Source: Diphasiastrum complanatum
Lineage: Eukaryota; Streptophyta; Lycopodiopsida; Lycopodiales; Lycopodiaceae
Direction of reading: 5' to 3'
Length of the DNA: 64,000 bases
Assembly (NCBI GenBank): GCA_029204225.1
Contig: CM055108.1
Coordinates: 22,926,326 to 22,990,325 of the forward strand
Shown: piece after piece, positions 1 through 64,000 of the stretch
Numbering within the stretch: the first letter of the stretch is position 1
Layout of the letters: the number at the start of each line of letters is the position of its first letter
Position numbers and translations under genes: made by a program
The notes under the pieces: generated by a model
What the model was told of the DNA's origin: nothing
What the model saw: the letters and a program-made list of their open reading frames with translations, nothing else
Database searches by the model: none

Positions 1-19
1 AAGGTATGCTAAAACAGAA

Positions 20-147
20 AAAATGTCTTATCTGTCATCTGAACTCTAGACTGATCTAGACCGACAACCAGCTGTAACCTTAAAATATGTCATATCTGTC
101 ATCTAAACCTTAAAATGTCTTATCTGTCATCTAAACCTTAAAATATG
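20..147. repeat. Short degenerate direct repeats, about 30 bp
   Basis: The phrase ATGTCTTATCTGTCATCT, or a close variant, occurs at about 23, 87 and 115; the last two copies are adjacent with a period near 30 bp. It lies downstream of the kinase exon on the minus strand, so probably in its first intron. Confidence 0.5.
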
Positions 148-477
148 TACGAACACCATCAAGTATGCTCTGTTCTCCAATAGGCTATGACGTCCCATAT
201 CACTGCATCTTATTTTCAACCCTCGCATACTACATCTTAAGACTAATATATCGTCTTTGGCTAACCACGTGGTAAGAGTTCTTCACTCTCAAGATGAAAA
301 TGAATGCCCATTTGGACATCTACGTGTATCTTGGCAAAATGTCAACACTTCAGGAGACAAGGCAAAATAGCTGCTTCAAAAGAGAAGAAAATGTCACTTC
401 AAAATATAAGCAATAATCAAACGCATTGATTGACAGGATTTAAACTGAAGCTTGGAAGAGTTAAAACGGACACATAC

Positions 478-639
478 CCAGCTACGGCGACTTTTGTCCA
501 GATCCAAAATCTTGATCGCCACTATTTCATTCAATGGTAAGCATATAGCCCGATAAACGCTTCCATGAGAGCCTTCCCCAACTTCCTCCAGTAGCTTGTA
601 TGCATTAGCTTCGTCTGGGTAAATCTTCTTATCCCCCAT
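478..639 (-). CDS. First exon of STE20/BLUS1-like protein kinase (partial)
   Basis: The exon starts at an ATG at 639 and encodes the beginning of a protein kinase domain. The glycine loop reads GEGSHGSVYRA and the ATP-binding lysine lies in VAIKIL. The layout (short N-terminus, YKLLEEVG, then the P-loop, then CLPLNEIVAIKILDLDK) matches plant STE20-related kinases of the BLUS1/SPAK-OSR1 type. Translation runs past a clear splice donor: the exon ends at 478 and the intron begins GTATGTG (477 leftward). No second exon with the expected DHPN motif is visible in 1-470, so the rest of the gene lies left of the window or is missing. Family assignment rests on remembered motifs. Whether the gene is live or a fragment cannot be told here. 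Confidence 0.6.
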
Positions 640-1738
640 GACGTCAGAAACGGTCCCAATCTACTGATCAAAAGTTTACCTCAGCTTTTGACACGGTATC
701 TGAATTGGTGCAACCCATCGCCAGAAGTTCTGAATTGCATCCTCCTATAAGAGGACATCATTCACCTTCATTTGAGATCATGCACAATGGGTCAGTGTTT
801 CTTATTCACGAAGAGGGCATCGTTCTTAGACATTGAGACTATGATGTGTGTTCTTCTCACAAAGAAAGCCCATCTCTTCGATTAATGAAAGTTAAAACAA
901 TCAATACTCAGATACCATCCAGCCAATAAACCCTCTTACGAATTTCATCCATCATCAAACCTGAGATCCAATTCACATCTCAACCCACACCCGTCTATGC
1001 ATCATGGCATGAATGCGCCTGCTGCTAAGCTTGGTTAAAAAGTCCAATTCCATCCTTTATTGCTCTATTCTACCTCCTGGATAGCAATCCGCAGTACATG
1101 AAGAATATGCTAGACCGACCATTAAATTTGGGCATTGTACTAATGTGATACTTCGGAGCCGCTATATAAACCTGATAATGACATAAAATATGCCAGCATG
1201 CACAATTTCTTGTGCCCAGAGCAGCAGAAACACAACGTTAATGCGGATCGTAAATTCCTATGCAACAACAGATCCAACGTGCTTTGTTGTACGTTGAAAG
1301 AGTACACAGACAAGTGAAATGTTAGATCCTTAATTGGAAAATGTGCATGTGGATCGTGTTGTTGTACACATTCATCAGTGTTTTTTTTTGTATTTTAGAT
1401 TGTTGATTTGTACAAGATGCATGCATTGCAATTTGCTTTCTTTTGTGTCCCTACCAATAATTCCATGAATTGCAATTTAATATGATGCACATTGCAAAGC
1501 AGAGCACTTCCTAGCTTTTGTCATCTTGTACTCATCTCGTACTGGGTAATTTCTTATTTTATATGGGTAGTAGACTCTAGAGAGTAGATTGCATTGCAGA
1601 TTTTAAAGTTCAGATTTTCCTCACTTTTGGGATTAAGTTCTTTAGATTCTTGGAAATTCAGTGTAGACTTATGAGGTTCAGAATCAGACTGGAAATTTGA
1701 ATGCTGGCCTGCCCTCAAGGCTCAAGCCCTGCTTTGCT
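640..1738. other. Non-coding upstream region of the kinase exon
   Basis: I see no convincing open frame. For the minus-strand kinase this is the 5' leader and promoter area. A plus-strand TATA-like GCTATATAAA stands at 1161-1170 but no plus-strand gene follows it. Confidence 0.4.
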
Positions 1739-2016
1739 TTTCATAGAAAGGTCAAAAGAATCTAGTGAATGTGACTGGAGACCAAAGAAACTTTAGATGT
1801 AAAGCAATGTTTGATTTTCATAGAAAGGTGAAAAGAATCTAGTGAATGGGACTAGAGACCAAAGAAACTTTAGATGTAAAGCAATGTTTAATTTTCATAG
1901 AAAGGTAAAAAGAATCTAGTGAATGGGACTAAAGACCGAAGAAACTTTAGATGTAAAGCAATGTTTAATTTTCATAGAAAGGTAAAAAGAATCTAGTGAA
2001 TGTGACTAGAGCCAAC
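1739..2016. repeat. Minisatellite, 77-bp unit, about 3.6 copies
   Basis: TCATAGAAAGG recurs at 1741, 1818, 1895 and 1972, exactly 77 bp apart. Each unit continues with AAAGAATCTAGTGAATG and ends GATGTAAAGCAATGTTT. Copies differ by only a few bases and the fourth stops after about 45 bp. Confidence 0.93.
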
Positions 2017-2018
2017 TC

Positions 2019-2846
2019 ATGTTGGGTTTATCCTTTTCAATGGAAAATCATGCTTAGGATTTGCAAGTCCAAATGCATATCCCGGGCAAGCCCTCTTTTT
2101 AGCTTATTAGTAGTCACAACACTAGAGCATAAGGTTGTGGGGTTCATCTAGGTAGCTCGCCTATTCTCCAACATGCCTTCTATTAGCCAACCAACTCCTC
2201 AATCCATCACTTCCTCCCATTGGTGAATGTGCGACACAATCTCATCAATGTCTCAATCCCTACCATCCACTACACCTACCACCATGTGTGCTCTTACTGC
2301 TACCTCTCCACTTGCCACCACATTTCTCACAACCATTCATTCTTGCTATTTCCCAGCCTGCCGTTACAATTGACACTTCCATTTCACAACCCCTTCTCAC
2401 TGTCATCATTGATCCCTCCATCTTATAATAGGACACACCCTCCTTCCCATTCACTCAATTTTTAAGCAAACCTTCAGCACACCCCCTCAATCACTTTATG
2501 TCCTTCTCAACATTAATCTGCAATTTTAAATGATCCACATGTGAAGCATAGGCATAGGTTAGCTTGTACATAATCCCAAGAGCCATTAAGGCAAATAGCA
2601 AAGTTTTCTACGTTAGAAGCAAATTTCCTAGATTCTAACCTTTTTCAAGAAGTGGAATCTGATTGGATGGCCGTAGATTTGTATGAGACTTTAGGATGAG
2701 CCAAAGGATAAGTGAATGTACTATCCCACATGTGTGAAATAGGTCAATCAAGTAGTTCCAAGCCTCAAGCTTTTTGTATATACTCCAATTTGGAGCTCAT
2801 TTGATAACAACAATTTGAAGAGATCTTAAGGATTTTGCATCAAGCT

Positions 2847-2848
<2 letters not shown>
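2019..2848. other. No gene seen
   Basis: The stretch 2160-2465 is pyrimidine-rich (CT/CA) and open in one frame by composition only. I find no conserved motif, so I do not call a gene. Confidence 0.4.

Positions 2849-2918
<70 letters not shown>
2849..2918. repeat. (TC)35 microsatellite
   Basis: An uninterrupted TC dinucleotide run of about 70 bp. Confidence 0.98.
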
Positions 2919-2921
<3 letters not shown>

Positions 2922-3088
2922 TGTTATGCTTCCATGGTTGTTAATGCTTTCCATTTAGTTGCTTTTGCTATGTTTTCTTTTTTCTACAAAAAATAACTCT
3001 GACATGGAAGCGCGTGATAAAGAGATCAGTCACTGAATTCCAACGAAGAACATAACAATGAAAGAACAGAACTACATTAATGGCCAAA

Positions 3089-3160
3089 ACCCCTATAGTG
3101 TCCAAGCTACTAGTCGTGAATAATAAGAATAAATGTTCCCCTATAGTGTCCAAGCTACTA
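3089..3160. repeat. Short direct duplication, 48-bp spacing
   Basis: CCCCTATAGTGTCCAAGCTA occurs twice, near 3090 and near 3138. Nothing else of note lies between the (TC) run and the G tract. Confidence 0.6.
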
Positions 3161-3409
3161 TGCATAAACAAAGAGAATAAGTGGCTTGGTTCTATGTGTG
3201 TATATTTTTAGACTACATTGCATGGCAAGTCCTAAATTTAAAATGGAATCCTCCCATTGGTCCAAGAAGTAAGAATGGGTCCCCTCCCTTTCAGGCTTAG
3301 ATTAAGTTGTCACCATATGGCAGAAGAGGTGGCATGGAACTGATGCCACGTAGGGGCAACTCAAGCCCATTTTTTGGGCTTAGAGACATTGCCTTGCATG
3401 TTGAGTTGT

Positions 3410-3410
<1 letters not shown>

Positions 3411-3440
<30 letters not shown>
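3411..3440. repeat. Homopolymer G30 tract
   Basis: Thirty consecutive G residues. Such a tract can form G-quadruplexes and is also a place where assembly length is unreliable. The flanks are GAGTTGTC on the left and CAACTTAACA on the right. Confidence 0.97.
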
Positions 3441-3442
<2 letters not shown>

Positions 3443-3960
3443 ACTTAACAAAATTGGAGCAATCAGATTATAGGGATTCAAATTGGCCAATTAGATTGTG
3501 GTTCTTCATTTGGCACTTGCTAGCCAAGTTTGAAAGGGGGGGTGGTCTATTACCCCCATCAAATCACTTGCCAAAATTGGGTGGGAAGTCAAAGGGCCAG
3601 GGACCTACCATTAGTTTAAAACCACCCTAAGTTAATATTGTGGCCGTTAGCATATTGAGTAAAATAGCCTATGGGCCAGCCCATTTCAATTCAAATAAAG
3701 AATATCATAAATAACAAGCTTCCGATGGGTGTAGCGTGTTAATTAGTATTTTGTTAGCTTAGAGAGGCCTTGAGGTAAGAGGACCAATAAGATATGCCCA
3801 CATAAGGGCCTTACTTTTGTTAAATTTCTATCCTCTCCATCCCTATCTCTCTGCTAATATAGATCCATTCACTTGCTACTTGTAAATAACCACATGCACA
3901 TACTCTACAAAAGTACATTTTGTTTTCTAATAGTCTAGAGAAATACAAAAGACTCGGTGA
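3441..3960. other. No gene seen
   Basis: Unique-looking AT-rich sequence without conserved coding motifs. Confidence 0.35.
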
Positions 3961-3964
3961 CAGT

Positions 3965-4105
3965 GTTTCCCTGATTGTTCAGACACCTTCGACTATTCGG
4001 TCATCCTTGATTATTCGGCCATCTTCGATTGTTTGGCATCCTCGATAGTTCAACCATCTCAGACCATCTGACCAGATTTGATTATTCGGCCATCCTCAAA
4101 CAATC
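3965..4105. repeat. Degenerate tandem array of about 20-bp units
   Basis: Variants of CTTCGATTATTCGGCCAT are strung together at 3988-4110 (for example GACTATTCGGTCATC, GATTATTCGGCCATC, GATTGTTTGGCATCC, GATTATTCGGCCATCC). Spacing is close to 20 bp and divergence is high, suggesting an old array. Confidence 0.65.
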
Positions 4106-5413
4106 GGCCGTAATCCGCAGATCAACAAGTACATTAAATCACACCCGAAAAAAATCTCCAACTGAATCAGATATTGTCCGAAGGCGACTATGAACAACAC
4201 GTAGTGCCTTAATCCTAATTGTAAAGTACAGATTAAGCATTCTTTTATTTAGTTATCCATGTGTATATATCCAGCAACTTATCAGTTGCTCGGTTAGACA
4301 AGAATAGATCGGTTAGCTCAATAATCTATCTATTCGATCAATTGAACATCCAGATCACAACACAATTGTTTTGTTCTTTCTCTCTTTTATTATAGAGTAT
4401 TGTTTTAGGAAGAACAAGACTCTGACTACATTCAGACTGTATCTATTCACGATTGAATAATCAATGTCCCAACAATCTAGGTCGTGTATATTGTGATTGA
4501 ATGCTCATTTTATTCATGTTTAGATTCTTTCTTGCTTGCAGATAAACTCATTTGTAGATTAAATTGTCTTTTATGACTGATAATCTGAGTCGATTGTGAC
4601 GCTCTAATCCCCACACCTAATATGCTTCTACAAAGCTAAATCTAAAACCAATCTAATTTGTGCATGGCTATGGAATCAATTGTATTGAACCAATGACTTT
4701 GAAGCCGTGATCAAGTAGGGTAGACTTCAAACTATTTGAAGTCGGTTTGAATACGATAGACGTGGTTGCATGCACCGAGGATTTTCTGCTCACTTCTCTC
4801 TATTGCAACATTCACGCATGTTTGAACTTAAGTCCACAGTTGTCTCTTGAGTGAATACTATTTTCATTTAAAGATTCTTCTTGCACGCTTATTGATCGTT
4901 GATCTAGGGTCAGATGAAACCTACTTTGGTCCTATGCATATGTCTGCCCATTTGGTACCTGTAGGAATCACAGAACTCAAACAACCGAACTATTCGAAGA
5001 ACGACTACATCGGGCTTCCGACTGATCTTCATCCATATGGATCAGAACTAAAAAGTAACTAATCCTATTGTTTTTCACTTTCAAATGTTAAGTTCGAATT
5101 ATTTGAAGATCATTGAATACTTGGCCATCTTCAATAACTTCCACGAATTGGCATTTTGAACAAGTCTGCAAAAATACACTATATTTCCAACAATCTGCAG
5201 AAATGAACTAATTGTCGCATAATTTTCCTTTTTCCAACAAAATGCGACAGTAACTACTCGTCAAGTATTTCAAAGAAGTAAACCTTTTGTCGTCTTTTTC
5301 GCATTTTTTCAAAATGTGGCAAAACAGTCACTTCAACAAACGAACTATTTTCAACACCTTCGGATTTTTTGCTAAAATGCTAAGTGAGAGAAAAATGCGA
5401 AGAGTGCCCATTT
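4106..5413. other. No gene seen; possible old LTR relic
   Basis: There is no coding motif. A TATA-like GTGTATATATCC near 4261, followed by a pyrimidine-rich stretch and several ACTATTCGAA-like words near 4710-5110, could be the remains of an LTR. I found no partner copy. Confidence 0.25.
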
Positions 5414-5640
5414 CCAAGGAACCGCCCAGGCAAACATTGCGGTCTAATCGAGACACCGCAAGGAACCACCAAGGCAGAGGCTGCGGTCTAATACGAGTCA
5501 CTGCAAGCTACCGCAAGGAACTACCAAACACCTCCAAAAACCACAAGAGTCAACTTTGCGGTGATTATGAGAAGACCAAGCACCGCCAAGGAACCACATT
5601 CTAGTGATTGCGGTCCACATATGGTTGCGATGAGCACCGC
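5414..5640. repeat. Degenerate tandem repeats with TGCGGT/ACCGC words
   Basis: About four diverged copies of a unit that begins AAGGAACCACCAAGGCA, continues TGCGGTCTAAT and ends CACCGC: about 5414-5459, 5460-5504, 5505-5586 and 5587-5640. The first two are about 45 bp; the third looks expanded. Confidence 0.65.
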
Positions 5641-6053
5641 CCTGTCAGACTTATGCACACATTGTATAGTTGTCATTATAGGTCAAATACTTCTTAAGTA
5701 CAACGACTTACATAGTTAGATGACAAGCATTTATTGCAATTATATACATGGATCTAGTGTATAAATACATTGTCATCATGCACTCTACGTGATGCTCTGC
5801 CAACAAAGCGAGAATGATATCGAGCATCCAAGTTACGCCTTCATTTTTTGTTGTAACGCATTCAGTGTCGTTCAAGCTTTTATTGTAATATAGAAGCAAT
5901 GCGTTCTATCATCTATGTTTAACATAGATGTATGATGTTGTGATTTGATTACACTCTTATTGCTTGTTCACATTTCTTCACTCACTCTGATCAGAACACG
6001 GACGTCTACAACTCCTCAGTTTTTTATCAAACAAAGGCTGTCTTTGATTCATG
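5641..6053. other. No gene seen; left flank of copia-1
   Basis: AT-rich sequence with no supported feature. It ends with the 5-bp target site AGGAG at 6054-6058. Confidence 0.4.
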
Positions 6054-6058
6054 AGGAG

Positions 6059-6712
6059 TGTGAGAGATTTCAACTAGTTTAGTCTAGTTTAGTCACATAT
6101 TGGTAAATTGTCAATAAGAGGTCAAAACTCATTTTAGACTTAGAGATAAACTTTTTGAAGTTATATTAGTTCAAAATACATTCAATAAACACTTTTGGAA
6201 AGTGTGGGAAAGTTGGTAGTTGAGTTTGAGAGAGATTCAAATTTGAACTTTGGGTACATTGAATCTAGACCCAAAAATAGTAGGGTTTACATTTTAGAGG
6301 GAAAGCCAAGTGGCCAAATAGGGTCTGGAAACTCTATAAAAGGATGTAACTCGTGGAGAGACATATTTTCTCTCTTCTATCTCTCATTTCATCATTATAC
6401 ATGGTTCTCTTTGGGTTCTACTACTCATTGGTGCACTATCCTGGTGTTATCTTGCAATCTTGTGTGTAGAATGATCATTTATTGCTATTTTCGGTTCCAC
6501 ACTCGTGAAATACAGTAGGGAACTGTAATTGTACGGACAACAAACATATTTTATGTTTTGGTTCATGTTTGATCAATATCTCTTAGAGTTTGCATCTCAT
6601 TTTGTATGTAGATGCTGATTTTTCTACATTGGCAGGATTGTTGGTTTGCTCCTTATTGTAACCAAAGATTTGGGACATGGATTGGATCTTGAATGATCTG
6701 AAATCCTTCACA
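6059..6712 (+). repeat. 5' LTR of copia-1 (654 bp)
   Basis: TG...CA ends. A TATA box (TATAAAAG, 6335-6342) gives a plausible U3/R boundary just downstream. The open frame inside it is not a gene. Confidence 0.95.
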
Positions 6713-6726
6713 TGGTATCAGAGCTC
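6713..6726 (+). other. Primer-binding site of copia-1
   Basis: TGGTATCAGAGCTC directly abuts the LTR end. TGGTATCAGAGC is the standard plant copia site, complementary to the 3' end of initiator tRNA-Met. Confidence 0.95.
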
Positions 6727-7313
6727 TTGTGTTTCAGTTTATGAAAGGATCAGCCATCTTTAGCAAGGATTTGGAGGAGTTACCAATGCTAGAGCATGCT
6801 AGATTGATCTCTACTCAAAAATCAGCATTTTTGCATGTGTAGAATTGATCTTTTGTAGGTCAAAACTCAATATAGGGTTATATACTTGATCAATTCCGAT
6901 TTCACACTTGGTTTACTGGATTTAGATGATATTTGGTGCATTAGGAAGGTCTCATTGGAGTCTACAAGAAGATATACCAAGTTTCTAGAAATTGCATGTA
7001 GAATTTGAGATATTCAATTTTTTGTTATTTTGTCAAAACCCTAATTTTGATTGGATCTCTAGTTTGTGAGGTTACTGAACTTCATTTGAGTGTATTTCAA
7101 TCTTAGGAAGTGGCAAGAATCATTAGATTGAGGATAGATCATAGGTTGATCAAGATTTCACTATTCTATGTGTCGATTTTCTAGTTAGAAGTGCTAGAAG
7201 AGATTTGAGAGGTTCCATATCTTTGTGATTTCTTCTTGAGTTCATTTTTTGACATTCAAGAGATTGCTTTGTGCATTGGAACAGGTTGAAAGAGAAGATC
7301 AGGTCATTGCTAC
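6727..7313 (+). other. Untranslated leader of copia-1
   Basis: About 590 bp between the primer-binding site and the gag ATG, where the packaging signal of such elements would lie. No open frame of note. Confidence 0.7.
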
Positions 7314-8591
7314 ATGGCAACCTCAATTGGAGTCATGTTGGAAGCCAACGATAGGCTTACCTCAAGTAACTATTCATTATGGAAAGTGAGGATGGAGTCA
7401 CTTCTTGAGATGAATGATGTTTTGGATATTGTTGTAGGTTTGGAGGAGAGACCAGCAACACAACAAGATCAATTGAGGTATGACAAGAGGGCCAAGAAGG
7501 CTCTACACATGATAAAGATGAATGTTACCAATGAACTTCTCAAGGAAGTTGGTAAGTGCACATCATCTTTGGAAGCTTGGAATTCATTGAAGAAGCTTTA
7601 TGAATCCAAGTCTACTTCTAGAGTGTTGACTCTAAGAAGGCAAATCTTTTCTTGTTTGCAAAAGAATGAAGAAAGTCCAAGTACTTTTGTTTTGAGAATG
7701 AAAGCATTGAATGATGAGTTAGCTTGCATAGATGAAAGCATTAAGGAAGGAGAGCTTATTCAAGTGATTCTTAATGGCTTGTTGGATGCTCATGCTAACA
7801 TTGTTCAAAGTATTGCTATTCAAAAGACTTTGCCAAGTTTGATGGATCTTCAAGAGATCTTGATCAATGAGGAATATAGGCTTCAAGCAAGAGGTGGATC
7901 TACATCAACACTTCAAGAGGATGCTATGTTCACAAAGGGCAAATTCAAGGGCAAAACCAAAAGCAAGTGGTCTAAAGGGCAAGATCAAGTGGATGCCTCT
8001 TCAAGTGGCAAAAAGAAGGATAGATCAAAGCTCAAGTGCTTCTATTGTGGCATCAAAGGACACTTTGCAAGTGAGTGCTACAAGAAGAAGAGAGATCAAG
8101 GAGACAAGCAAGGTAATCTTACTCTTGATGAGGATGGTTTGGATGTGCAAGATGCAAATGATGATGCTTTTGTGATGTCTTCATGTATGCTTGTTAATGA
8201 TGGAGATCTAGATCCTTGGTGGATTGATAATGGAGCAAGTTCACACATGACCTTTCACAAAGAGTACTTCACTTCTTTGTTGGCATATGGAGATGACAAA
8301 AGGGTGATCTACACGGCCAATGATGGTGAGTGTGCAATCAAAGGGATTGGCACAATTCTTATTTCTCTCTCTACAAATAGGAATGTATATTTGGAGGATG
8401 TCTTGTTTATTCCATCTATTACCAAGAATTTGCTTAGTGTGAGTCAAATGCTAAGTAAGGGCCTCAAGGTGGAGTTTGATGGAGATGCTTGTTTGATCAA
8501 AAGGAAGGATGTCTTGATTGGAAAAGGTAAAAGACAAGGGAAGTTGGTATCAGAGCCAAGTACAAGGGCTTTAATCATTGATCAAATCTAA
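7314..8591 (+). CDS. Copia-1 gag-protease polyprotein (truncated by stop)
   Basis: The 425-residue ORF starts MATSIGVMLEANDRL and has the copia gag (UBN2) fold signature SSNYSLWKVRMESLL near its N-terminus. A CCHC zinc knuckle CFYCGIKGHFASEC spans residues 242-255. The retropepsin motif WWIDNGASSHMT has D305-N-G; the middle residue, usually S or T, is N. The frame then reads into foreign sequence: at 8545-8556 it crosses a copy of TGGTATCAGAGC and stops at 8591. In a normal element this frame would continue into integrase, as copia-2 shows. The captor sequence splits protease from integrase, so only a Gag-PR product can be made from this frame. Confidence 0.9.
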   Translation: MATSIGVMLEANDRLTSSNYSLWKVRMESLLEMNDVLDIVVGLEERPATQQDQLRYDKRAKKALHMIKMNVTNELLKEVGKCTSSLEAWNSLKKLYESKSTSRVLTLRRQIFSCLQKNEESPSTFVLRMKALNDELACIDESIKEGELIQVILNGLLDAHANIVQSIAIQKTLPSLMDLQEILINEEYRLQARGGSTSTLQEDAMFTKGKFKGKTKSKWSKGQDQVDASSSGKKKDRSKLKCFYCGIKGHFASECYKKKRDQGDKQGNLTLDEDGLDVQDANDDAFVMSSCMLVNDGDLDPWWIDNGASSHMTFHKEYFTSLLAYGDDKRVIYTANDGECAIKGIGTILISLSTNRNVYLEDVLFIPSITKNLLSVSQMLSKGLKVEFDGDACLIKRKDVLIGKGKRQGKLVSEPSTRALIIDQI

Positions 8592-8660
8592 TCCATTTTT
8601 AGCAAGTATTGGTGCTAAAAAACTAGTCTTGTGAGGGCGAGCTAGAAGCTAAGTTTTGGT
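8545..8660 (+). other. Captured retrotransposon primer site and leader inside copia-1
   Basis: TGGTATCAGAGCCAAGT is followed by about 100 bp that aligns with the leader of the unrelated element at 62295-62395. Shared words include GGTGCTA and GAGGGCGA at matching spacing. It interrupts the polyprotein between the protease and the integrase zinc domain, bringing in stop codons and a frame change. Template switching between two co-packaged RNAs is the likely cause (inference). Confidence 0.75.
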
Positions 8661-8668
8661 GAGGGGAT

Positions 8669-10210
8669 TTGATTCAAACTTGTGTTATTGCTAACCAAGT
8701 TGGATGTGTTGCAAGGGAGCAAATTTCTATTCAAGAGGTTTGGCACAAAAGGATGGGACACCTCAACTTCAAGTCATTGGAGGTAATGGCAAGGAAGAAG
8801 GTTGTGATTGGTCTTCCAAGCTCCTTAGGTAATGACAAGCATGTTTGTGAGTCTTGTGCTTTGTCTAAGTCACATAGACTACCTTATACTAGATCTATTT
8901 CTAGATCTACAAAGCCTTTTCAACTTGTACATTCGGATATTCATGGATTTACTACAACTAGCAATAGTGGAGCTAAGATGTATGTAACATTCATTGATGA
9001 TTTTAGTAGATTTTGTTGGATCTATCTACTAAAGAGCAAGGATGAAGTGTATGATGTCTTTTTCAAGTTCAAGAATGCAAGGGAGAACCAATTTTCCACA
9101 AAGATCAAGTGCTTGAGAGGTGACAATGGTGGTGAGTACATATCTAACAAGTTCAAGGCCTTTTGTGATGAGCATGGGATCAAGAGGGAGTATACAACAT
9201 CAAGGACTCCACAACAAAATGGAGTGGCTGAAAGGAAGAATAGGACTTTATGTGAAAGTGCTAAAGCTATGAGGTTAAGTGCTAATCTTGACAAACCATT
9301 TTGGGATCAAGCTTTGTTGTGTGCCAATTTCTTGTGCAATAGGTGGCCGAGTGCTATTTTGGATGGAAGGACACCTTTTGAGATGCTATTCAAGAGGAGG
9401 CCGAGTGTCAACTTTCTAAGAACCTTTGGATGCACATGCTATGTCAACATTACTCTTGATGATAGGACCAAGGAGGATCCATCTTCAAGAAGAGGTATTT
9501 TTGTTGGATATAGTGAGGTGAGTAAAGCCTACAAGGTTTACATTCCTTCTACTAACAAAGTGATTGCTGGTAGAGATGTCATTTTTTATGAGGGAAACAT
9601 TCCAAAGGTGTCTTCAAGCATGATTGATGGTAAAGTAGATGGTTCTAACATTCTTGATGTTGATGAGAAGGATCCTACTTTGGATGGTGGTGATGATGGA
9701 CCTTCATCAAGTCAAAATCCAAGGAGAACATCAAGAGAAAGACAAGTACCTTGGATCCAACCAATGGATCTTCAGTATCGATCTCTTATGAAGAATAGAA
9801 CATCTTTTAGAAGATCTTCTTGTGTACATGGAGCTATGCAAGTGGATGGATGTTATCTTGCTGTAAAGTCAAGTAATGGATCTGGAAAACAAAGTTTGTT
9901 CAATGACTTTGATGGTCAAGTTGAAGATCAAGAGGTTGATCTCAAAGTGCTTCAACTAGTCAAAAGGGAAGTTGGCAATTTGGAGCTAGTCAAGAGCATC
10001 AAAGGAGAGGTAATTGGCAAAGGTGTTATGGATCTATTTTTGCAGCATATTGAAGAATCAAGTAAGGTCAAAGGAGCAGCAAGGAAGTGTTGTTCAAGTT
10101 TACTTTACTTGTTCTATCTCATGTTTGAGCTATTTCATGTGGATGTGTGCAAATTGTCAAGATATGGACAAACTAGCTACATTGTCTTGCAATATCTTAA
10201 GTTGTACTAG
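8669..10210 (+). CDS. Copia-1 integrase ORF with foreign C-terminal tail
   Basis: This frame has no ATG at its start (it opens at a TTG after a stop at 8660) and encodes a complete copia integrase. It shows the HHCC zinc domain (VWHKRMGHLN ... CESCALSK) and the DDE core (HSDIHG, LRGDNGGEY, PQQNGVAERKNRT), then the C-terminal FGCTCYVNI ... FVGYS ... RDVIFYEGN. After about residue 370 (near 9780) similarity to copia ends. The last 140 or so residues match no copia domain I know, and the expected RT start (a KEWYKAMLDEY-like motif) is absent. Expression would need readthrough, a frameshift or internal initiation. Confidence 0.85.
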   Translation: MIQTCVIANQVGCVAREQISIQEVWHKRMGHLNFKSLEVMARKKVVIGLPSSLGNDKHVCESCALSKSHRLPYTRSISRSTKPFQLVHSDIHGFTTTSNSGAKMYVTFIDDFSRFCWIYLLKSKDEVYDVFFKFKNARENQFSTKIKCLRGDNGGEYISNKFKAFCDEHGIKREYTTSRTPQQNGVAERKNRTLCESAKAMRLSANLDKPFWDQALLCANFLCNRWPSAILDGRTPFEMLFKRRPSVNFLRTFGCTCYVNITLDDRTKEDPSSRRGIFVGYSEVSKAYKVYIPSTNKVIAGRDVIFYEGNIPKVSSSMIDGKVDGSNILDVDEKDPTLDGGDDGPSSSQNPRRTSRERQVPWIQPMDLQYRSLMKNRTSFRRSSCVHGAMQVDGCYLAVKSSNGSGKQSLFNDFDGQVEDQEVDLKVLQLVKREVGNLELVKSIKGEVIGKGVMDLFLQHIEESSKVKGAARKCCSSLLYLFYLMFELFHVDVCKLSRYGQTSYIVLQYLKLY

Positions 10211-10867
10211 CATTCTTGGCTGGTTTTTCTGATGGAAATGAAGCTATTGTAGGTTCATTATGTCACTCATCCATGATCAAGTTCTCAAATGTTGAGCTAC
10301 TTGATGCCAATGTTTGGAGATTGTCAATTTTTGGTGAATTCATGGTCATTTTCTTGTGTCAAGTAGATCTTGAAGATGGACTAGTGCAACCTACTTGGTT
10401 TATGGAGTCATGTGGTGCTGGATTTGCATCATTAATGTACTCACCTACTCATGGATTTCCAAGGTTTGATGGTTTCTTGTGGCAAGATGGAGATGGAGGC
10501 TCATTCATGGAGTTTTATGGTGGAGACATATCAAGAAAGGACAAAGTTGGAGGAGACAAGCAAGCAAATGGTCATCACTCACATTTATTGTTTGGTTGCT
10601 GTAATTTTCCAGAGAGTTCAAAGTTTGAAACATGGAGGAATCATTTCATTCACATTCTATTTGGTTCTTCATGTTCTAGTTATATCTTGATCTGTAAAAT
10701 TGATGTAAGAAATAGTGAAGCATCCGATTTGGACACTATTCTCTATATCAATTATGAAAGATACTTTAGAACCTTAGAAAGAAGATCTATACTTAGGATG
10801 GAGATCATTCTAAAGTTGGATCAAAGTTCTATTGTCAAAACTATGCCAAAACTAGTTGAAGAGGGAG
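9780..10867 (+). other. Unrecognised sequence replacing RT-RNase H in copia-1
   Basis: About 1.1 kb between the end of integrase and the 3' LTR. No frame contains RT motifs (no YVDD, no LKQAPR-like motif) or RNase H motifs. Two long frames cover it: the tail of the integrase ORF to 10210, and a 218-codon frame from 10216 (a TTG codon) to 10872, which runs into the LTR. The second contains WFMESCGAGFASLMY and LLFGCCNFPESSKFETW and resembles no family I recognise. Such long openness in AT-rich DNA suggests recent coding origin, perhaps a captured host transcript, but this is inference. Confidence 0.6.
10857..10867 (+). other. Polypurine tract of copia-1
   Basis: GAAGAGGGAG immediately precedes the 3' LTR, the usual place for plus-strand priming. 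Confidence 0.8.
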
Positions 10868-11510
10868 TGTGAGAGATTTCAACTAAACAGTCACATATTG
10901 GTAGATTGTCAATAAGAGGCCAAAACTCATTTTAGACTTAGAGATAAACTTTTTGAAGTTATATTAGTTCAAAATACATTCAATAAACACTTTTGGAAAG
11001 TGTGGGAAAGTTGGTAGTCGAGTTTGAGAGAGATTCAAATTAGAACTTTGGGTACATTGAATCTAGACCCAAAAATAGTAGGGTTTACATTTTGGAGGGA
11101 AAGCCAAGTGGCCAAATAGGGTTTGGAAACTCTATAAAAGGATGTAACTCGTGGAGAGACATATATTCTCTCTTCAATCTCTCATTTCATCATTATACAT
11201 GGTTCTCTTTGGGTTCTACTACTCATTGGTGCACTATCCTGGTGTTATCTTGCAATCTTGTGTGTAGAATGATCATTTATTGCTATTTTTGGTTCCACAC
11301 TTGTGAAATACAGTAGGGTATTGTAATTGTACGGACATAAAACATATTTTATGTTTTGGTTCATGTTTGATCAATATCTCTTAGAGTTTGCATCTCATTT
11401 TGTATGTAGATGCTGATTTTTCTACATTGGCAGGATTGTTGGTTTGCTCCTTATTGTAACCAAAGATTTGGGACATGGATTGGATCTTGAATGATCTGAA
11501 ATCCTTCACA
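10868..11510 (+). repeat. 3' LTR of copia-1 (643 bp)
   Basis: Same ends and TATA box (11133-11140) as the 5' LTR. An 11-bp or so indel near its start explains the length difference. Confidence 0.95.
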
Positions 11511-11515
11511 AGGAG

Positions 11516-12733
11516 CTTGCATTATCACATTGTGGTTAGATCCAGTTGGAGTCTAGTTGCACTACAGGTGGACAGATTCTTGGGGAGTGGTGATCAAATG
11601 GTACAGGGTACAGGATGCATTTGCTTTGGCTTCAATGCTGTGATGGATGTTGTGGTGAGATAGGCTCCTTGGTGGGAGGCCTATATACTGGTCAAATCAG
11701 ATTGGCCCTCTTATGATGTGGATGTGGAATGTCCTTGCTCTCTATCTCTTTTCCTCCATCTCTTGTAATTTCTTTATGGTTGCTAATTGTTGGATGTGAT
11801 TGTTATTGAATTTGCTTATTCTTATGCTTTTTGTGAAAGAGAAAGGGGGAGAGAGAGAAGGGCAAGCTTACATCTTTGTGGATCTAGTGTTAATGATTGT
11901 AGGGTTAATTGATAGTGTTAATGGATCTTAGTGTTAATTGTGGATCATGTATGCATGCTGGATCATTTGATCTATGCTATGACTCTCATGGGATCGAACC
12001 TCCACGTGACATCTAACCTCGTCTCCTTGATGCTTGTGTGCTTAGATCTTGGATTGAGGATAGGGTAGGAAATAGCCTCACAACAAAGAGATGCATTTGC
12101 ATTGTAAATATCATACAAATCAATATTATTTATGAATCATTTAAACTAGAGATAAGGTTAAAAGGATGCCTATCCAAATATCTGTTGATAACCAATTGAT
12201 AATCTATTTTACAACATATTACTTTAAACAGTACAATATTATTCATTTTTATCCTTATTGGGGAGTGATATCTTTCACATTACACTTAAAGCTATAAAAC
12301 GTAGTTCAATGAGTTACCACATGATCTGAATTTGGTGTCGTTGTTGGGGATCAAAAGTGGATATTATCTATGAAAATATATGCAATGGTTCAAGAAACTT
12401 CATTCAATAATGACCCAAAGAAGTTTTCTTTAAATTATACAAGGTAAACATACACTTAGATTATTTCTTGGAAGAGTCGGTTATACTTCAGAAGATTCAT
12501 TTGCAATGTTGAATGACAGATTGTGCTACTGGAGAATCTTTTGAAGACTAAAGAAAAATTTGAATGGATTGTTGAACAGTAAGATTGTCATGACATTATT
12601 GTCATAGCAATCTCAAACTATTCATATCAATAATTTAAAATAAAGCCATCTCAAATTGCAATCTCCAAAATCGGAATGATAATAGCGCTCTTTTTGTTTT
12701 CATTCATCCGCAACATTTTTGCAACAATTTTAT
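11516..12733. other. No gene seen; right flank of copia-1
   Basis: AT-rich, with a short purine patch (GAGAGAGAGAAG) near 11851. No supported coding region. Confidence 0.4.
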
Positions 12734-13159
12734 TCAGTGATATAGTAACGGAAGCAAAACGTACACGCATAATCTTGTGCAAAATATCTGGGTAATAGTA
12801 AATATTCTAAATGTTGTAAAAGAAATTTGAATTTGCAGATCGATAATCTTAAGAGGAGGAGCCAGTTCCAATGGTGAACTAACCTTATCCAGATTTGTAT
12901 AAGAATTCACGGGTGGACAGTCCTCCATAGTAAGACAAAAATCTTCATCGACATCTATCAGGACAATAACGTGTCTTTGAATAAGTCTACAATTAACTCG
13001 ATGTGACATGGTGAATAAGTGAGTCTGAAGGGCTAAAGGAAAAAAGTTAACATTCAACAATTTAATCAGAAAATTTATAGCTGAAATAGACATTATTTTC
13101 ATATTCTGTAAATATTTAGATTCATACGATTCTTCTTTCATGATAAGAGTATAAGGCAT
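12734..13159 (-). other. Unassigned 141-codon open frame
   Basis: A minus-strand frame from an ATG at 13159, in a stretch with no other gene. The middle (RLIQRHVIVLIDVDEDF) is more protein-like than the hydrophobic ends. I recognise no domain and see no clear splice sites. It may be chance or a fragment of an old exon. Confidence 0.2.
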
Positions 13160-13186
13160 GTTGAACGTTGTACATTTGTATCGAAC

Positions 13187-13560
13187 ATGTTTAGACAGTC
13201 CTTAGTATTTGATCTTGATTATCTAGACAAGAAAATTGATCCTCGTGTCTGTCATAGCTACGTTGTTGGAAAGCATACTAGGATTCCATTTAGATCAAGT
13301 CATAAGCATGTAGCAAAAGATATTCTAGATGGTGTTCATTTAGATAAATGTGGCCCATTGCAAACCTTATCTTTGATTGGTGCAAAGTACTTTACTACTT
13401 TTATTGATGAATTTTTGAGAAGAACAACTATTTAGTTTATTAAGCAAAAATCGAAGGCTTTTAGCCTCTTCAGACAATTCAAAGAGTGTGTAGAACTTGA
13501 AACTGGTGAAAGAATCAAAGAACTGAGGTCAGGCAACAGTGAAGAATACATGTTTGAAGT
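13187..13560 (+). pseudogene. Copia integrase fragment
   Basis: The translation contains a GAG-pre-integrase remnant followed by HLDKCGPLQTLSLIGAKYFTTFIDEF, the first part of the integrase catalytic core. After an in-frame stop at 13433 it continues as SKAFSLFRQFKECVE and a degraded RSGNSEEYM (normally SDNGGEY). It is truncated on both sides and belongs to a family different from copia-2, which inserted 150 bp downstream. Confidence 0.75.
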
Positions 13561-13710
13561 GAAATTAAAATTCCAACACTCTCTCTTAATTTGACTTCAA
13601 ACACTTAGATAATCTTCAAATTTAGGAACAAATGCTTTCAATCAAATCTATATCTTATTAAAGGTCTAGCAAGAATTGATTGACCAAAGGAAAACAATTA
13701 GTGAGCATAC

Positions 13711-14368
13711 TGTTAAAAATTCCCAATTCTAGCTTGACTAGTTTTGGTCATATGACTTGTAAATAGTTAGATGTGTGGCTTGTCACACGTGCCAAATAGC
13801 ATAGGATTCCATTCATAAGGATGTTCTCAAGTAGACCTAAGTGTTAGAACCTTTGGAATGAGTCCAAATTATGCTTAGATACAAGAGAGAAAAAATAGGA
13901 GCTATTTTCGGTAATTTTGGCATTGTTGAGAGATCTCCAAGATAGGGATGAAAGATCCACCAAAATTAGCATTAGGGATAGGTTTAGGGCTACTCATACC
14001 TGCCCAAAACCATGATGGATCATGTATATATAGGTGATGATATCTCACCAAAATCAATCAAGCAATTTCATGTTCTTTCTCTCATAATGGTGCAATTGCT
14101 CTCTATGTTCATAATTGTTTGAGTACTTGTGATTACTAATGATTATAGGATTGAATGTAGGTCTGGTGTACAGTACTCAGACTGTGGGAGGCCGTACTTT
14201 CAAAAGGGTGAAGCCTTCTTCAAGGATTTGGGCCATTTAGTGAGGTTCAAGCATAGATTTTTGATGGATTTTGATGGTTCAAGTTGTGCTAATCTTATGA
14301 AATCATAATCTATCGTTTCCCTCATCATTTCAAGTGTTTTAGGATCCTTATTTGCTGTAATTTTTACA
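13711..14368 (+). repeat. 5' LTR of copia-2 (658 bp)
   Basis: TG...CA ends. TATA-like TATATATAG lies at about 14025. It lacks an 8-bp and a 17-bp segment present in the 3' copy, and its CACACGTGTG palindrome is mutated. Confidence 0.96.
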
Positions 14369-14380
14369 TGGTATCAGAGC
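14369..14380 (+). other. Primer-binding site of copia-2
   Basis: TGGTATCAGAGC directly follows the LTR; complementary to initiator tRNA-Met. Confidence 0.96.
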
Positions 14381-15178
14381 CTAAAGGCTGAAATGAGCTA
14401 AATCCTTGGTTTTCATTCAATTTGATCACAATTTTCGATCTAAATCTTGTGTAGATTGGATCTTAGCATCTATATTGATTCTAGAAGTCAAAGTGAGTCA
14501 AATACATTGGAGATTGGTGTTGTGTGACTTCATTTGCAGGTGTTTAGGTGTCTAAAACCAGAGGCAAAGTTGAATTCAATTCACATTACCAAGATAGCAA
14601 GTTTTGCTTGCTCCAAGCATTGATTTCTAAGCGAGTTTTGGAGGTGATTTCATAGAGGAGGCTTTCTAGCATTCAAGGAGAGGGAAGATCAGAGTTTTGG
14701 GGACTCTTCAAGGCTGTTCTAAGGTGTAGTAGACACCTCCTAAAGTGATTTAGGTTCAGTCCAACCATTGCTTGACTTATGCACCAAATTAGATCAATTT
14801 TTCATCAATTTTGATCATTTTTTGCTTGTGATTGGATAGTATATTGTGTTGCATCCTCATTAAGTTCCATTTAGATCTTTTACAAGTGATTTTGGAAGTA
14901 TATTAGGTTGCTGAAATTCACTCTTGATCAGATCATTTGGAAGCTTTAATGTTCTTTATAGAAAGAGGGGCAATTCTACTAGTATTGTCTACTTCAATCA
15001 AGCAAGTGCATTGTTTCTAGTATTCTATGATTTGATTTTGTTAGAGATCATTCTTAGATATTTATATGAAGTCTATTACTGATCTTTTTAGGTCCCTAAG
15101 AAGTGGGATAAGGTAGACCTTCAATCAAATCAATAGAAGTAACCTTCATTTGTGTCAAGTCCTTGATTAGGAGACTAT
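14381..15178 (+). other. Untranslated leader of copia-2
   Basis: About 800 bp without an open frame of note, ahead of the gag ATG at 15179. Confidence 0.7.
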
Positions 15179-17143
15179 ATGGCATCTATAAATGCATATC
15201 TTTTGGATACTAATGAAAGGCTCAACAAAACTAACTATTCCATATGAAAAGTTAGAATGGAATCCATCATGATCATGCAAGATCTGATGGAAATTGTAAA
15301 TGGTAAGGAGGATGAACCTATTCATCCTCAAGAAAAAGCCAAATACATCAAGAGGTTCAATGTTGCACTACATTGCATAAAAATGAATGTTGCAAATGAA
15401 CTCTTAAAAGAGGTAGGAGATTGCACTTCAGCTCAAGATGCTTGGGAGACTTTGCAAAAGGTCTATGAATCCAAGAACCAAACTAGAATGTTAGCTTTGA
15501 AGAATCAAATCTACAGAAGTTATCAAAAGAAAGGAGAGAGTGCACATACTTTTGTCCTAAGAGTAAAGGAATTGAACAAAGAGCTAGCCTTTATAGGTGA
15601 TCCTATCAAGGATGAAGAGCTTGTTCAACTCATATTGAATGGACTAAGCTTTGAATTTGACAATTTGGTTCAGGGATATGCAATTATGGGTAAGCTACCC
15701 ATACTTGAAGAACTCCAAGGCACACTCATGGCCGAGGAATCAAGAAGGAGCCAAATGCAAGAGAGAATGGATAGGCTTTCCATCCAAGGTGGAGATGACC
15801 AAGCTCTCTTCACCAAAGGCAAAGGCAAGTCCAAAGGCAAAGGATCAACATTCAAGAAGTCTACAAAGCTTGAGGATCAAGAAGGACCCTCAAAGGCATC
15901 TCCATCAACCACCAAAGTCAAGAAGGACAAATCAAAGGTGAAGTGCTACTATTGTAGCAAGATGGGGCATTATGCCTCGGAATGCTTCAAGAGGAAGCAA
16001 GATCAAAGCCAAGCCAACATGAGCAAAGAGGAGGAGGAGGAGAGTTCACATGAGGACTCTCTCATGATGTCCATATTTTCTTCAACAAGCTTCAAAGGAG
16101 AAGATCCTTGGTGGATTGACTCGGGTGCTAGTTCACACATGACTAGTAAAAGGGAGTTTTTCTCTTCTCTCTTATCTTATGATGGACCTATAAAGTCTAT
16201 CTATACAGCAAATGATGAAGCTTGTAAGATTGAAAGAGTTGGTAGCATTCCCCTTTGCTTAGGATCTTCCAAAAAGATCAACATAGAAGGTGTTTTGTAC
16301 ATTCCTACAATAACAAAGAATCTACTAAGTGTTGGCCAAATGGTAGACAATGGTTTCAATGTTGACTTTGCTTCAAATGAATGTTTCATCAAGAAGAAGG
16401 GTAAGATAGTGGCTAAGGGCACTAGATTTGGCAAACTTTATAAGTTGGATGCATTTGTGGATACTAATGTTGTCATGTTGGCCGAGAAGAGCAAGATATC
16501 TACCTTTACTTTATGGCACAAAAGACTTGGACATGTCAACTCGGGTTCCATGGAGGCTATGATCAAGGAGGAGTATGCTTTAGGCCTACCAAGGTCTATT
16601 GGGAAGGAAGACAAGGTTTGTGAAGCTTGTGCCTTATCCAAGGCACATAAGAAGGTGTTTCCTAACTCCATCACAAAGTCATCTCATCCTCTTGAACTCA
16701 TACACTCGGATGTGCACATTGCTAGCACCAAATCTAATGGAGGTTCATCCATGTTTTTAACCTTCATTGATGACTACTCAAGATATTGTTGGGTGTTCTT
16801 ACTTTCCTTCAAGCATCAAGTATTTGATACTTTTGTAAAGTTCAAGTTGTTTGTGGAAAAGCATCATAATCATAGCATCAAGATTCTTAGAAGTGACAAT
16901 GGTGGAGAATTCATCTCCAATGAGTTCAAGGCCTTTTGTGAAGAGGAAGGGATCAAGAAAGAGACTTCTTGTCCTTACACTCCTCAACAAAATGGAGTTG
17001 CTGAAAGAAGGAATAGAACATTATGTGAATGTTCTAAGGCTTTAAGATTAGATGCTTGTTTGCCCAAATCCTTTTGGGGTGAGTCTCTTGTATGTGCAAA
17101 ATACTTGATGAATAGGGTGTCTTGCAAAGCAATTGAAGCAAAA
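15179..17143 (+). pseudogene. Copia-2 gag-protease-integrase part of polyprotein
   Basis: The real start is the ATG at 15179 (MASINAYLLDTNERL). Codon 23 is TGA (15245-15247) where the family has Trp (SIWKVRME), so the longest uninterrupted frame begins only at 15257. Domains in order: copia gag, CCHC knuckle CYYCSKMGHYASEC, retropepsin WWIDSGASSHMT with the normal DSG, integrase zinc domain (LWHKRLGHVN ... CEACALSK) and DDE core (HSDVH, LRSDNGGEF, PQQNGVAERRNRT). At 17140-17143 a run of four A residues appears to have lost one base, shifting the frame, and translation ends at 17191. Confidence 0.95.
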
Positions 17144-19146
17144 CTTCTTATGAGATGCTGTATGGAAAGAAACCCAATCTTAATCACTTGAAAGTTTTTG
17201 GGTATATATGTTATGTGCATGTGCCATTGGAAACAAGAACCAAGGAGGATCCATCTTCCACAAGAGGGATCATGCTTGGATATGCAAGCTCAAGCAAGGG
17301 CTACAAAGTCTATCTCCCATCCTTGAAGAAATTTGTTGTTTCAAGAGATGTCATCTTTGATGAACATCATATGCATATGCTTGAAGAAGGCTCAAGTGCT
17401 CCAACAATCAAGAAGAAGATGGCCGAGGAGCAAGATCTTGGTTTTGAGGAGGAGCTCATGGAGGAGCAAGCACCAAACCCACCTATCACACCAAGGAGAT
17501 CTTCAAGGGCAAAAGTGGAGCCATCAAGGCTTACATATCAAGGCAAACGACAGCAAGTTGAGGGTATCTCATCCACTTCTTATGCTTTATCTAGTTTTGA
17601 AGAACCGTCTAATGTTGAAGATGCATTGAACTCCAAAGAATGGTATAAAGCTATGTTGGATGAGTATGATGCCTTGATTGAGAATGAAACTTGGTTGCTT
17701 GTTGAAAGACCTCAAAGGAATGTAATAGGATGCAAGTGGGTCTTCAAGCTTAAGTTGAATGCAAATGGGAGTGTTAACAAACATAAAACAAGATTAGTTG
17801 CAAAAGGTTATGCTCAAGAGAGAGGGATAGACTATGAGGAAACTTTTGCACCCGTGGCCAAGATGGTCACAATAAGGCTAATCATTGCACTTGCATCACA
17901 TTTTGGATGGATTCTATGTCAAATGGATGTCACTAATGCTTTCTTGAATGGTTTTTTGGAAGAGAATATCTATATGGAGCAGCCACAAGGGTTCATCAAG
18001 CATGGAATGGAGAACAAAGTATGCCATCTCCAAAGAAGCATCTATGGCTTGAAGCAAGCCTCGAAATCTTGGAATTCAAGACTACATTGCTATCTTATTT
18101 CACTTTCTTTTGTTCAGAGTGAATATGATCCCACTCTTTACATTAAGTTTGATGATGTTGGTATTGTACTTTTACTCATTTATGTAGATGACATCATCAT
18201 TAGTGGAAATAGTGTTGATGGTATTGAAAAAATCAAGATAGATCTATCCTTAGAGTTCAAGATGGTAGATCTAGGGTGTCTTCACTTCATCTTAGGCATA
18301 GAAGTACTTAGAAGGTCTGATTTTATCTTTATAAGTCAAGTAAACTATGCTCAAAGTCTTTTGAAGAAGTTTAAGATGGAAGTATGCAAAAGTGTTGACA
18401 CACCAATGGAGCAAGATGTAAAAGTGCCAAATGAAGATGATGAAAGATCCTTCATGGACATCACTTTGTTTAGGCAACTTATAGGTTCCTTAATGTGGAT
18501 CACTATAACTAGACCGGATCTTAGCTTTAGTGTATGTAGGTTGAGCCAATCCATGCAAAAGCCATTGAATATCCATTGGAAAAAGGCTAAGAGGACTCTA
18601 AGATACATCTTGGGTACATTGGATTTTGGGATTCTATATAGAGGAGATGTGATTAACCTTCATGCATTTAGTGATTCAGATTTTGCAGGGGACAAGAGGG
18701 ATAGGAAATCAACAAGTGCCTATTCAACTTTCATAGGAGAAGGTGTGGTTTCATGGCTTTCAAAAAGGCAAGAAACTATATCTCTATCTTCAACCGAGGC
18801 CGAGTACAAAGCTTTGACAACCACTACAAAGGAGGTACTTTGGATCAAGAGATTATTGGTGGAGCTAAAGATCATGGATTCAGAGGAGGCACCAATCATC
18901 TACAATGACAATATATCAGCCCAACACCTTGCATCTAACCCAATCTTCCATGCAAGATCTAAGCACATTGAGATATGCCATCACTTTGTGAGAGAAATGG
19001 TGCAAGCCATGGAGATTGCTTTGGAGCATGTTCCAAGCAATAAATGTGTAGCTGATCTACTTACTAAACCACTTCAAAAGACACATTTTATGAAGTTCAT
19101 ATCATCACTTGGAGTGATTAGTAAAGCAATGATTGAACCAAGCTAG
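17144..19146 (+). pseudogene. Copia-2 RT-RNase H part of polyprotein
   Basis: The frame continues the polyprotein after the 1-bp shift and is then open to the stop at 19146. It begins with the integrase C-terminal region (VFGYICYVHVPLE, MLGYASSSKGYKVY, SRDVIFDE). RT follows with KWVFKLK, RLVAKGYAQ, IYGLKQA and the catalytic YVDD in LLLIYVDDIIISG. RNase H shows SDSDFAGD and STEAEYKAL, then HIEICHHFVREM. All catalytic motifs are present, so apart from the frameshift this half looks functional. It is the best reference in the window for judging the other copia copies. Confidence 0.95.
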
Positions 19147-19148
19147 AT

Positions 19149-19160
19149 AGTGAGGAGGAG
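19149..19160 (+). other. Polypurine tract of copia-2
   Basis: GTGAGGAGGAG directly precedes the 3' LTR. Confidence 0.85.
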
Positions 19161-19842
19161 TGTTAAAAATTCACAATTCTAGCTTGACTAGTTTTGGTCA
19201 TATGACTTGTAAGTAGTTAGATGGTCATGATGTGGCTTGTCACACGTGCCAAATAGCATAGGATTCCATTCATAAGGATGTTCTCAAGTAGACCTAAGTG
19301 TTAGAACCTTTGGAATGAGTCCAAATTATGCTTAGATACAAGGGAAAAAAAATAGGAGCTGTTTTTGGTAACTTTTGCATTGTTGAGGGATCTCCAAGAT
19401 TCCAACCCTAACTTGGTAGGGATGAAAGATCCACCAAAATTAGCATTAGGGATAGGTTTAGGGCTACTCATACCTGCTCAAAACCGTGATGGATCATGTA
19501 TATATAGGTGATGATATCTCACCAAAATCAATCAAGCAATTTCATGTTTTTTCTCTCATAATGGTGCAATTGCTCTCTATGTTCATAATTGTTTGAGTAC
19601 TTGTGATTACTAATGATTATAAGATTGAATGTAGGTCTGGTGTACAGTACTCAGACTGTGGGAGGCCGTACTTTCACACGTGTGAAGCCTTCTTCAAGGA
19701 TTTGGGCCATTTAGTGAGGTTCAAGCATAGATTTTTGATGGATTTTGATGGTTCAAGTTGTGCTAATCTTATGAAATCATAATCTATTGTTTCCCTCATC
19801 ATTTCAAGTGTTTTAGAATCCTTATTTGCTGTAATTTTTACA
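19161..19842 (+). repeat. 3' LTR of copia-2 (682 bp)
   Basis: Matches the 5' LTR. It carries an intact CACACGTGTG palindrome at 19675-19684. The small minus-strand open frame over its end is not a gene. Confidence 0.96.
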
Positions 19843-19989
19843 CATACGTTGATCATTTATATATGCTTCAAGAACATTTTCCTTCTGAAACATCCTCACT
19901 ATATTGAAAATATATAAAAGCAATATCTTCATATCCTCACTCTGGTCAAAATGAATTTTCTTTTCAAATAAGACTACTCTTGACGCTGT

Positions 19990-20671
19990 GTCGACTTTTG
20001 ATTTTGCTTCAATGGATTCGGGCCTTTTTTCTTCTACTTAGTCGAGGCTCTGTTGATGTATAAGAGGCGTGAGAGTTGACAGTTGAGGAACTAGAGGGCT
20101 TGTTCCTTCGAGTGTCTTCCTACAACAGCATTGTGAAAACTCTTGAAAGAGTCAGCTCTGTGTCTGTCATGATGATCATCACCCAACTGTAGTATGAGAT
20201 TGGCAAGCTTGAAAGCAGTGTCATTACTGTGTCTTGATCGTCTATGATTGATCCGACAGCGGCCATTTGCTTTAGCAGGTTCTTGAACTAGTTGATGTGA
20301 TTCTGCAAGAAATCACCATTGGTCATCTTGAGGGAGAAAAACTTCTTCCTAAGATGTAGCTTGGAAGCTACAATGCTCACTTCATACAAGGTGCTCAAGA
20401 TGTCCCAGACTTCCTTGGAGGTCTGAGCTTTAGACACATGGCCGATTTGCGTGTTTGATATGTTGAGAATGATCAATACAAAAGCTTTTCCATCCTTCAG
20501 CTTCCATCAGAATATTGCAGCATCATCGGCTTCGGGTCTTGCCTCTACACTTGTAACAACGTCATACAATTCCTTAGCCATTAGCACAGTTCTCATCTTA
20601 AATTTACACAAATGGTAATTGGCTCCATCAAGCTTGTCCATAATAGGACTAGCTTTCCCTTGGGAATCCAT
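19990..20671 (-). pseudogene. Copia gag remnant (element of LTR A)
   Basis: It reads leftward from an ATG at 20671 (MDSQGKASP). The gag motifs are LDGANYHLCKFKMRTVL and SKEVWDILSTLYE, and later parts resemble LKQMAAVGS...DDQDTVMTLLSSLP. Several stops interrupt it (after DDAAIF, after FLQNHIN and further on). It stands in the right place and orientation relative to the primer site and LTR at 20848-21730, so it is the gag of that element. No zinc knuckle or pol follows on this strand before copia-2. Confidence 0.8.
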
Positions 20672-20847
20672 GTGGATATTAGTCTAAGTGATAGTGACAA
20701 CTATAAGTGACTGAAGAGTGAAAATCTAATGCAAAATTATAGAACAAGAAAGCAATTATTCAATCATCTAATAGAACCAGGTTTTGTAGGAAGCCTATCA
20801 AGTTATAGAAATAGCTTTGATATAAAACTGCGTAAGGAATCAAACAA

Positions 20848-20859
20848 GCTCTGATACCA
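20848..20859 (-). other. Primer-binding site (minus strand)
   Basis: GCTCTGATACCA on the plus strand is the reverse complement of TGGTATCAGAGC. It abuts LTR A. Confidence 0.92.
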
Positions 20860-21730
20860 TGTTGGGGGACTGATCCGACTACTCGAACCTGGTAAAACAA
20901 TTGGATTGGGGCAATCCTACTACTGCGTGAAGGCAGAGCTCAACCAGTTTCCCTCAGTTCATGCATCACTATTACAGTAGGTAAACACAAGATTAAACTA
21001 GAGCTTGATTACATGATAGTTTGCAAAATTAGAAGAGCAGACAATCAGACAAAATAGTAAGAATGTTAGATAGGAAGATGTAGTAGCTTAGACACACAAT
21101 ACTGACAAGAACTCTGAATGCAATAAAGACAATGATTGATTCAGATTAGTGCATATAAATACACGTTGGTTCAATGCTATGAGCACAAGACAATAGCAGA
21201 CGAAACCACGTGCTCAAAAAGCTAACTCCGTTATGTAAAAGCTATGAGATTATTACAAACAATCAGTCTAAGGAAAGAATCAATGCATGAAAGCATCTTC
21301 AATGTCCGTCTCGTTGAATCTTGTTGAATAAATTACAATAGTTATCTATATAGGATTTTTATTTGTGCAGATGAGTGTAGAAAGAGATAGAATGGAGCCG
21401 TTGTGCCATCTGGAGGAGATCGTGGTGGTTGTTGTCATTGTCAAGTTAGTTGCACAGTACAAGAAGTGAGCGTGAGAAGGCTTCAGCTATTCGAATGTCA
21501 AGCGAGTCACTGACGTGGCCAAATGAGTCAAAGTAGTTGATAAGCCAATATGTTGGACAAGTTGGGTATATGTCGGTGGAGTCGAATGTCGGACTCTTTG
21601 ATATATGTCAAACTTCCTGATATGTCAGTCAAGCCCAATAAGTCAAGTGCCATTCTCTTGCCTATCTTCAGTTATAGAATGTAACTAGATTAACATGGGA
21701 TTTAGGAGAGTAGAGGAGATAAATCCAACA
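20860..21730 (-). repeat. LTR A (871 bp), minus orientation
   Basis: On the minus strand it begins TGTTGGATTTATC and ends CAGTCCCCCAACA. It is homologous to LTR B at 28860-29779, which points the other way. It contains repeated GACATATCAG-like words in U3. Upstream flank on the minus strand is CAATT. Confidence 0.9.
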
Positions 21731-22063
21731 AATTGGTGTAGTAACAAGCTCACACCACCTGGAACAAAATTCTCTCAAGAATTTTTGTTTTTTGAGAAAC
21801 TTAGAACTTTGAGTTACACAAATTCAAATCATGACCAAATTCACCACTATTTGATACAGTAGGAGGCTCTAACTATCTAGAGAGCATTCCATCGAATTTT
21901 AACCCTCCTATTTCATACACCACAACTTCCAAATGGTCTCGTTTGCAGCTCTTACAATTTTTCTTCCAAAGCTTTTTCAAACCGTCGTTGATTCCTCTCA
22001 GATTTCCCACGAATCTGATTCTTGTCATTGTCCTATGTTTGCAATCACCTTGCTCTGATACCA
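21731..22063 (-). mobile_element. Leader and primer site of another LTR element (fragment)
   Basis: A second minus-strand TGGTATCAGAGC lies at 22052-22063. The 310 bp to its left look like a retrotransposon leader running toward LTR A, which cuts it. The 63-codon frame over it is not supported as a gene. Confidence 0.6.
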
Positions 22064-22372
22064 AGTTGACAATATGCTATACAAAATGATCGATTCAATC
22101 ACCACAACACACCATTAAGTGCTTCAAGACAAGACAAGACAAAATAGCTTTGTCACAATTGTGTATTCACTACGATCCACAAGTACAAGGAAAAGTTGCT
22201 TAAGACCTCAACATGGGCTCGTAAAAGAATCAGCCCAATAGTTCTAGAGTTAAACACAACGTGTTACCAACAAACTTAGAAAGTAGCTGTAAAACAACTT
22301 ACACGTTGATTATTGCTAATTTAATTGACACTTCAAGCTATCACGATCTTTCGCACCTGATTTTTTCAACAG
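22064..22372. repeat. LTR-like 309-bp segment between two outward primer sites
   Basis: The left edge joins a minus-strand primer site and the right edge a plus-strand one (TGGCATCAGAGC at 22373-22384). The ends are nearly inverted (GTTGACA at left, TTCAACA at right). It can be read as the minus-strand LTR (starting TGTTGAAAAAATC) or as the LTR of the plus-strand element that follows. Confidence 0.55.
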
Positions 22373-23730
22373 TGGCATCAGAGCTTGTGTTGATTGTCAT
22401 AACATTTTCAGTTATTTATTTTTTTACACATGGAGCAGTTGTCTTCTAAAATTTGACTCATCAAACAATTCAATGGCGACGACTTTCATATGTAGAAGTA
22501 TTGCATGCAAATGATATTGTTGGAAAAAGACTTATCGTGTTTGGTCTCAATCTTACCATAACAATATGGATACCTTATAGCCAAATGGAAATCCAAAGAT
22601 GGAAAAGCTCTCACATTGATATCCATGAATCTCAAGGATTCACAAATATCTCATATCAGTAACAATGAAACATCTAAGCAAGCTTGGAAAACTCTCATTA
22701 GTCTGTATGAGATCCAAGATGTTACCGACACTCATCTATTCTTGTGAAAGAAATTCTTTTGTTGCAAGATGTTAGAATCGACCTCCATCAATGACCATGT
22801 TAGTCACGTTAGATCATTAATTAATCAACTTGTTACAATCAAATCACCCATTGCCAACAATGATGTTGTCATGACACTCTTAGGAAGTCTACAAATCCGG
22901 ATTTAGCTATGCATAAGGTCACTTCAACATGCCAAAATCTTCTACAAGTATTGCAAGAAGAAAGGACCAGATATAAAGGATTGCATAATTCTTGAAAACA
23001 AGAACTAACAGGTTCATACTGCAATCACTAATGCTTCTAAAAACAAATCCAACCCAAAGGTATCTATTGCTGAATCAAACAATGATCCAAATTCTAGTTG
23101 CTAGTATTTCGACTCAGATGCAACATAACATATGACATCTCGACGAGATTGGTTCAAGAGTTTTTCTTCGATACATCGTGACAATAACATTCATCTTGGA
23201 GACTCTACATCTTTTAAGATAAAAAACAAAGGAACAATCATCATCAAATTTAATGATGGTTCATCTTGACTTATCAAGAATGTTTTATATGTTCCAACTC
23301 TAAGCAAGAACTTGTTATCTATCAGTCAAATTTTTGATTGAGGTCATACTATCGTATTCGATGCAAATCAATGCTTCATTCGAGATAAGAACTCAAATGT
23401 TCTAGTCAAAGGCTATAGGGATGGTCATCTCTATATCTTAAGTCATGAATGTTACTTACATCTGAAAAAAGACCTTCGTCTACACCTTCATCAGACAAGA
23501 ATATCCTATAGCATCAACGCTTAGGACATCTCCATATGAGATCCATATCTTTTATGTTTTGCAACAATCTTGTTGAAGGGTTAGACATCAACAAGTCATC
23601 ACTGAAACAGACTTTTGAGACTTGTATTCATGGCAAGTAAGCAAGGTCAAGGTTCCCCAAAGGCCAAGCTTATAGAGCTAAAGACATTCTAGATCTGATT
23701 CACTACGATCTTTGTGGCTCGATGCAAGTC
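22373..23730 (+). pseudogene. Copia-4 primer site, gag, protease, start of integrase
   Basis: After a primer site TGGCATCAGAGC, gag begins at an ATG at 22430. Motifs by frame patching: SKQAWKTLISLYEIQD, MLESTSINDHVSHVRSL, a knuckle-like CKYCKKKGPDIKDC, protease DSDAT...HMTSRRDWF, LSKNLLSISQ, then the integrase start RLGHLHMRS and HYDLCGSMQV. Stops and frameshifts are frequent, so it is long dead. The integrase is split at 23730 by a GC-rich insertion and resumes at about 24961. Confidence 0.8.
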
Positions 23731-24955
23731 TGTTGTAAAGCTACCTTTACAAGCTTTACTTCCGGCGCCATCGGCGATAGCAGCGCCCCTGCTGCTCCCG
23801 GCGCCAACGGCGTCGGCGCTCTCCCGGCGCCACTGTGACCAGAATCCAGCCGGCGCCAAGTTCCTATGGCTGAAAATCTTTGATCGGTTCTAGCAGAGTC
23901 CAGAGAGCTTAGATCGATGTGCAATCACCTCGCATGATCTAGGCATGATTAAAGGAAGCCTGGGGATCAGTAAAATCTAGAGAGAGAAAAGGACTTTCTA
24001 GAAAGAGAAAATCCTATAGAGAGAAAAACGTGCTTTACCAGCTTGGGTAGAGTGCTTGGTATGAGGGGGGGTGCCAAATCACACCAATACTATAGGGGCA
24101 TGTGGGTTGCGACTCAGGGTGAGCTCCAACCAAGTCTCAGCCTCCCTTGCTGGAATGTTGTCATGGCTCTCGCCTTGGCATGCTAGCGCCCGGGAGACTA
24201 GGGTCAGTCACACACTTGAAATGTAACCTTCTCAAATTTATCAATAAAGTGGGATTTTTCTCAAACTGACTCTGATTACCTTCTGGGTTTCAGTGTTAGG
24301 TAAAAGCGCCAGTTGTAAGGCCGCTTCCAAATTTTTAAGTTGGCACATAGTTGAGGGTCGTATCCCGGGACGCCAGCGGTATGCCGTCGGGACCATTCGG
24401 TCCGTGGCGCCAGCGGTATGCTGTCGGGACCATTTGGTCCAGGAAATGGTTGTTTCTATATCTGTCGCGGCTTGTGGTTCTGAGTGTTCCTTGCATGAAC
24501 ATGAATGGGTTAAGCTATTGGAAAACGAGCTCTAACCTGTCCGCTGAGTTGGATGGCTTACTTGGGTGGAAGTTACCTGTTTATGGTTGTCCAGTCTGGC
24601 GTGGCGCCAGGTTGGCTTCCAGCGCTCGTGACGAAGCTTTTAGTTGGTTAAGTCTGATGTAAGTCAGACCGCTTGCTTGGAAAGGATGTTACTCGTTTGT
24701 AACGAAGCTTCGAGTTGGTTAAGTTTGATGTATGTCGGGCGGCTTGCTTGGAGGGAAGTCACCCACATCGGGACCCCCGATCTGGCATGGCGCCAGGTTG
24801 GATCTCAATGTTGGTTTTTGGAACTTCAAGTTGGTTAAGTCTGATCGTTGTTGGCGAGTTGGCTGCTTGTATGTCAAGTGGGTTTGGATGGCAAGAGTTG
24901 AAGGCTGGGAAGCTAAGTCGGGGTTCCCGGCTCCCTTTGGGATGCCTGCACTACA
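23731..24955 (+). repeat. GC-rich solo LTR inserted in copia-4 integrase
   Basis: A 1225-bp block starting TGTTGTAAAGC and ending GCACTACA separates two halves of an otherwise continuous integrase (ATGCAAGTC before, CCATCATGAG after). Flanks AAGTC (23726-23730) and AAATC (24956-24960) are an imperfect target-site duplication. The block is much richer in GC than its surroundings and holds several CCGGCGCCA words, a 37-bp tandem pair at 24371-24440 and three GTTGGTTAAGT repeats (24643, 24715, 24831). A CAATAAA signal lies near 24242. It has no coding capacity, so a solo LTR fits best. Orientation is uncertain. Confidence 0.7.
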
Positions 24956-26362
24956 AAATCCCATCATGAGAAGGATTGATGTATTTCATTACATTTATCG
25001 ACAATTTTTCTTGATGAACTATTATCATGCTTATCAAGAACAAATCAGAAGTATGTCTATGTTTTCATCAATTCGAATGACTATTTGAAACCCATATAGA
25101 AAGGAAGATCAAAGCTCTACACACAAATAGAGGGGGAGAGTTTATTTCAAATGCTATGAATAACTTTCTAAGCAAATCTAGGATTGAGAGACAATATTCT
25201 TTGAGCTACACTTCCCAATAGAATGGAGTAGCCAAAAGAAAGAATCAGACTCTTGTTGAGTCAACAAGATCCATGTTAATTACTACTAATCTTCCAAACA
25301 AGTTCTGGGCAAAAGCAATCACAACAGCTTATTACATTTAGAATCATTGCAGTACCAAGGCCATCAACAAAAGAACCTCTGAAGAGGTTTGGCCAGGTAC
25401 AAACCCATCCGTAGATCATCTACAAGTTTTCGGATGCGTGTGCTATGCTCAAATTCCATAAGAACAAGAAATAAATTTGACCAAACCAAAACTAAGGCTA
25501 TATTCCTTGGATATCCATTAGATCATAAGGCCTTTAAGGTCTACAATCTAGAAATTTGTAAGGCACTTATTGGCAGAGATGTAGTCTTCCTAGAAGACAA
25601 ATTTCATGATGTCAAAATGAAAAAACATGAATTTATTTCTGGTTGGAACACCAAACTATTGATTGTTATTACTGAAGACAACTTTTTCAAGTTCCATCCA
25701 CTTCTACACCTTGCCATTCTTTTTCTGAGTTAGATCAAGATAAACAACCGAATGTTCGAAGATCTCCTCAAATGACGCAACCACCAAAGAGATATACTTC
25801 TCAAGATTTTGGGGTTACCGTAATAGCAGAAGAGCCATATATTTTTCATGATGCACTATCAAATGCAGATATGTGAAAAGCAACACTGGATAATAATTAT
25901 AATTCACTAATCAATAACTAGACCTGGACTGTTGTTGAACCACTAGCCAAAAGAAAGGTCATCGATTGCAAGTGGATCTTCAAAAGGAAATACAACTCCA
26001 ATGGCTCGATATCAAAAAATGGAAGACAAGGCTGATAGCCAAAGGCTACTCACAAGTACCAAGAATTGACTATATAGAGACTTTTAGTCCTATAGTCAAA
26101 CTTGCATCTATTTGAACCATGTTGGCAATTACAGCAGCCTAAGACCTCAAAGTATATCAGATGGATGTAAAAACTGCATTTCTGAATGGTATGTAGCAAC
26201 TTGAAGGTTACATTATCAAAGGCCTAGAAAATCGAGTATGTAAGATTTGTAGAGCTCTTTATGGGCTCAAGCAGGCACCTAGAGCCTGGGTTGAACAAAT
26301 CAACAATTATTTTTTTCACTTGAATGTTGTTGACTCAAATGTCTATATCAAACATGATGTTT
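24956..26362 (+). pseudogene. Copia-4 integrase core and N-terminal RT
   Basis: It continues as MYFITFIDNFS, then NGVAKRKNQTLVESTRSML, FGCVCYAQIP and a shifted frame with FLGYPLDHKAFKVYN and GRDVVFLEDKF. RT starts near 25880 with ALDNNYNSLI, KWIFKRKYNSNGS, LIAKGYSQVPRIDY, YQMDVKTAFLNGM and ALYGLKQAPRAW. It ends abruptly after VYIKHDV near 26365, before the YVDD block. Multiple stops show an old copy. Confidence 0.85.
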
Positions 26363-27270
26363 CAAGTTATTAATTTTCACAACTACATACATAGGCGTTT
26401 TGCCATGCGAGGCTGCCACGTGAACTCAAAACTTAGACAAAATATTGCCTCTATTTTTTTTTGCATGGCACATCCATGCCAAAAAGTTTCAAGCAACCCT
26501 ACCAGTCAAAAATTAGTTGACTGTGGGTGCATGAGGAGGGAAAACAATTCTAAATTTTTGGCATGGCTAAGCCATGCGTGGCACAGTCACGCAAAATTTT
26601 TTAAAATCCAAATTTTTTTAAATATCACGGTTTATACATTGATGTGGCACAACCACACGTGGCAGAGCCACAAAAAGTCATTAAATAACAACTTTTTCAT
26701 GTGATATGTAATATGGAGATTTTCCATGTGTGGGACTACCACACGTGGCAAAATTACAGAGAATTCTTTGGAAATTTGCCACACATGGACAAAATTACAA
26801 TTTTTTTCTTTTTGGATTTGCCACGCGTGGCAAACAATTAATCTATGATTTTCAAAATGTCTACTAGAAGTGCTTTCCTTAAGATTAAGCTAATAGCTTG
26901 CTAGGTTAGATGTCAAGTATTTTGATGTCTCTAGTATTGTCATATGTTACGAATGGTTATCATTTTATATTCTAGAAACTTATGAAGTGATTATCAATGT
27001 GTATTGAGACATTCTTACTGGAGATAATTTGTAGTTATCCTTTAGTGATATATTCACAATCTTTTGGTTTTTTTGAAAATTTTAGTAAGCACAGTTGAGT
27101 GAAAATACATTTGTTATTGTTTCAAATTTGTCATTTGACATAGTTAGAGGCATAAAGAGTTTCATGTTCTATGTGAGCTCTTTTCATGATATTAGTAAGA
27201 TGACGATGTGAATATATAATTTGCATGATTGTGCGCATACTTGATTGTGTTGAATTGCATTGTCAACATT
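26363..27270. repeat. Palindrome-rich non-coding segment
   Basis: The block separates two RT regions. It holds short inverted repeats built on GCCACRYGTGGC-like words, including a perfect palindrome TTTGCCACGCGTGGCAAA at 26817-26834, GCATGGCTAAGCCATGC at 26561-26577, and ACCACACGTGGCA near 26652 and 26741. From 26850 to 27270 it is plain AT-rich sequence. It has no coding motif and may be a MITE or satellite fragment. Confidence 0.55.
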
Positions 27271-28859
27271 TTAGACTGAGCAAACAGGCAAAGAAAGAAT
27301 ATCACAACCAATCTACAATGATCTATGGAGAGAAGCAATGGATAGAGAGTATTCCTCTCTGATCAAGAACTAGACATGGTCAGTAGCCAAAGCTCTTGTT
27401 GATAGTAATCTTTTCGATTGCAAATGGGTCTTTAAGATCAAGTACAACGACAATGGAGGTGTTGACCAAAGAAAGGCATGACTAGTAGCACGAGGATTTG
27501 TTCAGATCTCCAACATCGACTACAATGAGACATTCAGTCCAGTAGTCAAGCATTCATCAATCAAAGCTCTCCTATCGTATGCTGCTACAGTCGACCTCAA
27601 AGTACATCAACTTGATGTACGGATAGCTTATTTGAACGAAGTCATCGAAGAAGAAATCTACATGCTACAGGCTGAAGGATATGTTCTCAAAGGTATGAAG
27701 CACCATGTCTATAAGCTCCATAAAGCACTTTACAACTTGAAACAATTAGCTAGAGCTTGGTTTTAGAGGATCAACACATTCCTCATCCAACATGATGAAC
27801 CAAGCACTATCGATTGAAATGTTTATTTCAAGTCAATGCAACATTCTTTCATTATTATCACCTTGTATGTCGATGATATGTTGTTTTTCAGCAACAGTAC
27901 CATTCTGGTGAAGGATGTTAAACAGATGCTGTCTTTCGAATTCGACATGAACGATCTGGGTGAAGTCACTACTATCTGGGCATTCAAATCCATAGAGACA
28001 GAGTGAGATGACTAATTTACATCAATCAACAAAGGTATTTCACAATACCATTATCATATATAAGCTAATCAATTGTAAATTAGCTCACTCGTTGATGGAT
28101 CCAGGCCTGTGATTGTTGAAGGACCAATGTCCTCAGACCAAGAAAGACGAGGAGCAAATGAGAGTATATCCTTATCAATTGATACTTCTCACGTATCAAT
28201 GGCCTGCACAAGACCTGATATCACTTTTGAAGTCAGCTCACTTGGCCAACTCATGGCTAATCTTGGCATCACCCATTGGAAGGCTCTTATAAGAGTCATG
28301 AGATACATTTGAGCTACTACAGACCAGTGCATTTGCTATGAAGAAGTCGACAACGACAATCTTCATTGGCTCAGTGGATATTCTAATGCAAGCTGGGGAG
28401 GAGATGTAGATATTTGTCCACATCTGGATTTATATTCTTCCTCAACGATGATCCTATATCTTAAAATAGTCATAAGAAAACCTCTACTGGGCTTTCCTCG
28501 ACAGAAGTAGAATATATAGTTGTTTCTCAATCTATTAAAGGAACATTTTGGTTGAGAAATTTACTATCAGACATTAGTTTGAATAAGTACACCCCGACAA
28601 TTATCTTCTATGATAAGCAGAGTGCCATTGACTTATCAGCCAACCCTAGATCTCACTCTAGGAGCAAGCACATTGAGATTTGATATCATTATGTCAGGGG
28701 CAAGACTCTCGACAGAGAAGTAAGCTTAACATATTGTCACGCAAGACATAGTTTCAAATATATTTACCAAGGCATTGAGCATTAATGCATGTACACAACA
28801 AATTTTGTGCATTGCTTAGTCTGAAGATCAAGACATTCAAGAATCTAGATTAAGAGGGG
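27271..28859 (+). pseudogene. Copia RT-RNase H ending at LTR B
   Basis: A second, separate RT: LWREAMDREYSSLI, KWVFKIKYNDNGG, LVARGFVQISNIDYNETFSPV, HQLDVRIAYLNE, then LYVDDMLFFS with an intact YVDD. RNase H follows with YSNASWGGD, TEVEYIVVSQS, DKQSAIDLSANPRSHSRSKHIEI. It is broken by at least ten stops. The polypurine tract TTAAGAGGGG stands immediately before LTR B, so this is the 3' end of the LTR B element. Confidence 0.9.
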
Positions 28860-29779
28860 TGTTGGATTTATTTCTACTCTCCTAAATCCCATGTTAATCT
28901 AGTTCCATTCATCGTTGCAACATTACATGCATTGTCACACAGACGTCTATAACTGAAGACATGCAAGAGAATGGCACTCGACTTATCGAGCTTGGCCGAC
29001 ATATCAGTAAGTTCGACATATCAGAGAGTCCGACATATTAGAGACTCCGACATTCGACTCCACCGACATATTGACTTACCCAACTTCTTCGACATATCAG
29101 TTTATCAACTACTCTAACTCATTTGGCCATGTCAGCGATGTTTGAATAGTCGAAGCCTTCTCTCGCTCACTTTCTATACTGTGCAACTAACTTGACAATG
29201 ACAGCAATCGCCACGATCTCCTCTAGACGCCACAATGGCTCCATGCCATCTCTTTGTACACACTCATCTGCACAAATAAAAACTGTATTTAGATAACTAT
29301 TGTAATCTATTCAACAAGATTCAACGAGACAGACATTGTAGATGCTTTCATGCATTGATTCTTTTCTCATATTGATTGTCATTAATAAGCTCATAGCTTT
29401 TACATAGCGGAGTTAGCTTCTTGAGCAAGCGGTTTCACCCGCTATTGTCTTATACTCATATCATTAAACTAACATGTATTTCTATGAACTAATCTGAATC
29501 AATCACTATCTATATTGCATTCAGAGTTCTTGTCAGTATTGTGTGTTTAAGCTGCTACGTCTTCCTGTCTAACATTCTTACTACTTTGTCTTGTTGTCTG
29601 CTCTTCTGCTTCCACAAACTATCACGCAAATCGGCTCTAGCCTTAATCTTGTGTTTGCCTACTGTGATAGTAGTGCACGCACTGAGGAAAATTGGTCGAA
29701 CTCTACCTTCACGTAGTAGTAGGATCGTCCCGATCTGATTGTTCGACCAAATCCGAGTAGTCGGACCGGTCCTCCAGCA
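28860..29779 (+). repeat. LTR B (920 bp), plus orientation
   Basis: Begins TGTTGGATTTATTTC and ends GGTCCTCCAGCA; homologous to LTR A over its whole length. The right flank is CAATT (29780-29784), the same 5 bp that precede LTR A on the minus strand. Small open frames in it are not genes. Confidence 0.9.
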
Positions 29780-30977
<1,198 letters not shown>

Positions 30978-33020
30978 ATGGCCAACATCAATGAGGCAAT
31001 TTTGGGAAATGCAAGCAAACTTGGTGAGGCTTCCAACTACAACATCTGGAAGTTCAAAATGAAGAGCATATTGATGGATAAGGAGTTATGGGAAATTGTT
31101 GCAGGCATAGAATTGAGGCTGAACACCACTCTTGGAGACATGAGGGCTTTTGACAAGAAGGTGCAGAGAGCATTGTCATTGATCAATCTTTTAGTGAAAG
31201 ACCATGTAATCACCCATATTAGTGATTCCATGACAGCTTGGGGGCTTGGGAAGCTCTTAGAGCGCAATTTTAAACTTGCAATCCCTCGAGCAGAGGGTCT
31301 ACAAATGTTTGTGAGCAGCATTTCCTCGAGGGAGAGATTGCCTACCTTTGGAGACTTGCACGAGATCATGTTGTAGGAGGAGCAACGTCGAGAGGTAGTG
31401 AAGTCAAGGCAAACTCCACAGGAGGATCAAGCATTGCTTGCCAAGAACAAGCGAAAAGGTTGGAAAAGGATTCCAAAGAAGACCAAGGATGATGAGGATG
31501 AGGGAGAGTCATCATCAAAGCCAAAAAAGAAGAAAAAGAGCAAAAGTTATTATTGCCATAAACCTGGTTATTGGGCACGCGACTGCTACAAGAAGAGAGC
31601 GGACATAAAGGTGGAAAAAGTGAAACAATAGGGCAATATTGCCAAAGATGGTGGGGAAGATGATGAGACAAGTGTCTTCTCAGCGACATTGGCATTCTAG
31701 TTTGATGATGGTGCTAGGTGGTTTGTATATTCAGGTGCCACGAGACATATGACCGGGAAACGTGATTGGTTCGAGAGCTTCTCACCAATCAATGATGGGG
31801 ACAAGGTCACACAAGCCAATGGGGAGGAATGCCAAATCCAAGGCGTCTGCAATGTACCTGTGCAGTTTCTTGATGGTAAGGTCAAGAATATTCCCAATGT
31901 GCTTTATGTTCCTAGACTCAAAAAGAGTTTGCTTTATGTTGGTGTGATGGAAAATAAACATTTGAAGGTTGAATTTCTCAATGATGGATGTCTAATGAAG
32001 GATATGGACCACAACTACAAAGTGGTGGCAAAAGGATGCCGGGATATAAGTAACTCTGGCCGCTATAAATTGAATGTTGCAAATCTAGGTGAACATGGTT
32101 TAGCCACCTTGATAACAATACAATCTAAGTTTTGGCACAAAAGATTAGGCCACTTGAACTATAGGATCCTGAGATTGATGGTGAAGCTGAAGATGGTGAT
32201 TGGATTACAAACATTACAGGATGATCATCACTTTATAATGGAAAAGCATCATAGGGAGACGTTCAAGAAAGGAGAAGCTACAGGAGCCAAGAAACCACCT
32301 AAACTCATTCACAGTGACTTGTGCGGCCCAATGAAGGCCATGTCGATGGGGGGAGCTTATTATTTTATGACTTTCATAAATGATTACTCTAGAAGGACAT
32401 GGATTTATTTCTTGAAGAAGAAATCTGATGCTTTTGCTCAATTCGAGAAATTCCAACTGGATGCACGAATCAAAGTGCTAAGATTAGATAGATCGGACAA
32501 ACTCAAATCAGATGATTTTGAAGACTTTTGCAAGGAGAAAATCATCAAAAGACAATTCACTCAATCACACATGCCGCATAATAATGGTGTAGCAGAAGGA
32601 AAGAATAGAACCATTATGGAGAGCACACGCTCCATGATGAAGCAGATGGGCTTACCAAATTCTCTTTGATCAGAAGCGTGCAATGTGACAACATTCTTGC
32701 AAAATAGAAGTCCCACACTTGCGGTTCCAAATGTGACTCTCGAATAAGCTCTTACGATAATGAAGCCTAAAGTCAACAAGTTTCAAATCTTTGGGTGTAA
32801 GGCTTATGTACATGTGCCAAAGGAGGAGCAAAGCAAGCTTGATGCCAAAGCGATCAAGTGCATTTTTGTCGGGTATGATGAGAAGACAAACGTGTACAAT
32901 TGTTTTGATCTTGTGATGAACAAGATTCACATTAGTAAGGATGTCATCTTTGATGAGATGCATATGTTTGACAAAGAAGACCATGCGCCTAGTGATGATA
33001 GAATCAGGATAACCCTTCGC
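30978..33020 (+). pseudogene. Copia-5 gag-protease-integrase remnant
   Basis: Gag starts MANINEAILGNASKLGEASNYNIWKF style at 30978. Then come a basic linker, a damaged knuckle (YYCHKPGYWARDC, first Cys and the His lost), and a damaged protease in which the active-site Asp is Tyr (VYSGATRHMTG). Integrase follows with FWHKRLGHLNYR, IHSDLCGPMKAMSMGG, TFINDYSRRTW, HMPHNNGVAEGKNRT and FGCKAYVHVP...CIFVGYDEKTN. In the zinc domain the usual CxxC reads as a histidine-rich HHFIMEKHH stretch. In-frame stops lie at about 31374, 31629, 31698, 32667 and 32745. RT is missing after DVIFDEMHMF. Confidence 0.9.
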
Positions 33021-33800
33021 GTGTATAATGTGTGAATGTATATGTTATCTGAGTGTTTGTCATGTTTCCTAAGTAGAGGACTGATCTTTGAGTTTCCAGT
33101 CACCTATTATCTGAGCAAGAAAAAAAGCACTTCTCCATGCCTACTTCTAATCAAGAGCAAAATTCAAGTGTCTACTAGCCACGGATCTAAGTTTTGCCAT
33201 CTTCACATGGATAGTTATTGTTTTGAGACTAGTCCAGAGGAGACTGTCATACAATACTTTATGACTGGAGAACTGAAGTGTTTATGGTTGGAGACCACGT
33301 ACCTGTGAACCATTATCCATGCTACTGAGTGATAGCAGTTCTGCAACCACACCCGTGAGTGAGATTTCTTCGGTTAAGCATTTGGTGATTCAACATTCTA
33401 ATGATATGTATTTCGCTCCTATGCATCCCAAAATTATGTGAATGAAATCTGTTTGTCAATGTGTATAATGATTTTAGTTTTCTTCTTACGACTACTCTTG
33501 TGCATCTATGATTATTTGTGTATTCTAAAAAAGACTCTTAGTTAATTATCATTCTATATTTATTAACATGAGTCAAGTGGGCAAAAATTAGAGAGAAAAG
33601 AGAGAGAAAAGAAAAAGTGTGCTAGGTATACAAATTTTTGATTTCAAGTTAATTTTGCTTTCGTCTAGAAAAATCGAACTCAATCACGAGTATTGCGATG
33701 TATATTCTGATGGGTATTGTTGTTGTACAAATGATAATTACTGTAAGTTATGTTTAAAGCTTTATCACTGTAAATATGATTTCATCAACATTGCATAAGC
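33021..33800. other. No gene seen; may hold a decayed gypsy LTR
   Basis: AT-rich and without coding motifs. Since a gypsy gag begins at 34114 on the plus strand, its LTR should lie here, but I could not find clear ends. Confidence 0.3.
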
Positions 33801-34113
33801 CAAGTCTCTTGGAATATAGAGAGAAGGTCATCTAAATGACTATACGGGGTGGAATATCCCCTATAGCTTGGAATCAATCCCATATCTTTTTCACATAGGG
33901 TACTTGATGATACTTGTCGGAGACAAGAAATAGATCTGTAAGCAAGAAGCAGAAAAGTAAACAACAGGTCCTCTGGAACAAGGGATCTGTCAACATTTGA
34001 CCAAAAAACACCAAAAATCCTAGAAAATTCAAAAACATCAAAAACCCTAAAAAAAAATCCAAAAACACCAGAAACACATACCCAACCAAAAAAAAAAGAC
34101 ACAACAATACCCA
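33801..34113 (+). other. Leader-like sequence ahead of gypsy gag start
   Basis: A-rich sequence with repeated AAAAACACC/AAAAATCC words just before the ATG at 34114. Probably the untranslated leader of the plus-strand gypsy fragment. Confidence 0.4.
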
Positions 34114-34262
34114 ATGGCCGACAATACAGATCCTGACATCCTAGAAGATTATCAATACGAGATCAGGTCCCCTATAGCTGAACAAATCAGACGTCATAGA
34201 TTCTACCGAATGCGGTCCCAACCCTACGAGCCATCCACAAACCCATTCGAAGGACAAGAACA
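34114..34262 (+). pseudogene. Gypsy-1 gag N-terminus, plus strand (truncated)
   Basis: MADNTDPDILEDYQYEIRSP followed by EPSTNPFEGQEHD resembles the N-terminus of the minus-strand gag at 38979 (MDRPYDPNSMEDYPLEMVSP, EPSKNPFD). It breaks off after about 50 residues where LINE-like sequence begins. It shows the same gypsy family present in both orientations around 34 kb. Confidence 0.65.
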
Positions 34263-34267
34263 TGATA

Positions 34268-34590
34268 GATTGTCACTGCATAAAGGTCTTGGAGGTATTA
34301 AAGATCATAACATTGGTTTTGTTGGTATGCATAGTCAAACCAAATAAGTCTCCAAAAACCTGTGATGTATCCAAAAGCCACTGCAATCCCTCACCAGATG
34401 CAAAAAGCAAGGCCACATCATCAGGATAAAGCAGAATGGAATGAGTATATCACCAAGCGTGCATCCAATACCCCCATCCTGATTGATGGCTCTCTCATGC
34501 TCATCAATATAAATCACCTTCAGAGACCAATGGCTACACCAGAAGAGAAGAGTCATAAAAGATCATTGTATCCTAGTTTGTAGAAAGGGA
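34268..34590 (-). pseudogene. LINE reverse transcriptase fragment
   Basis: Read on the minus strand with one frame change, the translation gives VIYIDEHERAI...GG, then PDDVALLFASGEGLQWLLD, QVFGDLFGLTMHTNKTNVMIF. This is the palm region of non-LTR reverse transcriptases; the usual YADD reads PDD. Only about 300 bp are preserved. It is wedged between gypsy fragments of opposite orientation. Confidence 0.7.
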
Positions 34591-34805
34591 GAAAAACTGT
34601 CAATTTCCCTGTGGAGGTTGCTCGTGGTTGCACATTGTAGCAGATGACGGAATATCGCTTTCACTTTCTTTCGACAAGGACTCATTTCATATTGTCTTTT
34701 TTCATTATGGAGCTGGTGTATTGGACGGTGATGTAGCAGAAGTTTACAAGAAACTTCTCAATTGAGCAGCAGGTATAACTGCTGGTTGCTATGGTGCTCG
34801 TGAAG

Positions 34806-35730
34806 ATCCTATTATGATTCGTAACTGACATGACGGGCAGGTAGGATCTTAGTTGGTTGTTTTGGACAGTCTTTGAAACTGTGTTTTCGGATACAGTCGA
34901 GACACTCAGCATGGTACTGGGTCTTAACTGGACAATCAACCATGAAGTGGCCGGTTTCACCACAGATGAAACATCTGGTGTGCAGTGGCCCTTGTATAAC
35001 GGCGTAGCCATCTTGTATGGCTAGTGGTTCTGGACTTGCTGGTGGATATTCATGATAAGGCAAGGCATTTCCAGATTGTGATGGGTGTTCTTCATATTGT
35101 TGAACTGTATGTGCTTGGATAGGTCGATATGAAAGACAAGCATCAACAAGATGCGTAGCCCGACAGTGTGGACACCATATTGTTTTTCGTCTATAAGGTA
35201 CCTGTGCAGGGTTTGAATGACCAGGCATACTGTTTGGATAGACTTTAGGGTAGTTTGAAACTCATTGGTGAGTTTCTCCATTTGAAGTTGGTGTTGCTTA
35301 TTAAGCAATGCCAGCTATGATTTCCAAAGTTGATCTCGGGTGTCCTCAATCAGCTTCGACTCATGGACAGGAGCACGTGGTGCTTGTCTTTCCCTAGATT
35401 TGTCAATATCTGATCCTTCGTCTTCTTCCTTGATGGCATCAGACATAGCTAACTTTAGGCTCGTATATTCATCATTGGATTTAAGCTTACGTCTAATCCA
35501 TCTTGGAAGGCCGACTAAGAACCATATGATGAGCATCTGTTCAGAGGAATGCTCTTGTACTTGACTTTTGAGACGTTTACAATGCTCAATGTAGTCTCGT
35601 ACTCATTCGTCTTTTGTCATTTTGATATTACTTAGGTTGACAAAAGGGCTTTCTATCAAGCGAAATGGCTTGAAGCGTTCTTTGAACTTCTGTGGAAGAT
35701 CAAAAGGTGGGTCTACAAAATTTTCTGGGA
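34806..35730 (-). pseudogene. Gypsy-1 gag copy L (C-terminal part, with zinc knuckle)
   Basis: From right to left the frame gives KERFKPFRLIESPFVNLSNI, a stop, then LIIWFLVGLPRWIRRKLKSN, AIKEEDEGSD, a Q/H-rich coiled stretch, WCPHCRATH and a CCHC knuckle CFICGETGHFMVDC, ending KILPARHVSYES near 34812. It is parallel to copy R at 37.2-39 kb, but its knuckle is intact while that of copy R is not. Its N-terminal third is missing. Confidence 0.8.
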
Positions 35731-37140
35731 CTTTGGGAATCGTCTGATTTGATTCACTACCGGACGTGGAAGCTTTGTCGGATTGTTTAGTTTCTGTCCC
35801 TTTTGACAGGGGCGTGATCGGTTGTTTAAGCTTCTCACGCATCTGTTTTTGACTCTCGGTTAATTTTGTATCAGTAACTTTAGTTGTTTGTAACCGAGGT
35901 TTTTTTGGTTTTTGAGTGGGCAGTGTTGGTGCCTCACTTATCATATCGTCATCGATTGTATCCCAAACTTCGTCGGGATACACATCCCATGTATATACTT
36001 TGGGTTTGGGCTTGTATATTTGTGTGTTGGGTACCTTGGATGTCAGTTGGACGCGAGCCAATGGTTCTGGTGTCGTTATCTCCTTAGGAATTGATTTTGG
36101 TGGAAAGGTTGTGCATCTAGATATAGGAGTACATGTTCATCCGTCATGTCTACATCATCAATGGAAAGAATACCTTCTTTCGAAACATGGGCAGTAGAGA
36201 CACTAGGTTCTCCTGGGCACCACGCTATAGGAATCGGGTCAATCATCATAAGTGGGATGATGGGTGTGTCAATGTCTGTAAAGGATGGGAGAATATCCAC
36301 ATCTGTTGCAGCGGTTTCGATACGACATCGATTGGAATCAGTACAGTCCACAGTGGCTAGTGCGTGGCCCCAATTGATTATGTCCGTGGATCTCGTATAC
36401 TGATCTTTTGGTTGGATCGAGACGCTATCTGATTCATCATATGTTGTGGATGACCAATCATCGTATACCTTGGCAGGCTTGACATGGCCTGTTGAGTCAA
36501 CCCTGACTCTTTTATCGTGGTTACCAAAGGTAATTTTGCTATGCTTCCAATCTTGGACAACACCTGCCATCTGGAGCCAGGGTGTACCAAGAAGGAGTTT
36601 ATATGTATTGTTATTTTCTGGTAAATCTATCTAGCACAAATTTGACACCTGCTATGCAAACTTTTATATTTGATAAATGACCAGCAGGGTCAGTAGCTCG
36701 TTGATAAGCCATGTGAAGTTTATATCATGGTTGATCGAGGGTATGAAAGCCCCATGACTTTTCTAATGACAAAGCCATGATATTAACACCTGATCCGCTA
36801 TCTAGGATAGCAGATACTATGGGATAGTCTTTATAGGACAAAGGTAGGGTGATGCTAGTCACCTTAGCAACACCTATATTCAACAGATTCATAGGAATCT
36901 GGGGAATTTCAAGAATCTCTTATGTTTCTCGTTGTTCATCAGGAATAGTAGGCAGCTCAAAATTTTGATGGATATAACGTTGAAGCCTAGTGAAGGATTT
37001 TATTGCGGTATGAAACGGCATGGTGAGTTGAGCTTGCAGGAGGTCAGAAAATACTTCAAGTCCCTGTAGGGATTGCTCATTTTCGAGGATAGGAGCTGAG
37101 AACAGACTTTCTGTATGTTCTTCCTCTCGCAAAAACTCAT
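35731..37140 (-). pseudogene. Gypsy-1 protease and downstream linker
   Basis: Downstream of gag copy R the minus strand encodes a retropepsin: SAILDSGSGVNIMALSLEKS (DSG near 36796-36804), followed by WLQMAGVVQDWKHSKITFG near 36500-36590, the usual C-terminal part of the protease fold. A long low-complexity linker (T/P/D-rich, with KPKKPRLQTTKVTDTKL) then leads, without RT, RNase H or integrase, straight into gag copy L. Stops and shifts are present throughout. Confidence 0.75.
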
Positions 37141-37206
37141 TTCAAAACTCATTGTATTGTCGTTGTTCCACCTTTGGGTCTTGGTAATCTTTTGGTAATG
37201 TTGAAG

Positions 37207-38979
37207 TCATCAAGTGGCTTCCCTAGGGGTCAGCTGATTTGGCATTATTTTGCTGTTGTTCTTGTTGTTGGCGTTGTGCTCTAGTAAGAACTCTAACAGG
37301 TTTGGATGAGATATGACGTGCTGGAAGAATCCTATTAGGTTGTTTAGGACAATCCTTGAAACTGTGTTTACGGACACAGTCGGGACATCTGCATGGTATT
37401 GGTTTTTAGCTTTATAGTCAGCCATGAAATGTCCCGTTTCACCACAAATAAAATAGCGGTTGCTCATTGGGCCTGTGGCAATAGCGTAACCATCTTGGAT
37501 GGCTAGCTGTGCTGGATTTTCTAGTGGTGTTGAATACTCATCTCGTTTGCACGAACACGAGTTGTCAGTTTGATAATGTTGAGAACTAGCAGATGGAAGT
37601 GTTGTATCTTGATGATAGGACTGATCGTAGGAGTTTTCAACAAGATGTGTTTGTGTAGACTCTTGAGGATTTCTACGTTTTTGTGGTCCTAGATTTGGTT
37701 GTCCTCCCAACTGTGGTTGAGGTTCATGTCTAGGTTGTCTGGGCAACTCTTGTATATGGACTTGGTTGTTTCATGGTTGGTAGTGCGTGTGTTGGTTTTG
37801 TGAAACAAACGGTTGTCGAGGAGGTTGAGTATGTCCTCCTGACTGGTTGTGAGGTTGGTTCCTCGGGTTATAATAGCAATAAAGAGAGGTATGCCCCATA
37901 AAGTCGTAGATGTCACATTTGATCAAGGAAGTATCTGGGACTGGTTGGTATGAAGTGCACTCATTGCCAGTGTGTGCACCTCGACAGTGAGGGCACCACG
38001 TGTTCTCTTGTATATGGTGGATTTGGCCAGTGGGTAATTGACCCGACATCAAACTCTGAATAGACTTAAGATTGTTTTGAAAATCTTTTGTGAGTTTCTC
38101 CATCTGTTGTTGGTGTTGCTGGTTAAGCAACTCCATCTGTGTTTTCCACAACTGTTCTCGAGTTTCGTCGTTTGGTCGAGCTTCTTGGACAACACGATGT
38201 GCTCTCCGTTCACGTGGTTCATCGACATCAGAGCCCTCGTCTTCCTCTCGAATGGCGTCATACATGGCTTGTTTCAATTATGTATATTCATCATTGGAAT
38301 GAAGTCCATGTCTTATCCATCGTGGGAGTCCAACGAGGAACCAAATTATGAGCATAGACTCAGTGGGTTATTCTTGTACCTGACTTTTTAATCTTTTAAA
38401 TCGTTCAATATAGTCACGTACTTTCTCGTCTTTTGTCATTTTGATGTTACTTAGCTTGACAGAAGGACTTTTTATCAAGCGGAATGGCTTGAAGCGTTTG
38501 ATAAAGGCCTCCTTCAACAGTGACCAGTCACGTTTATCTTCACGATCAAGGTTAAAAAACCACTCTCGTGTTCGATCGATCATGGTCTTCGAAAAGAGCT
38601 GTACCATGGCTTCAGGTGATGTCTCGCCATAGACGTCACATGCGTTCTCAAAGACTTGAAGAAATCATTGAGGATCAATGTTACCATCGTACTTAGGTAA
38701 ATCTAGCTTTGGGGTACGTTTTTCAGCACGTGGAACATTATTCGCAAAAGCTCCATTTAAGTGAGCTCGTGCATGTGAAGATTCGGCAGCATGAAAATGT
38801 GGTCGTTCATATGGAGCTTCATAACGCATGGATTCTCATATGTCGAATGGGTTTTTGGATGGCTCTTGGACTTGGGATTTCATCCGAGAATTTTTGTTAA
38901 ATTGAGCTTGTTCGGTGGATGGGGAGACCATCTCTAGTGGATAGTCCTCCATAGAATTTGGATCGTAAGGGCGATCCAT
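37207..38979 (-). pseudogene. Gypsy-1 gag copy R
   Basis: It starts at an ATG at 38979. It contains a Retrotrans_gag domain (MVQLFSKTMIDRTREWFFNL, WSLLKEAFIKRFKPFRL, MTKDEKVRDYIERFKRL), an acidic segment (AIREEDEGSDVDEPRERR), a Q-rich coiled stretch and a knuckle in which both outer Cys have become Tyr (YFICGETGHFMADY). Five or so in-frame stops separate the open pieces. It encodes the capsid of a Ty3/gypsy-type element and is dead. Confidence 0.85.
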
Positions 38980-39204
38980 AACAACTTGTAGAGTATCGTA
39001 TGATTGTGTAAATAGGCTCCTGGATGCTTGTTACGGTGGCTACGGTGCAATGTGTGAAGCAATGGGCTTTTGTTGAATGTGTTCCCTATGGCTCAATGCA
39101 GTTGTCACGGTGCAGAGCGGTCACTATGGGGCAATGCGGTTGTTATGGCTGGAAGGTGGTCGCAATGATTGTAGTGTGTTTTATGATGGTCTCAACAGTT
39201 CAAG
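38980..39204 (-). other. Leader of gypsy-1
   Basis: Non-coding sequence upstream of the gag start with CAATGTG/GGTGC words that may be degenerate extensions of the adjacent array. Confidence 0.4.
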
Positions 39205-39632
39205 GGTCGGTTGAGATCTGAGAGCATCCGTCGGTCAAGAACTGACGAGGGCGTCGGTCAAGATCTGACGCAAGGTCATCAGTCGAGATCTGACGCGAGG
39301 TCGTCGGTTGAGTTCTGATGCGAGGTCGTCAGTCGAGATTGGGATGAAAACTATCAGTCAAGATCTGACACAAGGTCGTCGGTCGAGATTTGACGCGAGA
39401 GCGTCGGTCAAGATTGGGACGGAAACTGTCGGTCAAGATTTGACACGAGGTCGTCGGTTGAGATCTGACGCGAGAGCGTCGGTCGAGATGAAAGAAATGC
39501 ATCGAGCAAATGCGTCGGTTGAGACGTGAGCAAATGCGTCAGTTGAGATTTTAAAGCAAATGCGTCGGTTGAGATTTAAAAGCAAATGCGTCGGTTGAGA
39601 TTTAAAAGCAAATGCATCGGTTGAGATTTAAC
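39205..39632. repeat. Minisatellite, 25-bp unit, about 16-17 copies
   Basis: Unit GTCGGTCGAGATCTGACGCG plus AGGTC recurs in near-perfect 25-bp register from 39205. A variant unit with GATTGGGA...GAAACT occurs twice, and the last five copies have switched to GTCGGTTGAGATTTAAAAGC plus AAATGC (26 bp). The array lies in the leader of gypsy-1. The frame through it is not a gene. Confidence 0.92.
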
Positions 39633-39985
39633 TCAAGACATGGCAGGATTGTTCTGTAGTGGCTCGGTCGAGAGTCAATGTGTAGCTGTCCGGTCCAGAC
39701 GAGAGTCGTGGCTCGGCTTTGGGAGGAGCGTGAAGTGTCGGTTGAGACTGAGCTTTGCGCTAATCAGGATGAAAGTGGTGTGGTCTGTAATGAAGGTGTG
39801 GAAGTCTTGAGAGCGATGGTTGTGCTGCACAGATCGGAATGGTTTGGGGCTGTTTAATGTCTGTGTAGCTGCGGAATGGTGCCAAATGTTCACAGATTCC
39901 ACTCTATCTGTGAACACGGTTCTATGGATTTCTTTTCTTCTTCTTTACCGTTCTTCATGGTTCTTCTGGTTCTTACGGTTCTTCT
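39633..39985. other. Rest of gypsy-1 leader, no gene seen
   Basis: Contains TTCTT-rich sequence at 39925-39985. No supported feature. Confidence 0.4.
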
Positions 39986-40981
39986 TGTTAGAATGGTTAT
40001 CACACGGACGTGTTACTCAGATTTCAACATGCATTTCCTAGCCTGTCAATGGGAGACACGATTCTGATACTCAGCTACATGCATAAGCCAGCCATGTAAC
40101 CATCTATATCTCAAGAGGATCAATGTTATGGAACAGGGAGCAGTTCTACCACTATCTACTAAATCTAAAAACAATAAAAAAAAAGATTAACTACTCAAAC
40201 AAGAAACAAGAAACAAGAAACTAGATTTCTAACAGCATAATAACAGTCCAAGAATCAAGAAGCACTCATTTCTTGATGCTTAGATTGCTCAAGAACAATC
40301 AAGAACTGGAATGTAAGAAAGTATGCAAGATCTACACCACAAACCAGCCTATTTAGTTTACTTGCATGCTTATTCCTACCCTATTTCACAAACAAGAAAT
40401 GAATCCTAATCCACAACTAAGTAAGAAACAAGAAAACAAGATCCTAGTTAATCCACAATACAAGGAAATCAAGCATGCTCATAGAAACTTCACTCAAGAA
40501 CATTGCCATGAACAAGGAGCTTATCAATTATCAAGAACTCATGGAGGATCCTCTTTATTTGCTCAAGAGAACTTGACAATACATTCAAAGCTCCCTCACA
40601 AGAGAGGGGAGCCCTTAAATAAGCAAGAAGGCTGCCCATGTGGAGCCCAAGTGGCAATTCCACCAAATTAGAAATTACATGTGGTATTTGCCCTTCCACT
40701 AAAGGTCACCATCAAAAGGTGGCTCACTCTAACTAATTTAAGGGGGGTCTACATTTATTTACGAGGCCTAGGAAATATGACTATCTCCTACATGGTCGTT
40801 CCTTCTCTAGGATACACCATGTAGGCTCAGATAGATATTTCACTGTCATCCTAGCTAGTAATTTCTCGGCTCTCAGCTTCTTCTGCTCTCCTCCTTCTGA
40901 GACCTCCTCGGTCATGGGTGAGAGGTATTCTGTGTCTTCGGCTTGGCTCGGCATCTGAGGATTCTCTAGAATTTGCTAACA
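39986..40981 (-). repeat. LTR of gypsy-1 (about 0.86-1.0 kb), minus orientation
   Basis: On the minus strand it begins TGTTAGCAAATTC at 40981, exactly where the RT frame of gypsy-2 is broken. Two possible ends exist: CATTCTAACA at 39986, which mirrors the TGTTAG start, or CCATAACA at 40124. A TATA-like TTATTTAAG lies near 40612 (minus). A triple ACAAGAA repeat is at 40198-40222. No perfect primer site follows; only a weak GAGTATCAGAATC near 40060. Confidence 0.55.
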
Positions 40982-42100
40982 GTGTCATAATGGCTAAAAG
41001 CATCGCAAGTTTTTTTGGATCGGTGGCTATACCATAGCGGCTAATGACATGCCCTAATAGTACACCATAGGGTACTCCAAATATACATTTGTTGGCATGT
41101 AGGGCTATACAAGTAGTAGCACCTTTTGAAAACATTTTTCAAGTATTGCTAAATGTTCTTTAACACAAGATGCTCCACATAAATCATCCATAAAGATTTT
41201 CAAGTTTTTGTTTAGGATATCTTAAAAATTTTCATTCATAAACCTTTGATATGTGTCTAGAGCGTTTGATAAACCGAAAGGCATAACGTGATAGGCGAAC
41301 ACTCCAAAGGTGGTGGTGAAAGTGGTCTTTAGCTTATCTTCCTCAGCAATGGCTATTTGGTTATATCCAGCAAAACAGTCCATGAAAGAAGAGATTTCTC
41401 TTCCTGCCAATTCTTCTAGCACTTGGTCTATAAAAGACAACGGATAATAATCCTTTCTCGTCTGCTTGTTTAGTTGCTTATAGTCGACACAGACTCAAAT
41501 TTGAGTAGAATTCTTTTTTGGTCATGGGACTATCGGTGAACACCATTCAGTATTGTCCACATAAAAGATCAATCCAACTCCTTTCAATCGTTCTGATTCC
41601 TTCAATACTCCTTCTTTCATGTGAAATGGCAACCTTTGTTCTTTCTGCCTAATGGGTTTAGCATCATGTTTCAGGGTTATAGTATGATTCACTAAATCTG
41701 GAGGTATTCCTTTCAGATCTAAATAATTCCAAGCAAATATGTGCCAATATTTCTTGCACAAATTCTCATAGATTTTCTTGTCTTTTGGGCTTAGGTGAGC
41801 ACCTACTTTGATGTTCATCCTCTGTTCCAAGGTTTATAAGACATATATCAAGTTCTCTAACCTTGGGAGGTGGTTCATATGGGGTATTCCACTCGAAGCC
41901 TAGTACATCCCTCATTTCTACATCTTCATCTATTGATGTTTCCAAATTGGTATCACTATCAATGAGTTCTTTCCATTCAGTTGATGCAATTGGCGCTCTC
42001 TCAGATTGAGGTACTTCTGGATATCCATCAACCACTACTCTTTCTTTTCCCCTTCCGAAAACTAATACTCTAGCTAGAATATCAACTATGTAGTTACTTA
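40982..42100 (-). pseudogene. Gypsy-2 reverse transcriptase (truncated)
   Basis: Minus-strand frames join as an acidic connector (WKELIDSDTNLETSIDEDVE), then KVGAHLSPKDKKIYENLCKKY and DLKGIPPDLVNHTITL. The RT core follows: FMDCFAGYNQIAIAEEDKLKTTF, AYHVMPFGLSNALDTYQRFMN and the catalytic block KIFMDDLCG (FMDD at about 41183-41194), then ISRYGIATDPKKLAML. It ends at 40982 where the gypsy-1 LTR begins, so RNase H and integrase are missing. Frameshifts lie at about 41820 and 41130; stops at about 41500 and 41220. Confidence 0.88.
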
Positions 42101-42600
42101 GTCAAAGCTAGGGACGCCCTAGTAGGATAGAAGATCTCCTACTACCGGGATGCGTTTTCATAACATAGAAATCGATGTAGGTAGTCTTTCCTGCTATAGT
42201 AATAGGAGTATGTTTCAATTCCCCATCAGGTTTTATAACCGAATTATTGGCCAACTTCAATGCTGTTAGAGTGACAGGTTCAAGTTCAAACCCTAAGCGA
42301 TCGGCCAATTCTGAACTAAGGATGTTGACTGGGGATCTCGCATCTACTATTGCTTCTACAATGACTAATCCATCAATGGTCACATCCACTTTTGAAAAGG
42401 CTCGATCTAAGTTACTTGCACCTATATGTCCAATAATAGGTGGTTCTAATGTTTGTAGTGCAGATGGTTTCATCACGTGCTTTGATTTTCTTCGTACTAA
42501 TGGCGATAACCTAAGAAGTTGCCATAAGTTGACTTCCACACTTAGGTTATTTAATGCTTCTTGCAAGTCTTGGTTTTCCATACTCTTCCCTAGATATATT
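42101..42600 (-). pseudogene. Gypsy-2 retropepsin
   Basis: ORF 42108-42581 carries VDVTIDGLVIVEAIVDARSPVNILSSELADRLGF and ends SSILLGRP. This is the retropepsin layout with the DSG/DTG triad changed to D-A-R, so the protease is probably inactive. A linker (42600-43080) with several stops joins it to gag. Confidence 0.8.
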
Positions 42601-43099
42601 TCTTTTTTGATACGGTGCGTTCTAGCTCTGTTCTTAATGGATCTAGGTAATGATCTGGTTTTGGCAAAAAAAATTATGAGTGAGATTCTTGAAACTCTTC
42701 TCCCTATCAGTTCATGTATCTGTTCTTCATCTGTGAGTTTATGATCAGCATATTGTTCTTGTTGTTCAAGTTATATTTTCTCCAAGGGAAGTTTCTAAGG
42801 TGCTTTAGATGGTGATGTTTTTAACTCCTTCGAGGGTTCCTTGAAAGAAATTTTTTGCGACTGCTTTTGTGTTTTTCCACTTCTGTCTAATATTTCCTTT
42901 CCTTGCCCACTACGGGTCAATACCAGCACTTCTTCTTTTTCAAGTAATTCAATGTCGATCAAATTGATGAGAGGTCTCTCTTCCTCTACTTTGGTTTTCT
43001 CTTTTTCTGAATGAGTGTATCTAGTGTCTCTCTAAAGAAACATCACTGGTCTTGAAGGTCCTGCTCCATTGTTTTCAAAAGGTCTGTGATTGATGTGGC

Positions 43100-44427
43100 C
43101 TAGTATATGGTTTCCAATGTTCTATCCTCTAGATGTCTTGTTTTCTTACAATACGTACAGACCATATTTGGACAGTTTTTATTGAGGTGATTGCCATGAC
43201 AATGTCGGCATACTAGCGGTGGGAGCATTTCTGTATTACGTCTTTGTCCAATTATATTCTGTTGTTGCGTAAGAAAATTCACGTTCGAAGCTAGGGTAGA
43301 TATATTCTCATTCATCACAACCATGTATCCTTTCAACATGGCATTCACATCATCAATCCCTGAAATTAGATCCAATGCTCTCATATCCCCTCTCTACAGG
43401 TACATTTCTAGCGGTTGTTGCTTGGATTTGCATTCCCTATGAGTTCCTTGGTTGGTTTCTAGAAAGATTATTTCTACTTTGAACTGGTTGGTACAGTTCT
43501 ATAGTCTGTATTGGCACATAGGTGTTGTAAGAGTTTCTTCCTGGAACTGGGTTTGCTTCCCACATATCGCTCTTAAGGTTCAAACTATTTATGGCCTATG
43601 ATATTTTAGATGCTTGGGCAATAGCAATTTGTGCATTTTTTGCTACTATTGCTTTTGCTATTGCTTCATCTATCGACTGGAGATTGCTCTGCCTTACTAT
43701 CAACTGTAGGTCATTCTTCAATCCTTGCAGGAAGAAAGTCAATAGTAATTGCGACAGTAGTGCTACAATAGCTCTCCTAATTGCCTCAAAAGTTCAGTCA
43801 GTCTTCTCAAAAATTGTCTAACTCCCTATCCCTCTCCTTGTTGAAGGGATGTCAAAGTGAACAACAAACCATCAGTAGTTCTATGTGGGGCAAACTCAAT
43901 CAGGAATAATCTATGAAAGGTCTCTATATCTTCAATGGATTCTCCAAGTAGGCTGTAATACCATTTCCTTGCAGTTCCAGTCAAGGTAATGGTAAAGTGC
44001 ATCATAATATGGTATGGATTTGTTATGCGGTTTATCAGACAAGCGGTCCAAAATGCATTGATGTGATCTTCAGCACTCTCGTAAGGGGCTCCATGAAACT
44101 CAAGGGTTGTGCTTCTCAACTTTGGTAGGGGCTCTATATCGGCAGGGATTACTATAGGTTCAGTGACTCAAGCAGCCAGTGTTTTCGGTTGCGAATACTT
44201 GGGGATAATCATGATATCAGGTATTTGAAATATGTCTCTTTTTGGAGTGATCTTGCAGTACTAGATTTCTTTGGACTAGGCGGTGTTTTAGCTTCTGATA
44301 AACTTTTACTACCAGTACTCTTTGGGGATCGAGACAACGTTTTAGATATGATTTTGGTAGTAATTGAGGTTCTGCTTATGAGGAAATATTTTGGTGAGAG
44401 TGTTACCTTCTCAATTCGTCGTCGCAA
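43100..44427 (-). pseudogene. Gypsy-2 gag
   Basis: The N-terminal region is basic and S/K-rich (SRSPKSTGSKSL). Then comes a Retrotrans_gag domain: TLEFHGAPYESAEDHINAF, HFTITLTGTARKWYYSLLG, DIETFHRLFLIEFAPHR. After broken frames (43450-43825) a double knuckle appears (CRHCHGNHLNKNCPNMVCTYCKKTRHLED). It encodes a Ty3/gypsy nucleocapsid and is interrupted by stops and shifts. Confidence 0.82.
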
Positions 44428-44653
44428 TGGAGGACCTATGTTGGTGGTTCTGGAATAGTTTGATGATCATTTATCATGAAGGGTTCTATTAAAACCATAC
44501 AATACTTGAACCTCATGGATAATGAGGATTTCACACACTGTAAATAGTCACAAAAGTCGACTACAGTTGAAGTATGGATAATCCACACAATCAAGGTTAG
44601 AAGATGAAGCCATACTTATCTCTAGTTCATATCAGAAGGTTGCATCCAACAAA
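44428..44653 (-). other. Gypsy-2 leader
   Basis: Short untranslated stretch between primer site and gag. No feature seen. Confidence 0.45.
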
Positions 44654-44673
44654 TTTCACGTCAGGTTCACCAA
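44654..44673 (-). other. Gypsy-2 primer-binding site (candidate)
   Basis: On the minus strand TTGGTGAACCTGACGTGAA follows the LTR end CCCTAACA. The position is right for a primer site; I do not assign the tRNA. Confidence 0.55.
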
Positions 44674-45704
44674 TGTTAGGGATTTTTCCAATAGGGGATT
44701 GGTCCCACCAGAAAGCCCCAGCGAGTGAAAGGGCCCACACTGCCCTTACGCGAGTGACTCGGGTCTATTACCACTTCCAATCCTGGGGGTCATCCTAATC
44801 ACCCCATACTCCCCAATCAATGAGAGTTTTCTAGGCTCTCAGGAGTATGATTGCAAGGAGATCGATTATTGAGTCCTCAAAGTTCTTCTCAATGTGGTAG
44901 AGTGAGAGAATGATTTCCTGTCATTCTATGAGGTTGGTAGAATATAAAACGTCCTTGAAACCAAGTACCAACTGAACCTTTAGACATGACATGTGATGAT
45001 TCAGAGTAGAAAAATGGTTACATCTCTTGTTTGTTCATAGTCAAGGATTATTGACATGTATATTTTGCTATACTTAATCTGATAATAATTCTGTTGTTCT
45101 GTGTTCAGATTTGTGTTGATATTGTTGAATTCACACGTGTGGGACGCCCTACACATGTACTTTTGATCTCCTAAGCCCAATAATACCATAAAGATCAGAC
45201 TAGCATTGATTGACAATAGGAAAGCTGATCATACAAGAAATATTATTGTGTTACAAGCAAGATCTGTCAACAAAACATAAAATTAAGTGCAATAAACGCC
45301 TCAACTCAGGTAGAGAGAGAAAATGAAAGTACAAAACTCAAGTAGAGAGAGAGGGCACAAAGAGCTTAGTCTCCAAATTTGCATTACACACAAATTTCAT
45401 CATTATCTCAATGAGAGTACATCACATATATATAGATCCATGGACTCTCCTCCTACTTTGAGTTGAATTGGAGGTATGAATCCACCTCTCAAGCTATCTA
45501 GACTTATTCAAGCCACCTCACTATGTCTAATTGTGCCACCTAGTCTTTTCATGCATTAAATGTGGCATGCAAAGTACAAATGGCAATTCCTATGGTAGCG
45601 CGAGTTTCTACTTCTACCTACCTTGAATATTTTATTCTAAGATGGGCTTTACTAACCCAAAACAACTCAATTCATCTTTGGCATTTTTAGGACCCCTACT
45701 AACA
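44674..45704 (-). repeat. 5' LTR of gypsy-2 (about 1031 bp)
   Basis: On the minus strand it starts TGTTAGTAGGGGTCC and ends AAATCCCTAACA, a matching inverted terminus. TATATATA near 45428 can serve as TATA box. It contains one CACACGTGTG palindrome (45132-45141). The outer flank is ACATT (45705-45709); no right-hand partner survives to test a duplication. Confidence 0.75.
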
Positions 45705-45709
45705 ACATT

Positions 45710-45956
45710 AGATAGATTTTTCCAATAATTTGACAGATATTGCTATGTTTTTCTTCATTCTATCTGACTCTCTTGTTGCTCAATCTGGTAATCCATTCTT
45801 AGCAAATTATTATTAGTCTAGCTGTTGATGACTAGTATTTAGTCTTGCCTTTCGTGACTAATTCGCGATTGATTAGCAATCAAGCTCAGTCTAGCTCTGA
45901 GTAAGGCTTCTAATATTCAACACTCAGTCTGGACATATATTATTGCTACCACTCAG
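45710..45956. other. Interval between gypsy-2 LTR and the next exon
   Basis: It ends with a pyrimidine-rich stretch and a CACTCAG acceptor at 45950-45956, so it is most likely the 3' part of an intron whose upstream exon was cut off by the gypsy-2 insertion. Confidence 0.4.
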
Positions 45957-46507
45957 GACTTCGAGAAAGACGGCAAAACCAGAGTACTAAAAGTTGATGT
46001 ATGGAAAAAGCTTGATAGTATGATTGCTATTTTAAGAAAAGAAAAATACTCTGATATTGATAAGAAAGTTGTCCAAAGGACTTGTGTCGAGTTTGTTATT
46101 GCAATATCAAAAGCATGGGGAGAGGATCACATCACTCATTACATGGTTAGTATAAAATTTTCAAAATGCTTTCAAATTTTCATATATATTTCAATCCAAA
46201 CATAAGACTAACATTATGATTTTGACATATGCAGCACATACTAAGAGATCATACAATATTTTTTGCAAATACATATGGAAGCTTGAGTGTATGGTCATCA
46301 CAAGGGATGGAGAAGTCACACTGGCAAGCACGAGCGTCATTTCATCGAAATACACAACATGGAGGAACCAATGAAAAACGAAACTACATTTGTCAATTGT
46401 TTCAGTGGTTCTACCGCAGAGTTCAGATTCGACATATAACAAAGTCCACACAATACAACAAGTTTAGAAAAGCATGCAAGTTCATACAAGAAGAGAAAAT
46501 TAGATGA
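45957..46507 (+). CDS. 3' two exons of unrecognised transposon-like gene
   Basis: Exon 45957-46145 (after CACTCAG) encodes DFEKDGKTRVLKVDVW ... VVQRTCVEFVIAISKAWGEDHITHYM and ends at a GTTAGT donor. Exon 46235-46507 (after ATATGCAG) continues in frame as HILRDHTIFFANTYGSLSVW, SQGMEKSHWQARASFHRN, THGG-like TQHGG, FQWFYRRVQIR, and stops at 46507. The frame is intact. The block with SQGMEKSH...HGG resembles, from memory, the C-terminal part of proteins annotated as transposase-like in other eukaryotes, but I cannot name the family. The 5' part is missing, apparently removed by gypsy-2. It converges with the minus-strand gene that ends at 46649. Confidence 0.5.
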
Positions 46508-46648
46508 CTATTGAGTAGAAGATCATCATTGCTGAGTAGAAGATCATCATGACATGTTCAGAATTGCTTTGCAAATTCATTGAACAAGAGAGGAGAAATA
46601 CCCAATGTAAATGTATTGATTGTATTATACCAAAATACAAAGTGTCAA

Positions 46649-47514
46649 CTATTCATCATCAGATCTTGTATCAGATTCTATGGTAGTATTGTCATGAAGA
46701 AATTCTCTGCTAGCGTATGCATCTAATAGATGTGCATTATCCTTATTTTCACTAAGCTCAATATAAGTGGAATACAATGAATAATGGGAGCTCCTTAAAT
46801 TAACATTCCCATCAGTAAAGCCTAAAATGTTCAAAACATAAGATGTTTTGACAAGAATGATCTTATTTGTCTTAACAAATTTATGTCCTCCTAGATAAAA
46901 TGATAAAGCTTTAACTGCCATTATAAGACTCTCCCCGACTGGGCTCAGCTTGGAATGAGAAATACAGATCTCATTCTTCAAGAAATGCCTAAGATAGTGG
47001 CCCAGTCCACTGTCCCTCTGGAACGAGGATGCGTGTTGTCTGAAACCATCTCGTCTCCAGTAAAATCATCTATTATGAGAGCATCCTGCAATAGGAAATA
47101 TGCTAACAAAAACACATTCAGTGATTGAAAACATTCAAATGCAAGGAAGATTAAACACTTACACATTCTTCATCATCAGCAGCAACTAGGATGATCAAAA
47201 TAATGACCATGTACTGAAGTGGAATCACTAGTGAAGTGCATTAATGATGGACGAGGGAAGCCCATCTAGGATTAAAATGCCATGAATTCTTCATCGTATG
47301 GTCTGTCTCGCCCATCCTCAGCTATATTTGATAAAGTCTTATTCAGACATTCTTCACCGGTCATAAGACCCTCCTCATCATCAAAATCAATACCAGCAAC
47401 AAGGTCATCTGTCTCAAAATCTACAAAGTTGAAGAATTCGATCAAGGAGAACAATGACAGATTGTCACAGTGTTTGACAAGTGGATTCACACCAGCAACA
47501 AAGTATCTGCTCAT
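46649..47514 (-). CDS. Minus-strand multi-exon gene, 3' exons (hypothetical)
   Basis: The last exon (47095 to 46649) follows a CCTATTGCAG acceptor. It reads DALIIDDFTGDEMVSD...RGTVDW, then in a shifted frame HYLRHFLKNEICISH, SPVGESLIMAVKALSFYLGGHKF, NVNLRSSHYSLYSTYIELSE and DNTTIESDTRSDDE to a stop at 46649. A short candidate exon (47185-47163) ends at a GTAAGT donor and reads AADDEEC in frame. Another open block, 47514-47272, is acidic (ETDDLVAGIDFDDEEGLMTGEE). The protein is unknown to me. The frame shift near 47000 means it is either decayed or spliced differently. Confidence 0.42.
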
Positions 47515-48277
47515 ACCTTATCATACGAAGTAAGTTATATAAAATGCTTCTTGTTGTTTTATGCATTAACATTGGCATTGTCAATGAAAATAGTTCTCAG
47601 AATTGCAACTAAAGGTATTTCAATCTTATTTTGCAGTGACCACTGGAGTTTAAACCTGATCTCTATTAAGAGATCTGTAAATAATATTATTAAATGTTTT
47701 TGTGTCAAGATGAATTCGACGAGAAATACGCATAAGGATGTGGATATATACATTCCATATCTAAGTAAATATATTCCTACAAACGTTTCCCATTACGTCG
47801 ACTGGCAAATCGTCAGCTTGGAGGTAAACTCTGTCTTTCTTAATAGCATTTTGAAATCAATATTCTAATGAAATATTTTCAATCTAATTCATTTTGTTTC
47901 ACAATTGATTTCTTGTGTGCTGAATTATTTTGCAGTCACCCCAGCAAAATGATTCATTCAGCTGTGGGTGGTACACATTGTACAATGCCAAGTTGTTTTT
48001 TGAGTGGTTCAACCTTCAACAAGATGTTGATATTTCTAAGGTAATAAATTATGTTTATTCTTATTTTGGAATCACGAATAGTTTTCTATTGTGGTGATGT
48101 TATTGGCCATTACTAATACATGAATGTTCTATTTTGCAGTTTACACTTTTTGAGTACACATCAAGCCAGGTGTACAGATTTAGACAAGAAATTATCCTGA
48201 GTATACTGGCTAGGGCAAGGCTTCAGCCTCCCGTTATTGATGATGGTGCAAAGGATGATGTGGTTGTACTAAATTAA
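47470..48277 (+). CDS. Ulp1/C48-type cysteine protease module, four exons
   Basis: Exon A (upstream limit unclear; open back to 47282) ends at 47529 with ATKYLLIPYHT and a GTAAGT donor. Exon B 47637-47823 begins with DHWSLNLISIKRS, exon C 47936-48040 is SPQQNDSFSCGWYTLYNAKL, and exon D 48140-48277 ends AKDDVVVLN and TAA. All acceptors are TTTTGCAG or TTTGCAG and all junctions keep the frame. The order HW, about 100 residues, then QQNDSFSCG is the His and Gln/Cys layout of Ulp1/SENP SUMO proteases. The catalytic Asp expected about 17 residues after His (YYDSL-like) is replaced by a Cys-rich KCFC. Plant MULE and CACTA transposons often carry Ulp1-like genes, so a transposon origin is likely. 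Confidence 0.68.
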
Positions 48278-48645
48278 GACAGAAAAAATATAGATAACAT
48301 AGAACAAAAATACATGTATAGACTTCATAGAAAAATATACATTGATATATTAAATACTGCTCTAGTTTATGAATTTGGGAGCACAAAATGCATGTACAGA
48401 TGCCCAACTTGGGCTTTCATTTATTGAATGAAAGGGTGTATACACAAATTTTTACTAAAGTTTATTTGAAACTATTGTTTTCCCACAATGGAGATTGTTG
48501 TAGGTAGATCTTTGCAGCACGTTATCAGCTCCTGTCTTTTTTGCATATGTGACATGGCAAATATTAGTGAATGTGCAATTGCAAATGATGACATTTTCTA
48601 TTATTTTGTTCTATTTTGAAATGGCAATAAACATAAAGTACTTAC
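48278..48645. other. 3' flank of the protease gene, no gene seen
   Basis: AT-rich. In the minus direction it reads as intron following the GTAAGT donor at 48645-48640. Confidence 0.4.
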
Positions 48646-49109
48646 GAGTCTTCCGTTGATGATAATCTGAAATATGTTGGTAGATTGGTTTGTAATAACA
48701 TGAGCTCTGTTATGATAAAATCAAGCTTCCAGTGCTCTTCCACCTCAACCATAGTCAAATATTCCTCATTGTAGATAATGCTTATCTCCATTCGGTTTGT
48801 GTGACCATCTAGTTCAAAGTCTTGATCCAGTGGTAGCCATGTACCTTCAATTTTCTTGTATCTTTGGTAGCTAAATGTGAGACTGAGCATTTTCTTTTCG
48901 ATATGATAACGAAAGATCATTGCGGACTTTTTAATCTTGCATTCTATGTCATTGCTTGTTTTACTATCCCAGCCTTGATCCATGAGATCTGACAAAGTGA
49001 TGACTAGGCACTCTTCACACGTGTGAAGGCCTGTTGGATAGTACACAGCTCGTGGATGTACTTGATCTATAAAGAGATTAACCAAATCAATAACAAGTTG
49101 ATGTGACAT
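48646..49109 (-). CDS. Hypothetical minus-strand exon, about 155 codons
   Basis: From an ATG at 49109 (MSHQLVIDLVNLF) the frame is open to GAAGACTC and a perfect donor GTAAGT (48645-48640), beyond which a stop follows. Features seen: HTCEECLVITLSDLMDQGW, FRYHIEKKMLSLTFSYQRY, EVEEHWKLDFIITELMLLQ. I recognise no family. It is the candidate 5' exon of the minus-strand gene ending at 46649, with the plus-strand protease exons inside its intron. It begins only 27 bp from a copia LTR at 49136 and may be cut by it. Confidence 0.4.
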
Positions 49110-49135
49110 TGGCAAATTCTAGTTTTGTTGATATT

Positions 49136-50156
49136 TTCACATTTGTCTTGAGTTTTGATGAATGAAATACATTTGTAAGTTAATGTGCATTACTCTCTGT
49201 AGACAGGCCATACAGGTACTGTCCTCCACACATGTGAGGCCACCCATCCATGTGTTTGATCATTTGATCCATTGCTTAAATCATAGTGTAAAGCATCTAG
49301 ATTAAGATCTAACATCTAGAACTTGATAGATATTTGGATTAAGCAATCAATAACTCTTAATGATTGATAGTACAATCAATGTTTGTCCTTTTTCTTTGAA
49401 AATTGACAAGCTTTGCATGCTAACATCTCTGATTGTTCAAGAATTTGAGAGCTAATTCAAGCAAAAAAGCAGTTAATCACTTTTCTTTACCTGTCTCTGA
49501 AAAGCGTTTGGATCAAAGTGGATAGAAACTGATTTTTCAGGTCAAAATAGAGATTGTACAGAATTCTGGAATTCCACACGTCTGAAAATCAGTGATTTTC
49601 AATCCCTTCTATTTCCTTGCTAGTTGGTCTAAAGATAGTGATGTTATAGCTTGATGAAAAGCTTATGAAGAGTACTTTCCATAAAAATTAATCCCAAATC
49701 AATCTGATGTGTCTATCAAGAGTAATGAGCTCTTAAAGAGGGTAGGGAGAGGTCCAAAATCTGAGTGACCACTTTTTGATTGGATTCAATCTTGCTTGAT
49801 TTTGAACTCATTGTTTTGAGCATCCTACACATGAGACTGAAGGTCAAGACTAAGTTTGATGTTATTGAACACCTTTGAGCCTTCTGAGCATCATTAGTGT
49901 TTTCTTTTGAAGCATCTAACATGTGTCAAAAGTAGAATTCAAACCTTCTAAGTGTCTCAATTCAACTTGAGTGTCTGATCTAGATTATCTTATTTTGTGG
50001 AATATTTGAGATCTATCCCAAATACAGTTGCAAGTTTTTCACATAGGAAGCTAGCACATCCTTGAAAATACCTATAGTGAAAGAGAGTAGCAACATTAGT
50101 CTGATTGGAACAAGCTCAAACATATTATTATCCAATAACTAAGAAGTCTTCACATT
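49136..50156 (+). repeat. Copia-6 LTR remnant and leader
   Basis: TGTTGATATTTTCACATTTG followed by TTTTGATGAAT parallels the start of the LTR at 61627. Words such as GGCCATACAGGTACTGTCC...CACACATGTGAGGCC (around 49206-49242) parallel other LTRs in the window. No TGGTATCAGAGC is present before gag, so the end of the LTR and the primer site have been deleted. The small minus frame at 49716-49922 is not a gene. Confidence 0.6.
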
Positions 50157-50870
50157 ATGGCATCTGTGAGAGGATATCTCCTAGAAGCAGATGAAAGACT
50201 AAGTACCTCTAATTACTCAATTTGGAAGGTTAGAATGGAGTCTATTTTGATACTCCAGGATGTTATGGACATAGTACTTGGTAAGGAGGAGGAGCCTCAA
50301 GCACAGCTTGAAATACCAAAGTACAAGAAGAGAGCTAGAATGGCTCTACATTTCATTAAGATGAATGTATCTAATGAAATTCTAAGAGAAATAGGATCTT
50401 GCACCACTGCCAAAGATGCTTGGGATGCACTTAAGTCAATCTATGAAGCTAAGAACACTTCTAGAATACTCACTCTTAGGAATCAGATTTTCCAAAGTTC
50501 TCAATGAAGTGAGGAGAGTGCATCAAACTATGTTCTGAGAGTAAAAGATCTTCATAGGGAGCTTGCTTGTGTTGGTGTCACAATCAATCAAGATGAGCTA
50601 GTACAAGTCATTCTAAATGGCTTAATAGATGACTATGAGAATCTTGTTCAATCCTTTGCCATTAAGGAGGAGTTGCCTAATTTAGAAACTCTCCAAGGAA
50701 TTCTCATCTCTGAAGAAGCTAGACAAAGTTATAAACTTTCTAGGATGAACAAACTCGAGCATATTGGAAGTAACAAAGCCCTCTTTGTCAAGGACAAGCA
50801 TAAAGGAAGGAACAAGAACCAGTTTTCTCAATCATGCACAAACTGGAAATCAATAGTAGAATATTTTTTA
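50157..50870 (+). pseudogene. Copia-6 gag (truncated)
   Basis: MASVRGYLLEADERLSTSNY, IWKVRMESILILQDVMDIV and KMNVSNEILREIGSCTTAKDAWDALKSIYEAKN are copia gag. A TGA at 50505-50507 follows FQSSQ; the same frame then continues RVKDLHRELACVGVTINQDELVQVILNGL to EEARQSYKLSRMNK and KDKHKGRNKN. It ends before the zinc knuckle, about 65 bp ahead of a long TC run, so a deletion removed pol. Confidence 0.9.
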
Positions 50871-50924
50871 GAAACAAAACAAAAATCGAATTATAAGCTC
50901 AAAGATCTGATATCCAAGTATTAT

Positions 50925-50936
<12 letters not shown>

Positions 50937-51008
<72 letters not shown>
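50937..51008. repeat. (TC)36 microsatellite
   Basis: Uninterrupted TC run of 72 bp at the broken end of the copia-6 gag. The frame running through it is an artefact. Confidence 0.97.
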
Positions 51009-51010
<2 letters not shown>

Positions 51011-51840
51011 GGACAATTCTTGTGGGGGTTATACTTGTACCATGTATATAGAGATACAAGTGCCTTATTATCATCCATCTAGTCTATGCATGAGTTGGTG
51101 GATGGTATGAGCATGTGCATGGCTAGGACATGTCTCTAACATTGGGAATAATTCTAGTGAGAGCTAAGAGTGATGGCTAGTGATATGGGACATTGGTTAT
51201 CATTCGGGGCTTAATCAAGCATATATGTTGGTGTTAACTGCTGCACTGCACAAGGGCGAGTAGAGAATGACCCTCTGGGTGGGCACTAAGTGGCACTAAG
51301 TGTGTGTTTGTCACTTGGTTTCCTAATAACTAGGTAGAGCTAGAGTGACCATCATTCAAAATGGGGAAATACGTGCGATGTTGATGACAAGGCTGTTGTA
51401 ACTATACTTTGTTAAACATAGATTACATCCAAAAGGAGAAACACATGCACTTGAAGATAGTTTCCACGTTGGTTCCGTACAAAACTTTGAAATGAATTGC
51501 ATGTCTCTCTCGGTAAAAATCAAACGCGTTAACTCATGGAGGCGAAATTTTAAGAAGATGAGAGCTTGTGCATGTGCATGGTCTCAAAATACTCACAACT
51601 TTATTCTTTATTATATTTACAATGTTGAATTTGCATGTCATTAAAGTACAAGAGTCAAGACTCCAAGGCTTTAGTTGCCAATGCCCATGTATGAGTTACA
51701 TATTATTTAGTGTATGTTTTTAAATGTAAAATCATAGAACTTTAAAGCAATTCTTGCCTATTAAAGTAAGTCAAATTCTAGACATTTTTTTTGTGTGTGT
51801 CAGTGCTTGCGGAAAAAAAAAATTTCAACCTAACACAAAG
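51009..51840. other. No gene seen
   Basis: AT-rich sequence with no coding motif, primer site or LTR end. Confidence 0.4.
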
Positions 51841-52560
51841 CCTATTAAAAATTTTTTTGTAGGCTTTTTTGATGGGCCAAAAGCCTACGATTCTATACGG
51901 AGAAGGCTTAAAAAAAAAATCTTTCAAGAAGGCTTTGATAAAAGTTTGGCTAACTGTTCGGTAAAGTCAACAAGCATAAGAATGGAATCGACATCTTTTT
52001 CCAAAAATCGACTGTGTAAATTTTTTTTTGGAAATTAACTTTTAAAAAATCGACAACATTTTTTAGATGGAAGCAAAATATTGTTGAATGTTTTCAAATG
52101 CAAGAAATTTCTGTGTAATAAAGTAGGTGGATTCATATAAACCTTATGTTACATAGCTTTATTAAGCCAATAGACTTCTAAAAAATCACAAGAAATTAGG
52201 GTGATGCAATAATCAATATCAAAATGTTAAAATTTTACATTTTGATTTTAATAATGATGAAGAAATACTTGTATGATTTTTGTATTTTAAAAAGAAGTAA
52301 AATGAAATGCATTTGTTAACACTTTATTGTGGGCCACTCAAATAATGTATTAAAGCCTAGAGCCATACTAATCATTTCTAAAACCTTAAACCAAAAAAAC
52401 TTTACATGAAAATAAAAACCTATAATTTAATTTTTGATAGGCTCATAACCTATAAGTGCTCAAACATGTAGGTTATGAGAACCTATAAAAATTTTCTTAG
52501 TAGGTGATTTAAAAATCTGATAGGCTTTTTTCAATGGATTATAGGTTTTTGGCGAGCAGT
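51841..52560. repeat. Inverted-repeat-rich segment, possible MITE
   Basis: Two perfect hairpins stand here: GTAGGCTTTT (51859-51868) with AAAAGCCTAC (51879-51888), and CTCATAACCTA (52442-52452) with TAGGTTATGAG (52469-52479). TAGGCTTTTTT recurs near both edges (51860 and 52522). Many A and T runs lie between. No TSD could be fixed. Confidence 0.45.
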
Positions 52561-52985
52561 GGTGTGTGTTGATGTTTTCATAAGCTTCTTAGATTAGCTA
52601 AGAACTTAAATTTTTTTTTTTTGTAAAGCAAGTTCAAAAGAATGATCTAGCTCTTTTTGGAAAAGTGCATGTTTTTCTATGTTTTCCTCCCGTATTTTGT
52701 TTAGCCTGCTAAGTTTTTCCCTTTCAAGTTTAGAACCTTCATTTGAATTACCTTATATTTAAAATTTGCTATTAAAATCATAAATCCTTTTTGAATTTTA
52801 AATGATTAATTTGTCACCACCTGCAAAATAAATCTCTATTCAAAGCTAAAATATTTTTCAATTTAAAATTATTAATTTCTTGCTATTGGCCAACATTGGT
52901 CCACTAAATTTGAAATGAATCAACGAAGTTTGCCACAACACCAAGACTAAAAAAGATGGTAGTGGGAGTTATAAAACTTGAAACT
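52561..52985. other. No gene seen
   Basis: AT-rich sequence without coding motif. Confidence 0.35.
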
Positions 52986-52989
52986 ACCT

Positions 52990-53165
52990 CGTGGCTTGTG
53001 TGTGTGTGTCTCCACCACGAGGTTGGACTAGGAATGCCTTCGAGCTTCTTGGAAATGGGCTTATGTGTCCCGTGGATTGTGTGTGTGTGTGTGTGTGTGT
53101 TTGTGTGTCTCCACCACAAGGTTGGACTAGGAATGTCTTCAAGCTTCTAGAAAATGGGCTTATGA
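52990..53165. repeat. Tandem duplication of about 85 bp with (GT)n tracts
   Basis: Two copies of a block starting with a GT run followed by GTCTCCACCAC, AGGTTGGACTAGGAATG and GAAAATGGGCTTATG: about 52995-53063 and 53076-53163. The GT run is longer in the second copy. The frames on both strands through it are not genes. Confidence 0.85.
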
Positions 53166-53740
53166 CAACAAAGCTCGTCTTAAAAAACAAAAGAGTCATC
53201 ACCATTTTACGAGTTGAAAGTGAACTAAACAGCTCAATATCACTAGGTTGCAACCAGGGCCCACCTTTATCCAATGCTTAACATGCTCTAAAGGATTGCT
53301 TGAAATTTAGTATGACACTTAGATGAAGGGTGGGCCTGCTCACTGTGATGGGTAAGAGTCAAGAAAGTGGTCCTTGATATTCTTCTTTTTTTCTCGAAAA
53401 TTGACCATAGATTAAAGACTTTAGAGAAAGTACATGAAAACAACAGAACTCAAAGAACCAAAAGGTTATACTTAAAGAGTAGAGGGGAGATGATAAAATC
53501 ACCATTTTTAAGTTCTCTACTATTTTTAATACATTGCGAACAGGTATTAACTTTAACATCAATTAAAGTTATATCATTGGGCAAAAGACGTGTGGGGCTA
53601 AATCTCTTAAACCTGGCATGAAAGGGTGCAATAAGCAATAAAGAGATAAGTAACAATCTTTGAAGAGCATTTTGCATCAAAGCCATGTGACTTTAGGTTT
53701 TCGTGGACCCAACAAATCCTTCAATTCTCCTGTGCTCTGC
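53166..53740. other. No gene seen
   Basis: Upstream region of the receptor-like protein. No conserved coding motif. Confidence 0.35.
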
Positions 53741-53750
53741 TCTATTTAAA
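53741..53750 (+). promoter_or_regulatory. TATA-like box upstream of receptor-like protein
   Basis: TCTATTTAAA lies about 590 bp before the ATG and is the best TATA candidate on this strand. Use of it would imply a 0.5-kb leader or a 5' intron. Speculative. Confidence 0.3.
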
Positions 53751-54059
53751 GCCTCTAGTAAGTCTTAATGGCGATGACAGATACTACATTTTAGGGTCGG
53801 AAAGGGCGACAGACAGTGGAATCCGGATTCTGGATTCAAGGTTGTCAATTACTGCTCCGGGAATGAAGTGTGAGAGTCTCGAAAATCGAGACCCAGATGA
53901 AGTTGTTGTTTAGCTGCCAGCTGCTGCTCTCCTCTGTTTCCCCGTCTTGCAGCTCTGATACTTGCTCTGACCTTGGCTCATCGTACTATGGCTGTCTTTT
54001 TGATACTGTAGTTAGACTTTGATGCTTTGATTCAGCTGACAGACCAAAATAGAACTTAT

Positions 54060-54262
54060 GTACAAGTTGCAATCAGTCCGCGAGCTGCTATATGTGTGTT
54101 TGATTTTGATACTTTGATTCATCAGGATTCAGAAAGCAAAAGAGGAATTGCGTACAAGTAAATAGTTGCACTTGATCAGCCCAGGAGATGCTGAATGTGT
54201 GCTATGATGGTGGCACTTCATCAGTCTGGGAGACGCTAAATGTGTGTTACTATGGTAGTGAT
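54060..54262. repeat. Three degenerate repeats upstream of receptor gene
   Basis: GCAATCAGTCCGCGAGCTGC, TTGATCAGCCCAGGAGATGC and TTCATCAGTCTGGGAGACGC, each followed by TATATGTGTG or a variant, occur near 54071, 54173 and 54217. Confidence 0.6.
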
Positions 54263-54335
54263 GCTTAAATTTAGCTAGAATTTAAGTGCATAATAAGGTG
54301 GCCCATCTGATCTACTGGTGGCTCGGTTATTGATT

Positions 54336-57300
54336 ATGCAAATTATGAGGGTTGTGTTGCCCGTAGTAGTCCTGCTGCACTTGGCAAGTTTGGGAAATTT
54401 TCTACCAGAGTTGCTGCATCATCGTCTGCAGAGCAACGCCCAAGTGAGTGTCCTGTTTTATGAAGGCCAGGTCGACAAAGAGCATGCGGATAATATCTCC
54501 GTAAAAAATGAAGCCGTGATTGCTTGGACCGAAGAGCAGAGGGGTAGTGGCTCGGAGGCTACAGACAAACGCTCTTTAGATTTAACAGATTCTGTTGGAA
54601 GAAACGATGTGCAGGATGCGGAAATGCCAACATCTCTGAAGCGTGGCAGATTCCGTCCAGGCGGAGGTTGGAGAAGAGGGGCAGGTCGTTCAATGCTGCA
54701 GACACAAGGGAGCGTCGACACTGATCGGACTGCGCTGATGGAGTTTAAACTAGGCATTTCAGGAGACCCAAACGGAACGCTCTCAAACTGGGATACAAAC
54801 AATGGTGACTTTTGTCAGTGGACGGGCGTCACATGCAATAACCTCACGAAACGAGTTGTGGGTCTGAACTTGACACATTGCGGGCTTTCAGGATCCATCA
54901 GCTCTCTGCTTGGCACTCTCAACTTCCTCGCTAACCTCACCTTGGCAAGCAACAATCTCACCGGAATTATTCCCCCTGAGCTTGGACAAAGCAGCACTCT
55001 TTCAGTTTTGGAATTATACGACAATAAACTTACTGGATCGATTCCCCCTGAGCTTGGGCAATGCAGCGCTCTTTCCACTTTGAGATTGTACCAGAATAAC
55101 CTTGCTGGAACGATTCCTCCTGAGCTCGGGCAATGCAGCGGTCTTTTGATGTTGGAACTGTACCAGAATAACCTTGTTGGGTCGATTCCGAATGAGCTAG
55201 CGCAGTGCAGAAATCTCACTACCGTGGATGTTGGAAACAATCATCTTACAGGACAAATTCCTCCTGAATTTGGGCAACTCCACAATCTTGTCACTCTTCA
55301 TTTTTATTCCAATCAATTGACGGGCTCCATTCCTTCCACCATAGGAAATTGCACGAATCTGGTGAACTTTGCTGGCCTCAATAACAGCCTCGTCGGTGAG
55401 ATCCCCGCAGCACTGGGTAACTGCACCAAGCTCGAAGGGTTCGTTTTTGGTTACAATAATTTGAGTGGAATCATACCTCCCGTGTTTGGGCAGCTGCAAA
55501 ATCTCCAAGTGCTCTATCTTATGAACAATTCGCTTACGGGAGAAATCTCGTTTCTGGGGAATTGCAGCAGAATAGAGCAAATCCACATGGAATTCAATCA
55601 GTTTACCGGACCTCTCCCTTCTGATTTTGGAGAATGTGCAAATCTTTCACAACTATACATCAGGAACAATGAGTTGTCGGGTGTAATTCCACCGGCTCTT
55701 GGAAACTGCTCCAAACTCTACAATGTCGGACTCAGTGCCAACACATTCAGTGGCACCATCCCAGCATCACTGGGGAATTGTCCTATGCTCCAAAGCTTTC
55801 AGCTTGATGATAACAATCTGACTGGCGTTATACCTCCTGAATTGGGCAGATTACAAAATGTTGAGTATTTTTATCTTTGGGGTAACAATCTGGAGGGGAC
55901 TATCCCTGCTTCTATAGGGAATATGACAAGCTTGAAACAGCTACACCTTCAAAATAACCCGCATCTCACTGGGAGTATACCTTCTGAATTCGGTATGCTC
56001 CCTAATCTGCAGCAAATAATTCTTTATAAAGCCAGCATCCAAGGAAACATCCCTGACGCTTTAGGGAACATCTCCTCTCTCCAGTATCTTATCCTCAACG
56101 ACAACAAGCTTAATGGTACCATACCTTTTTCTCTGGCTCGATTACAAAATCTCATCTCATTCGTGGTCCAAAACAATCAGCTGACCGGATCCATTCCCAG
56201 TGTACTAGGGCGGTTGAGCTCTTTGCAGACACTTTCCTTAAAGAGCAACAAACTCCAAGGAATGATTCCTTCAACTTTGGGTGGCCTCACAAATCTCACG
56301 TCGTTAGATCTTTCCGACAATTCTTTCGATGGTGCAATACCGCGGGAGGTGGGAAATTGGCAGCTGCTGGAGACGATGGTGCTGTCTGGCAACAACTTGT
56401 CAGGTACAATTCCAGATAGTCTTGGTTATTGTTCAGCTCTTGTAACTATAGACCTGTCAAACAACAAACTCAGTGGTGGGATTCCTCTAACTCTTCAGAA
56501 TTGCACCAATATGACACGATTACGGCTTGAAAATAACCATCTTGGAGGAGACTTCTCAGTGCAGCTTAATGTAGGACAGTTCAAATCGCTTGAGATACTG
56601 TCCATCACCAACAACTCATTCACTGGAAGGATCCCAAAATCTCTCACCGACTGCATGAACCTTACCTTTGTTGATCTCAGCAGAAACCTACTCAGCGGAA
56701 CGTTACCTAACTATAACACGGCATCATTGACCAAGTTGCGCGTGCTTGTGTTGAGATACAATCAGCTGGAGGGTCCAATTCCAACCTGGATTTGGAATCT
56801 CACTTCGTTGCAAGTTCTTGACCTATCAATTAATAAGCTGACAGGGGACTTCCCCAGCGGTACTACAGGCTTGAGCAACCTATTAGGCTTCATAGATATT
56901 AAGGCAAATGCAATCAGATTGCTGGACAGCTCCACCCTATACGACCAAAACTTGCAGATCACTGTTAAAGGTATCGATCTTGTTTTCACGGACGTTCTAT
57001 TGCTTTTAACCTCCCTTGACTTGTCAGGAAATATGCTCCGTGGTCATATCCCTCAAGATTTAGGGTTACTGAAACAGCTCTTGTACCTAAATCTTTCTCG
57101 TAACAGTTTCACAGGCAATATTCCTTCAACTCTTGGCAAGATATTTCCTCTAGCCTCTCTCGATCTATCCAGAAATCAGCTCTATGGTGAGATCCCACAA
57201 AGTTTCTCATTCTTAACTAGTTTAGCGAAAATAAATTTCTCCAATAACAACCTCTCTGGTCCAATCCCACAAAGCAGGCAGTTAGATACCTTCTCCGATT

Positions 57301-57521
57301 CTTCTTACTCTCCTGGAAACCTTGGTCTCTGCGGCCATCCACTTACTAGGCTGTGCGCAGTCATTCCTGAAGAAAACGCTACACATTCTTATGAAGGTAT
57401 CAAATCCTTCTCTGATCTTGTTTCCTTACCTGGTTTCGCTTTGGGTATATGCATTGGCTTCTCTTCTGTGGTGCTTCTCTTCGGATTCAAGCGTGGCCGT
57501 GCTTCAAGACGGCAATTTTAA
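54336..57521 (+). CDS. LRR receptor-like protein (RLP), no kinase
   Basis: Single-exon, intact 1061-residue protein. I take the ATG at 54336 (the frame is open back to a GTG at 54318). A hydrophobic leader (VVLPVVVLLHLASLG) is followed by an unusual linker of about 110 residues, acidic then basic (RGRFRPGGGWRRGAGR). The LRRNT cap is DRTALMEFKLGISGDP...WDTNNGDFCQWTGVTC. About 28 plant-type repeats (LxxLxLxxNxLxGxIPxxLG) come next, then an island (about 40 residues, YDQNLQITVKGIDLVF), four more repeats, a juxtamembrane cap (LGLCGHPLTRLC), one transmembrane helix (GFALGICIGFSSVVLLFGF) and a very short basic tail. RLPs of this type sit in the plasma membrane and perceive microbial or endogenous ligands with a partner kinase. 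The ligand is unknown. Many N-glycosylation sites fit a secreted ectodomain. Confidence 0.95.
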   Translation: MQIMRVVLPVVVLLHLASLGNFLPELLHHRLQSNAQVSVLFYEGQVDKEHADNISVKNEAVIAWTEEQRGSGSEATDKRSLDLTDSVGRNDVQDAEMPTSLKRGRFRPGGGWRRGAGRSMLQTQGSVDTDRTALMEFKLGISGDPNGTLSNWDTNNGDFCQWTGVTCNNLTKRVVGLNLTHCGLSGSISSLLGTLNFLANLTLASNNLTGIIPPELGQSSTLSVLELYDNKLTGSIPPELGQCSALSTLRLYQNNLAGTIPPELGQCSGLLMLELYQNNLVGSIPNELAQCRNLTTVDVGNNHLTGQIPPEFGQLHNLVTLHFYSNQLTGSIPSTIGNCTNLVNFAGLNNSLVGEIPAALGNCTKLEGFVFGYNNLSGIIPPVFGQLQNLQVLYLMNNSLTGEISFLGNCSRIEQIHMEFNQFTGPLPSDFGECANLSQLYIRNNELSGVIPPALGNCSKLYNVGLSANTFSGTIPASLGNCPMLQSFQLDDNNLTGVIPPELGRLQNVEYFYLWGNNLEGTIPASIGNMTSLKQLHLQNNPHLTGSIPSEFGMLPNLQQIILYKASIQGNIPDALGNISSLQYLILNDNKLNGTIPFSLARLQNLISFVVQNNQLTGSIPSVLGRLSSLQTLSLKSNKLQGMIPSTLGGLTNLTSLDLSDNSFDGAIPREVGNWQLLETMVLSGNNLSGTIPDSLGYCSALVTIDLSNNKLSGGIPLTLQNCTNMTRLRLENNHLGGDFSVQLNVGQFKSLEILSITNNSFTGRIPKSLTDCMNLTFVDLSRNLLSGTLPNYNTASLTKLRVLVLRYNQLEGPIPTWIWNLTSLQVLDLSINKLTGDFPSGTTGLSNLLGFIDIKANAIRLLDSSTLYDQNLQITVKGIDLVFTDVLLLLTSLDLSGNMLRGHIPQDLGLLKQLLYLNLSRNSFTGNIPSTLGKIFPLASLDLSRNQLYGEIPQSFSFLTSLAKINFSNNNLSGPIPQSRQLDTFSDSSYSPGNLGLCGHPLTRLCAVIPEENATHSYEGIKSFSDLVSLPGFALGICIGFSSVVLLFGFKRGRASRRQF

Positions 57522-58218
57522 GAATTAGGGACGTATACATTAACTCGTATTGGCTTTACGTTTCTTGAGTTCTCCTTGTGGTTGTCCAATCAGTGCAAAT
57601 GAAGAGAAAATACAGTCATGAATATTTTGAAGGCATTTGTGCGCCCTTTGGCTCTTAGTAATACAATCTGATTTCTGGTTCTTTCCTGTTCATTCTTTTG
57701 TTTAATTTTTTCTTTCGCTCTTGACTTCAGCATCAATCTGTACAGTTTGGTAGACAGGTAGAATTATTAGACAGTGATGGCAGTTGAATGCCAGATGTCA
57801 AATGAGCAGGGAGATTGTAGAGGCGTGGAAGCAGTCGGAATTGGGACAGTACCATTCGGGGCAAGGAAGGTGCAAGAGGCATGCTGACCATATCCTGCCT
57901 TGGCAATTAGCCTTCTTACAATTACGAAGATGTCTGAGGCAAGAATGCAAATCACATTCAGCATGACTACCAAGGACTGTGTGCTGTAAGCGGAGGGAAG
58001 ACGAGGAGGAGACATCTACAAGATCATTGATTTAATAATCCCATGAGAATCGGTAAGCAGGGTCTTGAAGTTTGTGATGAAAAATAACTACGGCATAATT
58101 TGTACGACCACTTCGGAACTCAAAATCCAGACTTACTGCAGAAAAAGCAGATGGTTGTGGGCTCAGATAGGCGCACTTTCAGCGTCCTCCAAATGAGTGA
58201 ATGCTGAATGATTGGGAT
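57522..58218. other. 3' flank of receptor gene, no gene seen
   Basis: Contains the 3' UTR. AGTAATACAATCTG near 57656 is a weak polyadenylation candidate. Short frames at 57767-58015 have no domain. Confidence 0.4.
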
Positions 58219-58925
58219 TCAAGATAGTCCTCCAAGGTATTGGAAACTCATCCTTTTCAGATGTATGCACTTTGAGAAACCCAACACATGGTGGAGCGAG
58301 AAATTTTTGACATTCATAGACGATTTCTTCGAAAATCTAACATATTTTGTGTGTGAGAAATCTTTTCCATCAAGAAATTGAAGGGTACAGTGCCGATCCC
58401 CTAAATCTGGCATTCCTCCTCATTAACACTAGCTTTTTGAACCATGACTTGTTGCCCATCATATGTCTTGTTCCTCACGAATCAATGAACCAATGAGTAT
58501 AATCCATGGAATCATGTGATACTAATGATGTTGCAAATGTTGTACCCTGATCTCCATTGTTACTATCAAGAACTTATTTGACAGAATTGGTGAGGTGCTT
58601 TACTTTTTCCTTTTCATATCTGCTTTCTTTTTGCAACAATCTCTGGCCTAATCTCTAGGTTTCTGGCAATAAAAATATTTTCCTTTTTTCTTTTTGTCAA
58701 ATGTGGATCTATAATCATCATCATCTACTTTCAACCTCTTTTGTCCTTTCTTGTACGTATGCTTCCCTTTACTCAACATTGCTTGATCTTCTGATAAGGG
58801 TTGACATGATTTCACTACCTCATGCTTCTGCTCCTGAAATACAATGCCATGCATCTGAAAGTATTCTAATAACCCACTCATTGCCGTGTGAAAAAATTTA
58901 ACACCCTTGTATTGGCTCTCCAATG
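58219..58925 (-). pseudogene. Copia gag-protease remnant (same family as copia-5)
   Basis: On the minus strand, FQMHGIVFQEQKHEV...SEDQAMLSKGKHTYKKGQKR is followed by a knuckle with losses (YFYCQKPRD, stop, ARDCCKKKADM). Then, after shifts, comes a protease region readable as WFIDS...TRHMMGNKSWF and TVPFNFL. The domain order matches copia-5 at 31.3-31.9 kb. It is old, with stops and shifts, and ends at 58219. Confidence 0.75.
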
Positions 58926-59572
58926 TTTGTAAAACTCAAATCTGTGGCAGCGGAGGGAAGAGATTGCGATCTAATTGTTAGGGAGAGTACAATTGCTAGA
59001 ATATTGCTGCTAGGAAGGGATAATAAGGGAGATGAACATATCGTTCAGGTCTCTGCACCATTAAGCAGTTGAGTGCAAGAACCATACCTTGATGGAAATA
59101 GTGACAAGTATGCTGCATTAGAAGGGTCTGAGCTTGGCTTTCTAAGGGAGGCTTTGATGACAGCCAACATTGTGAACAATTGTTCAACACCCAAGGCAAT
59201 TGGAGATGAGACTTCGGAGGAAGTGTGGAGTAGCGGTACTGCAGTGACCGAAGAACTTATTAAATATAGATCCAGTCAAATCGGCACAAGTTCCAAACTT
59301 GAATGCTAAAAACCCAATTCGTTTCAAGCTTGCAGACAGGAGCAAAGTGAGATGGAAAAAGTCAACCAAACAAAAATCAGTGAGCAGGAACTAGCCATGA
59401 CAGAGGAACGAGAGTCTCTGCTTTATAGGAGATTAAGTAGGATAAGGAGAACACTCATATTTGTGACAACAGTGGATGAAAATGAAACAATTGAACCAAG
59501 CATCATGGAGAGGTTGAGAAGCAAGGATGCAGACAGTTGGATAAGGTGCCTGCCCAAGTTATGCTAGTGGTA
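58926..59572 (+). other. Partly open region of unknown origin
   Basis: The plus strand carries a frame reading CDLIVRESTIARILLLGRDN, HIVQVSAPLSS, a stop at about 59069, then YLDGNSDKYAALEGSELGFLREALMTAN to 59309. A second frame at 59352-59567 is rich in E and R (ESLLYRRLSRIRRTL). These look like fragments of a former gene, but I do not recognise a family. Confidence 0.3.
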
Positions 59573-59820
59573 AGGGAGAGCGGTTTGTATGCTGGCTGCC
59601 CCACCTACAGTTATCAGCTAACATTCAGTTGCCACTAACCAACCACCTGCCCCACCTCACACCCATTATATGATTCATTTAGCTGCCGTACTGGAGTCTG
59701 GACTGCATGAATGATATGCAACAGGCACATTGCAAGTCACATGACAGAGGTAAACTTCAAGACTTCCAAACTACTTGTTCCATCTCCATCTCCTCCTAGC
59801 TGCTGCAGTGGACTGAATAA
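59573..59820. other. No gene seen
   Basis: Short interval before the copia-7 remnant; no supported feature. Confidence 0.35.
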
Positions 59821-60960
59821 ATAATGGTCTTGGAGATGAGTTCTCCAATCTAGTACAAAGTTTTGCCATACAAGATATTTTACCTTCTATTGACAAGCTC
59901 CATAGTGTGCTTATGGCCGAGGAGAGTAGGATCCTACATGTGAGACAAAGGATTGGTTCCTTGAATCTACATGATGGAGATGAGAATGTCAACTTCTCAA
60001 GCATAGTCAAAATGAAGTTCAAGAAGAAGATCCAAAGCATGGAGGCCAAGAGTGATCATGAAGCATCAAGATCTAAAGGAAAGAAGAAAGACAAAGCCAA
60101 AAAAAAGTGCTTCTTTTGTTGAAAGAAGGGGAACTTTGCATCCGAGTGCTACAAAAAGAAGAATGCACAAAGTGAGATCAAGCAAGGCAACCTTACCCTT
60201 GAGGAGGAGGAGGATTATGAGGATGAAGTTGATTCATCCTTGATGGCATCTACTCCAACAAGCAAGAGCTACTCCAATGACACATGGTGGATTGATAGTG
60301 GGGCTAGTTCCCACATGACATTCCAAAAGGATTTTTTCTCAACTTGTACCTTTTGTAGGTTGTAGAAAGTCCATTCTAGTAGCAAGTGATCAAGAATGTA
60401 GAATAGATGGAGTGGGAACAATATCTTTAAGTCTTGGATCCTCTAAAAGATTGGATCTAGAAAATGTACTCTATGTTCCTAATCTTACTAAAAGCTTGGA
60501 CAACTAATGGATAGTGGTTTAGATGTCCATTCTAAGCAAGGTTTTCTTCTCTATTATGATTAATGACACTTGCATTGTAAAGGGATTCAAGAAAGAGAGG
60601 CTATTTAAGCTTGATGCTAGTGTGTTTCTTGGAAGTGTGAACATGGCTAAGGAGGAGCTTACACAAGTGGAGCTTTGGCATAAGATGTTGGGCCACCCCA
60701 CATCAATGGAGATCCTATCCACAAAGGAGCTTCACTCGTCCTTCCAAAAGCATTTTTAAAGTGTGGAAAGAGTTGTGAGGCTTGTAGCCTCTCAAAGGCT
60801 CACAAGCAACCATTTTCTAACTCTTCTACTAGATCTTCTAAGTCATTAGATCTCATTCATAGTGATATGCACTCTTTTTCACAAGAATCTAATGGAAGTG
60901 CATTAATGTATGTATATTTTATTGATGATCACTCTAGATACACTTAGATTGAACTTTGGA
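59821..60960 (+). pseudogene. Copia-7a: decayed gag-protease-integrase start
   Basis: The DNA from 59821 matches 63372 onward (ATGGTCTTGGAGATGAGTT and following), so it is a degraded copy of the family entering at 61.6 kb. Translation shows AEESRILHVRQRIGSLNLHDGDE, knuckle CFFC-stop-KKGNFASECYKKKNAQ, protease DTWWIDSGASSHMTFQKDFFS, then LFKLDASVFLGS, LWHKMLGHP, GKSCEACSLSKAHK and HSDMHSFSQ...DDHSRYT. The left end is cut within gag. Frameshifts and stops are numerous. Confidence 0.88.
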
Positions 60961-61626
60961 TTCCAAAAAAAAGGTGTTTGAGTTTTTTGGTTTCCACAAG
61001 ATCAAGAATGATGTCTTCATTCATAATGTTGAAAATTGTAAACTTTCAATCTTAGAGGCAAGTTGCAAACTTCTTATGAGGATAAGTGAAGCATCCAAAG
61101 TGGACACTTATATCCATAAGCAAGCAGTAAGCCTTATGATAACATTTTTTGATTTCAATATTAGAAAAATCATGCCAAGATGTGGTGATGTTTGGACTTA
61201 TGTTTCTAGCATAAGTAATATTGATGGTCATAGGCACATTGTATGATCATGTTTGTTGTGATCATTATGAAACATGGAGGTCTCGGATTTCCATCAAATT
61301 TGGAGGTGCTAGAATGGTGCAAAGCTCCCAAGTTCATGTGTTTTGAGGAGGAGTGTGAATTGGCAAAAGCTAACTTGATCAAATCTTGTAAATACCATAA
61401 TGACTTGTACCTCCCACGTGTGAAATCTATGCCTAAGCCATTTAGATAGATCACATTTAATTTGGAAACTAGTGGTTAAATTGGCCAAAAACTTGGCGCC
61501 ATTCTAGTGGTAGTGTCACGGAAGCTTTTTCATTTTGTGTTTGTCTTCTCTCTTCTAATTCATGAACAATTTTATGTCTTTTAATTTTCTTTTCATGCGG
61601 AAGCTCTTACAGGATCCCAAACACTC
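60961..61626 (+). other. Sequence after copia-7a, unassigned
   Basis: Open frames at 60956-61246 and 61243-61449 (LEWCKAPKFMCFEEECELAKANLIKSC) contain no integrase or RT motifs. The region could be another replacement of pol sequence or a host fragment. From 61450 no coding signal remains. Confidence 0.3.
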
Positions 61627-62294
61627 TGTTAGAATTTAGCAATTTTCACATGGTTTTTGATGAATATTAGACATCTATGTGGATCCACACGTGTGAGGAC
61701 CTGTCCACACGTGTGAAATGACACTTTTAATATTTAGATCTATTTTGATTAGCTTTCATTTGAGTCTAATATGACATCTCCTAAATTATAGGAGTTAGGT
61801 CCTAGATTGTAGGAATCTAGAAGGTCAACACAAACCACCAATGGATGATGTGGCAAACTTGATAGATCTTATCCAAAGTGGATATGGATAAGTACAATGA
61901 GCTGTCCTACACATGCTGGATGTAGCTTAGAGAGAGATTATGGTGAATTTGTACTTGATCCATGATGGATCCATTATTGAGTTAATGATGAGAAATCTTG
62001 GTTTGTGAAGCTATCATTGTGTTTTGACTCTCTTAAGCACTTTCTTTGTGGGTGAATGCTTTGTAAATGATAATTAAACTATTTCTCTGTTATCAGGCCG
62101 TACAGTAGCTGTAATTCACACGTGTGAAGCCATGGATCATCTTTTTTTATTGTTCTTGCTTGGAAACACAAAGATTGTCAAGTAGAAGCTAGATTTGGAA
62201 GCTAGTCTTGATATAAATCAAGATCCCAAGCTACCAATCACTCTTTGTGATCATTTGTAGATCAATTTCAGTCCATAAACTCTGAAATTTGACG
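61627..62294 (+). repeat. 5' LTR of copia-7b (about 668 bp)
   Basis: Starts TGTTAGAATTTAGC and ends at the primer site (AATTTGACG, with CG instead of CA). Contains three CACACGTGTG palindromes (61686, 61706, 62117). Confidence 0.8.
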
Positions 62295-62306
62295 TGGTAT
62301 CAGAGC
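62295..62306 (+). other. Primer-binding site of copia-7b
   Basis: TGGTATCAGAGC, complementary to initiator tRNA-Met. The following 100 bp are the relative of the piece captured inside copia-1 at 8545. Confidence 0.93.
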
Positions 62307-62914
62307 CAAGTCAAAGAGCTTGATTGATGATCCAAGAATCTTCATTTTGGTGAAAGCATTGGTGCTAGAGTCACTTTGAAGGAGGGCGACCTTTTCTAAT
62401 AGTTTACTTGTGATGTTGAGGTTCAGATTAGTGTGTAAAGTTCAGAAGTACTTCTCACACGTGTGAGAGGCTGCTGGAGTTGTACTTTCACCAAAACTTT
62501 ATGTTTTTTCAATATTTGAGCTTCAAACAAGTTGTGTAGCGTGAAACTAGTGATGTTCTTATGAAAAACCATTGTTTCCATTATAGATTTGATGAGTGAA
62601 TGGTGTTAGAATCTTATTAAACCTACAAATCCTTGTGAGAGAGTTTGAGGCTTATGTTTTTAGTTCAAGAGTGAAACTAAAACCAATTCTAAACATCATA
62701 GGAAGGCATTGGCACTTCCAAAAATCAAATCCAAGATTCTAAGTGAATAGATTGTGTAGAATACACTTTCCCAAATCTTTTTGAGTTCAAGATCATTATA
62801 GATCTTGCTTCTTGAGTCTAGTGAATTCAAGAAAGTAGCATTTAGCTAAATTCTGAGAAAGAAGGAAGGAAGAGCCTTTGAATAGTACATCTGTTGTACT
62901 TGTTACTAGTTAGA
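62307..62914 (+). other. Leader of copia-7b
   Basis: About 600 bp with no open frame of note; carries a further CACACGTGTG at 62456-62465. Confidence 0.6.
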
Positions 62915-64000
62915 ATGGGTTCAATTGGAGCCTATCTTCTTGAGGCTAGTGAAAGGCTAAATTCTAATAATTATTCAACTTGGAAAGTGAGAATGGAGTC
63001 ACTACTAGTGCTCCAAGATATGTTTGATCTTGTCATAGGAGAGGAAGAAGAACCTCAAGGAGGTCAAGATCAAGTGAGGTACAAAAAGAGAGCTAGACTA
63101 GCATTACATTGCTTAAATGAATGCTAGTAATGAATTTCTAAAGGAAGTAGCATCTTGTACCTCCGCCAAGGAGGCATGGAACTACCTCAAAGGGATTTAT
63201 GAATCCAAAAATACCTCTAAAGTGCTTATGACTAGGAATAAAGTTCTTCAAGGCATTAGAGGGAGTGATGAGAGTGATTAAGAGTATGTCTTGAGAATTA
63301 AATCTCTCAACAAAGAACTTTCCATCATTAGTGAGGGTATTCATGATGATGAACTTGTTCAAATCATCTTGAATGGTCTTGGAGATGAGTTTTCCAATCT
63401 TGTACAAAGCTTTGCTATTCAAGATGCTTCCATAGACAAGCTTCATAGTGTGCTTGTAGCCGAGGAGAGTAGGATCCTTCATGTCAAGCAAAGGATTGGA
63501 TCCTTAAAGTTGCATGATGGTGATGAGAAGGCCAACTTCTCAAGCAAGGGAAAGGCAAAGTCAAAGAAGAAGATCCAACACAAGGAGACCAAGAATGATG
63601 ATCAACCATCAAGCTCCAAAGGTGCAAAGAAGAACAAAGCCAAACTCAAATGCTTCTTTTGTGGAAAGAAGGGGCACTTTGCATCCAAGTGTTTCAAGAA
63701 GAAGAATGCACAAGGAGAGAGCAAACAAGGCAACCTCACTCTTGAGGAAGATGAGGATGAAGTGGATTCATCCTTGATGGCTTCTACATCAACATCAAAG
63801 AGCTACTCCAATGACACATGGTGGATTGATAGTGGGGCTAGTTCCCACATGACATTCCAAAAGGATTTTTTCTCAACTCTTGTACCTTTTGTAGGTTGTA
63901 AAAAGTCTATTCTAACAGCAAGTGATCAAGAATGTAGAATAGATGGAGTGGTAACTATTCCCTTAAGTCTTGGATCCTCTAAAAGAGTAGATCTTGATAA
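62915..64000 (+). pseudogene. Copia-7b gag-protease (partial, two lesions)
   Basis: Gag starts at 62915 (MGSIGAYLLEASERLNSNNY, WKVRMESLLVLQDMFDLV). A 1-bp loss near 63113 shifts the frame at HCLNEC (family: KMNAS), and a TAA lies at 63280-63282. Past these the frame is open to the window edge. It shows KSLNKELSIISEGIHDDELVQ, IDKLHSVLVAEESR, a knuckle CFFCGKKGHFASKCFKKK, an acidic stretch (LEEDEDEVDSSLMAS) and protease DTWWIDSGASSHMT with intact DSG. Integrase and RT would follow beyond 64000. Confidence 0.92.

Follow-up and report, generated by a model that had tools for sequence, protein, structure and literature searches.

A dead remnant of an abundant TIR DNA transposon in Diphasiastrum complanatum and the predicted histone H3-Ulp1 fusion gene of its family

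The window, a 64-kb stretch of Diphasiastrum complanatum DNA, holds at 45897-48998 a dead fragment of a high-copy DNA transposon with terminal inverted repeats (TIRs). Fuller copies in the same genome measure about 8.1-9.5 kb between 35-bp inverted termini, 5'-CATTAG..CTAATG-3', and carry four genes in the order A(+), B(-), C(+), D(-). Gene A is transposase-like. The Ulp1 "protease" seen in the window is predicted to be the C-terminal half of gene C, of which the N-terminal half is a divergent histone H3. The identity and anatomy of the transposon are close to certain. The statement as a whole, in which a high-copy TIR transposon combines a RAG1/CACTA-like protein A, genes B and D, and an H3-Ulp1 protein C that would act as an anti-silencing chromatin factor, has in our judgement an even chance of being right.

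Results

The fragment in the window

The window contains a single copy of the element, which consists of two blocks with most aligned rows about 93-96% identical to copies elsewhere in the same genome. In-frame exons with splice signals are present on both strands, as the sequence-only reading had described, and splicing was deduced from the reading frames and GT..AG signals. The features are as follows.

45897..48998, no strand: TIR transposon fragment without both termini, 2,425 bp absent between 47441 and 47442
45957..46145, + strand: gene A (transposase-like), penultimate exon, frame open to the GT donor, 88.5% identical to protein A residues 410-496; homology from 45897
46235..46507, + strand: gene A, last exon, 94.6% identical to protein A, with H(4)H (HILRDH), followed 20 residues on by the E of QGMEKSH, a catalytic candidate, and after that by HGG
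46652..47065, - strand: gene B, C-terminal exon (ORF 46649-47065), homologous frames in other copies, frame disturbed near the exon start
47275..47441, - strand: gene B, portion of an upstream exon that the deletion truncates
47441..47442, no strand: deletion junction; the start of gene B, the divergent intergenic region and the H3 half of gene C are gone
47442..47529, + strand: gene C, last 88 bases only of exon 1, H3 domain and linker deleted
47637..47823, + strand: gene C, exon 2, Ulp1 domain, where DHW and VDW hold the candidate catalytic His and Asp
47936..48040, + strand: gene C, exon 3, Ulp1 PQQNDSFSCGWY; the window copy retains the Gln and Cys that are catalytic candidates
48140..48277, + strand: gene C, exon 4 with stop codon
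48642..48998, - strand: gene D fragment; the frame beyond 48998 is flank

To the left of 45897, conserved DNA runs on in 16/16 rows from copies elsewhere, and to the right of 48998 it does so in 11/12 rows, two of the 12 being one place. The 2,425 bp absent from the window are present in contig C46, which matches window positions 42001-50842 at 98.4-98.9% identity, and their loss joins the halves 45897-47441 and 47442-48998. The copies extending past both ends, together with the missing 2,425 bp, rule out a complete three-gene element, and what had been read as a three-gene cluster with intact exons is a truncated and internally deleted copy.

The two-exon protein noted for its SQGMEKSH..HGG block lies at 45957-46145 and 46235-46507 and forms the end of gene A. 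As for the multi-exon protein proposed on the minus strand, its frames exist but come from separate genes, namely B (46652-47441) and D (48642-48998), and the frame 48642-49118 is element DNA only up to 48998. The gene B frame continues past 47441 in C46 and in copy L046, towards the start MASSSSSSRES. PDB searches with proteins B and D returned nothing informative. In the five pieces scanned with Pfam, retroelement domains were absent, as expected from the earlier view that no retroelement protein is encoded here.

Termini, copy number and insertion sites

The CATTAG..CTAATG ends were read in copies L036, L046, L047 and L048. A 31-base word from the TIR, allowing at most 3 mismatches, matched the genome 2,446 times, and the reversed control matched 0 times. 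The search for empty sites covered six insertions of which the two ends were known. For three of these, 80 contiguous places were listed (8, 32 and 40), and in all 15 that were fetched and aligned the flanks were joined exactly, with a target-site duplication (TSD) of 0 bp; the insertion sites are TTGTCA/TCATAT, ACTGC/ATTTTT and GCATT/TTTGG. For the L047, C17:17.86 Mb and C1:47.86 Mb insertions, no contiguous match was found among the 40 scored candidates per search, which were filled by other flanks. Since precise empty sites exist, the element is a mobile insertion, and it inserts without TSD. Repeated copies and TIRs, which the sequence-only reading had named as things to look for, were thus both found in the genome, and the TSDs it named alongside them are absent at the comparable empty sites.

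A 3-bp TSD hinted at by TCA/TCA at L046 was rejected because the empty sites already hold TCATCA. Judged by eye, one or none of the other three flank pairs has 3 bp in common. No target motif was found in 25 distinct end flanks. To insert in this way, the transposase would make its cuts in the two target strands directly opposite each other (0-bp stagger). We also rejected a viral origin or viral relatives: viral contigs offered 268 and 6 candidate stretches, and none of these was a relative.

Gene A and its relatives

Protein A resembles a RAG1/CACTA-type DDE transposase in its C(2)C and H(4)H motifs and its candidate E. Its 586-aa central part gave no Pfam match above the cut-off, and its 398-aa core found nothing at E<=10 among PDB sequences. 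In the scanned pieces of A, B, C and D, Pfam detected neither a MULE domain nor a PHIS (Harbinger-like) transposase, and no match to a MULE, CACTA or hAT transposase was obtained. The pieces are also not single-copy. The suggestion of a transposase outside the classic plant families agrees with these results, and that of a possible undescribed DNA transposon is supported by TIRs at both ends, the 2,446 end matches and the precise empty sites. MULEs produce TSDs of 8-11 bp, and a duplication of that size was not seen in the element, nor was a transposase of the MULE or VANDAL/KIU type.

One of the closest known groups is CMCT, comprising EnSpm/CACTA, Mirage, Chapaev, Transib, Plavaka, ESTA and Lanisha, the lineages of which are described as having 5'-CA..TG-3' ends, TSDs of 2-5 bp and, separating the second D from the last E, a C(2)C and an H(3-4)H motif (Kojima 2025, PMC12730594). 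In our family (family 1) the motifs are HPCLYC, HILRDH and QGMEKSH, in a sister family they are SCIYC, HIFYAH and QGMEKSH, and in both the last E stands 20 residues past the second H. The two D residues (KLDES, GDLK) are candidates. The second has been lost from L065, a decayed copy, and the sister-family sequence stops shortly before that residue. The termini of the element, CATTAG..CTAATG, also share the 5'-CA..TG-3' form. Unlike the CMCT lineages, as far as their descriptions in that paper go, the element lacks a TSD (0 bp at the 15 fetched empty sites), has no recognisable transposase similarity in Pfam or to RAG1/Transib in PDB, and carries an H3-Ulp1 cargo. EnSpm/CACTA proper is characterized by 5'-CAC..GTG-3' ends and a 3-bp TSD (PMC12730594), whereas the ends here are CAT..ATG and the TSD is absent. 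The Spy group of PHIS transposons moves by cut-and-paste without TSDs, inserting into AAATTT with a Harbinger-like transposase (PMC4482050). The element shares with Spy, as described there, the insertion without TSD and differs in its 25 flanks, which show neither AAATTT nor another motif, and in having no Pfam match to a PHIS or other transposase.

Among 21 recent copies, gene A gave dN/dS values of 1.00 and 0.85, indicating no constraint, and no clear constraint was seen in 5-6 copies either.

Gene C, a predicted fusion of histone H3 and Ulp1

In copy L015, a single predicted frame of 470 aa, spliced across three GT..AG introns, takes in both histone H3 and Ulp1, and exon 1, of which the window keeps the end, is 983 bp long and opens with the histone H3 domain. 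Pfam assigned Histone (8.2e-26) and Ulp1 (3.9e-7) to this frame, and one copy scored 2e-27 for Histone. The best PDB matches of the H3 half were H3 (E=4e-21), and the core H3 fold is retained with a loop 1 one residue longer and a tail ~10 residues shorter than in canonical H3. When joined, the Ulp1-like exons of the window matched PF02902 at E=1.2e-7, bearing out their first identification, and they retain the candidate His-Asp-Gln-Cys residues of Ulp1 (C48) in DHW, VDW and PQQNDSFSCGWY. L015, the source of the spliced frame, has Tyr at the candidate catalytic Cys position. The single frame shared with H3 rules out a separate passenger gene, which is how Ulp1 had been read at first. An H3-Ulp1 fusion was not found in our literature searches.

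The gene C tail pattern (at most 2 mismatches) gave 946 genomic starts against 4 for the controls, and M-A-R-T-K-Q-T-A-R-(K/N/D/E) gave 134 genomic matches, both patterns detecting only K, N, D or E at position 9 and missing other residues. Among the 100 matches listed for the latter, counted by eye, the final two bases are GA (Asp or Glu) in 81 and AA in the other 19, of which 13 are canonical-type H3 matches. These 13 full-length canonical-type H3 sequences (97-99% identity) form a separate group, which rules out that the H3 halves are copies of host H3 or CENH3. The tail was read in 14 copies, leaving out two without tail, and showed Lys4 in 14/14, Asp9 in 13/14 and Tyr9 in 1/14. An open frame of at least 326 aa, stop-free in the matched part, was present in 22 of 150 scored rows, some of which are probably haplotig duplicates; most scored copies are damaged.

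For dN/dS analysis, L016, L012, L023, L025, L039, L005 and L006 were dropped as duplicates or same places. In 16 copies, the H3 part gave 0.31 (0.19-0.51) compared with 0.73 and 0.74 in shifted frames, and the end of exon 1 leading into Ulp1 gave 0.38 (0.25-0.66) compared with 0.68 and 0.80, the 16-copy intervals overlapping slightly (0.43-0.51). For the 7 intact copies alone, the H3 value of 0.42 (0.22-0.80) was not separable from the shifted frames (0.67, 0.58). The linker gave 0.91 in the true frame and lower values when shifted (0.49, 0.39), a sign of noise in the method. Gene C is very probably a maintained part of the element.

A sister family

The transposase of the sister family is 35% identical to protein A (E=8e-65), and the family also has a homologue of gene D (E=1e-18) and an H3-like gene starting MARTKQTARD. 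In the copies read, the H3 tails of both families keep Lys4 and have Lys9 replaced by Asp. Ulp1 is absent from the stretch of the sister-family H3 protein that was read, and in the only copy read a stop codon divides its tail from its core.

Discussion

Transposons are known to counter silencing either at the level of DNA methylation, by VANC proteins and TET/JBP, or through histone modification by SET domains. We propose, at somewhat less than even confidence, that protein C has an anti-silencing role. It would enter nucleosomes as an H3 variant that keeps Lys4 and in which methylation of Lys9 would be impossible, Asp being there, and its protease part would strip SUMO from nearby silencing proteins. 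The element DNA would thereby stay accessible and expressed. The broader proposal is possible though doubtful: a transposon lineage may have evolved its own H3 variant, which retains the Lys4 end, has an acidic residue in place of Lys9 and is in one branch fused to a SUMO protease, yielding silencing-resistant chromatin. This would make it a TSD-free new DNA transposon lineage and the first plant mobile element that fights silencing with its own nucleosome part. If true, a self-supplied histone incapable of K9 methylation would be a different counter-silencing strategy and a natural K9 mutant histone for heterochromatin studies, and it might account for one family reaching roughly a thousand copies. 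Insertion without TSD by a RAG1/CACTA-like transposase would be unusual in its own right, because related enzymes are described as making 2-5 bp duplications (PMC12730594).

For an H3 gene inside a transposon there is a precedent. A hAT element of Pyrenophora tritici-repentis carries a histone H3-like gene, H3L, with 26 H3L genes reported (Manning et al. 2013, PMC3538342). Like our element, it is a multi-copy TIR DNA transposon with a divergent H3-like gene inside its ends, but as described there it is fungal, has a hAT transposase and a stand-alone H3L with tail insertions, and is present in tens rather than hundreds of copies, and the account mentions no Ulp1 fusion. That H3 genes occur in this hAT as well as in the two deeply diverged families described here suggests that the association is either recurrent or very old. 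Among the VANDAL/KIU MULEs of Arabidopsis, VANC acts against silencing, and elements that carry KIU reportedly cause their relatives to become hypomethylated (PMC13317346). These are likewise plant DNA transposons with several genes and Ulp1 fused to a protein of their own, and they differ in their MULE transposase and in fusing Ulp1 to VANC instead of H3; the word "histone" is absent from the main text of that review. CMCT members are also described as acquiring chromatin-modifying genes such as TET/JBP (PMC12730594).

Alternatively, protein C may serve transposition or targeting, a reading that we consider unlikely although it deserves weight. H3 would pair with H4 or histone chaperones and bring the transposase to replicating or nucleosome-bound DNA, and Ulp1 would mature or release the complex. 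Gene C is kept alongside the transposase in many copies, the sister family also pairs an H3-like gene with its transposase, and the TSD-free insertion is itself unusual. There is also a parallel in Ginger1, a TIR DNA transposon in which Ulp1 or OTU is joined to the transposase itself and for which the authors suggest a role in transposition (PMC2836005), although its Ulp1 is fused to a Gypsy-integrase-like transposase and the description there does not mention histone. However, targeting by itself leaves the change of Lys9 to Asp with Lys4 kept, in both families, unexplained, and the 25 end flanks carry no target motif.

That the element belongs to a named lineage and only its cargo is new seems rather unlikely. 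Lanisha (CACTA-like, Repbase Reports 2020) would be the most likely candidate, and its authors are said to be moss genome workers. With CMCT, where Kojima places Lanisha, the element has in common its 5'-CA..TG-3' ends and, ahead of the last E, the C(2)C and H(3-4)H motifs, but the 2-5 bp TSDs given for CMCT lineages (PMC12730594) have no counterpart here.

It is improbable that H3-Ulp1 came in by gene capture (transduplication) and, as a passenger that does nothing for the element, was amplified by hitch-hiking. Gene capture is described as common in plant transposons (PMC13317346), damage affects most scored copies, and gene A is unconstrained in recent copies. Such a passenger nevertheless sits poorly with the constraint found in 16 copies on H3 and the part following, not on the linker, with about 950 gene C starts, and with H3-like genes that show the same position 9 change in two families, at a transposase identity of only 35%.

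Finally, although the single exons are short and their splicing is predicted, there is virtually no chance that they are ordinary host genes or chance frames, which are ruled out by hundreds to thousands of copies with common termini and precise empty sites.

Structure of the window fragment and the complete element

The sequence-only reading had proposed spliced exons on both strands, and these were borne out: the end of gene A, the Ulp1 exons and the minus-strand frames were all found. The features are as follows.

45957-46145 and 46235-46507 (+): two-exon end of protein A, open frames
47637-47823, 47936-48040 and 48140-48277 (+): Ulp1 exons; joined, they match Pfam PF02902 (E=1.2e-7)
43826-44167 (-) and 50139-50723 (+): flanking Gag-like frames, which we take to be those of a gypsy and a copia element, consistent with that reading

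The copia-like frame is broken up at 50925-51009 by about 85 bp of (CT)n.

When 45957-49125 was searched against the plant's own genome (1.745 Gb, 5,176 contigs), 41 matches were obtained (best 40 of 6,492 candidates scored), split into two blocks, 45897-47441 and 47442-48998. Contig C46, which is 98.4-98.9% identical to window 42001-50842 and is probably its other haplotype or a recent duplication, contains 2,425 bp between the blocks. In copies elsewhere, conserved DNA ran on past 45897 on the left in 16 of 16 rows and past 48998 on the right in 11 of 12 (two rows representing one place). Since copies extend past both block ends and C46 retains the 2,425 bp, the window copy, the only one of this family (family 1) within the 64 kb, has lost both ends and an internal piece.

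The copy L036 on contig C21 is bounded by perfect 35-bp inverted termini, CATTAGAGGAGTTCTCAATATCAAAAAGACCCTTT, spaced 8.2 kb. The left arm of L036 (C21:17014000-17023999) runs opposite to that of the other copies, and a 1.85-kb inner segment (2994-4848) is inverted relative to L046, L047 and the C12 and C46 copies, with both termini intact. The 31-base terminus word, at up to 3 mismatches, gave 1,185 and 1,261 genome-wide matches on the two strands, and its reversed control gave none. Close pairs were few among the 100 places listed, so that numerous ends stand alone, have diverged or have been rearranged. Clusters of matches in runs of equal orientation lie at C1:65.1-66.7 Mb and C1:95-99.9 Mb, perhaps through tandem or inverted duplication.

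In window orientation, the gene order is A(+), B(-), C(+), D(-). Two copies, L046 (9,451 bp) and L047 (8,091 bp), are arranged as in the window; a third, L048, is shortened by deletion. In the C46 copy, genes B and C diverge from a 910-bp spacer in which CACGTG recurs eight times (mononucleotide shuffles: mean 0.17, maximum 2); L046 has five, every one in the B-C intergenic region, and L047 has none.

Insertion without target-site duplication

To find empty sites, the two flanks of each insertion were joined and searched in the genome. Three insertions yielded contiguous empty sites (L046, 8 places listed; L048, 32; L036, 40), and none was present among the scored candidates for three others. 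In all 15 sites fetched from the 80 listed (4, 6 and 5, respectively), the two flanks abutted with no duplicated or lost base at the junction, and scattered differences and single-base gaps from the joined flanks occurred only away from it. Therefore, the element inserts without a target-site duplication (TSD), and we infer that the target is cut with a 0-bp stagger. The TCA bordering L046 on either side was rejected as a TSD because it is native to the site. A common motif was sought in 25 distinct end flanks and was not found. The element is a possible member of the CMCT group (CACTA/EnSpm-Mirage-Chapaev-Transib and allies), although the TSD by which that group is judged is absent from it.

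Protein A

A 586-aa part of protein A had no Pfam match above the cut-off, and its 398-aa core had no PDB match at E<=10. Its motifs are, in order, candidate D residues (KLDES, GDLK), HPCLYC, HILRDH and QGMEKSH, with the E of QGMEKSH 20 residues past the last H of HILRDH. In RAG1, the second zinc-binding His is likewise 20 residues ahead of the catalytic Glu. When 442 aa were searched against the genome, listed matches were 76-99% identical, many without stops (best 95 of 19,862 candidates scored). The dN/dS of gene A was 0.49 (0.37-0.67; shifted frames 0.70, 0.84) in eight copies including diverged ones and 0.38 (0.27-0.56; shifted frames 0.65, 0.91) in the three most diverged. Constraint was absent in 21 recent copies (1.00, 0.85), and sets of 5-6 copies were not informative. 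Constraint seen only with diverged copies in the set fits a family whose recent copies are decaying.

Protein C is a histone H3-Ulp1 fusion

The start of gene C, MDRRKQTRRDFF, sits in the lost 2,425 bp and runs into a histone fold; a fragment matched Pfam Histone (2e-27) and, in the PDB, histone H3 (E=4e-21). In the copy L015, four exons with GT..AG introns join into a single 470-aa frame with Histone at 25-123 (8.2e-26) and Peptidase_C48 at 316-433 (3.9e-7). The candidate Ulp1 Cys is Tyr in L015 and is kept in the window copy and others. The entire first exon is open in six further fetched copies (L066-L071) and likewise in L088, a copy of an older subfamily, and in 22 of the 150 scored rows of the gene C search the matched part was free of stops, with the frame open over 326 aa or more.

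The fusion is kept under constraint. In 16 copies, dN/dS was 0.31 (0.19-0.51) for the H3 part, against 0.73 (0.43-1.37) and 0.74 (0.47-1.21) in shifted frames, and 0.38 (0.25-0.66) for the end of exon 1, against 0.68 and 0.80. The linker gave 0.91, with shifted frames lower (0.49, 0.39), and Ulp1 exon 2 gave 0.42 (11 copies; a value without control). In the seven intact copies alone, the H3 value of 0.42 was inseparable from shifted frames.

A sister family with a stand-alone H3-like gene

A canonical H3 query matched the genome at full length 13 times (97-99%) and also hit some partial H3 exons (79-93%); at roughly 130 other loci, identity was 44-57%. Three of these other loci were fetched: L088 belongs to the older subfamily of the family 1 H3-Ulp1 gene, and L087 and L089 are a different repeat, the sister family (family 2), with 39 places besides the query at 90-96% identity (best 40 of 469 candidates scored). 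Its sites were read at C10:2471260-2476960 (L091, L087, L090) and at L089. Near L087, A has a homologue that is 34.9% identical over 281 aa (E=8e-65; motifs SCIYC, HIFYAH, QGMEKSH), D has one at E=1e-18 and B a weak one at E=0.007; the block of middle genes faces the other way from that in family 1. The H3-like gene starts MARTKQTARDPR (MARTKQTARD) and has a long proline-rich insert and then the H3 core at its end, with one stop codon in the L087 copy; the sequence read around L087 showed no Ulp1. These homologues, together with the H3-like gene, argue that the transposase-H3 association is older than the split of the two families.

The pattern M-A-R-T-K-Q-T-A-R followed by R-A had 134 genomic matches (control 0). 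Its two final bases are GA (Asp or Glu) at 81 of the 100 places listed and AA at the other 19, of which 13 are the full-length canonical H3 matches; the protein reading of the family 2 tail comes from a single copy. Two more sequence types code M-A-R-T-K-Q-T-A-R-(D/E) with codons unlike those of family 2 (e.g. C5:68343817, C8:16486017, C11:53490238, C1:21316407), and the first of them ends AA instead at C1:40570870 and C17:25721131. In L040 (C12:10984000-10993999), another Ulp1 gene, diverged but identical in exon layout, survives as remains (QSSQQVDSVSCGWYTICNAKQFF; about 7364-8103, -) beside a copia insertion that breaks into the left portion of a family 1 copy; these remains possibly represent a third family.

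The H3 tail and its possible role

Aligned from the first Met with H3 (MARTKQTARKS), the tail of protein C (MDRRKQTRRDF) retains R2, K4, Q5, T6 and R8, and K9 is replaced by D. All 14 tail-bearing copies have Lys4; at position 9, 13 of them have D and one has Y. The gene C start pattern, at up to 2 mismatches, had 946 genomic matches (controls 4), and codon 9 was GA in 95 and AA in 5 of 100 listed places. Lys4 is the sole Lys of the majority tail, so K14, K18, K23, K27, K36 and K37 have no counterpart.

For a mobile TIR element with TSD-less insertion, an H3-like gene in its sister family and a change at position 9, we propose that protein C would enter nucleosomes, where Asp at position 9 would leave it unable to carry K9 methylation; its protease may strip SUMO from silencing factors, and the element might thereby escape silencing. 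That protein C instead assists the targeting or completion of transposition is a somewhat less likely alternative.

A literature search for a histone-carrying or H3-Ulp1 transposon, with most subscription papers and preprints outside its scope, gave none beyond one fungal case. In that case, the hAT element of Pyrenophora tritici-repentis contains an H3-like gene (PMC3538342). Ulp1 occurs in VANDAL/KIU MULEs (PMC13317346) and Ginger1 (PMC2836005), and Spy, which has a different transposase and target, also inserts without a TSD (PMC4482050).
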